From positions 1 to 64,000 of the forward strand of contig JACRIM010000004.1 in the NCBI GenBank assembly GCA_016235815.1: 64,000 nucleotides of DNA, in the 5' to 3' direction. Numbering within the stretch: the first letter of the stretch is position 1; every line of letters begins with the position of its first letter. This stretch comes from Planctomycetota bacterium. GTDB lineage: Bacteria > Planctomycetota > Phycisphaerae > UBA1845 > UTPLA1. Positions 1 through 64,000 of this stretch are shown here, piece after piece. The notes beneath the pieces are model-generated. The model was not told the DNA's origin. It did no database searches and worked only from the letters and a program-made list of their open reading frames with translations. The position numbers were made by a program, and so were the translations under genes.

Positions 1-137
1 ATCGTGCATCTTGGTTCTCCTGGTTGTGGAACCCCGAAAGGGCCTTCCCACTGGGAGAACTTACGCACCATCCATACACGACGGAACGGTCCAAACCTCT
101 TCTCGTCCTCGGCCAGAGGCCGAGGGTTTAGAAAGTA
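1..137. other. Left-edge non-coding stretch with a hairpin
   Basis: I see no convincing gene here. Positions 107-125 form a perfect 8-bp stem with a 3-nt loop (CCTCGGCC/GGCCGAGG). It lies just downstream of the minus-strand gene that ends at 138 and could end its transcript. No U-tract follows the hairpin, so a terminator role is only possible. Confidence 0.4.
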
Positions 138-704
138 CTAATCTTTTTTCGTTGGCGCGGTGTTCGGTTGTTTCGGCAGCACCGGCGCGGGGCGATCTTT
201 TTCTGCTACTGACTCATCTTTGAGAATCTGGCCGGACATGATGCCGCCGTAGTTGGCGCCGAACCAGGTGCCGCAGTAGAAGCCGCGGTAGATCATCACC
301 CGCGCTGAATACGTGCCGAGGCCGGGCATGGACAGCTTGTCGAGCGTGATGACTGGTGTGTCGCCGGCCCAGACGACGCGGACGGTGATGGGGATGGTCA
401 CGTCCTTGTCGGCGTACTGCACGCGGGCGTTCACGATCCAGTAGTCGTCGCCGGCCTTGGAGACCTTGGCGACGGTGTACTTGTCTTCGCGGGCCTCGGA
501 GAGTGGGGCCTTGCCGGCGAGGCCTTCGGGGCCGGTCATGGCCCAGGTGCCTTTGAGAATGCTGTTCTCGAGCATCTGTTGGAATTCGCGTTCGAGGGCC
601 TTTCGTTTTTCGGCCTTGGTGGTGGCCGGTTGGGTGGTAGGCTCGTCGGCGGGGAGGGTAGTGGTGAAGGTCAGGATGAGGGCGATGGTAAGAAGGCGTT
701 GCAT
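138..704 (-). CDS. Exported protein of unknown function
   Basis: This 188-residue protein has an N-terminal signal peptide of about 19 residues (short basic start, hydrophobic core, cleavage near LPA-DEP). A short Thr/Pro/Lys-rich stretch and a charged helix (about residues 25-45) follow. The rest looks like a compact beta-rich domain, and the C-terminal tail is Pro/Lys-rich. I recognise no family. The start is an ATG at 704. The gene stands alone: the next gene upstream is on the other strand, more than 400 bp away. It is probably periplasmic. Confidence 0.75.
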   Translation of the reverse strand: MQRLLTIALILTFTTTLPADEPTTQPATTKAEKRKALEREFQQMLENSILKGTWAMTGPEGLAGKAPLSEAREDKYTVAKVSKAGDDYWIVNARVQYADKDVTIPITVRVVWAGDTPVITLDKLSMPGLGTYSARVMIYRGFYCGTWFGANYGGIMSGQILKDESVAEKDRPAPVLPKQPNTAPTKKD

Positions 705-778
705 GGGTTGGTCTCCGATCGATCAGTGGGGCGGGCCGGGGTTTACACGCCGCAGCGCGTGCCCGGCATCACATCAAA

Positions 779-798
779 AGCAGGCGGGGACGCCTGCT
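779..798. repeat. Interspersed palindrome, family A
   Basis: AGCAGGCG and CGCCTGCT form a perfect 8-bp stem around GGGA, followed by a TCCACT-type tail. Related units with a GA-C loop and a CCACTGGGAT-like tail occur at 28321-28339, 33201-33219 and 39260-39279. The element lies in the 443-bp gap between 705 and 1147, which otherwise holds only the next repeat and the leader of the oligopeptidase gene. Confidence 0.6.
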
Positions 799-879
799 CC
801 ACTCTCATTTCTCCGGTGGCGGTGATTATCCGTGTTGAACGGCATGGGGGCAAAGAGCGTTCGTGAGCAGGGGTTTGGC

Positions 880-921
880 AGGTTGAAAACCTACCCTACC
901 GACACAGGTTGGAAACCTGTG
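880..921. repeat. Paired AGGTT palindromes
   Basis: Two short palindromes lie side by side. AGGTT-GAA-AACCT is at 880-892, and CACAGGTT-GGA-AACCTGTG is at 903-921, followed by GCTAC. They look like one interspersed repeat unit with two hairpins. They lie upstream of the oligopeptidase gene, and I see no promoter in them. Confidence 0.5.
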
Positions 922-1147
922 CTACATCTGCGGGCGTGAAACCGGGGCGGGGGGAGCGTTCTAGCCACATGGACGCTTTGTGCGGAGGGTGGGTATACTA
1001 TGGCCACCCGTCGCCGGTTTGGCCCGCCTGACGGTTGGTTTCACCCGTGGATTACGAGTACATCCTAAAACCAGAGATCCGCACCAACTAATAGTCGGTG
1101 CCACAGGGGTTTTAGAACCCACACAGTCAAAACGAGGGAGTTCGGTC

Positions 1148-3313
1148 ATGTTTTCCAGATTGATCCGGTCGAGGTGCGTTTCCGTCATCGCTCTGGTGGC
1201 GTTTGTCGGCTGCTCGCAACAAAGCGTCTCGCAGTTTCCGAGCACGCGGCTCGTTTACCCCAGGGCGAAGAAGGTCGAGCAGATCGACGATTTGCACGGC
1301 ACGAAGATCGCCGACCCCTATCGCTGGATGGAAGACCTGGACTCGCCGGATCTGGCGAAGTGGGTGGCGGAAGAGAACAAGGTCACCTTCGGCTATCTGA
1401 ATGAGATTCCATCGCGCGAGAAGATCAGGTCTCGACTGACGAAGGTGTGGAACTATGAGCGCTACATGCCTCCGTTCAAGGATGGTGGTCGCTATTTCAT
1501 TTCCAAGAATGACGGGCTGCAGAATCAGAACGTGGTCTACACGATGAAGACGCTGGACGATTCGCCGAGCGTGCTGCTCGATCCGAACAAGCTCTCGGCC
1601 GACGGCACGGTGGCGCTGGGCGGCTATTTTGTTAGCGATGATGGCAAGTACGTTTGCTATGCGGTGAGCGAGGCCGGCTCGGATTGGCAGCAGTTCCGGG
1701 TGCGCGACATCGAGACGGGCAAGGACACCGACGACATGATCAAGTGGAGCAAGTTCTCCGGCGCTGCGTGGACCAAGGACGGCAAGGGATTCTTCTACAG
1801 CCGGTATGACGAGCCAAAAGATCAAAACATGATGAGCGGGGTGAACTACTTCCAGAAGCTGTATTACCACAAGATCGGCACGCCGCAGGCCGAGGACGAG
1901 CTGATTTATAAGCGCGATGATCAGAAGGAGTGGGGCTTCGGCGGTGGTGTGACGGAGGACGGTAAATATCTCGTCATCAGTGTGTCGAAGGGCACCGAGC
2001 GAAAAAACCGCGTCTTCTATAAGGATTTGCAGACGAAGGACGCGAAGGTTGTCGAACTGCTGAACGAGTTCGACGCCGAGTACGACTTCATCGAGAACGA
2101 CGGCACGACGTTCTACTTCAAGACGGATTACTCGGCCCCACGCGGACGGGTGATCGCGATTGATATTACCAAGCCCGAGCGGAAGAACTGGAAGGAGCTG
2201 ATCCCGCAGTCGAAGGACACGATGCAGGGCGTCGGCATCATCAACGACAAGTTTGTCGTGTCGTATCTCAAGGATGCCTACACGCAGGTGAAGGTGTATG
2301 AGCTTGGCGGCAAGTTCATCCGCGACGTGGATCTGCCCGGCTTCGGGACGGCCAGCGGCTTCTCCGGCAAGAAGAAGGACACGGAGACATTCTATTCGTA
2401 CACCGGATTCGCCACGCCCGCGACGGTGTATCGCTATGACCTGACCACTGGGAAGAGCAGCGTCTATAAGAAGCCGACCGTCGATTTCAATTCGGACGAC
2501 TATGTCACGCGGCAGGTCTTCTACAGCAGCAAGGACGGCACGCAGATTCCGATGTTCATCACGCACCGCAAGGACGTGAAGCTCGACGGAAACAACCCGA
2601 CTTATCTCTACGGTTACGGCGGATTCAACATTCCGATTACACCGACCTTCAGCCCGAGCAATCTGGTCTGGATGGAGATGGGCGGCGTGTTTGCCGTGGC
2701 GAATCTTCGCGGCGGCGGGGAGTACGGCAAGGAGTGGCACGACGCGGGCCGACTCAAGAAGAAGCAGAACGTGTTTGACGATTTTATCTCGGCGGGCGAA
2801 TGGTTGATCGCCAACAAGTACACCAGCAAAGAGAAGCTCGCGATCGGCGGCGGCAGCAACGGCGGCCTGCTGGTCGGCGCGTGCATCACGCAGCGGCCGG
2901 ACTTGTTCGCCGCGGCGGTTCCTGCGGTGGGCGTGATGGACATGCTCCGCTTCCACAAGTTCACGATCGGCTGGGGCTGGACGAGCGACTACGGCTCGCC
3001 GGACAACCCGGAGGATTTCAAGGTGCTGCGAACCTATTCGCCGCTGCACAACATCAAGACGGGGACGGTCTATCCGGCGACGATGATTACGACGGGGGAC
3101 CATGATGATCGCGTGGTGCCGTCGCACAGCTTTAAGTTCGCGGCGACGCTGCAGGAGGCGCACGCGGGCAAGGCGCCGGTGCTGATTCGCGTGGATGTCC
3201 GCGCCGGCCACGGGGCGGGCAAGCCGACCTCGAAGAAGATTGAGGAAGAGACCGACAAGTGGGGCTTTCTTGTGCGGAATCTGAAGGTGGATGAGAAGCA
3301 GATTCGAGGTTAG
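1148..3313 (+). CDS. Prolyl oligopeptidase (S9A) lipoprotein
   Basis: This 721-residue serine peptidase of family S9A should cleave short peptides after proline. The N-terminus is a lipoprotein signal ending in a lipobox-like VAFVGC. Residues of about 35-430 should form the beta-propeller lid, and the C-terminal third is the alpha/beta-hydrolase domain. Ser570 lies in GGGSNGG, an Asp lies in the GDHDDRVVP stretch (residues 653-654), and His688 lies in AGHGAG. All three catalytic positions are therefore present. An upstream ATG at 980 is in frame, but the one at 1148 follows a good GAGGGAG ribosome site and begins the signal peptide. It is probably an envelope-anchored peptide scavenger. It is monocistronic. 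Confidence 0.93.
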   Translation: MFSRLIRSRCVSVIALVAFVGCSQQSVSQFPSTRLVYPRAKKVEQIDDLHGTKIADPYRWMEDLDSPDLAKWVAEENKVTFGYLNEIPSREKIRSRLTKVWNYERYMPPFKDGGRYFISKNDGLQNQNVVYTMKTLDDSPSVLLDPNKLSADGTVALGGYFVSDDGKYVCYAVSEAGSDWQQFRVRDIETGKDTDDMIKWSKFSGAAWTKDGKGFFYSRYDEPKDQNMMSGVNYFQKLYYHKIGTPQAEDELIYKRDDQKEWGFGGGVTEDGKYLVISVSKGTERKNRVFYKDLQTKDAKVVELLNEFDAEYDFIENDGTTFYFKTDYSAPRGRVIAIDITKPERKNWKELIPQSKDTMQGVGIINDKFVVSYLKDAYTQVKVYELGGKFIRDVDLPGFGTASGFSGKKKDTETFYSYTGFATPATVYRYDLTTGKSSVYKKPTVDFNSDDYVTRQVFYSSKDGTQIPMFITHRKDVKLDGNNPTYLYGYGGFNIPITPTFSPSNLVWMEMGGVFAVANLRGGGEYGKEWHDAGRLKKKQNVFDDFISAGEWLIANKYTSKEKLAIGGGSNGGLLVGACITQRPDLFAAAVPAVGVMDMLRFHKFTIGWGWTSDYGSPDNPEDFKVLRTYSPLHNIKTGTVYPATMITTGDHDDRVVPSHSFKFAATLQEAHAGKAPVLIRVDVRAGHGAGKPTSKKIEEETDKWGFLVRNLKVDEKQIRG

Positions 3314-3439
3314 CGCCCGTGGCGCCGTGCAGGCGCCTTCACTTGGCATGCGATCGACACCCCCGGTTGCTCGATCGTGGGGTTTATTATTGCACGGAGG
3401 GGTAACGGGAGCTGTGTTCTCGGTGTTATACCACCTGTA

Positions 3440-3448
3440 TGCTATAAT
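3440..3448 (+). promoter_or_regulatory. Extended -10 promoter (TGCTATAAT)
   Basis: TGCTATAAT is a perfect extended -10 element. It lies 21 nt upstream of the ATG at 3470, so transcription would begin near 3455. No good -35 is visible at the usual distance, which is typical of extended -10 promoters. It would drive the two overlapping small genes that follow. Confidence 0.6.
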
Positions 3449-3469
3449 CATGGGTGTGGGAGTTCGATT

Positions 3470-3814
3470 ATGGCAGTAGCTCCAAACAGCAGAGTTTATG
3501 GCGGCTCAAAGGACGATGTCGCGATGCAACTGGCCCATGCCCACAAGACCGTTGAGCCGGATATTGTCGCTATCTACCGGGTCCGTGATCCTTTGCGCGA
3601 ATTGGACAGTGAAGAGCCGATCAAGTTGTTGGAAGTCAATCCTTCTACGTCCGCGTCCGGCATAATGCCCATTGGATTCCGCAGTGATACAGGAATGGGG
3701 ATTCCCTATCCCAGCGTGATCATGGAAGTGACGCCCGATGAATGGAAAAGGATCCAGTCGGGAGACATGGCATTGCCGAACAACTGGCGCGCAGACACAA
3801 ACCAACTTCTTTAA
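3470..3814 (+). CDS. Small protein of unknown function, partner of HEPN-like gene
   Basis: This 114-residue soluble protein has no recognised domain. The reading frame extends upstream to 3377, but the ATG at 3470 sits just behind the extended -10 promoter, and the upstream residues look non-coding. Its 3' end overlaps the next gene by up to 73 bp in another frame, so the two are probably translationally linked. The base composition looks more AT-rich than the neighbouring housekeeping genes. Together with the HEPN-like partner this resembles a two-gene accessory module. The function is unknown. Confidence 0.6.
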   Translation: MAVAPNSRVYGGSKDDVAMQLAHAHKTVEPDIVAIYRVRDPLRELDSEEPIKLLEVNPSTSASGIMPIGFRSDTGMGIPYPSVIMEVTPDEWKRIQSGDMALPNNWRADTNQLL

Positions 3815-4314
3815 TCGATATTGTGAACTGGGCACAAGCATTTGCAAAACAGGCGTGCTCTGACTTTGCCGCGCGTGAACATGTATTGCGCTCGAGGTCG
3901 CTGCCGTCATGCCACCATTTGCATTACTTGCAGATGGCCATGGAAAAGGCGGCCAAGGCCCATTTGATCGCGGGCGGTTGCGACCCGATGGCGCTTCAAG
4001 GCAGCCACGCCTATGTCGCCAAGGTCATTCCGGCGATCGTCAAGTTCTCACTCGGACAAACAATGGAAAAAGTACCGCCGTGGATGATGAAAGCTGTTCG
4101 GGCATGGTCGCGCCGGGTAGAACTCCTTCATCCTCAAGTAGATGACAACGGAACAGTACCGGCGAATTGTGAATACCCCTGGCAAGCCCCCGAGGGCAAC
4201 GTCCTAACTCCGGCAGAGCATGATTTTCCCGGAATAACAGTTCCCGACAGCACCTTTGTGGCCCGAACCATCAAGGAGGTCTGGTCACGATCAAAGTCAT
4301 TGTCCGGTCAATAA
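3742..4314 (+). CDS. HEPN-domain-like protein
   Basis: This protein of up to 190 residues has a region (about residues 55-110) with the pattern CHHLHYLQMAMEKAAKAHL followed by SHAY. That pattern is typical of HEPN helical-bundle proteins, many of which are RNases or nucleotidyltransferase partners. The C-terminal part carries VELLHP and NCEYPW motifs that I associate with a planctomycete HEPN subfamily. The classic RNase motif R-x4-6-H is not obvious, so nuclease activity is uncertain. The start is uncertain: ATG at 3742 overlaps the upstream gene, and a GTG near 3823 would start after it. It is co-transcribed with the preceding small gene. Confidence 0.65.
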   Translation: MEKDPVGRHGIAEQLARRHKPTSLIDIVNWAQAFAKQACSDFAAREHVLRSRSLPSCHHLHYLQMAMEKAAKAHLIAGGCDPMALQGSHAYVAKVIPAIVKFSLGQTMEKVPPWMMKAVRAWSRRVELLHPQVDDNGTVPANCEYPWQAPEGNVLTPAEHDFPGITVPDSTFVARTIKEVWSRSKSLSGQ

Positions 4315-4503
4315 GTTCGCCTCTCAATTCGAACCAGTGCACTACCCCCGTCGTACAAATCCGGATTCCGGGGCTGTGGGGCTGCGAAAAAGCCATATAT
4401 TTCAGGGTCTTCGATCCGCCGCTTGCAAGTCGGGCGGCGAGTTGGACAATGGAGTGCTTTGATCCGGCCCGGCTCGCGAACACTGAAGAGAGGAAACTAC
4501 GCC

Positions 4504-6702
4504 ATGTCCACTGCCAAACGTCGTCATGAAGCCATCGCCGCCATTGCGGCTCAGCGGCTGCCCGAGCGGACCATTCCCGCCGATGCGCCGCCGGTCAAGG
4601 ATGTCTACGGCAAGAATGTCTTCAGCCTAACCGTCATGCGTTCGACGCTGACGAAGGATGCGTATCAGAAACTTCTGCGCACCATCCAGAATCACGAGCC
4701 ACTGGACCCCAACGTCGCCGACGTCGTCGCCAACGCGATGAAGGACTGGGCGATGGAGCACGGCGCGACGCACTATTGCCACTGGTTCCTGCCGCTCACC
4801 GGCTCGACGGCGGAAAAACATGACACGTTTCTCACGCCCACCGGCGATGGCGGCACACTCGTCGAGTTCTCCGGCAAGATGCTCATCAAGGGCGAACCGG
4901 ATGCGAGCAGCTTTCCCTCGGGCGGCGTGCGGTCGACGTTTGAGGCGCGCGGCTACACGGCGTGGGATCCGACCAGTCCGGCGTTCATTGTTGATGGTGT
5001 TAATGGAAAGACACTTTGCATTCCGACGGCATTTTGCAGTTACGACGGCACGTCGCTCGATCGCAAGACGCCGCTGCTTCGATCCATGGCGGCCGTCTCC
5101 AAGCAGGCGATCCGTATGTTGCGGCTGTTCGGCAATCAGACGGCGCGCTCGGTGAGTTGCACGGCCGGTCCTGAGCAGGAGTATTTCCTGATCGACCGTC
5201 GGCTGTATTTCCTGCGGCCTGATTTGATCAACGCGGGTCGTTCGCTCTTTGGGGCGCGGCCGCCGAAGGGTCAGGAGATGGAAGATCACTACTTCGGCAG
5301 CATCAAAGAGCGCGTGCTGGCGTTCATGATGGATTCGGAGCGGACGCTGTATGAACTGGGCATTCCGATCAAGACGCGTCATAACGAAGTCGCGCCGGGG
5401 CAGTTCGAGATTGCGCCGATTTTCGAGACGGTCAACGTCGCCACCGATCACAACATGTTGCTCATGGAGATTCTCAAGAACACCGCGCTCAAGCACGGGT
5501 TCAAGTGTCTTTTCCATGAGAAGCCCTTTGCCGGGATCAACGGCTCGGGCAAGCACAACAACTGGTCGGTCGCGGATGATGCGGGGAACAACCTGCTCGA
5601 CCCCGGCCACACGCCGCATGAGAACGCGCAGTTCCTTGTGTTCCTGACCGCGGTGATTCGAGCGGTGCATACGCATTCGAAGCTGCTTCGCGCCGCCGTG
5701 GCCACGGCCGGCAACGATCATCGACTCGGTGCGAACGAGGCCCCGCCGGCGATCATCAGCATTTACCTCGGCGATCGCCTGACTGAGGTCGTGAATGGTT
5801 TGATCGCGGGCAAGCCCGAGGCGGGTCGCGCGAGCGGTGTTCTGCAGATCGGCACGAGCAGTCTGCCGCCGCTTCCGCGTGATGATTCGGATCGAAATCG
5901 AACGAGTCCGTTTGCGTTCACGGGAAACAAGTTTGAATTCCGGGCGGTGGGTTCGAGCCAGTCGGTGGCCATGCCCAACACGATTCTTAACTTGATCGTG
6001 GCGGACTCGCTCGACGCGCTCGCGAATGAAATCGAGAAGGAGATGGCGGGCGGCACGAAGTTCGATTCGGCCGTGCAGAAGGTCGTGCAGGAGAACCTGA
6101 AGAAACATCAGGCCGTGCTCTTTAACGGCGACAACTACACCGCCGCGTGGGAGGCCGAAGCGGCGAAGCGCGGACTGCCGAACATCAAGAGCAGCGTCGA
6201 TGCGCAGAAGGCGCTGATCGAGGAGGAGTTCATCTCGATCGCGGAGCGGCACGGCGTTTATTCAAAGATGGAGATCGAGGCGAACTACAACATCGCCCTT
6301 GAGGCGTACATCAAGACGATCAACATCGAGGCGCAGCTGACGGCCGACATGGCTCGCACGCTGCTCCTGCCTGCGTCCCTGAGATATCAGACGGAGCTGG
6401 CGGGCTGCGTCGCGGCCACCAAGGCTGCCTCCTCGGGCGCGGATGTGTCGGCCGCAGACAAATCGTTGAAAAACGTAAGCTCGCTCACCGCCAAGTTGCA
6501 GTCGGCACTGGACACGCTCGACGATGTCCGCTCAAAGGCCGATCACGGCGGCGGTGACCATTACAAGCACGCCTGCACCTATCGCGACGTGGTCAAGCCG
6601 GCGATGAACGAGGTGCGCGCCGTGGCTGACCAATTGGAGGGGATCGTCGATGACAACCATTGGCCGATCCCGAAGTACCGCGAGATGCTGTTCATGTATT
6701 GA
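4504..6702 (+). CDS. glnN: Glutamine synthetase type III
   Basis: This 732-residue protein is a GSIII, which makes glutamine from glutamate, ammonia and ATP. The length fits the family (about 700-730), well above the roughly 470 of GSI. Family signatures include the GKHNNWS motif at about residues 349-355, the AGPEQEYFL metal-site stretch and the [11 protein letters not shown] segment. The C-terminal region is helical and ends in [15 protein letters not shown], typical of GSIII. An upstream in-frame ATG at 4423 was rejected because ATG 4504 follows a GAGAGGAAA ribosome site. The gene is monocistronic. I could not recognise an NtcA or sigma-54 site in the 190-bp leader. Confidence 0.95.
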
Positions 6703-6784
6703 GCGGTTCCGATTTCAGGCAAGCAATTGGGCAGGTGAGCAGCCGAGTGAATCGGCTGATCCCCTGTCTTTTTTTCCGGTGGAC

Positions 6785-8602
6785 TCATCGGCTGGGAGTG
6801 GCCAGCGGCGACCAGTCGAAATTGATGACATCTCCGCCTGGCGCGAGGCTGCCGCTGAGTTTCGTGGTTGAACCGCCGTCAGCGGAAACGATGTAGAGCT
6901 CAAAATCCTCATCCGCGTCCTTGTCGGCGACAAAGGCCAGGCGCGTTCCATCCGGAGACCATCGGTAGAAGTCGATATTTCCGCCCGCGACCATCGTGCC
7001 GCTGACTTTGGTCGTCGGTCCGCCGCCACCGGCCACCACGAACAACTCAATGACGTCATCCGTATCTTGGTCGGCGTCGTATGCAAGACGAACCGCATCC
7101 GGCGACCAGGTCGAGTCGCTGACAAAACGATTGGCCGGCAGAGTCGGGCTGAGCTTGGTAATGCCACCGCCGCCGGCCGGGACCGAATAAAGTTCGTTGA
7201 TGTCGATGTCGTCTATCAAACCGTCGAAGGCCAAACGCGTTCCATCCGGCGACCAGACGTAGCCTCGTACCTCGCCGCCGTTCACCAGAAGGCCGCTGAC
7301 CTTGGTCGTCGCGCCTCCGCCGGCCGGGACGGTGTACAGCTCCGTCACGCCGTTTGTATCCTTGTCGGCGTCGAAGGCAAGCCTCGTGCTATCGGGCGAC
7401 CACTCAAAGTTGTTGACCTGGCCGGGGCCCGAGAAGGCCCCGCTGACCCTGGTGGTTGCCCCGCCACCGACTGGGACCGAATAAAGTTCCCTCATGCCGG
7501 CGGTATCCTTGTCGGCCTGAAAAGCCAACCGTGTCCCATCCGGAGACCAGGCAAAGTTGTCGACACTACCGCCCGCCACCAGCGAGCCGCTTACCTTTGT
7601 TACGCTGCTGCTGTCCACGGCCACAACATAGAGTTCGGTCACGCCGAGCGTATCCTTGTCAGCACTGATGGCGAGATTGGCTCCATCCGGCGACCAGGCA
7701 AAACCATCGACCTGACCGCCCGCGACGAACGTGCCGCCTATCTTGGTGACAGGGCCGCCCGCGGCGGAAACAACGTAGAGTTCATCAATCTGATCCGTAT
7801 CCTTGTCGGCGCGAAATGCCAACCGTGTGCTGTCGGGCGACCAGTTTATGGTTCCCACTTCGCCGCCCGCCACCAATGGCCCGCTGACCTTGGTCAAAGC
7901 TCCGCCTTCCGCAGCGACGACAAACAATTCATCGACGCCATCCGTATCTATGTCAGCCGTGAAGGCCAAACGTCTCCCATCGGGCGACCATTTGAACGTG
8001 TCAACATCCGCGGTCGTACCCATTACGCCGCTGACAGCGGTCGCGGCCCCGCCGGTGGCCGGAACCACGTATAGCTCGAACTTGTCGTCCGTATCCCGGT
8101 CGGCGACGAAAGCCAGCCGTGACGCTGTGTTAACGGCGTATTCCACGGACAACGCTCCCTCGACGCCGGCGCTGCTTACCGCGGCAACACGGAAATGGCG
8201 CACGCCGCTGTCAGGGAACAGGAGTACGACGGATTGGCGATCACCGCCCGGCTCCGCGTGAACCAGCGCTGCGTTCTTGTTGACATCGGTAATCGGTGCG
8301 TCCGACTCATAGACGCGAAAAAAGCTGACGAATATCCCGCTCGTCGCCATGTTCCAACGCAAATCGAATTCCGGCGGAGTTCTGATGTGTGAGGTAATGC
8401 GCAGACTTGTTGGAGCAGCCGGGGGCGTTAGGTCAAGCGATCCGGGAGGGCCCTGGGCGCCTTGATCGCCCTGGGGTCCGGCTGGGCCTTCCGGCCCCTG
8501 CGGTCCGCTGGGCCCCACCTGGGCCATGGGCTCCACGGTATTGCAACCAATCTGCACGAGACCGACCGCAACCACGAGCACCGCGAAAATAGGTTTCGAC
8601 AT
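6785..8602 (-). CDS. Lipoprotein with collagen-like stalk and nine-repeat propeller
   Basis: This 605-residue lipoprotein has a signal ending in LVQIGC. A short collagen-like Gly-x-y stalk follows (about residues 30-53), then a fibronectin-III-like segment (about 58-155). After that come nine tandem repeats of about 49 residues with the pattern RLAF-ADKDT-ELYVV-GG-TKVSG-WSPDGT. The repeats resemble TolB/PD40 beta-propeller blades. The recurring D-x-D-T-D at the start of each repeat could bind calcium. ATG 8602 is chosen because AGGAGG lies 6 nt upstream; the longer frame to 8872 lacks a signal peptide. It is probably anchored in the outer membrane, and its ligand is unknown. Confidence 0.85.
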   Translation of the reverse strand: MSKPIFAVLVVAVGLVQIGCNTVEPMAQVGPSGPQGPEGPAGPQGDQGAQGPPGSLDLTPPAAPTSLRITSHIRTPPEFDLRWNMATSGIFVSFFRVYESDAPITDVNKNAALVHAEPGGDRQSVVLLFPDSGVRHFRVAAVSSAGVEGALSVEYAVNTASRLAFVADRDTDDKFELYVVPATGGAATAVSGVMGTTADVDTFKWSPDGRRLAFTADIDTDGVDELFVVAAEGGALTKVSGPLVAGGEVGTINWSPDSTRLAFRADKDTDQIDELYVVSAAGGPVTKIGGTFVAGGQVDGFAWSPDGANLAISADKDTLGVTELYVVAVDSSSVTKVSGSLVAGGSVDNFAWSPDGTRLAFQADKDTAGMRELYSVPVGGGATTRVSGAFSGPGQVNNFEWSPDSTRLAFDADKDTNGVTELYTVPAGGGATTKVSGLLVNGGEVRGYVWSPDGTRLAFDGLIDDIDINELYSVPAGGGGITKLSPTLPANRFVSDSTWSPDAVRLAYDADQDTDDVIELFVVAGGGGPTTKVSGTMVAGGNIDFYRWSPDGTRLAFVADKDADEDFELYIVSADGGSTTKLSGSLAPGGDVINFDWSPLATPSR

Positions 8603-8925
8603 AAGTTGCCTCCTGCCCTTCGTTTTCCTTTGACTGATCTGGCGGAAATCAATATTAAATTTCGTTTCAGGAAACATTGCGCCGCTCCGACTCGGATCGT
8701 AACGGAACAATTGATTGTGCGTCAATTTTTGGCCGAGGTCTGGTTTCCGAAAAGCGGAGTGCGGACTCGGCCGGGGGTGTCGATGGATCGCGGGAGTGAT
8801 CGTCGAGGCCGACTGAGTAGCCGCACCGGATACGGACGAGTTAACCGAGCACTTGGCGGGTTCGAACCACAACGGCGTGGTTCACTTCAAGCCGGCGCAA
8901 TTTCATCTCCATTGCGTTGAGCCGA

Positions 8926-10029
8926 CTATTTGCAATAGCCCGTCAGTCGCTTTAGGACGAGGCGGTCGCAGTCTTCGCGCGTTGCAGGTTTGATCGCCTG
9001 GAAGTCCTTGTGGTGCGAATTCTGGAAATCGACCAACACCCATTCGCCCTGCCGATCGCAGATGGCGAAGTGGGCCGCGCCGACGTTGTCCTTGCCCATC
9101 AGGTAGTCGGCGTACAGAACATAATCCGCATCGGGCTTTGCCTTGCGAACGAAGTCTCGGAATGCGCGGGCCATACCCCAGAGAACCTTTTGCTCGTTCA
9201 TGTTCGGTTGCACGGCGAACTTCTCGATATGCGGCGCGGCCGATGCCTTGGCGAGGCCGGCCTTATTAATCATCGCGACGAGGGCGGTGGCGCTGTCAGA
9301 GTTCAGCGCATCGCCCGCGTGCACGGGATAGACAAGCAACGTTGACGCGGCGGCGGTCTTCTTGAGAATGCCGAGGCGCTTCGTCATCGCCTCTTGTTCG
9401 GCCTTGTCGGGGACGCCGGTGTCTGATTCCCATTTCCTGGCGATTTTTCCTTCCGGTGCATTCGCGCGGGTCGGGTCGTCGAGGTTCAACGTGGGGCGAA
9501 GTCGCTCGGCGACGAGGAGGCAGCACTGCATTGGCTCGGCTGGTTTGATCTTTTTGAACGCGGCGTCGCGGCGTGTTTGCGCGTCGCTCCAGACGATCTC
9601 GCCGGACTTGGTGACGACGATGGTGCGCACCTCGGTGAACTTATGCTGCGGGGAGGCGATGAATTCGGTGTAGAGGACGTAGTCGGTCTCGACGGGATGG
9701 CCCTTCACGAATTCGCCGAATGCGGCGGCGGTGGTTGCGAGGTCGGCGTCGACGGCGGGGCGAAACTCGGCGTCGGAGGTTTGCAGGTTGGTCATGCCCG
9801 CCTTTTCGAGCAGCATGGCGACGACCTCGCCGACTTTGGCGACGGGCCGTCCTGCGAGATTGGTGGGCAGGACGGTCATTGAGGCGGCCTTTCCGGAATC
9901 GCGGAACGCCTTGAGCTGCGGCGTGTCGGCGGCGGATGGCTCGGTTGAGTTCGCGGTCTGGGCGCAACCGGGCAACGCCAGGGCCGCAACGAGGCCAATG
10001 ATTCGGTGGATGTGTTGAACGCGTGTCAT
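8926..10029 (-). CDS. Lipoprotein with internally duplicated domain
   Basis: This 367-residue protein has a lipoprotein signal (lipobox ALPGC) and two homologous halves. The first half has ETDYVLYTEFI then KIKPAEP-LLVAERLRP. The second has DADYVLYADYL then AIKPATR-LVLKRLTG. The function is not recognised. It lies directly downstream of a TetR gene on the same strand and is preceded by a site matching 14 of 18 bases of the TetR gene's own palindrome. It is therefore probably a TetR target induced by some stress or compound. Confidence 0.8.
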   Translation of the reverse strand: MTRVQHIHRIIGLVAALALPGCAQTANSTEPSAADTPQLKAFRDSGKAASMTVLPTNLAGRPVAKVGEVVAMLLEKAGMTNLQTSDAEFRPAVDADLATTAAAFGEFVKGHPVETDYVLYTEFIASPQHKFTEVRTIVVTKSGEIVWSDAQTRRDAAFKKIKPAEPMQCCLLVAERLRPTLNLDDPTRANAPEGKIARKWESDTGVPDKAEQEAMTKRLGILKKTAAASTLLVYPVHAGDALNSDSATALVAMINKAGLAKASAAPHIEKFAVQPNMNEQKVLWGMARAFRDFVRKAKPDADYVLYADYLMGKDNVGAAHFAICDRQGEWVLVDFQNSHHKDFQAIKPATREDCDRLVLKRLTGYCK

Positions 10030-10049
10030 GGTGGTACCCTTTCTGGTAA

Positions 10050-10072
10050 CGTATGTGTTTACTTACATTATA
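10050..10072 (-). promoter_or_regulatory. Promoter -10 with putative TetR operator
   Basis: On the minus strand TATAAT lies at 10072-10067. It is followed immediately by an 18-bp site at 10067-10050 whose plus-strand sequence is CGTATGTGTTTACTTACA. This matches 14 of 18 bases of the palindrome in front of the tetR gene. A repressor bound here would cover the transcription start of the duplicated-domain lipoprotein gene. Confidence 0.6.
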
Positions 10073-10102
10073 CTCCAACGGACGCCGCGGCGAGGTCTTT
10101 CG

Positions 10103-10705
10103 CTAGGCGGCGGAGTGACTCAGCAACAGTTCCCCCATTTGGCCGATCAGGCGGCGGCGTTGGGCGCCGGTCAATAAGTCGAGTTCGCGGCTGATGTTGG
10201 CGGCGGTGCCGAGGCCGAGCATGGCCCAGGCGATCATGGCGGGTTCGGCGGCCGATTTGGACGATTTCCGGCCGCGACTGGTCTCGATCTGATTCGCCAG
10301 GAAGCGCTGGAACCGCCCGAACATGCGACGAAGTGCCGCGCGAATCTCCGGGTCGTCGGTCTCGCTCAGCCCCGCAAACACAATGCGGTGGTGGCCGAAT
10401 TCACCGTGGTGGCGGGCTTCATACTCCAACAGGCGGCTCGCCCCTTCGGCCGGTGTTTTGCACTCGGCGAGGATGGCGCCCCAGGTTTTTGCGGAGAGGT
10501 CGAAGACGTAGTCGATGGCGGCAATGAACATGGCCTTCTTGTCGGGCCAGAGGCGGTAGAGGATGTTTTCGCGGACGTCGCAGCGACGGGCCAACTCAGC
10601 GGTGGTGGTTCGCCGGTAGCTGAGTTCGGCGAAGGCCTTTGCGAGGATCGGCAGGAACTCGCGGCGTTTTTCGTGGCTGAGGCTGCGGCGCGGCATATCG
10701 GACAA
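10103..10705 (-). CDS. TetR/AcrR-family transcriptional regulator
   Basis: This protein of 197-200 residues has the TetR fold. The N-terminal helix-turn-helix (about residues 20-60) reads AELARRCDVRENILYRLWPDKKAMFIAAI, compressed here as AELARRCDVREN then LYRLWPDKKAMF. The C-terminal ligand-binding domain is helical. The start is either TTG at 10705, only about 3 nt after AGGAG, or ATG at 10696, about 12 nt after it. The gene is preceded by a strong promoter overlapped by an 18-bp palindrome, so it is probably autoregulated. It sits upstream of the lipoprotein gene, which has a similar site. Confidence 0.88.
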   Translation of the reverse strand: MSDMPRRSLSHEKRREFLPILAKAFAELSYRRTTTAELARRCDVRENILYRLWPDKKAMFIAAIDYVFDLSAKTWGAILAECKTPAEGASRLLEYEARHHGEFGHHRIVFAGLSETDDPEIRAALRRMFGRFQRFLANQIETSRGRKSSKSAAEPAMIAWAMLGLGTAANISRELDLLTGAQRRRLIGQMGELLLSHSAA

Positions 10706-10724
10706 GGACTCCTAACATCCGATG

Positions 10725-10769
10725 TGTAACTGTTCACTTACATTATGACATGAATTCGTGATTTGTCAA
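10725..10769 (-). promoter_or_regulatory. tetR promoter and TetR operator palindrome
   Basis: On the minus strand TTGACA (10769-10764) and CATAAT (10747-10742) are separated by 16 bp. An 18-bp near-perfect palindrome, plus-strand TGTAACTGTTCACTTACA, lies at 10725-10742 over the expected transcription start. The TGTAA/TTACA arms are typical of TetR/AcrR operators. Confidence 0.75.
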
Positions 10770-11082
10770 GCGCGCTCCAGTCGGCCGGGTTGATTGACGC
10801 GACAGGAGGGAGTTCGTGCCGACCGTGGAGTCGGGGGTAAAGACCAATCCTGTGCCCAGATGCGCCGAGTGGGCATCGAACGAAGGCGCGGTACTCCAAG
10901 GCGAGATTCTCGTTTCGTCAGTGGATCCAGGACTTGACTAATCAGGGATGTGAACAATGTAGACGGCTGTAACATCTGTGTTAACAGACGCTTATGGAGA
11001 TAGTTCAGGTTTCACTGTTGCGTTGTAATTGAAACTGAGTCTCAATATCATATAGAACCGAGGCAAGTTTTGGCCCAAGAAA
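10770..11082. other. Intergenic region without recognisable gene
   Basis: This 313-bp gap lies between divergently oriented genes. It contains a small TGAGNCTCA palindrome at 11036-11044 but no promoter or RNA that I can recognise. Confidence 0.4.
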
Positions 11083-12111
11083 GTGAAAACGGACATGGCA
11101 ACCACCTCCCCCAAACAGCTTCTCGCCCCGAGTCCATTTGGAGGAAACTGCTACGAATGGGTTGATCAACCGTACCCACACCTCCGAAGCGGAATAAGGC
11201 GTGTGCCACGACCAGTCGTTGTACATTTGGCGCGCGAGTCGAGTTTTCGGAGGCCGGGTTTTACATTGATAGAGCTGCTGGTTTCAATCGCGATTGTGTC
11301 GCTCTTGCTGTCGATTCTCTTGCCTGCCATGAGCGCAGCGCGGCAGAGCGCGCATGCCGGCGCGTGCCTGTCCAACTTGCGCCGAATCGGCATCAGTTGC
11401 GTAATGTACGTTGAGAGGTCGGAGGGCTTTTATCCTCCAATGCGTCTTTCCGCCGCAAACGGCGTTACCTATGTAAACGAATTCGGCGCGGCCCAGCCGC
11501 GCTGGCAGTGGTTCCTGGCGTTTGAACTCGGGGCGATCATCACTCCGCCAGCCGTTTCCGCGGGGCCGTGGGGCGACGCATATTCACGCACGATGAACAA
11601 CAATTTCTTCATTTGCCCTTCACTCACAGGACCTTTCTCTCGCGATATTCGAAACGGCGCCTACGGCTACAACTACCAATACCTCGGCAATTCGCGAACC
11701 GATTTCGCAGCTCCGGCTTATGACAATTTTCCGATCTCGGAAAACCAAATCCGCGTGCCCGCGGAGACGATTGTTTTTGCGGATAGCCGGGGCGCACAGG
11801 CCGATCACGGGAAGCACTCGTACACGCTGGATCCGCCGCGGCTGGCCCGCGAAAAGAACGCCGTCAAGTTCGGCCCCGGCGCCGAAGACGGCCCTATCGC
11901 GCATTCGCCCGCCGAGGCACGGCATCGCGGCCGGGCGGTGACCAGTTTCAGCGACGGACACGCAGAGCAGTTGTCGCTCCATCAGCTTGGCTACGAGCTT
12001 AGCGCTGCAGGGGTGGTCGTGCCGGTTCGGGACGGCACTGGGTCGTCGGCATCTAATCGGCTCTGGAGCGGACTTGGCTCTGACCATTATGAGGCGGCCC
12101 CCTCGCCTTAG
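11083..12111 (+). CDS. Prepilin-type protein with H-x9-DG-like C-terminus
   Basis: The protein contains a type IV prepilin cleavage and methylation segment (PG-FTLIELLVSIAIVSLLL). A globular domain typical of planctomycete pseudopilin-like proteins follows, with ICPSL and a late HRGRAVTSFSDGHAE segment. Such proteins are processed by prepilin peptidase and built into a pseudopilus or surface fibre. The ATG at 11083 would give an unusually long 59-residue leader. A GTG at 11203, behind GGAATAAGG, would give a more normal 19-residue leader, so the start is uncertain. It stands alone, with no secretion genes nearby. Confidence 0.8.
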   Translation: MKTDMATTSPKQLLAPSPFGGNCYEWVDQPYPHLRSGIRRVPRPVVVHLARESSFRRPGFTLIELLVSIAIVSLLLSILLPAMSAARQSAHAGACLSNLRRIGISCVMYVERSEGFYPPMRLSAANGVTYVNEFGAAQPRWQWFLAFELGAIITPPAVSAGPWGDAYSRTMNNNFFICPSLTGPFSRDIRNGAYGYNYQYLGNSRTDFAAPAYDNFPISENQIRVPAETIVFADSRGAQADHGKHSYTLDPPRLAREKNAVKFGPGAEDGPIAHSPAEARHRGRAVTSFSDGHAEQLSLHQLGYELSAAGVVVPVRDGTGSSASNRLWSGLGSDHYEAAPSP

Positions 12112-12167
12112 AGATTACCGAGGGGCGAGTGGCGCGATTTGACGGCGATGGGCAACCACTCGAATCG

Positions 12168-12935
12168 TCATCCGCGCGTGCCAGAAACATATCCAACTAT
12201 CAGCCAATCCCATGGGTACGGCTCGCGCATCCACTTGGGCGGGGCGTCGAATTCAGTGGACCAGGGGTATTCGAGCTTTCGCACGTTTTCGATACGGAAA
12301 CCGACGGAGACGAGTTCAGACTCTAGTTCTTCGCGGAGGTGGTGCTTGGTCAGCACGCGGTTGAGGCGGAGGTGGCCGTTGGCGATTTCGCGGGCGGAGT
12401 GACTCGCAAATCGAACCGAGCCGGGCATCCAGCCGTTCGCGGATTTCGGGGCGCGGCGCTTCCATTCCTGCCGTCGATGATGGGTAAGCAGGGCGGATTC
12501 GAGCGACGGGGCGAGCAGGAGCAGGCGGCCGCGGGGCTTGAGGGAGCGGCGGATATTTTCCAGCATGATGCGGCGCTGTCGCAGTGACGGCGCGAGCAGA
12601 ACATTCGCACAAAGGGCAACATCGACGTGGGCAAGCGGATCACGCGGGCGGCCGAGGTTGCGGGTGTGATACTCGATGTTGCTGAATCGGTGGCAGGACT
12701 TTTGGGCGACGACGAGGCATTCGGCGGAGTGGTCCATCGCGATGACGCGGCCGAATCGCGCGGCGAGGGCGGGGAGATACTTTCCGACGCCACAGCCAAA
12801 GTCGCCGGCGGTTTTTCGTTTTGATCCGAGGCGGTTGAGGAGCGCGGTCATGTGGCCGCGGAGGTCGGCGGCGAGGGAATCGAAGACGATGTCGTCATAC
12901 TCGGCGGCGACGTCGTCCCAGTGTTTCGCATCCAT
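12168..12935 (-). CDS. Class I SAM-dependent methyltransferase
   Basis: This 255-residue protein carries methyltransferase motif I (AGDFGCGVGKYLPAL, about residues 43-57), an acidic residue after the second strand (VIAMDHS) and a motif IV-like segment (VDVALCANVL). A helical C-terminal part follows. The substrate is not evident. The downstream neighbour at 12961-13488 lies in the same direction 25 bp upstream of its start, so the two may be co-transcribed. It is probably cytoplasmic. Confidence 0.82.
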   Translation of the reverse strand: MDAKHWDDVAAEYDDIVFDSLAADLRGHMTALLNRLGSKRKTAGDFGCGVGKYLPALAARFGRVIAMDHSAECLVVAQKSCHRFSNIEYHTRNLGRPRDPLAHVDVALCANVLLAPSLRQRRIMLENIRRSLKPRGRLLLLAPSLESALLTHHRRQEWKRRAPKSANGWMPGSVRFASHSAREIANGHLRLNRVLTKHHLREELESELVSVGFRIENVRKLEYPWSTEFDAPPKWMREPYPWDWLIVGYVSGTRG

Positions 12936-12960
12936 GCGAACCGTCTCCGCGCCGTGGTGG

Positions 12961-13488
12961 CTACCTGCCCTGGGTTTCCTCGATGCGGGCTTTCGTCTGT
13001 GCTTTGAGGTGCTCGTTTTTCAGGCCGGCCTTTTCGGCGGCGCGAAGGGCCTGCTCTCCGGTACATTTTCCGGAGACGCCGAGATAGGCACCGTAGGCGG
13101 CACCGGCGCGATTGCCGCCGGCGCAGTGCAGAAGAATCTTTTCGCCCTTGTGTTTCTCGAAGCCGTCGACGACGGCCTTGGCCTGTTCCGGCGTCATCTG
13201 GTCGGACTTCATTGGGATGTGGATGTAGTGAAGTCCGAGCGACTTTGCATGAGCGCGTTCTTCCGCCGCGCCTTCCTGTTCGCCACGCAGATCGATGATG
13301 GTGGTGACGCCGCGCGATTTCATTTCGCGGAGGCCCTCGGTGGTGGGCGCGCCGGCGATGTAGACGTCGCCGTCGCGGGTGACGTTTTTCACGCCGGCGA
13401 TGTCAATGGGTTGGGGATTGGGCTGATGGCAGGCAGCGAGCGCGGCTGCCATCAAACCGACGAATACGGCTTTCCAGGTACGTGCCAT
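12961..13488 (-). CDS. Exported dual-specificity-phosphatase-like protein
   Basis: This 175-residue protein has a lipoprotein signal (lipobox LAAC near residue 20). A phosphatase-like domain related to the DUF442/beta-lactamase-hydrolase-like group follows. The HCAGGNRAGAA segment (about residues 120-130) fits the HC-x5-R phosphate loop. GVTTIIDLRGEQE resembles the second strand and loop seen in these proteins. It would act in the envelope on a phospho-substrate that I cannot name. It lies 9 bp upstream, in transcription order downstream, of the subtilase gene, so the two may share a transcript. Confidence 0.75.
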   Translation of the reverse strand: MARTWKAVFVGLMAAALAACHQPNPQPIDIAGVKNVTRDGDVYIAGAPTTEGLREMKSRGVTTIIDLRGEQEGAAEERAHAKSLGLHYIHIPMKSDQMTPEQAKAVVDGFEKHKGEKILLHCAGGNRAGAAYGAYLGVSGKCTGEQALRAAEKAGLKNEHLKAQTKARIEETQGR

Positions 13489-13497
13489 CGCCGCGTA

Positions 13498-15972
13498 CTA
13501 TGGGCAACCGCCGCTCAGAATGCAATCGACGAAGTTCGAGACGTCAGGCTCGTCCACCACGTTGTTCGGCGTGTTTTCGAGGTCACCCGCGCAGCGTTCG
13601 ACCGGGATGGCACCGCCGTTGACGACGATCTCGCTGAACCGGGCGATGTCGCCGCCATCGACGAGGCCGTCGCGATTCACGTCGCCGCGAACACAGGAAA
13701 GTGAAACTCTGAATGCACCCGGCAACGTCGCGGTCTGCGAATCCGGATTGATGAGGACGACATCCCAGTTGCCCGGTTCGGCGGCGGTCAAATCGAAATT
13801 GCAGGTGACGCGATCGGCCGTGACCACCGAGGTTCCGGTCGCAACGATATCAGGATTGCCGATCATGGCGAGCTTGACGGTCGTGGTGCCGGAGAGCTGG
13901 AAGTTCGCACCGTCGAGGTCGGTGATGGCGACGATCGAGCCTGAAGCGCCGCTGTCCGGCGTGATCGAATTGAGGATCGGGGCCGGGGCTTGATCCGAAA
14001 CATCGCCGGTGACAACAAGGGCGAAACCCTGGAGGCCGACGTTCACGGCGGCGGCTTTCACGCGGACGGTCCACTGACCGACGGGCGGCGAATTGAGCAT
14101 GACCATTTCGACGTTGTTCTTTGCGTCTTTGGTTCCGCCGACAATGGAAACTCCGTTCGTGATCTGGTTGCCCAGATACAGCGTGCTGCCTGGCGAAACG
14201 ACTTCGAGGTCGAGATCATTGATGACGGGATTGCCGCTGCCGGTGGAGGCGGAGGCTTCTTTGTCCGTCCAGACCAGTGTGATCTTCAGCGGCTCGGTGG
14301 AGCCGTCGACGTTGATGGGGTATTCCTGCTGCTGGCCGGTGGACATGCCGCTGGCGTTGCGGATGTCGGCGGGGACGACGAGTTTGCGCGCGTTGCCGGC
14401 GAAGTACAGTGAGTTTTCAAGAAGGAGGCGGCCCCAGCCTTCGCGGACGCCGGGGTAGCCCGCGGCGGTCATATCAACGGTTCCGTTGAGCAGGGTTGCC
14501 TTGATCAGCGCGCCGCTGGGGGTGAAGGCGTCGGGGGCGTTGGCGGCGCCGGATGGATAGTAGCCGTTCATGTAGTACTGGCGGACCAGGAGGCCCGCGC
14601 CGGCGATGGCGGGGCATGCCATCGAGGTGCCCGTTAGCTGTGCGGTCGAACAGGACGTGCCTGAGCCGCTCGCCGAGTTGGTGTTGCAACCGGGGGCCCA
14701 GATTTCGGGTTTGCGACGACCATCGACCGTGGGGCCTGCGCCGCCGGTGCAGAATGCGCCCTGGGTCGGCGTGTCATTGGAGTTGCCGACGGCGAGGACG
14801 TTTTTTGCATTCTCGGGGTTCTTCAGGGCACTCAGATTCGTAACCGCGAAGCATACGAGGATGTCTTCCTGATCGTAGGAAATTCGGTCGATGCCGCGGC
14901 AAAGGCCGTCGTAATTCGTGGTGTTGTCGTTGCCCCAGCTATTGGTGTACACGCGAGCACCCTGGCCGAACTGTGTATTCGCCGCGTTGTAGAACCCGGT
15001 GTCGCTAAACGAGGGGACCGGGCTGTACACAAACCTCGCACCGTAGGCCATGCCGCGGAGGTTGCCGGTGCTGCCGTTGATATCTTCGCCGACGGCGGTT
15101 CCGGCGGTGTGAGTGCCGTGCTGGTCGTAGCCTGCGGTCGTGTTGTAGGCGACGATCTTTCGATGCAGGGGGCCGATGGGATTCACGGTGTCAATGAAGG
15201 CACAGTGTGTTTGGTTCGCCTTGCCGTCCATGTGGCCGAGGATCTGGCCGGTGCCGGTAAGGCCGTTGGCCCAGATGGTCGTCGAGTCGGTGACGTTTGT
15301 CTGGATGATCCATCGTGTGGTGGCGTTGCGATAAGTAATCTCGGGGGCTTCTTCGACGTAATGCACATCAGTGATCGCGGCGAGGCGGGCGACGTCCGCG
15401 CTGGGCACGGTTGCCGAGATGACGAGCGTGCCGCCTTCATCTTCGATGTAATGAATCTTGTTTCCGCGCATTGCGCCGATGGCGTTGACGGCCTTTGAGG
15501 TGCCGCGGCCGGCAAACAGGGTGACGAGGATCGGGGTCATGCCCTGAGCGGCCAACTCTTGCCGCTCCTGCGTCAAGTGGGCGCGCGTGCCGAGTTCGGG
15601 GTCGAGCTTCCATGCCGACTGGAATTCGCCAATCCATGTGACGAAGGGTAGTTGGTTGATTGCGGTTGGCGCGACGCCTTTGAGGTCGACGACGTAGGCG
15701 TAGGAAGGCAGGTATTCACCGAGCACCACACCTGCATTGCGAAGCGATTCGGCGCGCTGCGGCGTGATGGGGCCGTCCAGCTGAATGACATACATACGAT
15801 CGGCCGCAAAGGCGTCGGCGCGAACGTGCATCAGATTCTCAAGAGCGGCGGTTTCTTTGACGCCGATGTTGAGAGAGAGCTTGCCGGCCTGCGCGTCCTC
15901 GGCGCGAGCAACGCCGGTCAAAGCAGCAAGTAGAGACAACGCGAGCACGGCCCCGGTGAGTCGGGTTTTCAT
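13498..15972 (-). CDS. Secreted subtilisin-like protease with dockerin-like C-terminus
   Basis: This 824-residue S8 peptidase has a Sec signal peptide of 24 residues (GVARA-EDA). An N-terminal prodomain-like region (about 30-215) precedes the catalytic domain. Asp249 (GHMDG), His285 (HGTHTAG) and Ser450 (GTSMA) form the triad. After a beta-sandwich and an IPT-like segment (about 660-755) the C-terminus has two Asp-rich calcium loops: GDVNRDGLVDGGDI and, more degenerate, a second DEPDV loop. It ends in a short CILSGGCP tail. A similar tail closes the protein at 42534-44117, suggesting a shared surface-anchoring or sorting module. Confidence 0.9.
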   Translation of the reverse strand: MKTRLTGAVLALSLLAALTGVARAEDAQAGKLSLNIGVKETAALENLMHVRADAFAADRMYVIQLDGPITPQRAESLRNAGVVLGEYLPSYAYVVDLKGVAPTAINQLPFVTWIGEFQSAWKLDPELGTRAHLTQERQELAAQGMTPILVTLFAGRGTSKAVNAIGAMRGNKIHYIEDEGGTLVISATVPSADVARLAAITDVHYVEEAPEITYRNATTRWIIQTNVTDSTTIWANGLTGTGQILGHMDGKANQTHCAFIDTVNPIGPLHRKIVAYNTTAGYDQHGTHTAGTAVGEDINGSTGNLRGMAYGARFVYSPVPSFSDTGFYNAANTQFGQGARVYTNSWGNDNTTNYDGLCRGIDRISYDQEDILVCFAVTNLSALKNPENAKNVLAVGNSNDTPTQGAFCTGGAGPTVDGRRKPEIWAPGCNTNSASGSGTSCSTAQLTGTSMACPAIAGAGLLVRQYYMNGYYPSGAANAPDAFTPSGALIKATLLNGTVDMTAAGYPGVREGWGRLLLENSLYFAGNARKLVVPADIRNASGMSTGQQQEYPINVDGSTEPLKITLVWTDKEASASTGSGNPVINDLDLEVVSPGSTLYLGNQITNGVSIVGGTKDAKNNVEMVMLNSPPVGQWTVRVKAAAVNVGLQGFALVVTGDVSDQAPAPILNSITPDSGASGSIVAITDLDGANFQLSGTTTVKLAMIGNPDIVATGTSVVTADRVTCNFDLTAAEPGNWDVVLINPDSQTATLPGAFRVSLSCVRGDVNRDGLVDGGDIARFSEIVVNGGAIPVERCAGDLENTPNNVVDEPDVSNFVDCILSGGCP

Positions 15973-16158
15973 GGGTGGATCCTGATGATTAACGGGCGAT
16001 GGTTTCCGCCGTGAGAGTCAGCGGATCAAAGGCGATCGGTTCCCTGCTCCTCCACCTCCAAAGCGCCCTGGATAATCAAATAATCATATCGACGTCGCAG
16101 CGGAAATGCGAGTGCGATATCGAACGATGTGGAGTCGGATTGTCCCAAAATAGGGGCT

Positions 16159-16186
16159 ATCCCCGTGTGGTTGTGCACACGGGGAT
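16159..16186 (-). terminator. Possible terminator hairpin after the YceH-family gene
   Basis: A perfect 11-bp stem (ATCCCCGTGTG/CACACGGGGAT) with a 6-nt loop lies between the end of the YceH-family gene (16230) and the start of the subtilase gene. On the minus strand it is followed after about eight bases by TATTTT, a weak U-tract. Termination is plausible but not certain. Confidence 0.5.
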
Positions 16187-16229
16187 GGTGATCATTCAAT
16201 GCGCAAGGTCCGCACGGCGGGGAGGCTGG

Positions 16230-16904
16230 TCAGGGGAGCAAACCGGCGGCGCGGAGTTTTTCGCGGAGTGATGCCACATCGGCTTTGAGGGCGGCGACTT
16301 CGGCCTCGAGTTCATCGAGCCGCGATGGTGATGGCGCGGAAGGCGCGGCATGTGTGGGTGTGGTTGTTGAAACATAGCCGGCATGAGAGGGCACGTTGTC
16401 GGCGACCGGCCCGCCGAGCAGTTGAGCGAAGCGCGTGGCGGATTGGCCGGGTTGTCGGGCGAGTTCGCGGACCATGGGCGGGTCCATGCGTTCGAGTTCG
16501 GCGAGCACTTCGCGCACATAGTCGGTGGCTTCCAGCCGTGTCATGCGTGAGGCGTTGGTGCGCAGTTCGCCGATGGTCTGCGGCCCGCGGATCATCAGTT
16601 CGGCCATGATGGCCTTTTGGGGCGTGGACCAGCCGAAGCGTTTTTCGACTTCGTGGCGGAACTTGTTGGATCGCGAGCCAGGCTCGGGCGGAGCGATGGT
16701 CACGAGTTGCCACTGTTGCAGCGTGTGGACGGCGGCGGCAATGTCGCCCTCGGGGAGGGTGAGCACCGGGTGGCGGTTGTTCTTTTGGTTGCAGGCGGCG
16801 GTGATGCTGTTGAGCGTCATCGGGTAGGACTGCGGAACGGCCATGGCTTTTTCGATGAGGACGCCGAGCACGCGGATTTCGATTGCGTTGAGTTCGATGG
16901 CCAT
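16230..16904 (-). CDS. YceH family (DUF480) protein
   Basis: This 224-residue protein matches the YceH family. It begins with ELNAIEIRVLGVLIEKAMAV and has the characteristic NSITAACNQKNNRHP segment. Two winged-helix-like domains follow, and then a short C-terminal coiled coil (LDELEAEVAALKADVASL). The family's role is unknown. The start at 16904 follows GAGAGGA; the longer frame reads through low-complexity repeat DNA and is rejected. It is probably a cytosolic, nucleic-acid-related protein. Confidence 0.92.
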   Translation of the reverse strand: MAIELNAIEIRVLGVLIEKAMAVPQSYPMTLNSITAACNQKNNRHPVLTLPEGDIAAAVHTLQQWQLVTIAPPEPGSRSNKFRHEVEKRFGWSTPQKAIMAELMIRGPQTIGELRTNASRMTRLEATDYVREVLAELERMDPPMVRELARQPGQSATRFAQLLGGPVADNVPSHAGYVSTTTPTHAAPSAPSPSRLDELEAEVAALKADVASLREKLRAAGLLP

Positions 16905-16970
16905 GGGATATCGGTCCTCTCTGCGTAATCGTAACAGGAACGGGATTGGGGAGAAGGCAGAGAGGAAAAA

Positions 16971-17090
16971 GGGAACGGGGAACAGGGAACAGGGAACAGG
17001 AGGGAGGCACAAAGGCACGGAGGCACGGAGGCACAAAGGGAATAGGGAACGGGGAACAGAAAAAGGCACAAAGTCACCGAGGCACAGAGT
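16971..17090. repeat. Heptamer and octamer tandem repeats (STRR-like)
   Basis: Four GGGAACR heptamers lie at 16971-16998, four GGCACRRA octamers at 17006-17037 and three more GGGAAYR heptamers at 17038-17058. Degenerate GGCACAAAG-type units follow to about 17090. This resembles the short tandemly repeated sequences of cyanobacteria. It sits upstream of the YceH-family gene. Confidence 0.8.
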
Positions 17091-17154
17091 CGTAGGGTCC
17101 GCTGTGCGGACCATTGGTTGTCGCGCATTCGTGGTCCGCACAGCGGACCCTACG
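17091..17154. repeat. Nested inverted repeat with 23-bp arms
   Basis: Arms at 17091-17113 and 17132-17154 are perfect reverse complements separated by 18 bp. Each arm itself contains a smaller palindrome (GGTCCGC and GCGGACC around TGT or ACA), so the DNA could fold as one long hairpin or two small ones. A single arm recurs inside a gene at 38842-38863. The rest of the gap to 17341 holds nothing I recognise. Confidence 0.8.
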
Positions 17155-17341
17155 GAGTGATCCCCCGTGTTATTGCTCGCACCGATAAGCTCGGCGTCGA
17201 TTGACTCGTCCTGCGCGGGATTGTTGATTCGCCATTTTCAAGAGCCATAGAATCAATCACACGGCGCGGGCGACTGCGTCGTGAGGGGGTGTCGGCGTCG
17301 CGTCTTAGGGCGCGGCGCCGCTTCTATCTGGGGGAAAACGC

Positions 17342-18145
17342 ATGAATCGCATTTGCACATCTCGTTGCGCGCTCGGTCTCGTCGCGGCGCTGGGCATGGT
17401 TGCCGCGGTCGGCTGCCATCAGCCGGAGAAGTGGTCGTACACGGGCCCGCGCGTGTATCTGATCGAGGGCACGGAATGCGAGGAGTCAGACGGCCTCGCG
17501 GAGATTCGCCATGAACTCGCCAAGCGCGAGATCAATGCGAAGGTCTATAACCCGGACAACTGGCTGAAGATCGTCGTCGATATCGACTCCAAGCCGGATG
17601 AGGAAGTGATCCTTGTTGGCCACGGTCACGGCGCGTTTCTCGCGACGCAGGTTGTTCGGCATTACGCGCAAGAACACAAGACCAAATTCATCGAGGCCGT
17701 GTTCACGGTCGATGCGTTCAACAAGGACTGGCCGCACAACGCCGAGGAAAACGGCGACAACGAGGACGAACATTGCAAGCCGATGAACACGCCGATCGGC
17801 CACAACGCGCTGAAGGTTCGCAACTACAACCAGACATGCCCCGACTCGAAGCATTGGGGCAGCGACCTGGTCTCCACGCGGGCGTCGAATCTTGCGCCGA
17901 CGCATCCGTACTACTGGTATGACGATTATTGGGATCGCCGGCCGGTGACGGGGCAGGTGCTGAAGACCGAGATCGACGGCGTGACGCACGAGAACATTGA
18001 TAATCAGAAGGAACTGGTGGATCGGCTGACGACGATGTGCCGACGGGCGGCGCTCTCGCCCTTCCACTACACGCCGCCTTATCATCACCCCGATGTCGCG
18101 AAGGGACCGGCGAAACAAACGAATCGAAAGCCCGGCAAGGCCTGA
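17342..18145 (+). CDS. Lipoprotein with alpha/beta-hydrolase-like motif
   Basis: This 267-residue protein has a lipoprotein signal (lipobox AAVGC at about residue 25). Its VILVGHGHGAFLA segment (about residues 89-101) resembles the nucleophile-elbow region of alpha/beta hydrolases. His takes the place of the usual Ser nucleophile, so classic esterase activity is doubtful. The C-terminal half is rich in His, Tyr and Asp. The ATG follows GGGGGAAAA. The gene overlaps the next by 53 bp in another frame, and both probably belong to one transcript with cinA. Confidence 0.7.
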   Translation: MNRICTSRCALGLVAALGMVAAVGCHQPEKWSYTGPRVYLIEGTECEESDGLAEIRHELAKREINAKVYNPDNWLKIVVDIDSKPDEEVILVGHGHGAFLATQVVRHYAQEHKTKFIEAVFTVDAFNKDWPHNAEENGDNEDEHCKPMNTPIGHNALKVRNYNQTCPDSKHWGSDLVSTRASNLAPTHPYYWYDDYWDRRPVTGQVLKTEIDGVTHENIDNQKELVDRLTTMCRRAALSPFHYTPPYHHPDVAKGPAKQTNRKPGKA

Positions 18146-19814
18146 TTCGCCGCCGCGCGATCCCGGTTCGCCGACAGTCAAAGGAACGATTCTACTCACG
18201 GCGCTGGCCCTTGTGGCGAGCGCCGTGTTTTTTTGGCAGATCACGCGGCCGACAAGCTTTCTCAGTGCGATCATGCAGGTGGAGTATTCCCGGCTGCTGC
18301 CGACGGAGAAGGGCAAGCCGCGCGCGGATGGCGGGCCGACGTGGGAGACGGTGTATCAGCAGTATCAAGAGCGGCTTCGCAAAGAGCCGGTGACGCAGCG
18401 GCATTTTGCGGTGTCGGACTTGCTGGACGCGGTGGTGGAGGTGGAACGGGGGCGTCGACCGGCGGGGGAAGCGGTCGGCAAAATGCAGTCGCGGTTGGCA
18501 GTGGATCAGGACAATGTGATTTCTCGGCTGGCGTATGGGGCGCTGGTGGATGCTGGCGCGGCGGGCAAGTCGGCGACGGAGCGGTTCGAGGAGTGGCGGC
18601 GGATTGTTGAGCAGCCCGGCCCGGCGAAGGTGAGCGCACTTTACAACAAGGAATATGACGACGTCTTTTTGGATGTGCTGTCGGGGTACATCAAGCGGCT
18701 CGACGTTCGCGCGAACCTTGTGAAGTGCATGGATCATTTTCTCGTACATGATCATTACGCGGCGTTGCCGATGATTCAGGCGCGGCTGGCGAGGCTGGCG
18801 GATGAGTTGAGCGCGGCGGGCAAGAGGAGTGAAGCCGAAACGTGCCGACGGTGGGTGGTGCGGGCGTGCCTGGGGTTGATGGAGTATGAGCCGGATGCGG
18901 GGACTCGGTTGTTGTGTGCGGATTTGGCGGGGCGGTGTTTGCCGAGTGACGATCCGTTAAGGGCAGTCCTGCTCAAGGGAACTACGGACTTCAAGCAAAT
19001 CGCCTCCAATTGTCCTGTTGACCTTACTTCGCTCCAGAGGGCACCGGTCGTTCGGTCCGATCTTTATCGGCATGCGCTAGATTGCCTGTTTGTGGCCGGT
19101 GCGTATGCAATGCAAGGCGTGGGGTGCTGCATTGTCGCATTGATTGCGTGCATGTTCGCCTTATTCGCGCGACTCACTCCCAAAAAAACGCTCGCCCAGC
19201 CATGGGATCAATATCCTCCTTTGCCGCGATGGCAGCGTGCATTGTGGCTGCCATTCCTTTTTATCGGGCAGACGTTAATGTTTGCCCCCGGACACGCAAA
19301 AGCAGTTTTTTCAGAGACGGCGACCTATTTCTGGCTTCTTTCGGTATCGGCAGCCACCATGTCGATTGTGTTTTTCGCCTCCGGAATTTGGAATGAACGC
19401 CCCGAGTTGCGAGGGCGGCGTTGGTTCATCGGGTTCCTCTTTTCCGTAGGATATCTATCGGTATTTTCGCCCGCCTCGTGGATCGCACCGATCCTGCGCC
19501 CCATCGAGATATACCTGGGCGGGCTGATGACAATAGCGGCGCTGGTTCTCGTGACGACACTCATTGCAATCTCGTACCGAGCCGCTCCGCTCGCATGGAT
19601 CTTACGCGTCGCTTCTGCGATGGGGCTGGCGTGCATGTGCTGCGCCTTAGTCTCATTGTCGGTGCTCGCATCGGCGGATGTTGGCTGGCAAACGTCGGCG
19701 ACGTCGGCTCGGAGTGATGAGATTGCCGCGCGGCTCGGCGCCGACTGGCAACAGCGATATGGCATTCCCACGGCCGCTGCTTATGCTCTACCGACAACAA
19801 ACGCCGCCCCATGA
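18093..19814 (+). CDS. Multi-pass membrane protein of unknown function
   Basis: This protein of up to 573 residues has one membrane helix near residues 30-50, then an extracytoplasmic helical region (about 55-325). About seven further hydrophobic helices (about 340-540) and a short tail follow. I recognise no family. The chosen ATG lies inside the preceding gene and has no clear ribosome site. The stop overlaps the cinA start (ATGA), showing tight coupling. The G+C content dips noticeably in the membrane part. Confidence 0.65.
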   Translation: MSRRDRRNKRIESPARPDSPPRDPGSPTVKGTILLTALALVASAVFFWQITRPTSFLSAIMQVEYSRLLPTEKGKPRADGGPTWETVYQQYQERLRKEPVTQRHFAVSDLLDAVVEVERGRRPAGEAVGKMQSRLAVDQDNVISRLAYGALVDAGAAGKSATERFEEWRRIVEQPGPAKVSALYNKEYDDVFLDVLSGYIKRLDVRANLVKCMDHFLVHDHYAALPMIQARLARLADELSAAGKRSEAETCRRWVVRACLGLMEYEPDAGTRLLCADLAGRCLPSDDPLRAVLLKGTTDFKQIASNCPVDLTSLQRAPVVRSDLYRHALDCLFVAGAYAMQGVGCCIVALIACMFALFARLTPKKTLAQPWDQYPPLPRWQRALWLPFLFIGQTLMFAPGHAKAVFSETATYFWLLSVSAATMSIVFFASGIWNERPELRGRRWFIGFLFSVGYLSVFSPASWIAPILRPIEIYLGGLMTIAALVLVTTLIAISYRAAPLAWILRVASAMGLACMCCALVSLSVLASADVGWQTSATSARSDEIAARLGADWQQRYGIPTAAAYALPTTNAAP

Positions 19815-21058
19815 ACGCCCAACTCCTCTCCATCGGAAACGAACTCACGCTCGGCCAAACGGTCGATACGAATGCCGCGTGGCTGGCGCAGCGGTTGGCG
19901 GCGGTGGGGGTTCTCTGCACGCGGCATGTCACCGTTGCTGATGAGCGGGCGGAGATTACGCGGGAGATTCTTGAGGCGGCGAAGACGGCGGACCTGCTGC
20001 TTGTTACTGGTGGTCTTGGCCCGACGCCGGATGATCTGACGCGCGAGACGTTGGCCGATGCGATGGGGGTTGAGCTTGTCTTTCATCCCGAGTGCATGAC
20101 GCAGATCGAGGCGTATTTTGCGTCGCGTAAACGGGCGATGCATCCGCAGAATCGGCAACAGGCGATGTGCCCGCGCGGGGCGACGCCGCTCGATAATCCG
20201 CACGGCACCGCGCCCGGCGTGCGCGGCCGGTTGGGGAATTGCGATGTGTATCTCATGCCCGGCGTGCCGCGCGAGATGAAGCCGATGTTTGAGACGCATG
20301 TGTTGCCGAACCTGTCGCACGGCAGCGGCGCGGCGATCGTGCAACGGACCATCAAGACATTCGGCATGCCCGAGGCCGAGGTGGGCGAGAAGATCGCGGA
20401 CCTCATGGCGCGCGGGCGCAATCCGACGGTCGGCACCAGCGCGGCGGATTTGATTATTTCGATTCGCATCAACGCGCATGGAGAGACGGTTGAGAAGGCG
20501 GTGCAACTTGCCGAGGCCGATGCGCGGGTCGTGCGTGAGCGACTTGGGGTCGCGGTGTTTGGGGAAGAGGGAGACAGCGTGCAGGACGCCGTCGCGCGGC
20601 TGCTGATCGAGCAAGGGAAAACGATCTCCACGGCCGAGTCGTGCACCGGCGGGCTTATCTCCAAGCGGCTTACGGATGTGTCGGGGTCGAGCGCGTATTT
20701 GGTTCAGGCGTTTGTGACGTATGCGAACTCGGCGAAGGAGCGGCTGCTGGAGATACCGCCGGCGCTGATTGCGCAGCATGGCGCGGTGAGTGCGCCGGTG
20801 GCCGAGGCGATGGCGGCGAATTGTCGGCGGATCAGCGGGACGGACTATGCGTTGTCGGCGACCGGTGTGGCCGGCCCGACGGGCGGGACGCGGGAGAAGC
20901 CGGTGGGGCTGGTGTTTGTGGGGCTGGCGACGGCGGAGAAGTCGGTCGTGAAGGAGTTGCGGTTTGGCGAGAATCTGTCGCGCGACGAGATTCGAGATCG
21001 GACGGCGAAGGCGGCGTTGAATCTGTTGCGGCTGGAGTTGATCGGGCGGTCGTCGTGA
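19811..21058 (+). CDS. cinA: CinA family protein (nicotinamide-nucleotide amidohydrolase)
   Basis: This 415-residue, full-length CinA has an N-terminal MoCF-biosynthesis-like domain (about residues 1-170: GNELTLGQTVDTNAAWLA, VTGGLGPTPDDLTRE, LMPGVPREM). The C-terminal PncC amidohydrolase domain (about 255-410) shows TAESCTGGLISKRLT and SATGVAGPTGGT. PncC deamidates NMN to NaMN in pyridine-nucleotide salvage; the N-terminal domain has ADP-ribose pyrophosphatase activity in some homologues. The start overlaps the stop of the membrane-protein gene by 4 bp. Confidence 0.95.
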   Translation: MNAQLLSIGNELTLGQTVDTNAAWLAQRLAAVGVLCTRHVTVADERAEITREILEAAKTADLLLVTGGLGPTPDDLTRETLADAMGVELVFHPECMTQIEAYFASRKRAMHPQNRQQAMCPRGATPLDNPHGTAPGVRGRLGNCDVYLMPGVPREMKPMFETHVLPNLSHGSGAAIVQRTIKTFGMPEAEVGEKIADLMARGRNPTVGTSAADLIISIRINAHGETVEKAVQLAEADARVVRERLGVAVFGEEGDSVQDAVARLLIEQGKTISTAESCTGGLISKRLTDVSGSSAYLVQAFVTYANSAKERLLEIPPALIAQHGAVSAPVAEAMAANCRRISGTDYALSATGVAGPTGGTREKPVGLVFVGLATAEKSVVKELRFGENLSRDEIRDRTAKAALNLLRLELIGRSS

Positions 21059-21099
21059 TGATTAGCCCCTGGGCGGACGAATTGGCAAGTTGGCCTTTG

Positions 21100-21127
21100 G
21101 AATGCAGAATGTCGAATGATGAATGAC
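21100..21127. repeat. Heptamer tandem repeat (GAATGNN x4)
   Basis: Four consecutive 7-bp units (GAATGCA, GAATGTC, GAATGAT, GAATGAC) lie between the convergent cinA and rpiB genes. This is one of several loci in the window with 7-bp tandem repeats built on different units. Confidence 0.7.
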
Positions 21128-21218
21128 CAATGGAGGAAGGGGTTGCTGCGCAACGCGATACAATCCAGACCGTCCTTATAGCCACAATGGTTCGCAGATT
21201 ATTCGAACAGACGAACTG

Positions 21219-21674
21219 TCATTTCGGCTTGCACTGTGATTCTTCGATTGTCGAAATCTTGTCGATGCGGGCCTGGTGGCGGCCGCCTTCGAAAGGGGTT
21301 TTTAGCCACACCTCCACGATGCGGCGCATGAGCGCGTTGCCGACGAGGTCGGCCGGCAGGCAGAGGATGTTGGCGTCGTTGTGTCGGCGGGCCATCTCGG
21401 CGGTGAGTTCATCGTGGCAGAGGGCAGCGCGGATGCCGTGCAGTTTGTTGGCGGTGATGGACATGCCGATGCCGGTTCCGCAGATGAGGATGCCGAGTTC
21501 GCATTCGCCGGATTGCACAGCGCGCGCGGCCGCGCCGGCGGGGTCGGGGTAGTCGCAGGATTTCGTTGACTCGGTGCCGAAGTCGCGCACGTCGAGATTC
21601 AGCTCCTGCAAGACGGCCTTAATGTGGCTCTTGGCCGTGACTCCGCGGTGGTCGGCGCCCATTGCGATTTTCAT
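21219..21674 (-). CDS. rpiB: Ribose-5-phosphate isomerase B
   Basis: This 151-residue protein interconverts ribose 5-phosphate and ribulose 5-phosphate in the pentose phosphate pathway. Family marks are MKIAMGADHRG at the start, DYPDPA, the GTGIGMSITANK loop, AALCHDELTAEMARRHNDANILCLPA, and the late FEGGRHQARIDKI. The catalytic Cys lies in LICGTG. The start overlaps the stop of the upstream YrdC-phosphatase fusion gene by 4 bp (ATGA), so the two form an operon. Confidence 0.96.
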   Translation of the reverse strand: MKIAMGADHRGVTAKSHIKAVLQELNLDVRDFGTESTKSCDYPDPAGAAARAVQSGECELGILICGTGIGMSITANKLHGIRAALCHDELTAEMARRHNDANILCLPADLVGNALMRRIVEVWLKTPFEGGRHQARIDKISTIEESQCKPK

Positions 21675-22795
21675 AGCGATACCTCGTCCAGTCGTGTGCG
21701 TAATGCCTGTTCGATTCGGTCGGCCACTCGGGCGTAGTCGTCGAGCGAGCCGCCGATCGGGTCTGAAATTTCTTCGTCGCCGGCGAGTGTCATGACTTTC
21801 GCGGCCGCCGACGGCGCCATGGATCGGACCACGTCCGCATGGTGCGCTCCCATGGTGTAAATGTAATCAGCCGGGTGAATCAACTCCAGTGACAGCCGTC
21901 GCGAGCGGTGGCCGGCGATATCGACGCCGCGCGCCCGGCAGACCTCGACGGATTCCTCGGAAACGAGGCTGCCGCCATAGGCGCTGGTGCCGGCCGAGCG
22001 AATGACGACGCCGCGGCTCGCCAATTCGGCCTCGCGACAGCCAAGTCGCCTGGCGATCATCTGGCGAAACAGGCCTTCGGCGATGGGTGAGCGACAGGTG
22101 TTGCCGGAGCAGACGAAAAGAATCTGCACGGTCGCGAGATTGCGGATCATTCGCTCGTCCAACGCGCCGGCGCGGAGCAGGGTGTAGCCGTCGTTGTGGA
22201 TCGACACGACCGACGAGCCTTTTTGATAGCGTGTGGGGCCGTCTTCGAGAATGACATCGACGTGGTCGGACAGGGCGGCGTCGAGGTCTTCGCCGTCGGT
22301 CGGGGCCGGGTTCGCGCCGCGGCTTGCGCCCGATGCAATGATGGGCGCGCCGGAGCCGGCAAGCACCTGCGCGGCGATGGGGTGATCGGGAAAGCGCAGG
22401 CTCACCGTGCCGCCGGCGAAGATAGAGCGTGCACCGAGTTCGGAGAGGCGGTCGTGAATTGGGGACTTCGTCGGGTCGGCGGCGGGGAGCACGAGGGTGA
22501 GCGGCCCGGGCCAGCCTTTGCGGACGAAACGTTCGGCGAGCGGCGGCGGCGATGAGACATAGTCGGTCCAGTCGTCGCGCCGGCCGAGATGGACCGTGAA
22601 GGGTTGATCGGTGGTGACGGCCTTGAGTTCGCGGAGTCGCCGAACGGCGGATTCATCGGCTGCGTTGGCGGCGACGCCGTAGACGGTTTCTGTCGGGAAG
22701 GCGACGAGTCCGCCATCGGCGAGGGTTTGCGCAGCGCGACGGATGTCTTCGCTGTGATCGCCACCCTTGCTCAGTACTATTCGCTCCGCGGTCAT
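21671..22795 (-). CDS. YrdC/Sua5 domain fused to low-molecular-weight protein phosphatase
   Basis: This 374-residue two-domain protein begins with an N-terminal YrdC/TsaC-like domain (about residues 10-205; FPTETVYGVAANA, KGWPGPLTLVL). In stand-alone form such a domain makes threonylcarbamoyl-AMP for tRNA t6A. The C-terminal domain (about 222-370) is a low-molecular-weight tyrosine phosphatase with the loop VCSGNTCRSP (C-x5-R-S) and the general-acid segment ISDPIGGS. The ATG at 22795 follows GGGAG; a GTG at 22819 is an alternative. It is coupled to rpiB. The fused arrangement suggests linked roles, but which ones are unknown. Confidence 0.9.
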   Translation of the reverse strand: MTAERIVLSKGGDHSEDIRRAAQTLADGGLVAFPTETVYGVAANAADESAVRRLRELKAVTTDQPFTVHLGRRDDWTDYVSSPPPLAERFVRKGWPGPLTLVLPAADPTKSPIHDRLSELGARSIFAGGTVSLRFPDHPIAAQVLAGSGAPIIASGASRGANPAPTDGEDLDAALSDHVDVILEDGPTRYQKGSSVVSIHNDGYTLLRAGALDERMIRNLATVQILFVCSGNTCRSPIAEGLFRQMIARRLGCREAELASRGVVIRSAGTSAYGGSLVSEESVEVCRARGVDIAGHRSRRLSLELIHPADYIYTMGAHHADVVRSMAPSAAAKVMTLAGDEEISDPIGGSLDDYARVADRIEQALRTRLDEVSL

Positions 22796-22862
22796 GAATG
22801 CCCGACTCCCGAAGACCACTCGACCCCGTGGATGATAGCGTCAACGATAAAGGATGTGTGGG

Positions 22863-23660
22863 TCAGGCCAGCAGCTCGCGCACCTTGGCGGCGATGTCGG
22901 GCGCACGCATAAAGGTCTCACCGATGAGGACGGCGGATGCGCCGGCGTGGTGCATGGCTTGCACGTCGTCGCGGGTCTTCAGGCCGCTCTCGGCGGCGAA
23001 GAGGGTGCCCGCCGGGAGCAATGCGGCAAGGCGTTTGGTTGTTGATAAATCGATTTGCTGCACGGCGAGATCGCGATTGTTGATGCCGAGCATCGTGCGG
23101 CGCGCCGGGGTGATAAGCGGCAGGGCGATTTCCAGCTCGCGCTCGTCGTGAATCTCAATGAGCGAGGTCATGCCGAGTTCGTGGGCGTGCGCGGCGTAGT
23201 CTTCGATCTGCGAGGCGGCGAGAATTGCGGTGATGAGGAGCACGGCATCGGCACCGGCCGCGCGGCTTTCGTCGATCTGGTAGGCGTCGATGATGAAATC
23301 CTTGCGGAGAACGGGAAGCGGCACTTCTTTCTTCACGGCTTCAATGAACGCCAACTCGCCCTGGAAGTAACTGCGATCGGTCAGCACGCTCAGGGCGGAC
23401 GCGCCGCTTTCGGCGTAGATGTTTGCGATACGGATTGGGTCGAAGTCGGCGCGGATCAGCCCGGCGGAGGGGGAGGCTTTTTTGATCTCGGCGATGAGGC
23501 GGATGGTGGGGCTGTCAGTGGCGATGGCATTGTGGAAGTCGCGCGGTGGGGTGAGGGAGCGAATGCGCGAGCGCAACTCGGAGAGCGGGCGAGCCGCTTT
23601 GGCTGAGGCGATTTCGTCGCGTTTGGTGGCGACGATTCTTTGCAATATAGTCGCGGACAT
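22863..23660 (-). CDS. trpC: Indole-3-glycerol phosphate synthase
   Basis: This 265-residue TIM-barrel enzyme closes the indole ring in tryptophan biosynthesis. Family marks are LQRIVATKRDEI, IAEIKKASPSAGLI, LSVLTDRSYFQG, VLRKDFIIDAYQI, LLITAIL, LGINNRDL and the late ESGL and ASAVLIGETFMR. The ATG at 23660 follows GGAGAA. It stands apart from the other trp genes, which are not in the window. It is transcribed divergently from the CPBP protease gene 50 bp away. Confidence 0.96.
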   Translation of the reverse strand: MSATILQRIVATKRDEIASAKAARPLSELRSRIRSLTPPRDFHNAIATDSPTIRLIAEIKKASPSAGLIRADFDPIRIANIYAESGASALSVLTDRSYFQGELAFIEAVKKEVPLPVLRKDFIIDAYQIDESRAAGADAVLLITAILAASQIEDYAAHAHELGMTSLIEIHDERELEIALPLITPARRTMLGINNRDLAVQQIDLSTTKRLAALLPAGTLFAAESGLKTRDDVQAMHHAGASAVLIGETFMRAPDIAAKVRELLA

Positions 23661-23709
23661 CGTTTCTCCGACGGCACTGTAGGAACCGCCGCCCCGGGAA
23701 TCAACGCCC

Positions 23710-24567
23710 ATGCCGGAAATGCAGCGCCTGCTTCAATTCATGGATTACAGCATTCTCGGCGCGGGCGTGGCGGGTCTGGTCTTCTCGGTGGCCACGATCA
23801 CCCTTCGGGCACAGTGGCGGGACATGCTGCGGCTGCCGCCGATGAGCGAGCATCGGTTTGAAGCGGCCGATGTCTTGTTCGCCTTCATCGCGGTTTTCTA
23901 TCTGCCGGCTGCCGTTAATACGATGATGAATCCGTCGGCCACGTCGCAGCCCGACGGTGCACCGGCGGTTGTCGCGACGGCGCGGCAGCTCGGCACGCTG
24001 GCGATTGCACAGGCCGGTGTGATTGTCTTGCTCGGTGTGATCGCCATGCGGCGAGTGCCGGGTGGGCTCGCGCGATGGGGGTTGACGACAGATCAGTTGG
24101 GGCGGCGATGTTTGCAGGCGGTTGCGGCGTATGTGCTGATCACGCCGATCTGCTTCGGCCTGCTCGAAGGCGTGACGTGGCTGATGCGGGTGTTGGACAT
24201 CTCGACGACGACCCACGCCTCCATTTCGGCGTTGCAGGATTCGGCTACGCCGCCGCTGGTGCGCGGGCTGACGGTGTTCAACGCGCTGGTGCCGGCGTCG
24301 ATCATTGAGGAGATGCTCTTTCGCGGAATTCTGCTTCCGGCAATTGCGCGGTGGTCGGGGACGACGTGGGGGGGCGTGCTGGTGACGAGCGCGCTGTTTG
24401 GGTTCATTCATTATCCATACGTGGACACGATCATTCCGCTTGCGGCGTTCGGAGTGCTTCTTGGGTGGATGTACGCGCGAAGCGGGTCGCTGACGCTGGT
24501 GATTTTGACGCACGCGGTGTTCAACGCGAAGACGCTGGCGTGGTTGCTGCTTGGGGCGAAGGTGTGA
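23710..24567 (+). CDS. CPBP-family intramembrane metalloprotease (CAAX protease-like)
   Basis: This 285-residue membrane protein has about seven hydrophobic helices. The family motifs are present: EEMLFRG at residues 200-206 (the Glu-Glu and Arg of motif 1), FGFIH in the next helix and a late THAVFN. Such proteins are prenyl-protein proteases or bacteriocin self-immunity proteins. The substrate here is unknown. The protein lies alone, divergent from trpC. Confidence 0.9.
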   Translation: MPEMQRLLQFMDYSILGAGVAGLVFSVATITLRAQWRDMLRLPPMSEHRFEAADVLFAFIAVFYLPAAVNTMMNPSATSQPDGAPAVVATARQLGTLAIAQAGVIVLLGVIAMRRVPGGLARWGLTTDQLGRRCLQAVAAYVLITPICFGLLEGVTWLMRVLDISTTTHASISALQDSATPPLVRGLTVFNALVPASIIEEMLFRGILLPAIARWSGTTWGGVLVTSALFGFIHYPYVDTIIPLAAFGVLLGWMYARSGSLTLVILTHAVFNAKTLAWLLLGAKV

Positions 24568-24868
24568 CCCTTTTTCTCAAGCGGCGTTCAATGAATTGGG
24601 ACCAACACACGACGGACTACTCTGGTTATCGGAGAGGGCGAAGGGCCGAGTATCCACTCGCGGCTCAGCCTCGGAATGGGAGTATCCGATGTAGGACGCG
24701 GGGCTGCCCCTCCTCCGCAGGCAATCGTTTCCTTGCTATTGGGGGGTGTGGAAGTTATCATAAACTGATTCGCCACCAGCTCTTGCCGCACGGAGTCGCG
24801 GGTCAGAACCCAGGGAGGGGGACGGTCGTACTCTACCTACCGGGAAGCACGATCCGAAGGAAAGAAGC
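24568..24868. other. Intergenic leader without recognised element
   Basis: This 301-bp gap lies between the CPBP gene and the radical SAM gene. It is G+C-rich with several short complementary stretches and ends in a GGAAAGAAGC ribosome site. I cannot match it to a known riboswitch or small RNA. Confidence 0.4.
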
Positions 24869-26191
24869 ATGATTGCAGAGAAGACCGACACCACGACCGG
24901 CGCGCGGAAAAGTCCGCTGCGCTTTCTTGATCCCCAATTCTATCTGGACAAGGTTTCCTCCAGCGGCGAATCGCTTCGCATGCTGGTCATGGGCGTCCGG
25001 CGGCGGCAGGGATGGTTCCTTGAGCGCATGACGCTGCGACGCGGCATCAACCTGGCCGTCGGCGCATCGCAGTATGTGCTCAAGGCGGAGAAGATGCTGG
25101 CGTTTCCGTCGGCCGTGAAGATCGATATTTCACCGATGTGCAATTTGAGTTGCACGGTGTGCGTCCATGCCGACCCGAACGGCGACCCGGCGCTGGAGAA
25201 GCAGGACTTCAAGCCGCAGCATCGCATGTCGGTGGAGCAGTTCCGCCAGATCATCAAGCAGATCAAGGGCCGGTCGTCGGCCGTGTCGCTGTATTACGTC
25301 GGCGATCCGCTGGTCCACCCCGATCTGGACGAGATGTCCACGATCGCGAAGGACGCAGGGCTGAACGTTCACATCAGCACGAACTTCAGCTTTGCCCTGA
25401 CCGACGCGCGAATTCGCCGCATGGTCAAGAGCGGGCTGACGCACCTGACGGTCTGCGTCGATGGGCTTTCGCAGGCGAAGTATGAAATGACGCGCGTGGG
25501 CGGGCGCATTGATCGCGTACTCAACAATCTCAAGCGGGTCTGCGAATTCCGCAAGGAGTACGGCCAGGTTTATCCCAAGATCGAAGTGCAGTACATCAAG
25601 TTTCAACACAATGCCGACGAGTGCGAGCCGGCCCGAAAGCTGCTCCTCGATATGGGCATCGATCAGTTCACGGATTTCTGGGGCGACCTCGGCAACTACA
25701 CCGATCGCGACCCCGAATTCATGGACGTCATCGGGCCTCACAAGAATAAGAAAGTGCCGCAGTGCTACTGGCCGCACAATGCGACGGTCATCAAGTACAA
25801 CGGCGACGTGATTCCGTGTTGCACGTATCGCATCGGCCATCAGTACTCGGAAAAGGATGATCCGAAGATTTTCGGAAACGTTTTCCAGACGCCTCTCGCC
25901 GAGATATGGAACAACCAGGCCTATCGCGATGCACGGCGGATGGTGAATAATCCCGAGATCATCAACTCCGAGCCCCGGCTGAAAGACCATTTCTGCTATG
26001 GCTGTCCGGCGATTTTTGATACCACCGATCGCACGACCGAGGGCATGTCGTGGAATGTGAAGTGGGAGGAGCGTTACGAGCTGGACGAGCACGGCCGGCC
26101 GGTGGCGAAGCGGCGATCTGATCAGGGTTGGAAGGACGTCGGCAAGGTCGTCCAGATCGGTCTGCCGAATGGGGAAAAGGCGACGGTCTAA
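24869..26191 (+). CDS. Radical SAM/SPASM-domain protein
   Basis: This 440-residue protein has the radical SAM cluster motif C-x3-C-x2-C at Cys91, Cys95 and Cys98 (MCNLSCTVC). The TIM-barrel signatures YYVGDPLVHPD and STNFS follow. The C-terminal part has SPASM-like cysteines (PQCYWP, IPCCTYR and FCYGCP) that would hold auxiliary iron-sulfur clusters. Related proteins modify peptides or participate in complex lipid and cofactor pathways; the substrate here is unknown. The ATG follows GGAAAG. No peptide precursor gene is visible next to it. Confidence 0.9.
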   Translation: MIAEKTDTTTGARKSPLRFLDPQFYLDKVSSSGESLRMLVMGVRRRQGWFLERMTLRRGINLAVGASQYVLKAEKMLAFPSAVKIDISPMCNLSCTVCVHADPNGDPALEKQDFKPQHRMSVEQFRQIIKQIKGRSSAVSLYYVGDPLVHPDLDEMSTIAKDAGLNVHISTNFSFALTDARIRRMVKSGLTHLTVCVDGLSQAKYEMTRVGGRIDRVLNNLKRVCEFRKEYGQVYPKIEVQYIKFQHNADECEPARKLLLDMGIDQFTDFWGDLGNYTDRDPEFMDVIGPHKNKKVPQCYWPHNATVIKYNGDVIPCCTYRIGHQYSEKDDPKIFGNVFQTPLAEIWNNQAYRDARRMVNNPEIINSEPRLKDHFCYGCPAIFDTTDRTTEGMSWNVKWEERYELDEHGRPVAKRRSDQGWKDVGKVVQIGLPNGEKATV

Positions 26192-26203
26192 CTCTGTCGC
26201 GCT

Positions 26204-26545
26204 TCAATAGCGCGGCACTTTCGCATCAATCTGCAACGACCATAGGTCAATCCCGCCGGCCATGCTTTTGACATTGGGCAATCCGGCCTTGCGCAGGATG
26301 GCGGCGGCGCTGAGGCTTCGGCCGCCGTGGTGGCACTGCGCCACGATCGGCTGCCCCTTCGCCAGTCCGCGCACGTCTTCCACTCGTCGCTCCAATTCGC
26401 CCAGCGGGATCAGATGCGCCCCGTCGATCTTGCAGATGGCGAATTCCTCTGGTTGGCGCACGTCGAGCAGCAGGAATGCCTCGCCGCGTTTGCGCATGGC
26501 GTCCACGTCGGCGACGGATATTTCCCAATTCGGGTCGATGTTCAT
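26204..26545 (-). CDS. Rhodanese-like domain protein
   Basis: This 113-residue single-domain sulfurtransferase has LLLDVRQPEEFAICKIDGAHLIPLGEL and the active-site loop QCHHGGRS with its catalytic Cys. It may carry sulfur for cofactor or tRNA thiolation. The reading frame runs further upstream, but ATG 26545 follows GAGAGAAA and begins the domain. It converges with the radical SAM gene, whose stop is 12 bp away. Confidence 0.93.
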   Translation of the reverse strand: MNIDPNWEISVADVDAMRKRGEAFLLLDVRQPEEFAICKIDGAHLIPLGELERRVEDVRGLAKGQPIVAQCHHGGRSLSAAAILRKAGLPNVKSMAGGIDLWSLQIDAKVPRY

Positions 26546-26594
26546 TTTCTCTCTTCTCCCTGGGTGGTGATTGGACCGCGCGCCGCCGTCGCGA

Positions 26595-27782
26595 TCAAGC
26601 GCGCGATGCGAGGAACCGCCGGGCGATTTCGCAGTGCATGCGAATCGCGATGGGGATGGCGTCGTCGTTGAAGTTGTAGGTACTCTGGTGCAGCGTGGGC
26701 TGCTTCGCCGGATCGCCGCGGCGCACGCCGAGCCGCCAGAAGGCGGCGGGGACCTTCTGTGCGTAGTAGGCGAAATCCTCGCCGCCCATGGAGGCGTTGA
26801 CGTTTTCCGCGACTTTGTCTGCGCCGAGCACCTCGCGGGCGACATCCTCAACGAATCGCGCTGCCTTGGCGTCGTTCACGCAGACGGGGTAGCCCTCGGT
26901 GATGCGGACGTCGGCCTTTGCGCCGAAGGCAGCGGATGTTTGTTTCGCGATCTGTTCGAACATTTCGACGGCGCGTTTTCGGGTTGCCGGGCTGAGCGAG
27001 CGAATCGTTCCTGTCAGTTCGGCCGTGTCAGGGATGATGTTCGAGGCGGTGCCGGCGTGGAACTTGCCGACCGTGACGACGACGGAATCCAGCGGATCGG
27101 TGAAGCGGGAGGCGATGGTCTGCAGCGCGGTGACAACATGCGCCGCGACGACGATCGGGTCGATGCCTTTGTGCGGGTAGGCGGCGTGCGCGCCGCAACC
27201 GTGGATGGTCATTGACCACGGATTCGTTGAGGCCATGGCAGGCCCGGACTTGACGCCGACGGTGCCGAGGTCGAGGTAGGGCCACCCGTGCAGGGCGAAG
27301 ATGGCGTCGACGTTTGGATTCTCCAGGACGCCTTCGTTGCACATGATCCCGCCGCCACCGCCGCCCTCTTCGGCGGGCTGCCAGATGAATTTCACCTTGC
27401 CGGGGAGATCGTCGGCGATGCTCGACAGCACTTTCGCTGCGCCGACGAGGCAACTGGTGTGGCCATCGTGTCCGCAGGCGTGCATTCGGCCGGGGTGTTT
27501 CGAGGCGTAGGGCAGGCCGGTTTCTTCGGTGATGGGGAGGCAGTCGAGTTCGGCGCGGAGGGCGACGCAGGGGCCTTTCTTTTCGGCGTTGAGCGTGGCG
27601 ACGATGCCGGTCTTGGCGACGCCGGTGCGGATGGTGAGATTCGGGAGCGGCTTGATCTGGGCGAGGACACGGCGGGCGGTCTCGTGTTCTTCGAAGCCGA
27701 GTTCGGGATGGGCGTGGATGTCGTGGCGCAGGGCGATGATGGAGGGGGTGTGTTCGGCGATAAGGGCGTCGAGTGGTTTCAT
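26595..27782 (-). CDS. M20-family amidohydrolase
   Basis: This 395-residue metallopeptidase of the M20D/ACY1-like group has RHDIHAHPELGFEEHET, the metal-binding MHACGHDGHTSCLVGAA, WQPAEEGGGG and the late GGEDFAYY. These enzymes hydrolyse N-acyl or N-carbamoyl amino acids or indole-acetyl amides. The substrate cannot be told from the sequence. ATG 27782 is chosen because AGAAGG lies upstream. It is monocistronic. Confidence 0.93.
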   Translation of the reverse strand: MKPLDALIAEHTPSIIALRHDIHAHPELGFEEHETARRVLAQIKPLPNLTIRTGVAKTGIVATLNAEKKGPCVALRAELDCLPITEETGLPYASKHPGRMHACGHDGHTSCLVGAAKVLSSIADDLPGKVKFIWQPAEEGGGGGGIMCNEGVLENPNVDAIFALHGWPYLDLGTVGVKSGPAMASTNPWSMTIHGCGAHAAYPHKGIDPIVVAAHVVTALQTIASRFTDPLDSVVVTVGKFHAGTASNIIPDTAELTGTIRSLSPATRKRAVEMFEQIAKQTSAAFGAKADVRITEGYPVCVNDAKAARFVEDVAREVLGADKVAENVNASMGGEDFAYYAQKVPAAFWRLGVRRGDPAKQPTLHQSTYNFNDDAIPIAIRMHCEIARRFLASRA

Positions 27783-27796
27783 GGCAGGCCTTCTAA

Positions 27797-27822
27797 TTGA
27801 CTGAATATCCATCGCGTATAAT
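27797..27822 (+). promoter_or_regulatory. Promoter of broken PIN toxin gene
   Basis: TATAAT at 27817-27822 lies 6 nt upstream of the ATG at 27829, so the transcript would be almost leaderless. A TTGACT at 27797-27802 could be the -35, but the spacer is only 14 bp. Confidence 0.5.
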
Positions 27823-27828
27823 ACGCTT

Positions 27829-28001
27829 ATGCGACATAAGGTCTATGTTGAGACAAGTGTGTGGAGCTTTGCATTTGCCACATTGCAAGCGTGCGGCGTG
27901 CCGAACGATTCAACGCCGTTGCGGTCCTTCGTGGGTACTATCATCCAGTGACTATTGTCAGCCCTGCGGAGCTGCTCTCTGACGAACAAGACGATGCATA
28001 A
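27829..28001 (+). pseudogene. PIN-domain toxin with deleted core
   Basis: The first 17 codons read as a normal PIN-domain start (MRHKVYVETSVWSFAFA). This frame stops at 27951. In a frame shifted by two, the bases up to the stop at 28001 encode a convincing PIN C-terminus (ERFNAVAVLRGYYHP, then VSPAELL). About 90 residues of the middle, with the remaining catalytic acids, are missing. The gene is therefore inactive by deletion plus frameshift. Its stop overlaps the next gene's start (ATGCATAA), the coupling expected of an intact toxin-antitoxin pair. Confidence 0.75.
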
Positions 28002-28176
28002 AGAAAGCAAAATGCTTGAGGCGGTTCGGCGCTGGCGGTCGGAGGCATATGAAGCAGACCGAGCCTTGGACGAGGAGGCCCGGCATCGGCGCGCAAAAGA
28101 GTTAGCCGAGCGATTTGGCATTGCGACGAGCGACAACAAAAAAACCGGCACGAAGCGGGGTAAGCGCCCGCACTAG
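27994..28176 (+). CDS. Antitoxin-like small protein left behind by a broken toxin
   Basis: This 60-residue, charged, helical protein (LEAVRRWRSEAYEADRALDEE) resembles the small antitoxins paired with this type of PIN protein. The ATG overlaps the toxin relic's stop. Its stop codon, at 28174-28176, falls on a CTAG that also supplies the stop of the displaced tyrS tail on the other strand. The reading frame is intact although its toxin is not. It may be decaying or may protect against related toxins. Confidence 0.6.
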   Translation: MHKESKMLEAVRRWRSEAYEADRALDEEARHRRAKELAERFGIATSDNKKTGTKRGKRPH

Positions 28177-28207
28177 GCAAGCGCGATCTTCGCCGCCTTG
28201 CGCTTGC
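28173..28207 (-). pseudogene. Displaced original 3' end of tyrS
   Basis: Read on the minus strand, these bases encode KRKAAKIALA and a stop, a typical TyrS C-terminus. The upstream 20 bp (28188-28207) are identical to 29013-29032 inside the present tyrS gene. The simplest reading is that this was the tyrS end before the vapBC insert separated it. Confidence 0.65.
28188..28207. repeat. 20-bp direct repeat flanking vapBC (left copy)
   Basis: This is identical to 29013-29032. The two copies bracket about 805 bp containing a family A palindrome and vapBC. The right copy is inside the tyrS coding end. Such a pair suggests a target duplication or a short-homology insertion. Confidence 0.75.
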
Positions 28208-28320
28208 AAACGTATTCCTATTGTTGACGCGCAGTGGTGCTTAGGACAAGCCCATCTCGCGAATCAAGCATCGTTGGATTTCAGCAGAAGACTTCATATA
28301 CTGTTTCAACAGTCGTTTTG

Positions 28321-28339
28321 CACGGGTGAGACGCCTGTG
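28321..28339. repeat. Interspersed palindrome, family A (imperfect)
   Basis: CACGGGTG-AGA-CGCCTGTG is followed by CCACTGGGATT. It is a diverged copy of the perfect element at 33201-33219. It lies just beyond the 3' end of vapC within the inserted segment. Confidence 0.6.
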
Positions 28340-28361
28340 CCACTGGGATTGAATACCAGTT

Positions 28362-28754
28362 CTATCCAGCCAGCCGAAGTCCGCAATGGCGTGCGATTCG
28401 TGAAAAAATGCGATCCCGAGTTAAAAGTTGGGCCCGCAGATCCAATGAACATTGTGCGACATGGGCATCCGGGGTTGAAACCGTCAGTCCTTTTCGGGCG
28501 AGGCTCATTCGTAATCGGCCAACGCGTATCCAGTGTTCACGGGGAGTCGGGCAGAGCGGGAGCGGATCGATGGCGTGACGAATGTCCTGCTCATGCACGG
28601 AGCGCGTCGCGCCGCTGAACAATTCGGCCACGACAATGGGCGGGAGGTACACGCGGCCCTCAAGGAGCGCTTCGTCGAGTTCCGGAAGGGGACGACCAGC
28701 GAGGTAGTCAATAAATGAGGAACTATCGACGACGAGTGCGCTCACGGCTAACAT
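28362..28754 (-). CDS. vapC: VapC-type PIN-domain toxin
   Basis: This 130-residue PIN ribonuclease has the four expected acids: Asp10 (LVVDSS), Glu44 (AELF), Asp96 (TPDAHVA) and Asp114 (TRDRIF). VapC toxins cut specific RNAs, often tRNA or rRNA, and are restrained by VapB. The ATG at 28754 overlaps the vapB end by 32 bp in another frame; a GTG at 28745 is an alternative. All active-site residues are intact, so it should be functional. Confidence 0.9.
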   Translation of the reverse strand: MLAVSALVVDSSSFIDYLAGRPLPELDEALLEGRVYLPPIVVAELFSGATRSVHEQDIRHAIDPLPLCPTPREHWIRVGRLRMSLARKGLTVSTPDAHVAQCSLDLRAQLLTRDRIFSRIARHCGLRLAG

Positions 28755-28935
28755 CCAGGTCGATTTTGAGTTTGATTTTACCTTGCAGGGCCTTGAGCCG
28801 GTAATAGGCGCTTGAGCGTTTTACAAGCTCAAGCCCTTCAATCAGAGTTTCCGTAATACCTTTTCCGGTCGTCTCTGTTGCGTCCTTAAGCAGGTCGGCG
28901 GGCAAATTCGCTGTTGTTCTCTTGATTCGTCGCAT
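28723..28935 (-). CDS. vapB: VapB-type antitoxin
   Basis: This 70-residue protein has an N-terminal strand rich in Arg/Thr (MRRIKRTTANLP). The following helix (ETLIEGLELVKRSS) is typical of ribbon-helix-helix antitoxins of the DUF2191 type, and the tail is charged. It should bind VapC and the vapBC promoter. The gene precedes and overlaps vapC. Its ATG lies about 7 nt after the -10 element, so the message is probably leaderless. Confidence 0.85.
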   Translation of the reverse strand: MRRIKRTTANLPADLLKDATETTGKGITETLIEGLELVKRSSAYYRLKALQGKIKLKIDLDVSRERTRRR

Positions 28936-28941
28936 AATAGA

Positions 28942-28986
28942 ATCTTATCACCGATATGTATCGACGTCAATATGAGCGTACATATC
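28942..28986 (-). promoter_or_regulatory. vapBC promoter with operator-like inverted repeat
   Basis: On the minus strand TTGACG (28970-28965) and TAAGAT (28947-28942) are 17 bp apart. Arms GATATGTA (28953-28960) and TACATATC (28979-28986) form a perfect inverted repeat around the -35 element. They are a likely site for VapB autorepression. Confidence 0.7.
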
Positions 28987-28991
28987 AGCGT

Positions 28992-30218
28992 CTAAGTGGA
29001 CAATAATGACACCTTCGCCGCCTTGCGCTTGCCAACTTGAATCAACATGTCGTTCACCGGTGTGATTCGCATCTGCGGGTCGGTTGCCTTTTGCTGATTG
29101 ACCGACACGCCGCCGCCTTCTATGAGGCGTCGACCTTCGCTGGTGGACGCGGCCAGATTTAGAACCTTCAGCAGTTTTGATAGCGAGATGGTGCCGTCCG
29201 CGTCGCACTCGGCCTTCGACAGCGCGACGGTCGGAATATCATCGCGCAGGCCGCCTTCCACCATCACCTTCTGCCACAGCTCCACTTCGCGCTCCGCTGC
29301 GGCTGCGTCGTAGTAGCGGGTGACGATTCGCTTGGCGAGGCCCATCTTGGCCTCGCGCGGGTGCGTCTTGCTCGCGTCACACAGCGTTGCGATCTCGGCC
29401 GTCGGCACATCGGTGAGCAGGGTGTACCACTCCTGCATCATTGCGTCGCCGATGCTCATGGTCTTGCCGAACATGTCCTTGGTGGTATCGGTGATGCCGA
29501 CATAGTTGCCGAGGCTCTTGCTCATCTTCTCTACTCCGTCGAGACCACGGAGGATCGGCATGATGACGACGATCTGCGGCGGCTTGCCGTTTTTCTCCAT
29601 CAGGTCGCGGCCGGCAAGGTTGTTGAAGGTCTGGTCGGTGCCGCCCAGCTCGACGTCGGCGTCGATTACGACGGAGTCATAGGCCTGCATGAGCGGATAC
29701 ATGAACTCGGTGACGACGATGGGCACTTCGTCCTTCATGCGCATTTTGAAGTTTTCGCGCTGGAGCATCTGCTGCACGGTCATGTGGCTGGTCAGCTTCA
29801 ACACATCGGCGAAGTTCAACTTGGCGAGCCATTCGCTGTTGAAGCGGATTTCCAGTTTCTCGGGTCGCGTATCGAGGACTTTGCCGGCTTGTTGGAAATA
29901 GGTCTCGGCGTTTTTCTTGATGGTGTCGTCGTCGAGGATCGGCCGCGTCTTGGTCTTGCCGGTGGGGTCGCCGATGCGGGCGGTGTAGTCGCCGATGATC
30001 AGCACGCCCTTGTGGCCGAGGTCCTGGAATTGGCGCATCTTGCCGAGGACGACGGTGTGGCCGAGGTGGATGTCCGGCGCGGTTGGGTCCATGCCGAGCT
30101 TGACGCGCATGGGCCGGCCGACCTTGGCGCAATGTTCGAGGCGACTGCGCAGGTCTTTCTCGCTGTAGATGGCTTCGCATCCGCGGCGGAGGTGGGCGAT
30201 TTGTTCGTCGACGGTCAT
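28992..30218 (-). CDS. tyrS: Tyrosyl-tRNA synthetase, altered C-terminus
   Basis: This 408-residue class I synthetase charges tRNA-Tyr. HLGH is at residues 51-54, KMSKS at 231-235, and the S4-like RNA-binding tail (ISLSKLLKVLNLAASTSEGRRLIEGGGVSVN) begins near 345. The last residues after GKRKAAK (VSLLST) are not typical. A better ending is found 800 bp away beyond the vapBC insert. The insertion has thus replaced only the last few residues, so activity should survive. It follows trpS by 84 bp on the same strand. Confidence 0.96.
   Translation of the reverse strand: MTVDEQIAHLRRGCEAIYSEKDLRSRLEHCAKVGRPMRVKLGMDPTAPDIHLGHTVVLGKMRQFQDLGHKGVLIIGDYTARIGDPTGKTKTRPILDDDTIKKNAETYFQQAGKVLDTRPEKLEIRFNSEWLAKLNFADVLKLTSHMTVQQMLQRENFKMRMKDEVPIVVTEFMYPLMQAYDSVVIDADVELGGTDQTFNNLAGRDLMEKNGKPPQIVVIMPILRGLDGVEKMSKSLGNYVGITDTTKDMFGKTMSIGDAMMQEWYTLLTDVPTAEIATLCDASKTHPREAKMGLAKRIVTRYYDAAAAEREVELWQKVMVEGGLRDDIPTVALSKAECDADGTISLSKLLKVLNLAASTSEGRRLIEGGGVSVNQQKATDPQMRITPVNDMLIQVGKRKAAKVSLLST
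29013..29032. repeat. 20-bp direct repeat flanking vapBC (right copy)
   Basis: This is identical to 28188-28207. It encodes the GKRKAAK part of the TyrS C-terminus and marks the right boundary of the vapBC-containing insert. Confidence 0.75.
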
Positions 30219-30302
30219 GGGGGCATTCTATGAAAACAAGAAGGCGCTGGCGAGCGAGCAGGTGCTCGGACCGCAGGCTCGCGCCGCGCGCCCCGGATTT
30301 TT

Positions 30303-31274
30303 TCAATGATGGATGACGATCCCGCAGGCGTCGCGGACTTTGGCCATGACGCCTTGGGCCACGGCGCGGGCCTTTTTGCCGCCGGATGCGAGGACGTCTT
30401 CGGCATAGGACGGGTCTTTCTCCAGCGTCGCGCGGCGCTCGCGGGCCGGGCCGAATTTTTCTTCGAAGAATTCGGCGAGTCGCTTCTTCGCGTCGCCGTA
30501 GCCCATTCCGCCTTTGCGATAGCGGGCGTCCCACTCGGCGATTTCGTCTTTTGACGCGAAGAGTTTCAGCAGGGCGAAGATGTTGCAGGTCGTCGGGTCT
30601 TTCGGCTCTTCGACCGGCGTGCTGTCGGTCTTGATGCTCATGATCTTTTTCTTGGCCGACTTTGCATCGTCGAAAAGGTCAAGGGTGTTGCCGTAGCTCT
30701 TGCTCATCTTCTCGCCGTCGACGCCGGGGACGATGGCCGCTTCGTTGAGCCGCGCCTGCGGCAGCTTGAAGACTTCGCACTTGTAAGTGTTGTTGAAGTA
30801 GCCAGCCATGTCGGCGGTCATCTCAATGTGCTGCACCTGATCCTTGCCGACGGGGACGACGTCGCTGTGATAGATGAGGATGTCGGCGGCCTGCAGGATG
30901 GGGTAGCAGAAGAGGCCCATCGAGGCGGAGAGACCCTTCGCGGTTTTGTCCTTGAAGCTGACGGCGCGTTCGAGCAGGCCCTTGCCGGTGACGGTGGAGA
31001 GAATCCAGGCGAGTTCGGTGACTTCGGGTACATCGCTCTGGCGAAAGAGGCAGGCCTTGGCCGGGTCGAGGCCGAGGGCGAGGTAGTCGAGTGCGACGTC
31101 GCGGGTGAGGGCGCGGAGTCGGTCGGCGTCCTGAATGGTGGTGAGGGCGTGGTAGTTGGCGATGAAGATGAAGCACTCCTCGCGCTCCTGGGCCTCGATG
31201 TGCTGCTTCATCGCGCCGAAGAAGTTGCCGAGGTGGAGCTTGCCGGAGGGTTGGACGCCGCTGAGGATTCGCAT
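30303..31274 (-). CDS. trpS: Tryptophanyl-tRNA synthetase
   Basis: This 323-residue class I synthetase has a complete sequence. SGVQPSGKLHLGN holds the HIGH-type motif (residues 14-17), DQVQHIE is in the Rossmann fold, and GEKMSKSYGN holds KMSKS at 189-193. The first 86 bp are duplicated at 33080-33165. No good ribosome site precedes this copy; the nearest AAGG is about 14 nt away. The duplicated copy upstream has AGGA at normal spacing. The gene probably now relies on a transcript that starts upstream of the kinase gene. Confidence 0.96.
   Translation of the reverse strand: MRILSGVQPSGKLHLGNFFGAMKQHIEAQEREECFIFIANYHALTTIQDADRLRALTRDVALDYLALGLDPAKACLFRQSDVPEVTELAWILSTVTGKGLLERAVSFKDKTAKGLSASMGLFCYPILQAADILIYHSDVVPVGKDQVQHIEMTADMAGYFNNTYKCEVFKLPQARLNEAAIVPGVDGEKMSKSYGNTLDLFDDAKSAKKKIMSIKTDSTPVEEPKDPTTCNIFALLKLFASKDEIAEWDARYRKGGMGYGDAKKRLAEFFEEKFGPARERRATLEKDPSYAEDVLASGGKKARAVAQGVMAKVRDACGIVIHH
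31189..31274. repeat. 86-bp direct repeat, copy at the functional trpS start
   Basis: This is identical base for base to 33080-33165. The repeat begins exactly at the trpS start codon and covers 28 codons plus two bases. Sequence identity stops on both sides. The two copies bracket the HipA-like module. Confidence 0.95.
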
Positions 31275-31317
31275 CGTACTAAAGTATGACCTTGTTCGAA
31301 TTCAATGATGTACCGGG

Positions 31318-32091
31318 TTAGTTTGCAGGAACGGTTACAACAATTGGTTGGTAGTCATCCGAGGAGCAGGGCACAAAGCCGCCTTCCGGCCAACAGGACG
31401 TGAGCTTACAGAGAAGTCGCATTTGTAACGGGGCGGGTTCGGCGTTGACTCGTTCTACAGTCACCACTGGCGAAAAAGGGCAGTCCTTAATGAGTTCAAA
31501 CGCATCGCGCAGTAAATAGCTTGGGCAGTAGCCCACAAGATGTCGATCACCATTATCCCCCGCAGTTCTTAGACCCAGGGCAAAAGGATCGTGCGGATTT
31601 TGAAAGTCATGGAAGAGCAATAGTCTGTCGCCGGGGGATAACTTGCTGATTCGAGTCTTACTGTCCTCCGGCAGGTGACTGATTCCGTGCGAAAAGAATC
31701 GCACATGATATTCCCCTCGTTCGTCCATGTCCGGACAGGGGAACACTTCGAGCGCATCGGTCATTCGGCGGCCGCCGCTTCGGCCAAGCAGGATGATCGG
31801 ATCGCGCTCGTCGACCGTTACCCCCAGCCATTGGACATAGTCGGAATAATCCGGCCGATTGGAGTTAGGGAGTCGGTTGGAAAAGAGCGGAAATAAGTCG
31901 CTCGACTCGTAAGCCTCCTCGAGCGCTGGAAAAGATTGTAATGGAACAAAACCGTACTCGCGTCGTGCTCGTTCAGCGCCGCTCGTATATTGAAATCGGT
32001 ACACGGTTCCGTCGTGGGTTAACCGGGCAATCGGCGTCCAACGTCGCGATCGAGGATCCTGCCATGCAACGAAGAGTGTTTTCAACTCCAT
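31318..32091 (-). CDS. HipS-like protein fused to a HIRAN-like domain
   Basis: This 257-residue protein has an N-terminal part (about 1-120) that resembles the small N-subdomain of HipA: VAWQDPRSRRWTPIARL, YRFQYTSG, FPLFSNRLPNSNRPDY and LLGRSGGRRMTDALEVFP. In HipBST systems that subdomain is a separate protein, HipS. The C-terminal part (about 135-240) looks like a HIRAN domain (LSPGDRLLLF, FQNPHDPFALGLRT, LVGYCP), which in other proteins binds DNA ends. The start overlaps the kinase stop by 10 bp, and trpS follows 43 bp later. It may act as the antitoxin or targeting partner of the kinase. The assignment comes from pattern recognition only. Confidence 0.7.
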   Translation of the reverse strand: MELKTLFVAWQDPRSRRWTPIARLTHDGTVYRFQYTSGAERARREYGFVPLQSFPALEEAYESSDLFPLFSNRLPNSNRPDYSDYVQWLGVTVDERDPIILLGRSGGRRMTDALEVFPCPDMDERGEYHVRFFSHGISHLPEDSKTRISKLSPGDRLLLFHDFQNPHDPFALGLRTAGDNGDRHLVGYCPSYLLRDAFELIKDCPFSPVVTVERVNAEPAPLQMRLLCKLTSCWPEGGFVPCSSDDYQPIVVTVPAN

Positions 32092-33059
32092 GACTCCATC
32101 AGCGAAACAAGTCGCCGTCGGTTGGCATCGAGCAGTGCGACCGCGAAATCCGCCGCAACATCCGAGATTCTGGTTCGCGGAAAGCGGTCAAACACAACTC
32201 TGAACTCCTTGATGGATCGTGTAGCGACTTGCAACACCCACGCTTTTGCCGCAGCGCCATCATAGTGGGCAGCCTTGGCGAATGCGTCAATGGTCATCAT
32301 CGCCTTCGAGTCGTCCTCCGTATGATAGAGAGCAGAACGAGCTTTCTCAACGTACCCTTCCATAGGAAACCCATTTTCTGCGGCCAGTATGCTCGTGCGC
32401 TTTGAGTCCACAAGGTGCGCGCCAAGGGAAGACGCATGATCAAATGTCGGGGCCATTCGCAACAGCCACTCGCCTGGAGTCGCCGGGGAAATGAATCCCC
32501 CGGGATCAGTGTTCAAATGGACTGAGCTGTCGAGCACAATCGCCCAATTCTCATGATGGCGGTCCGTGTTGCCGATCAGCACATCGAACATCAGATAACC
32601 GATCATCAATCCTGTCGGCGTGGAAACGCCGTGAGGAGGCGTCCACCCCATCGGTAGTCCGATCTGATCATCGTTCAAGACCGAAAGAACATTCTTCAGT
32701 GTGTGTTTACTCTGCCCATACCTTTTCGTCGCCGAGGCTTCGTATCCCTTGACAATGTTGACGAGGATTTCGTTTCCATGAATGAGTGATTGATGTTCCA
32801 TGACGATGCTGGGACTTGCCGTGCCGGACACGCCTCCGTATTCCGCGAGTTCATAACGAGCATGGGGAAGACCAAGCAGGTCGGCGATCTCGGCCGCCGC
32901 CTTTTCAGCCCAGTCCTCGCCGGTTCCGGGGCGCGGCCGTTTGAAAAGGCAACGGCCGAACTTGGAGTCCTGATACCAGAACTTGTCCTTGGTGCCCATT
33001 GGCTCACTTGCCAATGGTGCGTTGATAGGCACATGGATGATCGGAAACAACTCATGCAT
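32082..33059 (-). CDS. HipA/HipT-like serine-threonine kinase
   Basis: This 325-residue protein has the HipA-type kinase core. Lys40 (CLFKRPRPGTGEDW) is a candidate ATP-site lysine, followed by a helix with EKAAAEIADLLGLPHARYEL. The catalytic loop reads IGNTDRHHENWAIV, with Asp166 and Asn171. The metal-binding Asp207 lies in APTFDHASSLG. The N-subdomain of classical HipA is missing here and appears in the next gene. No HipB-type helix-turn-helix gene is present. The G+C content looks lower than in trpS and tyrS, suggesting transfer. Known HipA homologues phosphorylate aminoacyl-tRNA synthetases; the position beside trpS makes TrpS a candidate target. Confidence 0.78.
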   Translation of the reverse strand: MHELFPIIHVPINAPLASEPMGTKDKFWYQDSKFGRCLFKRPRPGTGEDWAEKAAAEIADLLGLPHARYELAEYGGVSGTASPSIVMEHQSLIHGNEILVNIVKGYEASATKRYGQSKHTLKNVLSVLNDDQIGLPMGWTPPHGVSTPTGLMIGYLMFDVLIGNTDRHHENWAIVLDSSVHLNTDPGGFISPATPGEWLLRMAPTFDHASSLGAHLVDSKRTSILAAENGFPMEGYVEKARSALYHTEDDSKAMMTIDAFAKAAHYDGAAAKAWVLQVATRSIKEFRVVFDRFPRTRISDVAADFAVALLDANRRRLVSLMESWS

Positions 33060-33165
33060 AACGATTCGGATGCCGGTCGTGGGCCTCGATGTGCTGCTTC
33101 ATCGCGCCGAAGAAGTTGCCGAGGTGGAGCTTGCCGGAGGGTTGGACGCCGCTGAGGATTCGCAT
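33052..33165 (-). pseudogene. Truncated trpS leader ORF (37 codons) overlapping the kinase start
   Basis: This short frame holds the first 28 TrpS residues, including HLGN, followed by nine unrelated residues ending in RHPNRYA. Its TGA overlaps the ATG of the kinase gene in ATGCATGA. It is preceded by CAGGA at good spacing. It is therefore the original trpS start cut off by the insertion, and probably also a translated leader that feeds ribosomes to the kinase gene. Confidence 0.8.
33080..33165. repeat. 86-bp direct repeat, upstream copy
   Basis: This is a perfect copy of 31189-31274. The sequence beyond its start-codon end (33166 onward) carries the AGGA ribosome site and is probably the native trpS leader. 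Confidence 0.95.
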
Positions 33166-33200
33166 GGGGGTTCCTGCTGGTTGTTTCAAAACCAGTTCTC

Positions 33201-33219
33201 CACAGGCGAGACGCCTGTG
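33201..33219. repeat. Interspersed palindrome, family A (perfect)
   Basis: CACAGGCG-AGA-CGCCTGTG forms a perfect 8-bp stem with a 3-nt loop, followed by CCACAGGGG. It lies upstream of the TrpS leader ORF in the short region that should hold the trpS promoter. Confidence 0.7.
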
Positions 33220-33304
33220 CCACAGGGGTTTTGCAACAAGTTCAAATTACGACAGGCGGGCATTTTATGCGAGGCGGGCATGAAGTCGAGACGACGCAAC
33301 GTCA

Positions 33305-34024
33305 CTATGCCCCTGGCGCGATGTCGAAGAAGACGACGCCGTAGCCGTCCCAGAGAAGGTGCGACGGGATGCCGAGCATGTCCGTCGCGTGGGCCAACAT
33401 GAAGACGAAGGGCGTCATCGCGCCGGGGACATTCCACATCACGAGCATGAGCGTGATCAAACAGCCGAAGCCGACCTGCGGTTGGCGCAGCTTCCACTGT
33501 GTTTCATGATCGAGGCGGTGTTCGATGATGCCGAAGCCGTCGAGCGGGGGCACGGGGATCAGGTTGAACAGCGTGGCGAAGAGGTTCAGCGTGGCCATGG
33601 CACCGAGAAAATGCACCCATGTCGGCTGCGTCGTGTCGAAGGGATCGACGATGCCGAGCTTCGGGTGAAGCGGGATGCACATCAGGATGAAGAGGATGAA
33701 GTTGGCGGCCGGCCCGGCGGCGGAGACATACGCGCCCCATTTCTCGCTTTTGAGGCGGCTGCGGTCGATCATGACGGCCGCGCCGGGCAGGGGGAACCCG
33801 CCCATGAGCAGCACGACGGCGGGGATGAGCAGGGTGTTGACCGGGTCGATGAATCGCGTGGGGTCGAGGGTGAGGACGCCGCGCGATTTGACGGTGTCAT
33901 CGCCGCCCCAATAGCCGACGAGGGCGTGGGCGAATTCGTGAAGCGTGACGCAGAGGATCCAGCAGAGCAGGGCCGCGAACATCAGCGGGGTGAAGCGGCT
34001 GGAAAACGCGGCGAGGAGGGGCAT
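33305..34024 (-). CDS. Site-2-protease-like M50 family membrane protein
   Basis: This 239-residue membrane metalloprotease has the zinc-binding HEFAH motif in its second half-helix (about residues 29-33) and the second motif NLIPVPPLDGFG (about 168-179). There are five to six hydrophobic helices. This short form without a PDZ domain resembles the rhomboid-size S2P homologues common in bacteria. The substrate is unknown. It stands alone between the trpS region and a divergent gene. Confidence 0.9.
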   Translation of the reverse strand: MPLLAAFSSRFTPLMFAALLCWILCVTLHEFAHALVGYWGGDDTVKSRGVLTLDPTRFIDPVNTLLIPAVVLLMGGFPLPGAAVMIDRSRLKSEKWGAYVSAAGPAANFILFILMCIPLHPKLGIVDPFDTTQPTWVHFLGAMATLNLFATLFNLIPVPPLDGFGIIEHRLDHETQWKLRQPQVGFGCLITLMLVMWNVPGAMTPFVFMLAHATDMLGIPSHLLWDGYGVVFFDIAPGA

Positions 34025-34197
34025 GGGTGGTCTTATAACAGAAACGCGTCCATGCCAGCGATTGCAGATTGAGCGACAGATTTCTTGTCAAACTCGATCC
34101 ACTTCAACCTATGGATTGTGGACGCGGGCCTTGGGATCAGCCGTCGACGGTGTTTCTTGATCCCCATTATTACTGTCCCGCGCTTTGGAGAAGGCAA

Positions 34198-35166
34198 ATG
34201 CGAGTCATTTTGTTGAAAACTGTCATCCTTGGTTTCACTTTGATCGTCATGACCGGAGCACAATCGAACTGTGCCAACACCGGCGTGCCCGGCGGAATGC
34301 AGGGACCGCCGGGCAACCAAGTCGATGAAACCGTGGGTGGAAAAATCATCGCCTGGGGGCAAAGCACGGCCGGCCAGTTGTTGGTGGATTCCCCGAACCC
34401 CGGATACAAAGCCATCGACTGCGGCGATTTTCATGGCATGGGCATTCGAGAAAGCGGTAAGGTGGAAGGCTGGGGCTTCAATGATAGTAGTCAAGCCCGT
34501 CCGCCAAATGCGGTGAACAGCGATTTCATCGCGGTCGCGGGAGGAAACGATCACAGTATTGGGTTGAAATCCGATGGGACCGTCGTCGGGTGGGGAACCA
34601 GCACGCCTCAACTGACGGATCCGCCCAGCCCGAACGCAAACTTCACAGCCATCGCCGCCTGCTTCTCACACAACCTGGGCCTGAAGAATGACGGTTCAGT
34701 CGTGGGCTGGGGATACAACACATACGGCCAGTTGGACGTGCCTGCGCCGAACAGTGGGTTTGTCGCCGTCGCCTGTGGACTGGGCTATAGCGTCGGGCTT
34801 AAGTCCGATGGCTCCATCGTGGTCTGGGGTAACGCGGCCGATGGGCGAGACATTATTCCCGCGCCGAACAGCGGCTTCACTGCGATCTCGTCCAGGTCGT
34901 CTCATATTCTCGCGTTACGTACTGACGGCTCCATCGCCGCGTGGGGCGGGTTCAATTTATCCGGACAACTGGATGTCCCGGCGCCGAATAGCGGCTTCAT
35001 CGCCGTGGCCGCGGGATCGACGCACAGCGCCGGGTTGAAGTCCGACGGCTCGGTCGTTGTCTGGGGAGACAATCAGTTCGGTCAGCATGATGTGCCCCCA
35101 CCCAATTCGGGATTTGTCGCCATTGCCGCCGGCAACTTCTTCACGATGGGATTGAAGGCGCCGTGA
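34198..35166 (+). CDS. Exported RCC1-like repeat protein
   Basis: This 322-residue protein has a signal peptide, a short collagen-like GMQGPPG stretch and about seven repeats of roughly 37 residues. The repeat pattern is VAAGSTHSAGLKSDGSVVVWG then GQLDVPAPNSGF, typical of RCC1/BNR-type propellers. The ATG at 34198 follows GGAGAAGG; the longer frame to 34069 was rejected. The protein is probably secreted or surface-attached. Its function is unknown. The combination of a Gly-Pro-rich linker and a propeller echoes the lipoprotein at 6785-8602. Confidence 0.88.
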   Translation: MRVILLKTVILGFTLIVMTGAQSNCANTGVPGGMQGPPGNQVDETVGGKIIAWGQSTAGQLLVDSPNPGYKAIDCGDFHGMGIRESGKVEGWGFNDSSQARPPNAVNSDFIAVAGGNDHSIGLKSDGTVVGWGTSTPQLTDPPSPNANFTAIAACFSHNLGLKNDGSVVGWGYNTYGQLDVPAPNSGFVAVACGLGYSVGLKSDGSIVVWGNAADGRDIIPAPNSGFTAISSRSSHILALRTDGSIAAWGGFNLSGQLDVPAPNSGFIAVAAGSTHSAGLKSDGSVVVWGDNQFGQHDVPPPNSGFVAIAAGNFFTMGLKAP

Positions 35167-35211
35167 TAGCGCGGAAGCCTCGCATGATTCCCAGTATGCT
35201 AGTCGTCCGCC

Positions 35212-36510
35212 ATGGACCACTTTGCCTATCGAAACGGTGAGTTGTATTGCGAGGATGTGCCGGTCGCGCGGATTGCGGAATCCGTCGGGACGCCGGCGTA
35301 TGTTTATTCATCCGCGACGCTGCTGCACCATTACGACGCGGTCGCGTCCGCCTTCGCGGCGCTGCGGCCGATCATCTGCTATTCCATCAAGAGCTGTCCG
35401 AATCTGCATATCTGTCGGTTGCTGAAGGATCGCGGGGCGGGGTTCGATGTCGTCTCCGGCGGGGAACTGGTACGCGCTCTTCGCGCCGGTGGCGACCCGG
35501 CGAAGATTGTCTTCGCGGGCGTTGGCAAGACCGATGAGGAGATAAATCTTGCGCTGGACTCGAAGATCGGCTGGTTCAATATCGAGTCGGAGGCGGAGCT
35601 GGCGAACTTGATCGAGATCGCCGGTCGGCGCGGCGTCGTCGCGCGGGCGGCGCTTCGCGTGAACCCCGATGTCGATCCCAAGACGCATCGCTACACCAGC
35701 ACGGGGAAAAAGGAATCGAAGTTCGGCGTCGATCTCGAACGGGCCCGGCGCGTGTTTCACGAGTATGGCCGGTCGGCGTCGGTGCGGCTCTGCGGGATTC
35801 ACTTGCACATCGGCTCGCCGGTGAACACGGTGGAGCCGTATGTCTCGGCGATTCGCAAGACACTGGCGTTGATCGACGAGCTTCGCGCCGATGGCTTCGC
35901 GATTGACACGCTGGATATCGGCGGCGGGTTCGGGGCGCATTACAAGACGAGCGAGGCCCCGCCGGCGGTTGCGTATGCCGAGGCGATTGTGCCGCTGCTC
36001 GCCGATCGTGTCGCAGGCGCAAAGCCGCTCTCGATCATCATGGAGCCGGGGCGGTCCATCGCGGCGAACGCGGGGATTCTCGTGGCGCGGACGTTGTATC
36101 TGAAGAAGTCGGGCGAGCGGGATTTTCTGATCGTTGATGCGGGCATGAATGATCTGATCCGCCCCGCGCTGTATGAGGCGTATCACTTTGTGTGGCCGGT
36201 GAGGCCGGCGGCGGGGTTCGTGCCGGCCGAGCGCGGCGAGCGGGCGGCGTCGATGGCGGGGTGTTTGCCGATGGACGTGGTCGGGCCGGTCTGCGAGAGC
36301 GGGGATTTTCTGGCGAAGGATCGGATGCTGCCGCCGATGCAGCGCGGGGATCTGGTGGCGGTGTTCACGGCGGGGGCGTATGGCATGGCGATGGCGAGCC
36401 ATTACAACTCGCGGCCGAATCCGCCGGAGGTCTTGGTGGAGGGCGGGGGGTTTCGGGTGATACGGCGGCGGGAGGGGTATGAGGAGATGATGGCGGGGGA
36501 GGCCTTGTGA
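35212..36510 (+). CDS. lysA: Diaminopimelate decarboxylase
   Basis: This 432-residue PLP enzyme performs the last step of lysine biosynthesis. Lys60 in CYSIKSCPN is the expected PLP lysine. HLHIGSP, DIGGGFGAHY, IMEPGRSI and CESGDFLAKDR are family signatures. Ser stands where many homologues have Ala before Lys (YSIK). The gene is followed 18 bp later by a small toxin-like gene on the same strand, so a toxin-antitoxin pair may ride on its transcript. Confidence 0.95.
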   Translation: MDHFAYRNGELYCEDVPVARIAESVGTPAYVYSSATLLHHYDAVASAFAALRPIICYSIKSCPNLHICRLLKDRGAGFDVVSGGELVRALRAGGDPAKIVFAGVGKTDEEINLALDSKIGWFNIESEAELANLIEIAGRRGVVARAALRVNPDVDPKTHRYTSTGKKESKFGVDLERARRVFHEYGRSASVRLCGIHLHIGSPVNTVEPYVSAIRKTLALIDELRADGFAIDTLDIGGGFGAHYKTSEAPPAVAYAEAIVPLLADRVAGAKPLSIIMEPGRSIAANAGILVARTLYLKKSGERDFLIVDAGMNDLIRPALYEAYHFVWPVRPAAGFVPAERGERAASMAGCLPMDVVGPVCESGDFLAKDRMLPPMQRGDLVAVFTAGAYGMAMASHYNSRPNPPEVLVEGGGFRVIRRREGYEEMMAGEAL

Positions 36511-36528
36511 GGTAGGATTCAAACGAGG

Positions 36529-36849
36529 ATGGATACGAATCTCGTCAAGATCAAACGAATGGTCCGAGCCGGAAACTATGATTTCACATTGAAGGCCGAC
36601 CTTGAATGTCGAGCTGATGGCCTGACGCAAGACGACGTTATCGAATCGATTCTGACGGCCCAGTTCCTTCGCGCAAAGAACAGTACAAGTGCTTGGCGAC
36701 AGGGACGGCGTGAAAAGGTGTTTATTATCGACAGTTTTAATTTTGAAGGAACGGCGATATACTCCAAGGGAGTCATACGCAAACTTAACGATCATGAGTC
36801 AGACTTCTACATCCTCATCTCGGGTAAAAGGTCGGTCCGCTCGGACTAG
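36529..36849 (+). CDS. Small MqsR/DUF4258-like putative toxin
   Basis: This 106-residue protein begins with KIKRMVRAGNYDFTLKADLE and continues with LTQDDVIESILTAQ. It has a beta-rich end (KVFIIDSFNFEGTAIYSKGVI). This layout is that of DUF4258/RelE-fold mRNA interferase-like proteins. It overlaps the next gene, a YgiT-type zinc-finger protein, by 56 bp, the toxin-first order seen in mqsRA. Catalytic residues cannot be assigned with certainty. Confidence 0.6.
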   Translation: MDTNLVKIKRMVRAGNYDFTLKADLECRADGLTQDDVIESILTAQFLRAKNSTSAWRQGRREKVFIIDSFNFEGTAIYSKGVIRKLNDHESDFYILISGKRSVRSD

Positions 36850-37051
36850 CCGACGGTATAGCAAGTGCCCACTCTGCTCATCCAGCCGCATTCGCCTTGG
36901 CAAAGAGAAGATCGCCGTCTCTGCGCCCCATTCTGAGAAAATCGAATTAGTTGTGGAGCGATGGGCATGCCCTGATTGCGGGGAGAAGTTCCTTACGGAT
37001 GCATCCCGGCGGCGGATGGATTTGAAGCTGGGACTGAAGCCGAAGGCATAG
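36794..37051 (+). CDS. YgiT/MqsA-type zinc-finger putative antitoxin
   Basis: This 85-residue protein has two Cys pairs, CPLCSSSRI (CxxC) and ACPDCGEKFL (CxxCGE). They form the zinc site of YgiT-type MqsA antitoxin N-domains. There is no helix-turn-helix, so it may not repress its own promoter as MqsA does. The N-terminus is Ser/Arg-rich. The ATG at 36794 lies inside the toxin gene. Confidence 0.7.
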   Translation: MSQTSTSSSRVKGRSARTSRRYSKCPLCSSSRIRLGKEKIAVSAPHSEKIELVVERWACPDCGEKFLTDASRRRMDLKLGLKPKA

Positions 37052-37096
37052 TCGAGGCAAGTTTTTTTGAAACGCCACTTGGCTACCTGTGTATAG

Positions 37097-37696
37097 TTGG
37101 GTATGGCGACAAATGGGCCATCGCCGGATTTGATTGGGGTCGAACCCGCGCAAGCTCTGCACGCTGAGCGGGCCGTGACGCTTGACTATGCGGCCCCAGC
37201 CGAAGGCCGGTTTTCGCTCTTCGCCCTGTTTCGGCCGCTGTTGATCTTTATCGCCATTGTCGCTCCGCTTCTTGCGATCGTCAGCACCATCGGCTCCGGG
37301 AGTTATGGTTTTTGCTGCGCTCGTTGCGGCGCTACGGCAACGGTTCGTGACTTTGAAGTCTGCGGATTTCGGCAACGTTATGGTTGGCAATCTCAAGAGG
37401 GGCCCATCTCAAAGTTCATACAGGATGGGACACCCTGCGCTCATCAATGGGAGGTGTATTCGGGCGGATCGAGTGGCTTGACATGGCGAGCCTGCGTATT
37501 GGGCCGCGGGCTGCGCCATCACATGGTGTGGTGGGTTGAATGCGAGAAGGACATCGACAAAGTGCTGGAGCAACGACAGGCGGCGGACAGTTGGTTTCGC
37601 GACTCCCTTAAGGCGGCGTTAGCGAATCCAAAGGCGGAGTCGTCAAGCGACTTCATGCTTTCTCTACTTTCCAATCGGTCTTTTGTGCCGTGGTAG
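37097..37696 (+). CDS. Membrane-anchored protein with Cys pair, unknown function
   Basis: This protein of about 199 residues has one hydrophobic helix near residues 45-65 (RPLLIFIAIVAPLLAIVSTI). A CARCGA motif and other Cys residues follow, then a mostly polar C-terminal region. I recognise no family. The start may be ATG 37097 or 37103. It lies 45 bp after the zinc-finger gene and may be part of the same accessory segment. Confidence 0.55.
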   Translation: MGMATNGPSPDLIGVEPAQALHAERAVTLDYAAPAEGRFSLFALFRPLLIFIAIVAPLLAIVSTIGSGSYGFCCARCGATATVRDFEVCGFRQRYGWQSQEGPISKFIQDGTPCAHQWEVYSGGSSGLTWRACVLGRGLRHHMVWWVECEKDIDKVLEQRQAADSWFRDSLKAALANPKAESSSDFMLSLLSNRSFVPW

Positions 37697-38060
37697 CAAA
37701 GCGCGTGGCCCCCGGCAGGGGGCGCGGAGTGTCGCCACGGGTGGAGCGTCGCCGGGGTGAAGCCCGCGACGCGGAACCCGTGGGTGAGGATTTTCATTTC
37801 TCACGAGGCCCCGGAGGGGTGGCGGAGTTTGTTGGAAGCCGGGAACAACGGGTTGAGCCGATGCCCTCCTTCGCCCCTCCGGGGCTTAATGCGCTGCGCG
37901 ACAACTGACCACGGGCTTGCGCCCGTGGCTACATTCCGTTGCCCCTCCGGGGCACTGCAACATGGTGAAATCGGCTGGCGCACTAAGTGTGGCACTACTC
38001 CGACACTTTAACCTTGGGTACAAACTTGAATGCGGGGCGGTCACGATTTGATACGTGCTG
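37697..38060. repeat. Cluster of interspersed palindromes, family B
   Basis: No gene is seen in this 364-bp gap. It contains a composite element with CCACGGGT (37735-37742) and ACCCGTGG (37776-37783) as outer arms. Further palindromes are GCCCC-TCC-GGGGC at 37873-37885, CCACGGGC-TTGC-GCCCGTGG at 37909-37928, and a second GCCCC-TCC-GGGGC at 37941-37953. A related element lies at 62880-62956. Confidence 0.75.
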
Positions 38061-40676
38061 TTATTTCGTCTCGCTGCGCAGGCGGGCGATTCGCTTCTCT
38101 AGCCCATCGCGCATTTCCTTCGTCATTCGATGCAGCGGTGAGACGTAGATGCGCCGGGCTTCGAGGTCGAGGGCGGTTTGGAGTTCGCTCGCGGCGTCGG
38201 CGTTGAAGCGCATACGGTCGGCGGGCGAGTCGGACACACTCGCGCGGCGTTCGAGAAGGTCGGCGACAAACATGTGGCGCTGCGGGCTGGTGGGGTGGGC
38301 CGCGAGTGCTTCGCGGGCGCAGCCGATGGCGAGATCGAGGTCGGAAGAGTCTTGAGGCTTGAGGCTTGAGACTTGGGGCCCGAGTCGTGAGGCTTGAGAC
38401 ATCGCGGCGGGCGAATCCTGTGCGGCGAGTTGCAAGGCGAGTTCGGAGCGTCGGGCATAGAGGATCGCCCGGTAGTGATGCACAAGCGCATTGTGAGGGT
38501 CGCGCCGTTCAAAGACGTGGGCCTCGCTCAACGCATAGTCAAAGTGATTGGACTGGGTGACTCTTGGGGCCAAGATGTCCAGCATTTCCTCAATCGCGGT
38601 TGCATCATCCTCGTAGAAGGATGCCACGTTTGCGTAATTGCCCGTACACAATGGTAATCCTCGAACATCCAGAGTTGATTGCTGAGATGGTGCTCTCGCG
38701 AGATTCAATCCTTGGGCTGCAAAATGCGACCTCAATAGTCGTGGACCGCTCATACACCACGCAATGGAGCATGAAGCGATGAGCAGGCCCACCCCCGGTG
38801 TCGTCGGTTTCGCACAAACCGGAGGTGCGGTCGCAACGTATTGGTCCGCACAGCGGACCCTACTTGCGATGGCGAGCAGCGCGAAAAACGTCGTCGCTGC
38901 GCCGCCGGTAAACATGGCGAGGTCGATGCCGGAGTGGATCGTGAAGCCGAGGAGGCCGGCGGAGAGGGCGGCGAGCATGGGGCCGAGTGGGGCGTCGGAG
39001 ATGGATTTGCCGGAGGCCGGTTCGTAGGCGGTGAGGAAAAATGCGATGAACCATGCGACGGCGGGGATAAAGAGGGTGAGCACGATGTAGGGCGGCGGGG
39101 CGTCGAGGAGTATGGTGAACCAGCCGGCGAAGACGATGAGTCCGATGGCGGCGCTGGAGAGGATGATGGAGGAGGTGTGAAGCGAGCCTTCGGGGAGTTC
39201 GAGCCAGGTGTCGGATGACGAGTGGAGCGGGCCTCCGTGCCCGCTTTTCGCATTCGTTCGGCGGGTAGGGACGCCCGCCCCACTGGGATCGGGAAGCGTT
39301 TGTCCGAGTACCGGCGCTTTGTCGACATGCCACAAGGGTCTCCCATGCGACTCTTCGACTTGCGCCTTGTGCTCGGATTGATTCGCAATCCTCCGAGAGA
39401 TTCCCACTAACACCGCAACGAGGCCGACCAAGCCGAGCACGCCCCATTCGGTTGCAGCGCGGACGACCCAGCTATGCGGGTCTTCCACATCCTCGGGGCA
39501 TTCGACGTCTTTGTAGCGTGTGAAGAAGCGGCCGAAGTTGCCTGCGCCGACGCCCCATGGTCCTTGGTCATGGATCATCGCGGCCGAGGCGCGCCAGTAG
39601 AAGTGGCGGAAGAGCATGGAGCGACCGAGGGAGTCGGGTTTGATCTGCAACGTCACGGGGAGTGCGACGGCTATCGCGAAGAGGCAAGCCCACGTTGCGC
39701 CGACGGCGAGCCTGGGACGATTGCGAAATGTCGTGCTCAGGCGTTCGCCGATGATCCACGCGACCAGTGCGATGCCAAGCGCCGCCGCCGCGCCTTTGCT
39801 TTGTGCGCCGGCGAGTGTGATGACGCCTGCGATGGCGATGAGGATCGGGATGATCGCCGAGGCCATTGAAACGCCGATGGCGCTTGAACGGTCTTGGCGT
39901 GGAGACGAGTCAGTCGAACCCGCTCCCTGACGGTCGCGGCTCGGAAATACACAGTCGCGGCTCTGATTTGTCTTCGACAAGCGCGACCGGGCGACACCGA
40001 AGGCCGTCAGGATGATGAGGATCAGATAGCTCGCGAGAACGTTCGGGTGCGAGAAGAAGCCGGTCATGGAGCCGCCCTTGAGGCGCTGTTCGTAGTCGTA
40101 GATGAAGCCGGGGTTCGACTGGTTTTGCGAGATCAGTTCGGCCTTGTGTTCGTTGTAATACTGCACCGTCTCGGGCAACTCGACGAATCGTTGATAGGCG
40201 CATTTGGTGATCATCACCGCGCCGGTGGTGAGAATGACGGTGAGCGCGAGGCGCACCTGCCACGGGCGGCGAAGCAGTTGCGACAGGGCGATGAAGTAGG
40301 CGATGAAGCCGAGGAAGTCGATGCTGCCGATGATGGCGAGGTGCTTCTGGCCGGCGCGCCAAGTGGAGATGCACATCGCGACGGCGAGGATGGCCGCCCC
40401 CCACTCGGCGCCGGTGCGTCGATAGCCTTCGCCGGACCATTGTCGCAGGACGAGCACGAGGCCGGTGACGGCGAAGATAAGGGCGTTGATGGCGAAGGTC
40501 GTGGCGGGGGATGCACCGGCGGGGGCATCGAGCGTGCGCAGGCCACGGGCGACTTCGAAGGTGTGTGTTTCGCCGATGACGGCGCGCAAAGGAATGAGCG
40601 CGAGCAGCATGAGCAGCGCGGCGTGTTCCACGAACGGGCGAAGGCTTGACGGGGTTGTCGAACGTTTCGCGGCCAC
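38061..40676 (-). CDS. O-antigen-ligase-like membrane protein with repeat-derived inserts
   Basis: This 871-residue protein has about a dozen membrane helices. The GVGAGNF segment with ECPEDVEDPHSW in a large loop is typical of the Wzy/WaaL family, whose members polymerise or ligate polyprenyl-linked glycans. The C-terminal 200 residues are helical and TPR-like. Four stretches look like absorbed interspersed repeats: 39908-39967, 39226-39290, 38842-38863 and 38351-38399. They fall in loops or linkers and keep the frame open. It is next to the sugar-1-phosphate transferase gene with a 1-bp gap, so the two should act in one polymer pathway. Confidence 0.85.
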   Translation of the reverse strand: MAAKRSTTPSSLRPFVEHAALLMLLALIPLRAVIGETHTFEVARGLRTLDAPAGASPATTFAINALIFAVTGLVLVLRQWSGEGYRRTGAEWGAAILAVAMCISTWRAGQKHLAIIGSIDFLGFIAYFIALSQLLRRPWQVRLALTVILTTGAVMITKCAYQRFVELPETVQYYNEHKAELISQNQSNPGFIYDYEQRLKGGSMTGFFSHPNVLASYLILIILTAFGVARSRLSKTNQSRDCVFPSRDRQGAGSTDSSPRQDRSSAIGVSMASAIIPILIAIAGVITLAGAQSKGAAAALGIALVAWIIGERLSTTFRNRPRLAVGATWACLFAIAVALPVTLQIKPDSLGRSMLFRHFYWRASAAMIHDQGPWGVGAGNFGRFFTRYKDVECPEDVEDPHSWVVRAATEWGVLGLVGLVAVLVGISRRIANQSEHKAQVEESHGRPLWHVDKAPVLGQTLPDPSGAGVPTRRTNAKSGHGGPLHSSSDTWLELPEGSLHTSSIILSSAAIGLIVFAGWFTILLDAPPPYIVLTLFIPAVAWFIAFFLTAYEPASGKSISDAPLGPMLAALSAGLLGFTIHSGIDLAMFTGGAATTFFALLAIASRVRCADQYVATAPPVCAKPTTPGVGLLIASCSIAWCMSGPRLLRSHFAAQGLNLARAPSQQSTLDVRGLPLCTGNYANVASFYEDDATAIEEMLDILAPRVTQSNHFDYALSEAHVFERRDPHNALVHHYRAILYARRSELALQLAAQDSPAAMSQASRLGPQVSSLKPQDSSDLDLAIGCAREALAAHPTSPQRHMFVADLLERRASVSDSPADRMRFNADAASELQTALDLEARRIYVSPLHRMTKEMRDGLEKRIARLRSETK
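38351..38399. repeat. Heptamer tandem repeat inside a gene (CTTGAGR x7)
   Basis: Seven consecutive 7-bp units (CTTGAGG, CTTGAGG, CTTGAGA, CTTGGGG, CCCGAGT, CGTGAGG, CTTGAGA) lie in the TPR-like end of the ligase homologue. The protein reads SQASRLGPQVSSLKPQ there. Confidence 0.8.
38842..38863. repeat. GGTCCGCACAGCGGACC palindrome inside a gene
   Basis: This 22-bp stretch is identical to one arm of the inverted repeat at 17091-17154, including the trailing CTAC. It is translated as part of SRVRCADQYV in the ligase homologue. Confidence 0.8.
39226..39290. repeat. Two palindromes inside a gene, family A-like
   Basis: AGCGGGC-CTCCGT-GCCCGCT is at 39226-39245. GGCGGG then CCCGCC are at 39260-39279 with the loop GA-C and a CCACTGGGAT tail, as in family A. 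They encode the GAGVPTRRTNAKSGHGGPL linker of the ligase homologue. Confidence 0.7.
39908..39967. repeat. Repeat-like GAGCCGCGACCGT unit inside a gene
   Basis: On the minus strand two related copies (AGAGCCGCGACTGT and GAGCCGCGACCGTCAGGGAG) encode SRDCVFPSRDRQGAG in a loop of the ligase homologue. From general familiarity this motif occurs widely in planctomycete genomes, but I cannot verify it here. Confidence 0.55.
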
Positions 40677-40677
40677 G

Positions 40678-41775
40678 CTAGCGCTCCGTTCGCGGCTGCC
40701 GTGAGCCGGTCCATTCGAGAAGAGCGACGATGCCGACGACGAGCAGCGTTTCTCCAGCGATGCACCACGCCAGTGTCCATGTGGCCGTTGCCAACATGAG
40801 CGCGGGTAGCGCGGTGATGAGTGTTGCCAGCCAGATCAGCAGCACTGCGCCGCGTACGCCGAAGCCGCGCTGGATGAGCCGGTGCGAGAAATGCCGCCGA
40901 TCGCCGGTCCAGATCGGCGCGCCGATGCGCCAGCGGAGAAAGATGACGCTGATCGTGTCATACAGCGGCACGGCCATGACCACGAGCGGTGCGAGCGCGC
41001 CGATGGGTTTCTGCCCGCGAGCCGGGTCGGCGAAGGTGGTGAGGATGGTGAACACGGCGAGAAGCAGGCCGATGACCTGACTGCCCGCGTCGCCCATGAA
41101 GATCTTCGCCGGGTGAAAGTTCATCGGCAGGAAACCCGCCGTCGCGCCGGCCAGCAACATGCAGCACGCAGGCACGAAGACCTGCCCATCGTGCCATGCG
41201 GCCGCGGCGAACACGGTCGATGCGATCATGGCGACACCGGCGGCGAGGCCGTCCATGTTGTCGAGGAAGTTCAGCGAGTTCATCAGCGTGAGGATCCAGA
41301 CGATCGACAACGCGCACGACGGGGCGTATCCGAGGTGCGAAAGCAAGCGTAGGTCGAACGCGAGCACGAGCGCCGCCGCGACGGCGATCTGGACGAGCAG
41401 TTTCGGCAAGGCTCCCATGGCGCGGCGATCATCCCAGAGGCCCATCGCGCACATGAGGACGATGGCGGCGATGATCCCGAGGGCCAGTGGCGTCTTGGTG
41501 ACGATGCCGCCGGTGTGAATGCGTGCGGCCTCCGGCATCCACGCCGCCGCGCCGAGGTTTGCAAGCGCGACAGCGCCGAGCATTGGCAACACAACGGCCG
41601 CGGCGATGGCCACGCCGCCGCCGAGGGCGACGGGCTGTGCGTGGGCCTTGTGGCCGCCGGGGTGGTCGATGAATCCGACGCGGATGGCGATTCGACGAAC
41701 GATCCATGTGCCGGGAAGGCTGATCATGCCGCCGATGAACGCGGCGAAGAGCGGAAGTGCGGCCTGTGTCATCAC
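40678..41775 (-). CDS. Polyprenyl-phosphate sugar-1-phosphate transferase (WecA/MraY superfamily)
   Basis: This 365-residue membrane enzyme has about ten helices and the family loops GLWDDRRAM, NFLDNMDGLAAG, FMGDAGS and TGDRRHFSHRL. It transfers a sugar-1-phosphate to undecaprenyl phosphate, starting a cell-surface polysaccharide. The sugar cannot be told. The adjacent ligase/polymerase homologue supports a polymer pathway. MraY itself is less likely, since it normally sits in a cell-wall cluster. Confidence 0.92.
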   Translation of the reverse strand: MMTQAALPLFAAFIGGMISLPGTWIVRRIAIRVGFIDHPGGHKAHAQPVALGGGVAIAAAVVLPMLGAVALANLGAAAWMPEAARIHTGGIVTKTPLALGIIAAIVLMCAMGLWDDRRAMGALPKLLVQIAVAAALVLAFDLRLLSHLGYAPSCALSIVWILTLMNSLNFLDNMDGLAAGVAMIASTVFAAAAWHDGQVFVPACCMLLAGATAGFLPMNFHPAKIFMGDAGSQVIGLLLAVFTILTTFADPARGQKPIGALAPLVVMAVPLYDTISVIFLRWRIGAPIWTGDRRHFSHRLIQRGFGVRGAVLLIWLATLITALPALMLATATWTLAWCIAGETLLVVGIVALLEWTGSRQPRTER

Positions 41776-41844
41776 GCGGATGCCATGCTATTGATGTTCG
41801 CGGGGTCCGTCTATATTGTTACGCTCGGAACGAAAGAGGGTTGT

Positions 41845-42414
41845 TTGAAAAAGGAACTCCGCACGAAAATTCGAGGCATCCTGTCGGGGCTGGCGCCCGA
41901 GGTGATCTCAGCGAAGAGCCAGGCGGCGGCCGAGCGGCTTTTCGCCGAGCCGGAGTATCGTCGTGCCGAGATCATGATGATCTATCTTACGCACCAGAAT
42001 GAGGTCGACACGACGCCGATCGTGTTGCAGGCGTGGCAGGATCGAAAGAAGGTGGTCGCGCCGCAGGTGAGCTGGGAGAGCCGGCAGATGATCCCCATCG
42101 AGATTCGCAACCTCGATGACGACGTGGCGGAGAATAATCAACTCGGCATCCGCGAACCGATTCACGGCCTGCCGATCCCGACGCAGTTGATTGATCTGGT
42201 GATCGTGCCGGGGCTTGGGTTTGACCCGTTCGGCAATCGCCTTGGCCGCGGCCGCGGGTTCTACGATCGCTTCCTTTCGAAGCCCGATTTCCGCGGTGTG
42301 GCCTGCGGGCTGGCGTTCGAGGAGCAGTTAGTGGGGTCCATCCCGGCGGGGCCGCTGGATAAGAAGATGCACTTGCTGGTGACCGATGCGGCGGTTCGTC
42401 GCTTTGATCCCTGA
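41845..42414 (+). CDS. 5-formyltetrahydrofolate cyclo-ligase
   Basis: This 189-residue enzyme converts 5-formyl-THF to 5,10-methenyl-THF using ATP. Family marks are the N-terminal KKELRTKIRGILSGL, VIVPGLGFDPFGNRLGRGRGFYDRFL (the glycine-rich substrate loop), and ACGLAFEEQLV. The frame has several upstream starts, including ATG at 41785 and 41794. TTG at 41845, just after GAGGG, gives the standard family N-terminus. It is divergent from the transferase gene. Confidence 0.92.
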   Translation: MKKELRTKIRGILSGLAPEVISAKSQAAAERLFAEPEYRRAEIMMIYLTHQNEVDTTPIVLQAWQDRKKVVAPQVSWESRQMIPIEIRNLDDDVAENNQLGIREPIHGLPIPTQLIDLVIVPGLGFDPFGNRLGRGRGFYDRFLSKPDFRGVACGLAFEEQLVGSIPAGPLDKKMHLLVTDAAVRRFDP

Positions 42415-42533
42415 GAATTTACTCACCAAGCGCCGAAATATCACTTCTCCGTGTGGTACAATGCAATCCGAAGATGGTAGGCGCCGTCGTCGGTCGCCCG
42501 CTGCATCCAATCACGCCAATGGAGGGGATTCCC

Positions 42534-44117
42534 ATGGTGCGGGTTCCGTCGGCTCTCGTTGCGTTCATCTTTTTTTGCGCGGTCGGTCTTGCTCCTGCCG
42601 AGAGTCCGGACGGTGCATATCAGCCGGAGCGACCGGATCAACCCTACATGCCCGGCGCGGGTCAACTTCGCGGCGGGCCTCGCGGCGTGGCATTGGCGCC
42701 GCCCGGCAGCGTCCAGGTCAACGTGGATGGGAATGGTCTGAACATCGTCGGCGACGCCGCGAACGAACCCTCCATCACCATCGATCCGACAAACCCCCTG
42801 CGCATGGCCATCGGCTGGCGACAATTTGACAACATCGCGTCGAATTTCCGACAGGCCGGCTATGCGTTCACGACCGACGGGGGTCTGACGTGGACATTCC
42901 CTGGTGTGCTTGAACCGGGTGTGTTTCGCAGCGATCCTGTGCTCTGCGCGGATAACGCCGGCACGTTTTTCTATAACAGCCTTCAGGGCACATTCTGTAT
43001 GGATGTCTGGCGATCGACCAATGGCGGGGCGACGTGGCCGAACTTGGTCCCCGCGTTCGGCGGCGACAAACAGTGGATGGATGTGGATCGAACAGGCGGA
43101 ATCGGTGAAGGCAATCTCTACTCGCACTGGCAATCCGCGGCCGTTTGTTCCGGGTCGAGTTCGAATTTGTTCACGCGATCGACGGATCACGGGCTGACGT
43201 GGATGAGCCCCATTGCGTTTCCGAATAATCTTCGCTTCGGGACGATTCACGTCGCGTCGAATGGCGATGTGTTCGTGACGGGCACGTCCAACTCCAATGC
43301 GTCGAATGCCGTCGTGGTGCGCTCGTCCAATGCCGAGAACTCGGCCGTGACGCCGACCTGGGATTTCTCCGTGGTCAGCCCGATTCTGGGCGGGTCGCAG
43401 ACCTTGAGCACCGGGCCGAATCCCGCGGGCCTGCTCGGACAGGTGCAGATTGTCACCCGGCCGGGAACGCCGTCACACGTGTATCTGCTGTGCTCAGTCA
43501 ATCCCGCGGGGGCTGATCCGCTTGATGTGCGCTTCGCCCGGAGCATCGACGGCGGACAGACCTGGTCGGCCTCAATCAAGGTCAACGACGACACCAGCAC
43601 GACTGCCTACCAGTGGTTCGGCACGATTTCCGTCGCACCGAACGGGCGCATCGACGTGGTGTGGAACGACACGAAGGACGATCCGGCGAATCTGCTTTCG
43701 CGAACGTACTACAGCTTCTCGGTTGATGAAGGCGTGACATGGTCGGCCAGCCGTGCCCTGACGCCGCAGTGGAATTCGCAGTTAGGATTTCCGAGTCAGA
43801 ACAAGATCGGCGACTACTACCAGATGATCTCGTACAACGACGCCGCGCACCTTGCGTATGCGGCGACGTTCAACGGAGAGCAGGATGTGTACTACATGCG
43901 GATCACGCCGTTGCCGGTGTGTGGCACGTGTGCGGCCGACCTGACCGGCGATTCGTCGACCGATGGGGCGGATATCGCCGCGTTCATGAGTTGTGTTCTT
44001 CGCTTCCCGGTGACCGCGTCGAGCTGCGGATGTGCCGACATGAACGGGGATCAGATCATCGATCTCAACGACATTGCCCCTTTCGTCGATCGACTGCTGA
44101 TGGGCGGTTGCCCGTAA
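42534..44117 (+). CDS. Secreted BNR/sialidase-like protein with dockerin-like C-terminus
   Basis: This 527-residue protein has a signal peptide of about 22 residues (GLAPA-ESP). A propeller-like region with BNR Asp-box motifs follows (TTDGGLTWTF, STNGGATWPN, STDHGLTWMS, SIDGGQTWSA, SVDEGVTWSA). The C-terminus has two calcium-loop motifs (DLTGDSSTDGADIAAF and DMNGDQIIDLNDIAPFVD) and ends in LLMGGCP. Sialidase catalytic residues cannot be assigned, so enzyme activity is uncertain. The ATG follows GGAGGGGA. The tail is close to that of the subtilase at 13498-15972. Confidence 0.9.
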   Translation: MVRVPSALVAFIFFCAVGLAPAESPDGAYQPERPDQPYMPGAGQLRGGPRGVALAPPGSVQVNVDGNGLNIVGDAANEPSITIDPTNPLRMAIGWRQFDNIASNFRQAGYAFTTDGGLTWTFPGVLEPGVFRSDPVLCADNAGTFFYNSLQGTFCMDVWRSTNGGATWPNLVPAFGGDKQWMDVDRTGGIGEGNLYSHWQSAAVCSGSSSNLFTRSTDHGLTWMSPIAFPNNLRFGTIHVASNGDVFVTGTSNSNASNAVVVRSSNAENSAVTPTWDFSVVSPILGGSQTLSTGPNPAGLLGQVQIVTRPGTPSHVYLLCSVNPAGADPLDVRFARSIDGGQTWSASIKVNDDTSTTAYQWFGTISVAPNGRIDVVWNDTKDDPANLLSRTYYSFSVDEGVTWSASRALTPQWNSQLGFPSQNKIGDYYQMISYNDAAHLAYAATFNGEQDVYYMRITPLPVCGTCAADLTGDSSTDGADIAAFMSCVLRFPVTASSCGCADMNGDQIIDLNDIAPFVDRLLMGGCP

Positions 44118-44146
44118 GCCGGCCGCGAGCGAGACACTCGGTGAAC

Positions 44147-44178
44147 AAAAAAAGGCCCGCGAGACTTGCTCGCGGGCC
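44147..44178 (-). terminator. Rho-independent terminator
   Basis: A perfect 10-bp stem (GGCCCGCGAG/CTCGCGGGCC) with loop ACTTG lies at 44154-44178. On the minus strand it is followed by seven U residues. It should end transcription of the lipoprotein gene at 44207-44857 and may act in the other direction for the convergent dockerin gene. Confidence 0.9.
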
Positions 44179-44206
44179 GGATTCCCACCCCTAACCAATT
44201 TCGTTT

Positions 44207-44857
44207 TCAGCCGCCGGGGCCGCGACCACGACCGCCGGGACCGCCACCGCCGAACGGTCCGCGATTCGGCGGCTCCATTCCGCGCTCTTTCATGCGGTTG
44301 GCGACGGCGCTGAAATAAGCCATTCGCTTGCCCATCTTGTCGGCGCTGCGGCTTTCGGATTTTGACTTGCGCTCGGCCTGGGATTTGCTGCCTTCGCGAT
44401 CTTTCATGCGGTCGCGCCACTTCTGGCGCTCCTTCTCGCGATCTTCCTCGGACATCTTCTCGCGTTCGGCATCGCGGGCTTCGCGCTCTTTCCGCATCTT
44501 TTCGAATTCATCGATGGACTTATCCAGCACCTTCTTCTTCTCGCTTTCGGGTGCGTTGAAGTATTCATCAATTCGCTCGTCCATGCGCTGTTCCATGATC
44601 TCGCGGCCGTTGTCGCGAATCTGTTCTTTCTGCTCTTCGGTGAGGTCGTCGCGATCCATGGCCTTGCGGAAGTTCTCGAAGGCCTGGTCGGGCGGCATGT
44701 TTTTCAGGGCTTCCTTGGTGAACTCCGGCGGAATCGCCGCGACCTGGGTGTCGGCCTTGGTCTCTTCCTTTTTGCAGCCGGTCGCAAGGCAGGCCGAGAC
44801 AACGGCGAGCGACAGGGCGCAGAGGCTGAGACGTTTAATTTTTGGATAGTGATTCAT
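44207..44857 (-). CDS. Lipoprotein rich in charged coiled coil
   Basis: This 216-residue protein has a lipoprotein signal (lipobox ATGC, about residue 28). A long helix rich in Lys, Glu, Arg and Asp follows (about residues 45-185). The tail is Gly/Pro/Arg-rich and ends in GRGRGPGG. I recognise no family. It lies 9 bp downstream of a pseudopilin gene on the same strand and probably shares its transcript. A strong terminator follows. Confidence 0.8.
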   Translation of the reverse strand: MNHYPKIKRLSLCALSLAVVSACLATGCKKEETKADTQVAAIPPEFTKEALKNMPPDQAFENFRKAMDRDDLTEEQKEQIRDNGREIMEQRMDERIDEYFNAPESEKKKVLDKSIDEFEKMRKEREARDAEREKMSEEDREKERQKWRDRMKDREGSKSQAERKSKSESRSADKMGKRMAYFSAVANRMKERGMEPPNRGPFGGGGPGGRGRGPGG

Positions 44858-44866
44858 GGCTTGCTC

Positions 44867-45457
44867 CTAGTTTTCGAAGTCCGTCACGCGCCCGTCGTAA
44901 TACAGGTATCGCCGGGAACCTTGCGTACCGCCCATCGCATGAAAATTGCCGTAATCACGCATGAGCCAAACTTCGTTTTCATTCGGCGCCGTTCCGCGGA
45001 ACTCGCGGCGGCGCTTGACATACTCTGCAATCGAAATGCCGCCGAGGCCGAGGCGGAACTCGTAGCTCGACTTCTCCGTGATGAAGTACGGCTTGCCCTG
45101 ATTCGGGGCTTCGCGCTCATTGCCCACATCGAGCGTGCAGGCGAACGCCTTGGACGTCTCGTCGGGGTTCATGTTCAGATGCGGCGCGAGCAGTTGGGAA
45201 AGGTAGATCGGTGTATCGCCCGGCACCGGCGCGGGGCTTAGGGACGGCATGTAGGACGCAAACGGAAGGATGTCGGCGTTGTCCCCTATGTAGGACCGAA
45301 CGCCCATGCCGAGTTGCCGCAGATTCGCCGCGCACGCGGTGAGCCGCCCGCGCGAGCGCACACCCGCCATCGCCGGCATGAGGATCGCGAGAAGCCCCGC
45401 GATGATCACGATGACGATCAACAACTCCAGCAGTGTAAATGCACGTTTGCGAGACAA
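44867..45457 (-). CDS. Prepilin-type pseudopilin
   Basis: This 196-residue protein has a short leader and the segment RAFTLLELLIVIVIIAGLLAIL, the prepilin-peptidase substrate signature. The cleavage position is unusual, since Ala takes the place of the normal Gly before Phe. The globular domain resembles GspG/GspH-like pseudopilins. It should be an inner-membrane protein able to join a pseudopilus. No other secretion genes are nearby. Confidence 0.88.
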   Translation of the reverse strand: MSRKRAFTLLELLIVIVIIAGLLAILMPAMAGVRSRGRLTACAANLRQLGMGVRSYIGDNADILPFASYMPSLSPAPVPGDTPIYLSQLLAPHLNMNPDETSKAFACTLDVGNEREAPNQGKPYFITEKSSYEFRLGLGGISIAEYVKRRREFRGTAPNENEVWLMRDYGNFHAMGGTQGSRRYLYYDGRVTDFEN

Positions 45458-45564
45458 GGCCTAAACTCCACTCACTTCCCGGGGATTATAACGGAGTTCA
45501 GGGCTGTTTTTCACGACCCAGGATCCTTAGAGATTCCTCCCGTCAAGAAACGTAAATAGGAGAC

Positions 45565-45598
45565 AAAAAAAGGCCCGGGCAGTGCAATACCCGGGCCT
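45565..45598 (-). terminator. Rho-independent terminator of clpC
   Basis: AGGCCCGGG and CCCGGGCCT form a perfect 9-bp stem with a 10-nt loop. On the minus strand a run of seven U residues follows. It lies just past the clpC stop. Confidence 0.9.
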
Positions 45599-45624
45599 GT
45601 CGTGCGTTTTCTTTTCTTCGCCGA

Positions 45625-48156
<2,532 letters not shown>

Positions 48157-48560
48157 GTTGGTCCTTTCGTCGATTGGCAATGCCCCGCGACCGCTCTCCG
48201 GTTCGCTGGATGAACGCGGATGACGCCGCCAATCGTTGTTGACCGGTCCGCTCGATTGTAGCGCCTAAATCCGACGCAAGTCGGTGACGCTTTGCGGGTG
48301 AACCGGTTGTCATGCGCCGCTGGGACGCACGACTCCACGTGTGGATCGAAGGTGTTGCTCCACGGTCCCCATCTTAGTCACGCCCCGATAACGCCGCAAC
48401 ACACGCGGCCAACGGGACTTGGCACGTTTGCCCGGAGCACTCTATCGGTAAAGGATGCGCGACCATGAAGACCGAAGCGCGCCGCCACCAATCTGTTATC
48501 CAACCCCAAAAGGGTGCATTCCGAGAATGAATGCGACGTGCGGGAAGGGATCGATGGGTG
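48157..48560. other. Intergenic region upstream of clpC
   Basis: A minus-strand TACAAT at 48260-48255 could be the -10 of clpC, with only weak -35 candidates such as TTGCGT. No CtsR-type operator or CIRCE element is recognisable. The rest of this 404-bp gap shows nothing that I can identify. Confidence 0.4.
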
Positions 48561-48875
48561 TCAGGCGCGAAGGACGCCGGCTGTTTCGGACGGAGTTTCG
48601 GCCTGCTCGCGCCGGGCACGCTGGCGCACCAGCGCCGCGCCCTGCTTCCAGAACAGCACCTGCGCAAGGCACCATGCAAAGAGGGTCAGCATCGAGGCCA
48701 GCCAGGTGAACCAGCCCGGAAGGGCCGCGGGGGCGATGAGCCAACCGGCCACGGCGATGTTTCCGCAGATCGCGAAGATGAGCGCCAACGAGAAGCCAAG
48801 CCACTCGCGGCATCGGATGATCAGCCCCGCGCCGGGGATCAGGATGTTGAGCAGTTGTTGCATGATGCCAGTCAT
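48561..48875 (-). CDS. Small membrane protein, unknown function
   Basis: This protein of about 104 residues has three hydrophobic segments (about 8-22, 27-50 and 55-80) and a basic tail. It may start at ATG 48875 or at 48863. I recognise no family. A second small membrane protein follows upstream at 48968-49354 on the same strand. Confidence 0.6.
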   Translation of the reverse strand: MTGIMQQLLNILIPGAGLIIRCREWLGFSLALIFAICGNIAVAGWLIAPAALPGWFTWLASMLTLFAWCLAQVLFWKQGAALVRQRARREQAETPSETAGVLRA

Positions 48876-48967
48876 TCAAGCGAGCGCTGCGCGGCCGGTT
48901 CACGCGAATTGCGTGCGCCCGACAAGGGTGTTAACCAAGCGATGCGACGAATGCCCCCGACGATTAC

Positions 48968-49354
48968 TCAGTCGGCGAGCTTGGTGATCACGGCTTCGGA
49001 ACGATTGATCCACAGGGTAAGCAGGACCGGCGCGATGGCGATGGCAATGCCGCCGATGGCCATGCCCATGAACGATCGCCCCTGCTTGGTGTTCTTCTTT
49101 TGGCCGAGGCTGGAAAAGCCCATGGCCAGCGACACACAGCCGAGCACGACGGTGATGGCGGTGAAGAGGAAGACGAGGATCTTGCGGAACTTCCCGAACT
49201 GGCTCACTTCGCTGTAGAGGATGGTCCAGGTCTGGGTGTTGAAGTTCTTCAGCACGACCATGCAGAGGGCCGCCAGGCTGGCCAGCCCGAGCACACCGAC
49301 AATCATCGAGGCCGTGGCCTGCGTTTCCGACAAACGAAAATTGGGCATCTTCAT
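48968..49354 (-). CDS. Small membrane protein, unknown function
   Basis: This 128-residue protein has three hydrophobic segments (about 13-37, 55-78 and 95-115). The frame extends further upstream, but ATG 49354 is preceded by AGGAA and begins sensibly. I recognise no family; it has the layout of small DUF4190-like membrane proteins. The neighbouring small membrane gene downstream lies on the same strand. Confidence 0.65.
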   Translation of the reverse strand: MKMPNFRLSETQATASMIVGVLGLASLAALCMVVLKNFNTQTWTILYSEVSQFGKFRKILVFLFTAITVVLGCVSLAMGFSSLGQKKNTKQGRSFMGMAIGGIAIAIAPVLLTLWINRSEAVITKLAD

Positions 49355-49592
49355 GATTTCGATTCCTAATGCGGTCGTGTGCGCCGCCGGCCGACAGGCG
49401 CCGAATCGCCACACGGCACCTGATATGGCAACGGCGATTGGATCGTTCAAATGATAACCGAGCCAACCAAACTCGCCAGCGGGTACGGCAGTGGTGCGAC
49501 CGTTCAGCTATCCTTAACGGAGCGTTGTCATTGAGCGCCGGATTGTGTATTCGTTATAGGATGTAGGCTCCAGCAAGCAGAGAAAGGCCCTC

Positions 49593-49985
49593 ATGTCTGC
49601 CAAACCATCCGACCGCCCCGAACCCTCCATCCGCGTCATGATGATGCCGCGGGATACCAATGCGCATGGGACCATCTTCGGTGGTGTGATCCTGAGCTAT
49701 GTTGACCAGGCCGGGGCGATCGAGGCGAGGCGGCATGGGTGCGCCCATGTGGTGACGGTGGCCATGGATCGCATCGAGTTCAAGCAGCCGGTCTTTGTCG
49801 GTGATGTGCTCAGCTTTCGGACGGAGACGCTTCACCTCGGGCGTACGTCGGTTCGCGTGCGGGTGCATGTGGAGGCCGAGCGGTTTGAGCCGCCTTGTGA
49901 GCGTGTGGACGTCACGACGGCCGAGGTCGTGTTTGTGGCGGTCGGCCCGGATCGACGGCCTATCCCATTTTCAAAGTGCAAATAG
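49593..49985 (+). CDS. Acyl-CoA thioesterase (hotdog fold, YciA-like)
   Basis: This 130-residue protein has the hotdog-fold pattern of YciA/BFIT thioesterases. RVMMMPRDTNAHGTIFGGVILSYVDQAGAI contains the catalytic-loop Asn and Asp, and VTVAMDRIEFKQPVFVGDVL follows. It should hydrolyse acyl-CoAs in the cytoplasm. The stop is followed by about 260 bp with no recognised gene before the DUF1800 gene. Confidence 0.92.
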   Translation: MSAKPSDRPEPSIRVMMMPRDTNAHGTIFGGVILSYVDQAGAIEARRHGCAHVVTVAMDRIEFKQPVFVGDVLSFRTETLHLGRTSVRVRVHVEAERFEPPCERVDVTTAEVVFVAVGPDRRPIPFSKCK

Positions 49986-50249
49986 ACACGCCCTCGCCAT
50001 TACCTATCACGAGAAGTCCTTTGCTGATGTGGGTATAGGCACTCCGCGAAAAAGGGACGCCCCGGCGAATCGTCCAAGAACTCATCATGTCCAAGCTTGG
50101 ATATGGGGGTCGAGCAGGTTAGAATCAGTGGTAATTCCGCGCGCTGGAGGGAACCTGCGCAATAAGCCGTTGCAAATGAATTGCGCGCCCCCGAACCCGC
50201 CTTGCCCGCACGCTGGGTTTTGGTGTTCGGTCAGGGAGACTATGCGGTC

Positions 50250-51749
50250 ATGAGTTGGCTCGAAGCACTATCGAACGGGATTGAGCGTTTCGCGGAGAGC
50301 GATCGCGCTGTTGGTGATGCATTATCCCGGCGGAAGTGGTTGCTGGCCGGGGCCGCGGCGGCGCTTGGAACGGCGACCAAGTCCAAGGCTGCGCCGCCCG
50401 TCTCGCATACCCGTTGGCTGATCAATCGCATCACGATGGGTTGGACGCCGGAGGAGCAGTTGCTGGCCGACACGCTCGGCTATCACGGGTATCTGGAGTA
50501 TCACCTGAATTACACGGCGATCGACGACAGTGCGCTGAACGCGCGGCTTGCACCCTATTGGCTTCTCAACGCGCCACCGTACTACCTTCACGGATTCAAT
50601 GCGTCGATCCCGACGAACCAGTTGTGCCAGGCGACGTTTCTTCGTGCAACCTACAGCAAGCGGCAGCTCTTCGAGCGAATGGTGGAGTTCTGGACCGACC
50701 ACCTGAACATCGATATCAAGAAAGCGGACAACCCGTGGATCAAGCTGGTGGATGACCGCGAGGTCATTCGCACTCACGCCCTGGGCAATTTCCGCGATCT
50801 TATTATTGCCAGCGCCCGCAGTCCCTCGATGCTGGAATACCTGGATAACGCCGATAGTGTGGTTGGCAATCCGAACGAGAACTATGCCCGCGAGCTGATG
50901 GAACTCCACACCATGGGCGTCTCCGGCGGTTATACGCAGCAGGATGTGGTCGAAGTGGCCCGCGCCTTCACCGGCTGGACCGTGGACCAGACGGACACGC
51001 AGACGAAAAGCACGTTCCGATTTGACGCGCTAGCGCACGACACGGGAAGCAAGGTCGTCCTCGGGCAGACAATTCCGGCCGGCGGCGGCTATGGGGACGC
51101 CATTCAGGTCATCGACATCATCATGGCTCATCCGAGCACGGCGAATTTCATCGCCAGGAAGTTGTGCGAACGGTTCTACTCGTATTCTCCGCCGCAGAGT
51201 TTGATTAACAGCGTGGGCGCCACGTTCACGGCCACCAACGGCGACATCAAGTCCATGTTGCGTACGCTCTTCCTGAACGCCAACCCCGCAACCGCTCCGG
51301 TCAAGCTCAAGCGGCCGTTCCATCTCGTCATCTCGGCGCTTCGCGCCGCCAAGGCGAATGTCGGAGGCTCGCCGGAAGCGCTGACAACCCAGCTTCGGCA
51401 ACAGCTTCAGGCCGCCGGGCACGAACCGTTCCAATGGGGAACGCCGGATGGCTATCCTGACAAGCTGGAACACTGGAGTGGATTGGTCATCGCCCGCTGG
51501 AATTTTGCCGCCGCCCTCATGAAGGACAGCATCGCCGACATCACGACGGATGTCGAAATACTCCTGGCGGGAGCCGTAACGGCCGATCAGGTGGCCGACA
51601 AGATCAACGAAGTCATCTGCGGCGGCACCCTGACCGCCGTCGAGCGCAATCGAATTCGAGATTACCTGTCACCGGGTATCCCGACCAAGGCGAAAAAGGC
51701 TGAGGCCGTGGCGCTGGCGATTTCCGCGCCGAGCTTCCAATGGTATTGA
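50250..51749 (+). CDS. DUF1800 family protein, probable Tat substrate
   Basis: This 499-residue protein has a twin-arginine-like N-terminus (SRRKWLLAGAAAALG) and typical DUF1800 segments: HTRWLINRITMGWTPEE, the FERMVEFWTDHLNI segment, ARELMELHTMGVSGGYTQQDVVEVARAFTGW and FIARKLCERFYS. DUF1800 proteins occur with DUF1501 proteins in planctomycetes, and their role is unknown. The ATG at 50250 lies about 12 nt after GGGAG. It is followed 36 bp later by the DUF1501 gene, so they form an operon. Confidence 0.9.
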   Translation: MSWLEALSNGIERFAESDRAVGDALSRRKWLLAGAAAALGTATKSKAAPPVSHTRWLINRITMGWTPEEQLLADTLGYHGYLEYHLNYTAIDDSALNARLAPYWLLNAPPYYLHGFNASIPTNQLCQATFLRATYSKRQLFERMVEFWTDHLNIDIKKADNPWIKLVDDREVIRTHALGNFRDLIIASARSPSMLEYLDNADSVVGNPNENYARELMELHTMGVSGGYTQQDVVEVARAFTGWTVDQTDTQTKSTFRFDALAHDTGSKVVLGQTIPAGGGYGDAIQVIDIIMAHPSTANFIARKLCERFYSYSPPQSLINSVGATFTATNGDIKSMLRTLFLNANPATAPVKLKRPFHLVISALRAAKANVGGSPEALTTQLRQQLQAAGHEPFQWGTPDGYPDKLEHWSGLVIARWNFAAALMKDSIADITTDVEILLAGAVTADQVADKINEVICGGTLTAVERNRIRDYLSPGIPTKAKKAEAVALAISAPSFQWY

Positions 51750-51784
51750 CCGGCGTGTGTCCGGCCGAGCCGAAAGGCGTTGAT

Positions 51785-53263
51785 ATGAGTTCGCGAGACT
51801 GCACAGGCTGCAACGAATACCTTGAGCTGTCGCGCAGACAGTTTCTCAAGGCCTCCGGCATCGGGGCCGTCGCCCTTTCCGCGCCTGCGTGGCTTCCGCG
51901 CGTCGCCTATGCCGGCGATGCCTGCACCGACCGCGATATCGTTGTTGCGATTTTCCTTCGCGGCGCCGCCGACGGCCTGACGCTCTGTGTTCCCCATGCC
52001 GATCCACTTTACTATTCCGCGCGGCCGACGCTTTCCGTGCCCCCGCCCGACAGCCTCGATCCGAATCGGTGTACCGACCTCAACGGTTACTTCGGTCTTC
52101 CGCCGGTGATGACGCCGCTGCTGCCTGCGTATCAGGCCGGCCACTTGTGTATCGTTCACGCCGTGGGTTCGCCCAGCGGTTCGCGATCGCACTTCGACGC
52201 GATGCGCTTCATGGAAGTCGGAAAGATCGGCGACCCCAATCTCATCACCGGTTGGCTCGGCCGTCATCTCGCGACCTCCGCGCCGCTCTCGGTGAACCCG
52301 GTCCTTCGCGGCATTGGTATCGGCTACGGTCTTCAGCAGGCGCTCGAAGGCGGCCCCTTCACGCTGCCGATCCCCGACATGGACAACTTCGATCTCGTCG
52401 GCGACCCCGTGACCCGCGCCGCGCGACGACTTGCTCTTTCCGACATGTACAACGCCGGGACCGAGCCGCTCAAGACCTCGGCGCAGAACACGCAACTCAC
52501 CATCGACTTCCTGAATGCCATCGACTTCAACGGTTACATTCCGGCCGGCGGCGCGGTCTATCCGAACCACACCTTCGGTTATGCCCTGCGCTCCACCGCC
52601 GCGCTCATCAAGGCCGAGGTCGGCGTTGAGGCCGTCGCGATCGATCTGCCCGGCTGGGACACGCACGCGTTTCAGGGAATCTGGCAAGGCGGCGCGATGT
52701 GGGAGCTGATGAACCCGCTCGCGCTCGGCCTGGCCGCGTTTCACGCCGACATCTTTGCGGGCAACGGGCGCAACGTCACCGTCGTCGTCATGTCCGAGTT
52801 CGGCCGCCGCCTGCTTGAAAACGGCAGCGACGGCACCGACCACGGCCACGGCAACTGCATGTTCGTCATCGGAAACCACATCAATGGCGGGCAGGTCCTC
52901 ACGCAGTGGCCCGGCCTGGACCAGGGCCAGCTCTTCCAGGGCCGTGATCTGGAAGTCACCTACGACTGGCGCGATATCCTCGGCGAGATCGTGCAACACC
53001 GCCTGCAGAACCCGAACCTCGCGACGATTTTCCCCGGCTTCACGCCCACCTTCCGCGGCGTCACGACGGCGTGCCGCGGCGATATGAATTGCGACAAGGT
53101 GGTGAACACAGACGACGTGGCGCCGTTCGTCGGCGCGGTGATGGATCCGGAAGCCTTCGACGGCAAGTCAGGCTGCGGTGCGATCAACGGCGATATGAAT
53201 AACGATGGCGCGGTGGACGGCCGGGATATTCAGCCGTTCGTGAAGCGCGTGCTCGGTTCGTAG
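51785..53263 (+). CDS. DUF1501 family protein with dockerin-like end, Tat substrate
   Basis: This 492-residue protein has a twin-arginine signal (SRRQFLKASGIGAVALSAPAW). DUF1501 segments include DIVVAIFLRGAADGLT, GSPSGSRSHFDAMRF, DLPGWDTHAFQG and MSEFGRRLLENGSDGTDHGHGN (Asp/His-rich, possible metal site). The C-terminal 65 residues hold calcium-loop motifs (GDMNCDKVVNTDDVAPF, GDMNNDGAVDGRDIQPFV). It lacks the final GGCP seen in two other dockerin proteins here. It probably acts outside the cytoplasm with its DUF1800 partner. Confidence 0.9.
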   Translation: MSSRDCTGCNEYLELSRRQFLKASGIGAVALSAPAWLPRVAYAGDACTDRDIVVAIFLRGAADGLTLCVPHADPLYYSARPTLSVPPPDSLDPNRCTDLNGYFGLPPVMTPLLPAYQAGHLCIVHAVGSPSGSRSHFDAMRFMEVGKIGDPNLITGWLGRHLATSAPLSVNPVLRGIGIGYGLQQALEGGPFTLPIPDMDNFDLVGDPVTRAARRLALSDMYNAGTEPLKTSAQNTQLTIDFLNAIDFNGYIPAGGAVYPNHTFGYALRSTAALIKAEVGVEAVAIDLPGWDTHAFQGIWQGGAMWELMNPLALGLAAFHADIFAGNGRNVTVVVMSEFGRRLLENGSDGTDHGHGNCMFVIGNHINGGQVLTQWPGLDQGQLFQGRDLEVTYDWRDILGEIVQHRLQNPNLATIFPGFTPTFRGVTTACRGDMNCDKVVNTDDVAPFVGAVMDPEAFDGKSGCGAINGDMNNDGAVDGRDIQPFVKRVLGS

Positions 53264-53307
53264 ATCGAGCCGGACCGAAACCCAAGCAACCAACCTGAGG
53301 GGAACCG

Positions 53308-53988
53308 ATGAATCTGCTCCGTACGCTCGCCATCCTCACCCTGGCCTTTATCGCAAGCCCCGCCTTCGCCGGCATCACGCAATCCGGCGGGCCTGGCATC
53401 GGCCAACTCGTCGTAAACCCCAACAACATGAAGTACACGCCCGATCCGTACAACATCGACCGCGTCTTCTACTGGCCGGAGCAAACGTCGCACACGCTCG
53501 CCAATGACCTCGCGGTCAGCATCCTGCCGCCCGGCTCCTTCCCGACCGACTCCACCTCCCACGCCGATGACAACACGCAGCTCATCGCCCAGGGCACCCT
53601 CATCGATTCCTATCTTCTCTATTACGACCCCCAAAGCGGCACCACCGTCGCCCGCTTCCTCTTCGACGATCCGATCGTCGGGCTTATCACCAACCCGCGC
53701 GATTCATCCCCGGCCAACGATCACTTCATGCTCAGCGACTTCCTGATCAATCCGCTCGTCCCTACGGTGAACATTCCCGCTGCGCACTTCGACGCTCGCG
53801 GCACCGAACCCGTTTCCGGCGACTTCATCCGCTGGCTCAGCCCCAACGAGATCGAAATTCACTTGAGCGCCGGCGACCCCGGCGACCAAATCCGTGTGAT
53901 CACCTCGCCCGTTCCCGAACCCGCGTCGCTCATTCTTTTCGCGCCGGCCATTGCGGCGCTTCGCCGTCGCGCGTTGCACCATAAGTAG
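53308..53988 (+). CDS. PEP-CTERM-sorted secreted protein
   Basis: This 226-residue protein has a signal peptide (ASPAFA-GIT) and a C-terminal sorting signal (PVPEPASLILFAPAIAALRRR): Pro-Glu-Pro, hydrophobic helix, then Arg cluster. Such proteins are normally processed by exosortase, which is not present in the window. The central domain is beta-rich and unknown. It follows the DUF1501 gene by 44 bp on the same strand and may be part of that operon. Confidence 0.85.
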   Translation: MNLLRTLAILTLAFIASPAFAGITQSGGPGIGQLVVNPNNMKYTPDPYNIDRVFYWPEQTSHTLANDLAVSILPPGSFPTDSTSHADDNTQLIAQGTLIDSYLLYYDPQSGTTVARFLFDDPIVGLITNPRDSSPANDHFMLSDFLINPLVPTVNIPAAHFDARGTEPVSGDFIRWLSPNEIEIHLSAGDPGDQIRVITSPVPEPASLILFAPAIAALRRRALHHK

Positions 53989-54006
53989 TCAGTCAGTTTG
54001 AGTAGG

Positions 54007-54549
54007 TCATTTGTTCGGTGTGCGGATCTCTGCCCGCACCTTCATCAAAATCTTCCCGAGCCGGTTTTCCCCCTGTCCCTGATAGACGCCCCAGACGCGG
54101 TCGCCCCATGTGTTGCCTTCGATCAGTTCGGCGTTGCCCGTGGCGAGCAGCTTCGCGGTGAGATCGGCATTGCGCGTGAACTTATCGCGCACGCAGTGTT
54201 CCATGACCGTGAACTTCGCCGTTTCCCAGTCTGGCCGCAGGGTGAGCTTTCGTCCTTCGCGCTTGGCCTCGGCGGGATCGCGGATCGCCGCGATCCGACG
54301 CCGCTCGGCCATGTCGAGCGTCTTGGCCGCCTGATAGGCGTGCTCGGCCGATGGATAGGCGATGCCTTCATGCACGACCGGGGCGAGCCAGAAGTTCGAG
54401 AGGAAGCGAAGTTCGCCTTGGAACTCGGTGATGGGAGGCGGGGCTTGGCTCGATGCTGCCTGCTCCACAGGCTTCGTGCAATGAGCCATAGCGAAGCTCA
54501 ACGCCACAAGGAGCGCACCGGTTCGTATTTGTAATTGGTAATTCGACAT
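54007..54549 (-). CDS. NADAR-family protein with uncertain N-terminus
   Basis: The NADAR domain covers about residues 45-175: FLSNFWLAPVVHEGIAYPSAEHAYQAAK, then WGDRVWGVYQGQGENRLGKILM. NADAR/YbiA proteins act on ADP-ribose-type N-glycosides. The first residues (MSNYQLQIRTG) come from a heptamer repeat at 54523-54557. A hydrophobic stretch (GALLVALSFAMAHC) follows, resembling a signal peptide but with a poor lipobox. A start at ATG 54489 would give a normal cytosolic protein. I keep the longer form but with doubt. It lies 17 bp after the large HEAT-like gene. Confidence 0.82.
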   Translation of the reverse strand: MSNYQLQIRTGALLVALSFAMAHCTKPVEQAASSQAPPPITEFQGELRFLSNFWLAPVVHEGIAYPSAEHAYQAAKTLDMAERRRIAAIRDPAEAKREGRKLTLRPDWETAKFTVMEHCVRDKFTRNADLTAKLLATGNAELIEGNTWGDRVWGVYQGQGENRLGKILMKVRAEIRTPNK

Positions 54550-54557
54550 TGGCAATT
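54523..54557. repeat. Heptamer tandem repeat (AATTRCC-like x5)
   Basis: On the minus strand the five 7-bp units are AATTGCC, AATGTCG, AATTACC, AATTACA and AATACGA. They cover the apparent start of the NADAR gene, so either the gene uses a repeat-encoded start or the true start is downstream. Confidence 0.7.
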
Positions 54558-54566
54558 CCGACCGGC

Positions 54567-57326
54567 CTATTGCCCGCCGTCGCGCACATGCTCCATCACG
54601 ATCATCACGCCCAGTATCCTTAGCTTCGCGCCTGCATCTTCCGCCGGCGGCAACTCCGGCCCGCAGCCGTAGAAGCTTCCAAAGTGTCCATATCGCAGCG
54701 TCACGGGATACTGTGGCGGAATCGCTTCGATGAGTGATGCAAGGTCCTTACGCGACGTCACCGCCGCCTTCAATAACTTTTCCGTCTGCAACGTCAGCGT
54801 TCCCGGTGCAGGCGTCGGAAGCACCGAACGATGCTGCAACACGAGCGGCCCGGTTGCGCCGTCCACCGTCGCGGGGCCGTGTTGTTTGCCGATTGTGAGC
54901 AGCGACCATTGGGCGGTTTGAAGCGCGGGGGAGAATCGCCCCGGTCCGGCGACCGGCAGCGCCCGATTCGGGGCAAGTCCTTCGCCGATTGGTTCGCTCT
55001 CCCACGTTGCACGAAGCGCGCCGCCGTCGGCGACTTCGATCTCCACCATCGGCAGTGTCAGCGTCCACCGGACCGGCGGCATCCACGACACGCCCTGCGT
55101 CGATGGGCCTCCCGGCTTTACCGGCGACAGCGTTTCAATCACGGCGATGACTGCGTATCGCCCGGCCGCCGCCTGCCCCATTCGGAGATTTACTTCGTCA
55201 AGAATCGCGGCGCGCTCGTTGCGATCCACGGCGGCAAGGCGCTGTTCATCGCCCGCGGTCATGCCGGTCAGGTCGCGCAGCAATCGCGCGCCCGCCTGCG
55301 CGGTCGTGCCGCCGAGCTTCCCGACCATGGCGTCGAATGATTTGAAGTGAACGCCGGCCTTCAGCGCTGCCGTCCAGCGCCATCGCTCCTCCGCCGGCGT
55401 AGCATCGCGAAGTTCGTAGATCTTGGGCAGCATCCACGCCGCGCTCTTGGCCGACTCCTCACGAAGCAGGTGGCCGAGCATCGCCAGGTAGCTGTCACGG
55501 TCGAGGTCGTCATCGATCTTCGTGGCGAGTTCCTTGAGCAGCACGTCGCGCTGGGCTGGAGCCGTGCCCGCGTCGAGCACGGCCCGGGCCGCTTCTTCGG
55601 CGAACCCCGCTTGCAACAATGCCGCAAGCGCCGAGGAACGCGTGGCCCGCGATGCACGACGAGCGGCGTCCGACAGCGTCGTCGCCAGCCCGTCGCCGGG
55701 CGATCGCGCGACAAGCAACGGGAACGCGCCGGCCGAATCCGCTTTCTTTTTCGTCGAAGGTCGCGCGGGCGCAATCATTCGGCGCGCCTGCGAGATCGCC
55801 AGCCCCCACGCCGCTTCGCGCAGGGCTTGCGTCTCGGCTGACTTTGCATCGTCCCCGAGTACCTCGGCGATCATCGCCGCCGCCTTCTTGGTGTAGATCA
55901 GCTCGCGCATGTCGGCGGCGGACAGGGCCACGAGAAATGCCACGCGCGAAAGCGGCGTCTCCATGGTCCCCCACGCATCGAGGATCGGTTCATCGGTTGC
56001 CCGCAATCGCAGCCCCCGCGCCGTGATTTCCGCCACCAGCGACTCGCTCGCTTCCGGCGTTGGCCAGCGGAGCAGCATCTTGAGCACGCTTTCGCGATAG
56101 GCCGCGAAATCAGCGTCTTTGAGTTGGCTAATCATTGCACGCTGCGCCGGCGCCGGCAGCCTTGCCATCCACGACGGCGAATCCATTGACCCCGGGACGC
56201 GGATCAGCACGGAGACGGCCTGTGCACAAACCGATTCATCGTCCGATTGAGCCAAAGGTGCGAGCAACGCAATCGCCGCGAGCGCGGGCGAGACATTTGC
56301 CGGCAGGGGGCTTGCGCCAACCGACCACACCGGATCGCTCGCAGTCAGGCGAAATCCTCGTTCGACATTCTCAATCCATCGCGCGTGCAACTCATTCTCG
56401 GCCGCCGTCAGATAGTCGATCACCGCCGGCGACAGCCGCGCACTCGGCCTCTCCTTCACCGAATCGACACGGAAATACTCCCACGCTGCCTGTCGAACGG
56501 CCGACTCGGATCGGCCACCCGCGTCAAGCACGGCCGTATCGACATTCACCACCCATTTCGCGGTCGCCGCCCTGGGCCAGGTGTTGCGGTGGCGAGACAA
56601 CCGGTGAATTGCCAGCGCGGCCATCGTCGGCGGTCCTTCGCCGACACGTTGCACGCACTCCGCCACCGCTTCCGGCACGACCGTCGACCTTTCAGGATCG
56701 ACGCCCTCGCCGATGGCCAGCGACAGCGGGCGATTCGCCGCGCGCACGAAGTCGAGGTCGATCGTTTCGTTGCCGCCGGTCCATTGAAAGGAAAGCTGCT
56801 TCGCATCCTCGCGGACGCGAAACACCAGCGCGGCCCATCCCGCTTTTTCAGCCTCGTCGGTGATTTCCACGTCGCGCTTCTTGCCGGGGCCTCGCTTGGT
56901 TTTGATGAGCTTCACGGTCGCGCTGTTTGAATCTTTGTCGGATTCGAGCGAGTCGTAGGTGCGCCGTCGGTCGGGGTCATCCAGCGCGATGCGGCCGTTC
57001 TGCGCGGAAAGTAGACGCACGCCGATGAAGTCCCGGGCGTCCTTGCCGGTGATGGTCTCCTGCTGAATGCGAAGGCCCCCCGCGCTGCCGTCATAGACGA
57101 ACGGCAGCAAGAGAAATGCCGTTCCGGCTTCGGCCTGGATCGACTCATCATTTTCGCGAAGGGAAAGGACCACCAGCGGCATGTCACAGGCCGGCCAGAG
57201 GACGAGTTGGGCGCGTGATGTCGCCGCGCCGACGCGCGGTGCGGCGTTTGGCTCGGCGGCGAAACCGGCGACGGCGGTCATCATGATGACCAGCGGAAGG
57301 CCCGAGGCGCGCCGAAGGTGTGTCAT
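54567..57326 (-). CDS. Large exported protein, unknown function
   Basis: This protein of about 919 residues has an N-terminal signal peptide (LPLVIMMTAVAGFA-AEP). A beta-rich first third is followed by a long helical stretch (about residues 330-700) that looks like HEAT-type repeats. The C-terminal domain has beta character. I recognise no family. ATG 57326 is chosen because it begins the signal peptide. It is divergent from endonuclease V and just upstream of the NADAR gene, so it may share a transcript with it. Confidence 0.75.
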   Translation of the reverse strand: MTHLRRASGLPLVIMMTAVAGFAAEPNAAPRVGAATSRAQLVLWPACDMPLVVLSLRENDESIQAEAGTAFLLLPFVYDGSAGGLRIQQETITGKDARDFIGVRLLSAQNGRIALDDPDRRRTYDSLESDKDSNSATVKLIKTKRGPGKKRDVEITDEAEKAGWAALVFRVREDAKQLSFQWTGGNETIDLDFVRAANRPLSLAIGEGVDPERSTVVPEAVAECVQRVGEGPPTMAALAIHRLSRHRNTWPRAATAKWVVNVDTAVLDAGGRSESAVRQAAWEYFRVDSVKERPSARLSPAVIDYLTAAENELHARWIENVERGFRLTASDPVWSVGASPLPANVSPALAAIALLAPLAQSDDESVCAQAVSVLIRVPGSMDSPSWMARLPAPAQRAMISQLKDADFAAYRESVLKMLLRWPTPEASESLVAEITARGLRLRATDEPILDAWGTMETPLSRVAFLVALSAADMRELIYTKKAAAMIAEVLGDDAKSAETQALREAAWGLAISQARRMIAPARPSTKKKADSAGAFPLLVARSPGDGLATTLSDAARRASRATRSSALAALLQAGFAEEAARAVLDAGTAPAQRDVLLKELATKIDDDLDRDSYLAMLGHLLREESAKSAAWMLPKIYELRDATPAEERWRWTAALKAGVHFKSFDAMVGKLGGTTAQAGARLLRDLTGMTAGDEQRLAAVDRNERAAILDEVNLRMGQAAAGRYAVIAVIETLSPVKPGGPSTQGVSWMPPVRWTLTLPMVEIEVADGGALRATWESEPIGEGLAPNRALPVAGPGRFSPALQTAQWSLLTIGKQHGPATVDGATGPLVLQHRSVLPTPAPGTLTLQTEKLLKAAVTSRKDLASLIEAIPPQYPVTLRYGHFGSFYGCGPELPPAEDAGAKLRILGVMIVMEHVRDGGQ

Positions 57327-57426
57327 TGCGAAGACCCCGGTGACACGCCGGACGCGGCAGCGGGACGTGTACGTGAATTGTACGTAGCCGGACAAAGCCG
57401 GACAATCCGTCCGGAGTGCCCGTGCC

Positions 57427-58110
57427 ATGCTGACGCCCGTGATGACGCACGACTGGAATCTCTCACCGACGCAGGCGGTCGCCCTTCAGCGCGAGCTTGC
57501 CGCGAGCGTCCGTGAAGTAAAGCTCGCGCGAATCCCCGCGCTCGTCGCCGGCGCGGATTGCGCCTTTTGCTCCCATGGCGAGGAAATCATCGCCGGCTGG
57601 GTCGTCTGGGACGTCAAACGACGGAAACTCGTGGAGGAAGTCGTTGCGGTCGAGCGGACCACATTTCCCTATGTCCCCGGACTGCTCAGCTTTCGTGAAA
57701 CACCGGCGATGCTCGCGGCCGCGGCGAAGCTCTCGGTCAAACCCGATCTGCTCATGTTCGACGGACACGGCCGCGCTCATCCGCGCCGATTCGGAATCGC
57801 CTGTCATGTCGGGGTTTTGCTCGATTTGCCCAGTATCGGCTGCGCCAAGAGTCGTCTGTGCGGCGAGCACAAGGAGCCGGCATCCTCGCGCGGCGCATGC
57901 GTCTCGCTCGTCGATGGTGAAGAGAAGATCGGCCGCGTCCTCCGCACGCGTGAACGGCTCAAGCCTGTGTTCGTCAGCGTGGGCCACAAAATCACGCTCG
58001 ACGGTGCCGTTGATGTCGTTTTGCGTTGCTGCACGACGTATCGCCTGCCCGAGCCGACGCGCCTGGCCCACGTGCTGGTCACGCGTGAAAAGGCAAACCA
58101 TGCCCCGTGA
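57427..58110 (+). CDS. nfi: Endonuclease V
   Basis: This 227-residue DNA-repair enzyme cleaves near deoxyinosine. Family marks are AGADCAF (catalytic Asp), FPYVPGLLSFRE, LLMFDGHGRAHPRRFGIACHVGVLL and GCAKSRLCG. The end has VSVGHKITLDGAVDVVLRC. The ATG at 57427 or 57442 may be the start. It stands alone and is divergent from the large exported-protein gene. Confidence 0.95.
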   Translation: MLTPVMTHDWNLSPTQAVALQRELAASVREVKLARIPALVAGADCAFCSHGEEIIAGWVVWDVKRRKLVEEVVAVERTTFPYVPGLLSFRETPAMLAAAAKLSVKPDLLMFDGHGRAHPRRFGIACHVGVLLDLPSIGCAKSRLCGEHKEPASSRGACVSLVDGEEKIGRVLRTRERLKPVFVSVGHKITLDGAVDVVLRCCTTYRLPEPTRLAHVLVTREKANHAP

Positions 58111-58305
58111 TGATCCCCGACGCGCGTCTTATATTGAGTTGATCGCTGCCACGTCTCAGAACGCACGTCGGCATGACAACCGCGTGCCTTAATTTTCGGA
58201 CACCGATGATCACACGATTCGCCACTGGCCCGAAGGCCACGCCAATCCGACAGTGAGTGTGGACGGATGCGCCGCAGCGTGCTTTCCGGACGGGAAAAGA
58301 AGCTC

Positions 58306-59682
58306 ATGATCAGTGCGATTACATCTTTGTTGCCGACGTCGTCGGGAGGCCTCTCCGGCCTTTCCGGTGGATCGTCGACCTTGGGTGCATCCGGGTTCGG
58401 GCCCGATTTCCTGCTGAACGTTCTCGGCCGTCGCACCTCGGTCTCCGGCGGAACGGCTTACGACGCCAACGGCCGCCCCATCACCGAGAATGAAAACTCA
58501 GAACGCATGAAGTTCCGCAAGCAGGCCCTCGAGTCGGCCAAGACTTTGCTCAAGGTCGGCGACACCGCCGGCGCTCGCGAAGCGGCCGAGAGCGTGCTCA
58601 AGCGCGATTCGTCGGATGCCATTGCCGCGGCATACGTCGGGCGAACGTATCTGGCCGAGGGTAACTACGATGAGGCGAAGCGCTACTTCACCCGCGCGGC
58701 CTCCGGCTCGGATAGTGATCAGATTCAAGCCGACCTTCGGACGGCGACCATCCTTGCCAAAGGCCCCGATGCCGCCCTTGCCGAAATCAAGCGATTGCTT
58801 CGGCAGCCCGCCACGCAGCGCGAGGGCGCTCAGATTGCGGCCTATCTCCTCGATGCCGAACCGGGCAACGTGGACACACGCATCGAGCTGGTGAACTTCT
58901 ACGAAAAGCTCGGCCAGAAGGCCCTCGCCGGCGCTGAGTTGTCCGACGCCATTGCCGCGACCCCCGTCGAAAAATTTGACGCGCTGCTTCGACGCATTGA
59001 GCAGTTCAACGCCGACTACTCGCAGGATGCCGGCTCGTTCGACCTTTTGGCCCAGGCTTATGTTCGCATCGGCCGACTCGGCGACGCGCAGGATGCGTTT
59101 TCGTCCGCGATCGCCCTGAGCAAGGAGAATCTCGAATTTCAGGGGCAGATCAAGGCCGACTATGCCAAGACCTTTGTGACGCTCGCGCGCGAGGCCAAGA
59201 CGGAGGGCCGAGAGGATGAGGCCCGGCGGCTGTATCGGAAGAGCCTCGACATTTCATCGAACGAAACAACGAAGGCCGAATACTCCGACTTCGAGTTCGA
59301 GCGCGGCGAACGCGATCTCCAGGCCGGGCGACTGCGGCTCGCGCTAGAGGCGTTCGACAACGCCCGCGCCTATCAGCCCGGGTCGGTGAGTGAAGAGAAG
59401 AAAGCCGATCTGATTAAAGCCTACGAGCGGCTCGCGACGAAGGCCGGCGATGCCGCCGATCTGAAGACCGTGGTCGATGCCCGCTATGGTGCATTCATCC
59501 TCGACCCCGGCAACGACACGCGCAAGCGAGGCCTCGCAAATGCCCACGATACCTACGGCCTTTCGCTGTATGACCAGGGGGATTATCGCGGCGCGCTGCG
59601 GCAGTTTCACTCTGCGATTCAGTACTACACCACCGACCCCAATTACGCGGCCCACTACGCCCTCGCTCAGAGCCGGCTCTGA
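58306..59682 (+). CDS. TPR-repeat protein
   Basis: This protein of about 458 residues has many TPR-like helices: AKTLLKVGDTAGAREAAESVL, AAYVGRTYLAEGNYDEAKRYF and a late YGLSLYDQGDYRGALRQFHSAI. The N-terminus is Gly/Ser-rich and has no clear signal peptide. The ATG at 58306 follows GGGAAAAGAAG. It overlaps the convergent STT3-like gene by 16 bp at the 3' ends. It is probably a scaffold; its partner is unknown. Confidence 0.82.
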   Translation: MISAITSLLPTSSGGLSGLSGGSSTLGASGFGPDFLLNVLGRRTSVSGGTAYDANGRPITENENSERMKFRKQALESAKTLLKVGDTAGAREAAESVLKRDSSDAIAAAYVGRTYLAEGNYDEAKRYFTRAASGSDSDQIQADLRTATILAKGPDAALAEIKRLLRQPATQREGAQIAAYLLDAEPGNVDTRIELVNFYEKLGQKALAGAELSDAIAATPVEKFDALLRRIEQFNADYSQDAGSFDLLAQAYVRIGRLGDAQDAFSSAIALSKENLEFQGQIKADYAKTFVTLAREAKTEGREDEARRLYRKSLDISSNETTKAEYSDFEFERGERDLQAGRLRLALEAFDNARAYQPGSVSEEKKADLIKAYERLATKAGDAADLKTVVDARYGAFILDPGNDTRKRGLANAHDTYGLSLYDQGDYRGALRQFHSAIQYYTTDPNYAAHYALAQSRL

Positions 59683-62003
59683 TCACCATTGTGATGGAGG
59701 CTCTGAATCTCATACACCTCGACATAGCCGATCGGATTTCCAAACTGCGCCCCGATGGCCGTTGGTGATTGATGCAGCAATCGATATCCGCGCAGGGGCG
59801 GCAGCGGAACGCAACTGTTGAACGGCGTGCGACTCGCCAGTCGATAGCCCGCGTTCGCCGCGATGAAGGCTGCGGCGTCGGCATGGTTTGTGAATTGCCG
59901 CGAATCTTTGAGCACGCGAATGGACCCCAGCGCTGTGTCGGTCTCGTCCACAATCCGCACCGCCCACGCTTCCGAAGGCGTTACCGTCTTTCCGCGAAAA
60001 ATGTACAACCGCGAGTAGAGCGTCTCATGGCATGCCGGGTAGAAGAGCGTCACCGGTCGCCACCGGCCGATGGCGCTGCGCTCGTAGCACTTCTCGAAAT
60101 AGTCCGACTCACGTGCCCCTGCCCATGCGATCACGCCCGCAAATTTTCCCCTCGACGCCCCGCCGCGCGCCCCCGGGAGAAACCCCATCAGGGCATCAAC
60201 GAGGATATAGCGTGCGCCGAACTTACGGGCGATGTCGCCCGCCTCGGCTTCGCTCTTCGCAAGAAAAAACGTCGCGGCCTCGTGGGCGCAGTGTTGCGTC
60301 GGATTCGACACGGGCATCCTCTTCGCGCCGCGCACGATCCAGTAGCCGTAGTCCCACCAGTTCATGATGGAGTAGGCCGACGTGGGGTATTGAACTGGAG
60401 ATCCGTCGCTTGGCGGGTCATAGCGTGCCAGATAGGCGCCGGCATCGCCCATCGGCTCCGGCGTGTTGGTGCGGACCCACGCCAGTGTTTCCCGCCAGTC
60501 GGCGTTCGGAGCCTCCGAGGTGGACGCGAGTTCCACGGACGCTGGAAGATTCGGCACGAGCAACGCGGCGACGACAATCATCGCCAAAGCAATCGACGCC
60601 GCACGTCGACCGGTTGGCGAGGTGATCCGTCGCGACAGCCACGAGTGAATCTCGAAGACGAGATAGGCGGTCAGCAGCGCGATCGACACCGCCGAGTAAT
60701 ACGCGAAACGTCGCTGGCCGAGCGTGGCCGCGATCATGGCGATGCTCCAGACCAGCAGCAGCAACCGGCCTGGTTCGGCGCGCCGAATTGTTTGAATGGC
60801 AAGCAAGGCGAGTGCGGGAATCGCGATGAATGTTGCGGTCGTGAATTGCTCGTAGGCCGGTGCAAGGGAGAAGCCGCTGATCCCGCGCAGGAGCGGCGTC
60901 GTTTCAACGAGCTGCAGCGCCCCGCCGCCGACGTTGAAGCGGCGCATCTGCGACACGATTCCGCCCCAGCCTGTCGGCGACACCGCCGCAAACAATGTGA
61001 TGGCGCCGGCAGCACCTGCCACGATCACCAACGGAAAGGTCAGCCGTCCTCGCCGCGAACCGATCATGGCCCGCGAGATCAGGCATAAGGCCGGAATCGC
61101 CACAACCGCTCCACCGAGCGCGAGGCAGTGTTCGCGGAGTGAGAACCCGCACGCCGTCGCCAACAACACGAACGGCAATGGCACGCCGAACGTGACGAGT
61201 GCAAGCATCGCGAGGTTGCGATTGTCGAACCGGCGAAGGTGGTTTGCCGCAACCTGCACCACGAACCACGCGCCGGCGATCGCGATGAACATCGCCGCGC
61301 CGACCCACGCCAGCGAATAGGCCGTCAGTGCGACGCCCGCGAGCATCGCCCCCTTCCACCGAATCGCCGATCGTGTGTTCCCTTCGCAATTGATCAGCGC
61401 CCCCGCGATGCCCAGCATCGTCAGCGTCGAGAACAACACCTCCGCCACGTGATGATCCGTGTACCCCAGCATCGAGAACGCGAAGAAATTGCTCGGCATC
61501 ACCGCGAGCATCGCCGCCGCCAGCAGCCCCGCCGTGCGATGGAGGATCCGCCGGCCGACGAAGTACGTCGCAAGTACCCCGAGCGAGCCTAACGCGGGCG
61601 GTGCCCACGCACACACCAACTCCACCGTCCGCGCCGACGGTCGGCCAAGCCCAATCACCAAGCTCGCCGCCGCGAGCAGCCAGTCAAACAGCGGCGCGAC
61701 CGGCAGCGCCTCCCCGTGCGGATATTGCCCGTAGAGGTCGATGCGGTTCAGGTGCGGGAAGTTCGCGACGCAGCTTTCGATCAGTCGCACGTGGTACCAC
61801 GGGTCGCTTTCGAGATAGACCACCTCCCCGCTGGGAAAGACTGTGTGCATTACCGGAAGCGTGCGCAGCAGAAATGCGCCGATACATATCAGGGCGAGCG
61901 TGACCATCGCCGGGCGAGTCGAAGGCGTGTTCGCGGCGCATGGGGGCGGGTCAACGGCGTGGCGCACTCGGCGAAGGGATGACGGTTTGCTCTCCGGCTT
62001 CAT
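59667..62003 (-). CDS. STT3/AglB-like oligosaccharyltransferase
   Basis: This protein of about 778 residues has roughly twelve membrane helices and a soluble C-terminal domain. Signature residues are a D-P-W-Y-H segment in the first external loop (Asp67, YLESDPWYH), a second acidic motif (Asp182, LGYTDHHVAEVL) and WWDYG at residues 549-553. WWDYG is the hallmark of the STT3 catalytic subunit of N-glycosylation. In bacteria it is known from Campylobacter PglB. The lipid-linked sugar donor could come from the pathway at 38-42 kb, but that is only a guess. The start is taken at ATG 62003, overlapping the divergent VanZ-like gene; ATG 61907 is an alternative. Confidence 0.88.
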   Translation of the reverse strand: MKPESKPSSLRRVRHAVDPPPCAANTPSTRPAMVTLALICIGAFLLRTLPVMHTVFPSGEVVYLESDPWYHVRLIESCVANFPHLNRIDLYGQYPHGEALPVAPLFDWLLAAASLVIGLGRPSARTVELVCAWAPPALGSLGVLATYFVGRRILHRTAGLLAAAMLAVMPSNFFAFSMLGYTDHHVAEVLFSTLTMLGIAGALINCEGNTRSAIRWKGAMLAGVALTAYSLAWVGAAMFIAIAGAWFVVQVAANHLRRFDNRNLAMLALVTFGVPLPFVLLATACGFSLREHCLALGGAVVAIPALCLISRAMIGSRRGRLTFPLVIVAGAAGAITLFAAVSPTGWGGIVSQMRRFNVGGGALQLVETTPLLRGISGFSLAPAYEQFTTATFIAIPALALLAIQTIRRAEPGRLLLLVWSIAMIAATLGQRRFAYYSAVSIALLTAYLVFEIHSWLSRRITSPTGRRAASIALAMIVVAALLVPNLPASVELASTSEAPNADWRETLAWVRTNTPEPMGDAGAYLARYDPPSDGSPVQYPTSAYSIMNWWDYGYWIVRGAKRMPVSNPTQHCAHEAATFFLAKSEAEAGDIARKFGARYILVDALMGFLPGARGGASRGKFAGVIAWAGARESDYFEKCYERSAIGRWRPVTLFYPACHETLYSRLYIFRGKTVTPSEAWAVRIVDETDTALGSIRVLKDSRQFTNHADAAAFIAANAGYRLASRTPFNSCVPLPPLRGYRLLHQSPTAIGAQFGNPIGYVEVYEIQSLHHNGDQSRL

Positions 62004-62841
62004 CGAAACACTCTCACGACGCCCGCGCCTGACCTTCGCGCTGACAGTCATCTACTTTCTGGCGACCAGCCTGCCCCACGACATCGGCCAGCAGGCCACC
62101 CTCGGCGCCTACGACCGATTTACGAAACAAGTCGTCGACCGCGCGTTCATCGCGGCGGCGATTCTAGCCTTTGCCGTCGGCGCGTGGTTTTGCATCACAC
62201 GGATTCAGGCGGCGCGCCGCGACGGCACGCTGCCGCGAATCATCGCGCTCGCGGCTCTTTGGCTCGTGCTCTTTCTTGGCTCGTTCCGCTGGCTCTTTTA
62301 CGCCAACGCCGAGGTTGTGCACTTTCCGCAGTTTGCCGTCCTCGCCGTGCTCCTGTTTGCACTGACGGGCAGCCACGCGCGGACGCTCTTCGCCGTCGTG
62401 CTGCTTGCCATCGTGGATGAAGCGTATCAATACTGGTTCATCTACAACCCGCGCTTCCCCTCGCTGCTGGATTTCAATGACGTCGTGTTTGACACGCTCG
62501 GCGGCGCGGCGGCCTGCCTGCTGTTGCACCTCGATGGCGCGACCGGCCGCACCCCTGCGAAGCCGGTGCGCTGGCGTCGCTCGCCGATGGTTTGGATTCC
62601 TGTAGCCGTGCTGCTTATCGCCGTTGTATTGCACAAAGCCGGCGTGCTCGGGCTTTACCCCGATCTGGAAGGAGAAGAACGCCCCATCCAACTCAGCCGC
62701 CAGCAAATGGAACCCTACTGGCGCGAAATCCCCGGCGGCCGTGTGCATCACGTGTTACGCCCGTGGGAGGCGCTGCCGATTCTGGCGATGATTGTTGGTA
62801 CGTTTGGATCGATGGATCGACGGGCGCGGAGCCGGGATTGA
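61987..62841 (+). CDS. VanZ-like membrane protein
   Basis: This protein of about 284 residues has six to seven hydrophobic helices. The VanZ-like segment is DEAYQYWFIYNPRFPSLLDFNDVVFDTLGG. The frame runs further upstream, but TTG 61987 behind GAAGGGATG is the best start. It begins head-to-head with, and slightly overlaps, the STT3-like gene. VanZ-like proteins have no settled function beyond modest glycopeptide tolerance in one case. It could belong to the glycosylation unit. Confidence 0.8.
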   Translation: MLSGFIETLSRRPRLTFALTVIYFLATSLPHDIGQQATLGAYDRFTKQVVDRAFIAAAILAFAVGAWFCITRIQAARRDGTLPRIIALAALWLVLFLGSFRWLFYANAEVVHFPQFAVLAVLLFALTGSHARTLFAVVLLAIVDEAYQYWFIYNPRFPSLLDFNDVVFDTLGGAAACLLLHLDGATGRTPAKPVRWRRSPMVWIPVAVLLIAVVLHKAGVLGLYPDLEGEERPIQLSRQQMEPYWREIPGGRVHHVLRPWEALPILAMIVGTFGSMDRRARSRD

Positions 62842-62879
62842 TTGGATCACCGCACGGCTTGACGTGGTGTCATCATCTT

Positions 62880-62956
62880 GGCCCCGAAGGGGCCGCGGGT
62901 TGTAGCCACGGGTGAAGCGGCGCGGTCGCCCTGGCGACCCGACGCGTAACCCGTGG
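62880..62956. repeat. Composite nested palindrome, family B
   Basis: GGCCCC-GAA-GGGGCC at 62880-62894 is followed by outer arms CCACGGGT (62906-62913) and ACCCGTGG (62949-62956). These enclose an inner palindrome GGTCGCC-CT-GGCGACC at 62924-62939. It sits 10 bp past the stop of the gene at 62967 and resembles the element at 37697-37990. Confidence 0.75.
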
Positions 62957-62966
62957 AAGCACTCGA

Positions 62967-63788
62967 TCAAGTCTCGCCCACCATTCGAGTAATGGGATCC
63001 GCGTAGAGCTTCATGGTTTCAGGATTGTACCGTCGCGATTCAACGATTCCGAATTCCGCAATTTGTATCACACCGAGCTTATTAGCAGTATCGTCTGAAG
63101 ACGAGCGATCGACGATGAATAGCGTTGCCCACGACTCATTGGCTCGCATCAATGGGGGAAGTACTTTTAGCATTTGTGCGTACGCATCCTCAATAGAGGT
63201 GGCATACTTTGTGGCAGCTTGTTCATAAGAAACATGGAATTCGCAAGTGACACGATACTCGCTATCGCCACCAAAAATGCGAAATGTCGCAATGCACTGG
63301 CCAGCTTGATCAACCACTGTCCACGTGCGCACCGGCTCAGCTTGAGCAATCAGTAGATTGAACGCATCAAGCCGAGTTTCCCACGCAATTTTGTCTCCTT
63401 TTTTGGCTTCGAACAAAGCGAGTGGAATGCTCTCTGTATTATGCGAAGTGTCAACGAAGAGAAAAGAGTGCATTGGCATGTCCGCCATAACGCTTGTGAT
63501 CAACAAGTCGCAAAGCAAGCTACTTGCCTTGGTGTAAGCATCCAAAAGAGTGCTGCACCTTCCGCCCTCAACGTAGATCATCTTCTCGGATTCAATTCCT
63601 GACTGATCTTGCATAGTCAAGAAATAAGCCTCGCCATCCCAATACACATTGAACTGTTCACCTGAGATGCCCAGGTTGTTCACGTTTCCCCAGCGACAAA
63701 CCATTGGCATATCTCGTGTGGGTTCTGCACGAAACACCTTTGTTAAATCAAATTGATATTTAGATTTCGCTTTGGAAAACGGCCACAT
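62967..63788 (-). CDS. Protein of unknown function, AT-rich
   Basis: This 273-residue soluble protein has no signal peptide and no recognised domain. It is rich in alternating strand-like segments (TWTVVDQAGQCIATFRIFGGDSEYRV, shown here as TWTVVDQAGQC then FRIFGGDSEY). Base composition is visibly more AT-rich than the neighbours, which suggests transfer. It is upstream, in transcription order, of the family B element and downstream of ftsY. Confidence 0.7.
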   Translation of the reverse strand: MWPFSKAKSKYQFDLTKVFRAEPTRDMPMVCRWGNVNNLGISGEQFNVYWDGEAYFLTMQDQSGIESEKMIYVEGGRCSTLLDAYTKASSLLCDLLITSVMADMPMHSFLFVDTSHNTESIPLALFEAKKGDKIAWETRLDAFNLLIAQAEPVRTWTVVDQAGQCIATFRIFGGDSEYRVTCEFHVSYEQAATKYATSIEDAYAQMLKVLPPLMRANESWATLFIVDRSSSDDTANKLGVIQIAEFGIVESRRYNPETMKLYADPITRMVGET

Positions 63789-63852
63789 TCTTTAACTCCG
63801 CCTTTTTTGCGAATCTGTTGTCTCGCGCACGCGAACACTGACGCTAGCCGCC

Positions 63853-64000
63853 TTACTCCCCAAACATTGCCTCAACAAACTGCTGCGGATCAAACGGCTC
63901 GATATCATCAATCCCCTCGCCGAGGCCGACGTATTTCACCGGCACGTTTAACTGATCGCGAATCCCCACCACGATCCCGCCCTTCGCCGAGCCGTCGAGC
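63853..64000 (-). CDS. ftsY: Signal recognition particle receptor FtsY, C-terminal end (partial)
   Basis: Only the last 48 or so codons lie in the window, on the minus strand. They encode LDGSAKGGIVVGIRDQLNVP, then KYVGLGEGIDDIEPFDPQQF and a short end FVEAMFGE before TAA. This is the conserved end of the FtsY/SRP54 GTPase domain. The phrase IDDIEPFDPQQFV is typical of FtsY rather than Ffh. The gene continues beyond 64000. Confidence 0.93.
   Translation of the reverse strand, partial: LDGSAKGGIVVGIRDQLNVPVKYVGLGEGIDDIEPFDPQQFVEAMFGE

Follow-up and report, generated by a model that had tools for sequence, protein, structure and literature searches.

Four kinds of interspersed repeats read in frame in an O-antigen-ligase homologue, and REP-associated transposases embedded in enzymes of Planctomycetota

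A single planctomycetotal gene, encoding an O-antigen-ligase homologue, harbored four different repeats, all in frame within one open frame, as an earlier note on this DNA had claimed. The gene is very probably a normal homologue in which permissive loops have accumulated non-autonomous elements mobilised by RAYTs, with the transposase genes of the genome following the same rule. It lies in a window of 64,000 nucleotides (the whole stretch of DNA analysed; G000:C44:1-64000) belonging to a 4.58-Mb draft genome of 60 contigs, about 95.5% complete.

Results

Repeats within the ligase homologue

The 871-aa ORF matched PF04932 with 40 bits (cut-off 31.7), and homologues were present in 77 of 81 searched genomes (E <= 1e-10). 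On this basis the gene was assigned as a Wzy_C/O-antigen-ligase homologue with putative ligase or polymerase activity. Searches of solved structures and of related loci with the ligase protein gave no match. The positions of the gene, of its repeats and of the associated transposases are given in Table 1.

Table 1. Positions of the ligase homologue, the repeats and the repeat-flanked transposases (window coordinates unless a contig is named)
Feature	Position	Strand	Basis
O-antigen-ligase (Wzy_C) homologue, host gene	38061-40676	-	Single open frame, 871 aa; PF04932 above cut-off
Glycosyltransferase family 4 gene, context	40678-41775	-	PF00953; adjoins ligase upstream, same strand
SRDR insertion, aa ~236-267	39876-39971	-	Not in homologues, which have ~7 aa there (alignment of 24 homologues; match break between 235 and 272; loop lengths)
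SRDR unit GAGCCGCGACCGTCAGGGAGCGG, CnGA foot, translated SRDRQGAG	39920-39942	-	Exact match to genome-wide consensus
Second, diverged SRDR unit GAGCCGCGACTGT	39951-39963	-	Sequence match
Family A insertion, aa ~441-492	39201-39356	-	Alignment of 24 homologues; match break between 433 and ~500
Family A unit, inverted-pair arm	39222-39244	+	Pattern match
Family A unit, other inverted-pair arm	39261-39283	-	Pattern match
GTAG-type REP GTAGGGTCCGCTGTGCGGACC, translated RVRCADQ, aa 605-611	38843-38863	-	Variable linker; sequence match
CTTGAGR heptamer array, translated ...VSSLKPQ	38347-38398	+	7.4 units, 73% matches; within insertion aa ~748-774
GTAG-REP, left half of BIME, identical to ligase copy	17092-17112	+	Sequence match
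GTAG-REP, right half of BIME	17133-17153	-	Sequence match
Further family A unit, 2 mismatches to pattern	780-802	-	Pattern match
Family A Y1_Tnp gene	C8:83213-83395		Between family A copies at 83048(+) and 83572(-)
SRDR Y1 transposase	C34:9907-10125		Between SRDR units at 9785(+) and 10302(-)
GTAG-REP Y1 transposase	C29:132326-132685		Between REPs 132087/132141 and 132744/132872

Homologues were compared by tblastn against 80 relatives, where the matches were interrupted at residues 235 to 272, 433 to ~500 and 745 to 776, and by an alignment of 24 homologues, in which the SRDR, family A and heptamer stretches appeared as insertions. The expectation that all four stretches are insertions thus held clearly for three, whereas the GTAG-REP brings no net increase in length to its sequence-variable linker (24 homologues), and may therefore have replaced linker sequence. 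This REP is identical to both arms of the palindrome at 17092-17153, one of which had been pointed out before, and it folded as a hairpin (-8.1 kcal/mol, z -5.7). The family A element was present as described and formed an inverted pair (fold -21.3 kcal/mol, z -3.8). Of the reported paired units, both were found; one is an exact copy of the SRDR unit GAGCCGCGACCGT (39930-39942) and the other a variant. The heptamer array was recovered as well; it showed no hairpin in the fold test, no transposase partner was found for it in the genome, and it probably originated by slippage.

According to the hydropathy profile of the family, from which the topology was inferred, the SRDR, family A and GTAG-REP sites are loops between membrane helices, and as homologues are K/R-rich there, these loops are predicted to be probably cytoplasmic. 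The heptamer linker sits in the C-terminal soluble region, so that the description of the repeats as linkers between helices applies to the three membrane-domain sites. A homologue from another family of the same order (L038, genome G065) shared this GTAG-REP exactly, in the corresponding linker and reading frame ('VRCAD'), probably through an independent insertion; apart from this case, the same stretches were not conserved in distant species. In the homologues of G002 and G013 the family A linker was occupied by another repeat-like stretch (CCCTCTCCCTCCCAGG...), and in that of G010 the GTAG-REP linker by a further repeated one. The ligase loops are therefore recurrent landing sites, in agreement with the proposed relaxed constraint on them.

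Repeat families across the genome

The GTAG-REP was represented genome-wide by 79 copies with at most one mismatch (97 matches with at most two), the GAGCCGCGACCGT unit by 59 copies, family A by 29 and the heptamer pair by 32 matches. A reversed control pattern had 0 matches in the genome, the repeats thus being more numerous than expected by chance, and the dispersal of multiple families bears out the claim that several repeat types have spread. The GTAG-REP has a 5' GTAG tag beside a short stem-loop, as in the GTAG superfamily, and its copies often occur in inverted pairs (e.g. 17092/17133). Of 61 copies of the SRDR repeat, 60 had a CnGA foot, and the DNA hairpin of this repeat was weak (z -1.3); repeats of TnpA class 3 likewise carry a CnGA foot, and their secondary structure has been described as atypical (PMC6006769). 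Family A units begin with GTGG[AG]GCGGGC and have no 5' GTAG tag, and were therefore not classed as GTAG-REP. The GTAG-REP, SRDR (a CnGA-REP of TnpA class 3) and family A are classified as REP/BIME-type elements, and for each of them this genome has a Y1 transposase gene with inverted copies of the element on its two sides.

Two further repeats were observed in the window. A palindromic element at 37907-37953 and 62881-62927, with GTAGCCACGGG beside CCCC..GGGGC arms, is possibly an extra REP family, and imperfect arrays of an AGGGAAC heptamer and a AGGCACAA-like octamer (16970-17052) directly precede the GTAG-REP pair at 17092.

The distribution of the repeats relative to genes was inspected over 464 kb around repeat copies, using a purpose-built codon model that missed the ligase's own GTAG-REP. 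By the same rule, 12% of GTAG-REP, 34% of SRDR, 26% of family A and 25% of heptamer copies were intragenic, compared to 62% of random window positions: the repeats are depleted in genes. Same-strand intragenic SRDR units mostly shared one frame (15 of 19, read as SRDR[KQE]GAG; counted by ORF, 11 of 14, with P of about 2e-3). Inserts were found within recognised domains of Ser/Thr kinases, an M32 carboxypeptidase, RadA and RlmL, and further in-frame inserts in ValS, MmeI and KdtA.

In the 464-kb sample, two or more of the four types occurred together in the ligase ORF alone, and random placement of all four in one gene has an expectation of ~2e-6 genome-wide, a rough figure that depends on our own intragenic calls. 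This unusual number of repeat types, together with a 7-bp array that could shift the frame, speaks for the suggestion of the earlier note that the repeats are kept to diversify or switch a surface-polymer enzyme. We nevertheless consider this very unlikely: the inserts avoid two long conserved loops of the ligase (163-212 and 345-412; hydropathy profile over the family), and the same elements occur in frame in housekeeping and other enzymes (kinases, RadA, ValS, RlmL, carboxypeptidase, MmeI). Selection for surface variation was rejected on these grounds, and phase variation by the heptamers because the array, with 73% matches, is imperfect and would be a poor switch. We infer that the ligase inserts are neutral or tolerated.

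RAYTs in frame inside alaS and purH

The arrangement of each Y1 transposase between copies of one repeat (Table 1) suggests that GTAG-REP, SRDR and family A were each mobilised in the past by their own repeat-flanked RAYT. The SRDR-flanked transposase lies within an open frame of 1238 aa, with alanyl-tRNA synthetase sequence on either side. It carries NHVH and Y----Q motifs and, with the CnGA foot and high copy number of the SRDR system, resembles TnpA class 3, which combines these same features and occurs in Planctomycetes (PMC6006769). A second transposase lies within a 798-aa PurH frame. In both cases Pfam detected a complete host enzyme with a Y1_Tnp match between its parts, that of the PurH fusion scoring 20.3 bits against a cut-off of 23. 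Both alaS and purH had one match in this draft genome (about 95.5% complete, 60 contigs), where a second copy may have gone undetected.

On the solved AlaRS chain 4xem the insert falls at residues 304 to 312, and on PurH 3zzm at 269 to 276. The alaS loop formed a graded series among relatives, being empty in G001, occupied by SRDR alone in G008, and by SRDR, RAYT and inverted SRDR in the present genome, G015 and G007. Full-length alaS-RAYT fusions were found in G015 and G007 (72% and 67% identity), and purH-RAYT fusions in G041 and G032 as well as on the main contig of the near-complete genome G019 (7 contigs). This recurrence bears on whether the stretches are real insertions at all. Draft assemblies are prone to repeat-driven errors, and the GTAG-REP brings no net length gain, as would fit chance similarity, misassembly or artefactual RAYT fusions; given the many exact copies, the empty control search, the full-length fusions in other genomes and the main-contig position in G019, such an explanation is hardly credible.

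Among the Pfam matches of the alaS and purH fusions there was neither an intein nor a homing-endonuclease domain, and intein-like splicing was rejected for lack of an intein domain. An AlphaFold model of one alaS-RAYT fusion (L401, 1179 aa, eight sequences) was poor overall (pLDDT 64, pTM 0.40), and showed an alpha/beta domain at ~333-480 between low-confidence linkers (292-330 and 481-524), an arrangement that would fit a tethered domain without proving one. The embedded transposase is presumably translated as a segment of its host protein.

Distribution of embedded RAYTs among relatives

Other hosts of in-frame RAYTs were ileS, valS and gcvP, often with the RAYT in the same loop of the host gene across relatives, and alaS of G029 contained a double insertion. 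Elsewhere in the phylum, RAYTs were found in valS and in a BREX-2 PglX gene. The majority of RAYTs among the Pfam-search matches listed were free-standing frames of about 150-240 aa. Among the best 80 named relatives of the alaS-type RAYT (GTDB-wide), 35 were in frames of at least 450 aa, alaS accounting for 11 of them, valS for 14, DUF1156 genes for six and ISP restriction genes for two; as sampling began from alaS- and purH-type queries, this share of embedded copies is biased upwards. All 14 valS copies occupied one site, the host alignment breaking between about 441-449 and 644-658, and eight of the 11 alaS copies lay in the loop used in the present genome, the other three at a second site.

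In a tree of 83 RAYT domains, with many weak branches, host labels needed 11 changes compared to 34 when shuffled: by this measure RAYT lineages cluster by host gene. The HUH histidines and the catalytic tyrosine were invariant in 12 copies of the alaS/valS/pglX type and kept in the purH/ileS/gcvP type, and pN/pS was below 1 in all pairs compared. An ATG within 15 codons upstream was present in 3 of 25 embedded copies but in 27 of 46 others. With the NCBIfam model REP_Tyr_transpos (cut-off 80), the ileS-embedded L345 scored 94 bits, and the class 3 (alaS/valS/pglX) copies scored 28-35 bits, below the cut-off.

Several embedded copies had hosts of another kind or unusual surroundings. In-frame RAYTs were present in six DUF1156 methyltransferase genes (L404, L397, L442, L449, L450, L458), two type ISP restriction genes (L413, L417), the BREX-2 PglX gene (L389) and, by eye, a PglX-like gene (L394); these hosts are phage-defence-type DNA methyltransferases. 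Long translated tandem arrays surrounded the embedded RAYTs of G029 ileS (L347; at least a dozen GSIGVPPV... units) and G050 purH (L352; SSAKLRFAPPASPDD units).

The numbers in alaS and at the one valS site, with others in ileS, purH and gcvP, the clustering by host, the invariant catalytic residues with pN/pS below 1 and the scarcity of upstream ATGs would all fit selective retention of RAYT/REP elements in frame inside essential genes, since their loss from such genes would need precise excision, as with inteins and homing elements. This is possible but rather doubtful. The DNA-methyltransferase hosts (DUF1156, ISP, PglX) are non-essential, a few old insertions inherited vertically account equally well for the clustering in a tree with many weakly supported branches, sampling bias inflates the embedded share, and part of the selection on the transposase may be older than its insertion.

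Other features of the window

At 30303-33165 (minus strand), 92 bp of the 5' end of a trpS-like gene (31183-31274) are repeated at 33074-33165 with 98% identity. Two ORFs separate the copies: 31318-32091, which has a HIRAN domain and matches HipA-N weakly, and 32082-33059, without Pfam match and HipA-like by eye. This looks like a module inserted at the trpS start with duplication. Some HipA-type kinases target TrpS. At 6852-8005, eight copies of a ~125-nt repeat with exact 147-nt spacing (62-74% identity) probably encode a 49-aa repeat protein.

Discussion

In the reading that we favor, that of a normal ligase with tolerant loops, a separate Y1/HUH single-strand transposase (RAYT/TnpA_REP) would act on each of GTAG-REP, SRDR and family A, namely the one whose gene, located elsewhere in the genome, is flanked by that repeat in inverted orientation. 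Copies would have landed widely and most gene insertions would have been purged, the survivors being those in frame in flexible loops, as disordered linkers, and the heptamer array would have expanded by slippage. The presence of several long loops under little constraint would explain why the ligase gathered four kinds. Transposase genes would be subject to the same rule, as with the SRDR-flanked RAYT in alaS and the other in purH, both in frame.

Beyond this, RAYTs in frame inside essential Planctomycetota enzymes (alaS, valS, ileS, purH, gcvP) may well lead a regular life there, each forming a domain inside its host enzyme, mostly without its own start codon, tethered by disordered linkers of translated REPs and still mobilising REPs, including those of the ligase.

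The sections of Di Nocera et al. 2013 (PMC3733652) drawn on here describe intragenic GTAG/CGTC REPs and REPtrons, with GTAG palindromes, inverted pairs and REP-flanked RAYTs. They report REPs in frame within genes including uvrA, list Planctomycetes among the carriers, and consider that insertions in flexible linkers may be neutral. The ligase REP is similar in its GTAG tag, its in-frame position and its inverted pairs elsewhere, as is the RAYT flanked by its own REPs. As in-frame intragenic REPs are thus known, the ligase gene represents an established phenomenon in extreme form: those sections give at most two insertions of one family per gene, compared to four unrelated types in one gene here, and whole RAYT genes in frame in host genes were not found described in them. 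The same sections cite Rickettsia palindromic elements (RPE), palindromic repeats in frame in functional proteins; these belong to a different organism and are likened here by manner of insertion alone, and candidate cognate transposases were identified in the present case. In REPIN-RAYT systems, short non-autonomous repeats accompany a long-lived, vertically inherited RAYT (PMC8049555); there the repeats are extragenic and the RAYT has its own gene, whereas here both are in frame inside coding genes. In the survey covering TnpA class 3 (PMC6006769), proteins longer than expected were left out as gene fusions or annotation errors, whereas such proteins recur here, each transposase sitting within an otherwise complete host enzyme.

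Like inteins and homing elements, the embedded RAYTs lie in frame in conserved genes at recurrent sites and retain a nuclease domain; unlike inteins, they occupy variable loops rather than active-site motifs, and splicing is not indicated. A literature search, limited largely to main texts outside subscription journals, turned up no description of RAYTs lying in frame in genes for tRNA synthetases, and in-frame RAYTs in essential enzymes appear undescribed within the literature searched.

REPs are named as extragenic, and RAYTs are regarded as free-standing domesticated genes; in these genomes both are read in frame inside enzymes. The four ligase repeats mark loops that tolerate insertion, and the long proteins written off as fusion products or misannotations merit re-examination. 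Should the embedded transposases be active, synthesis of every molecule of an aminoacyl-tRNA synthetase would also yield a mobile-element nuclease, essential genes would be the element's refuge, and the reason for the long persistence of RAYTs would become directly testable.
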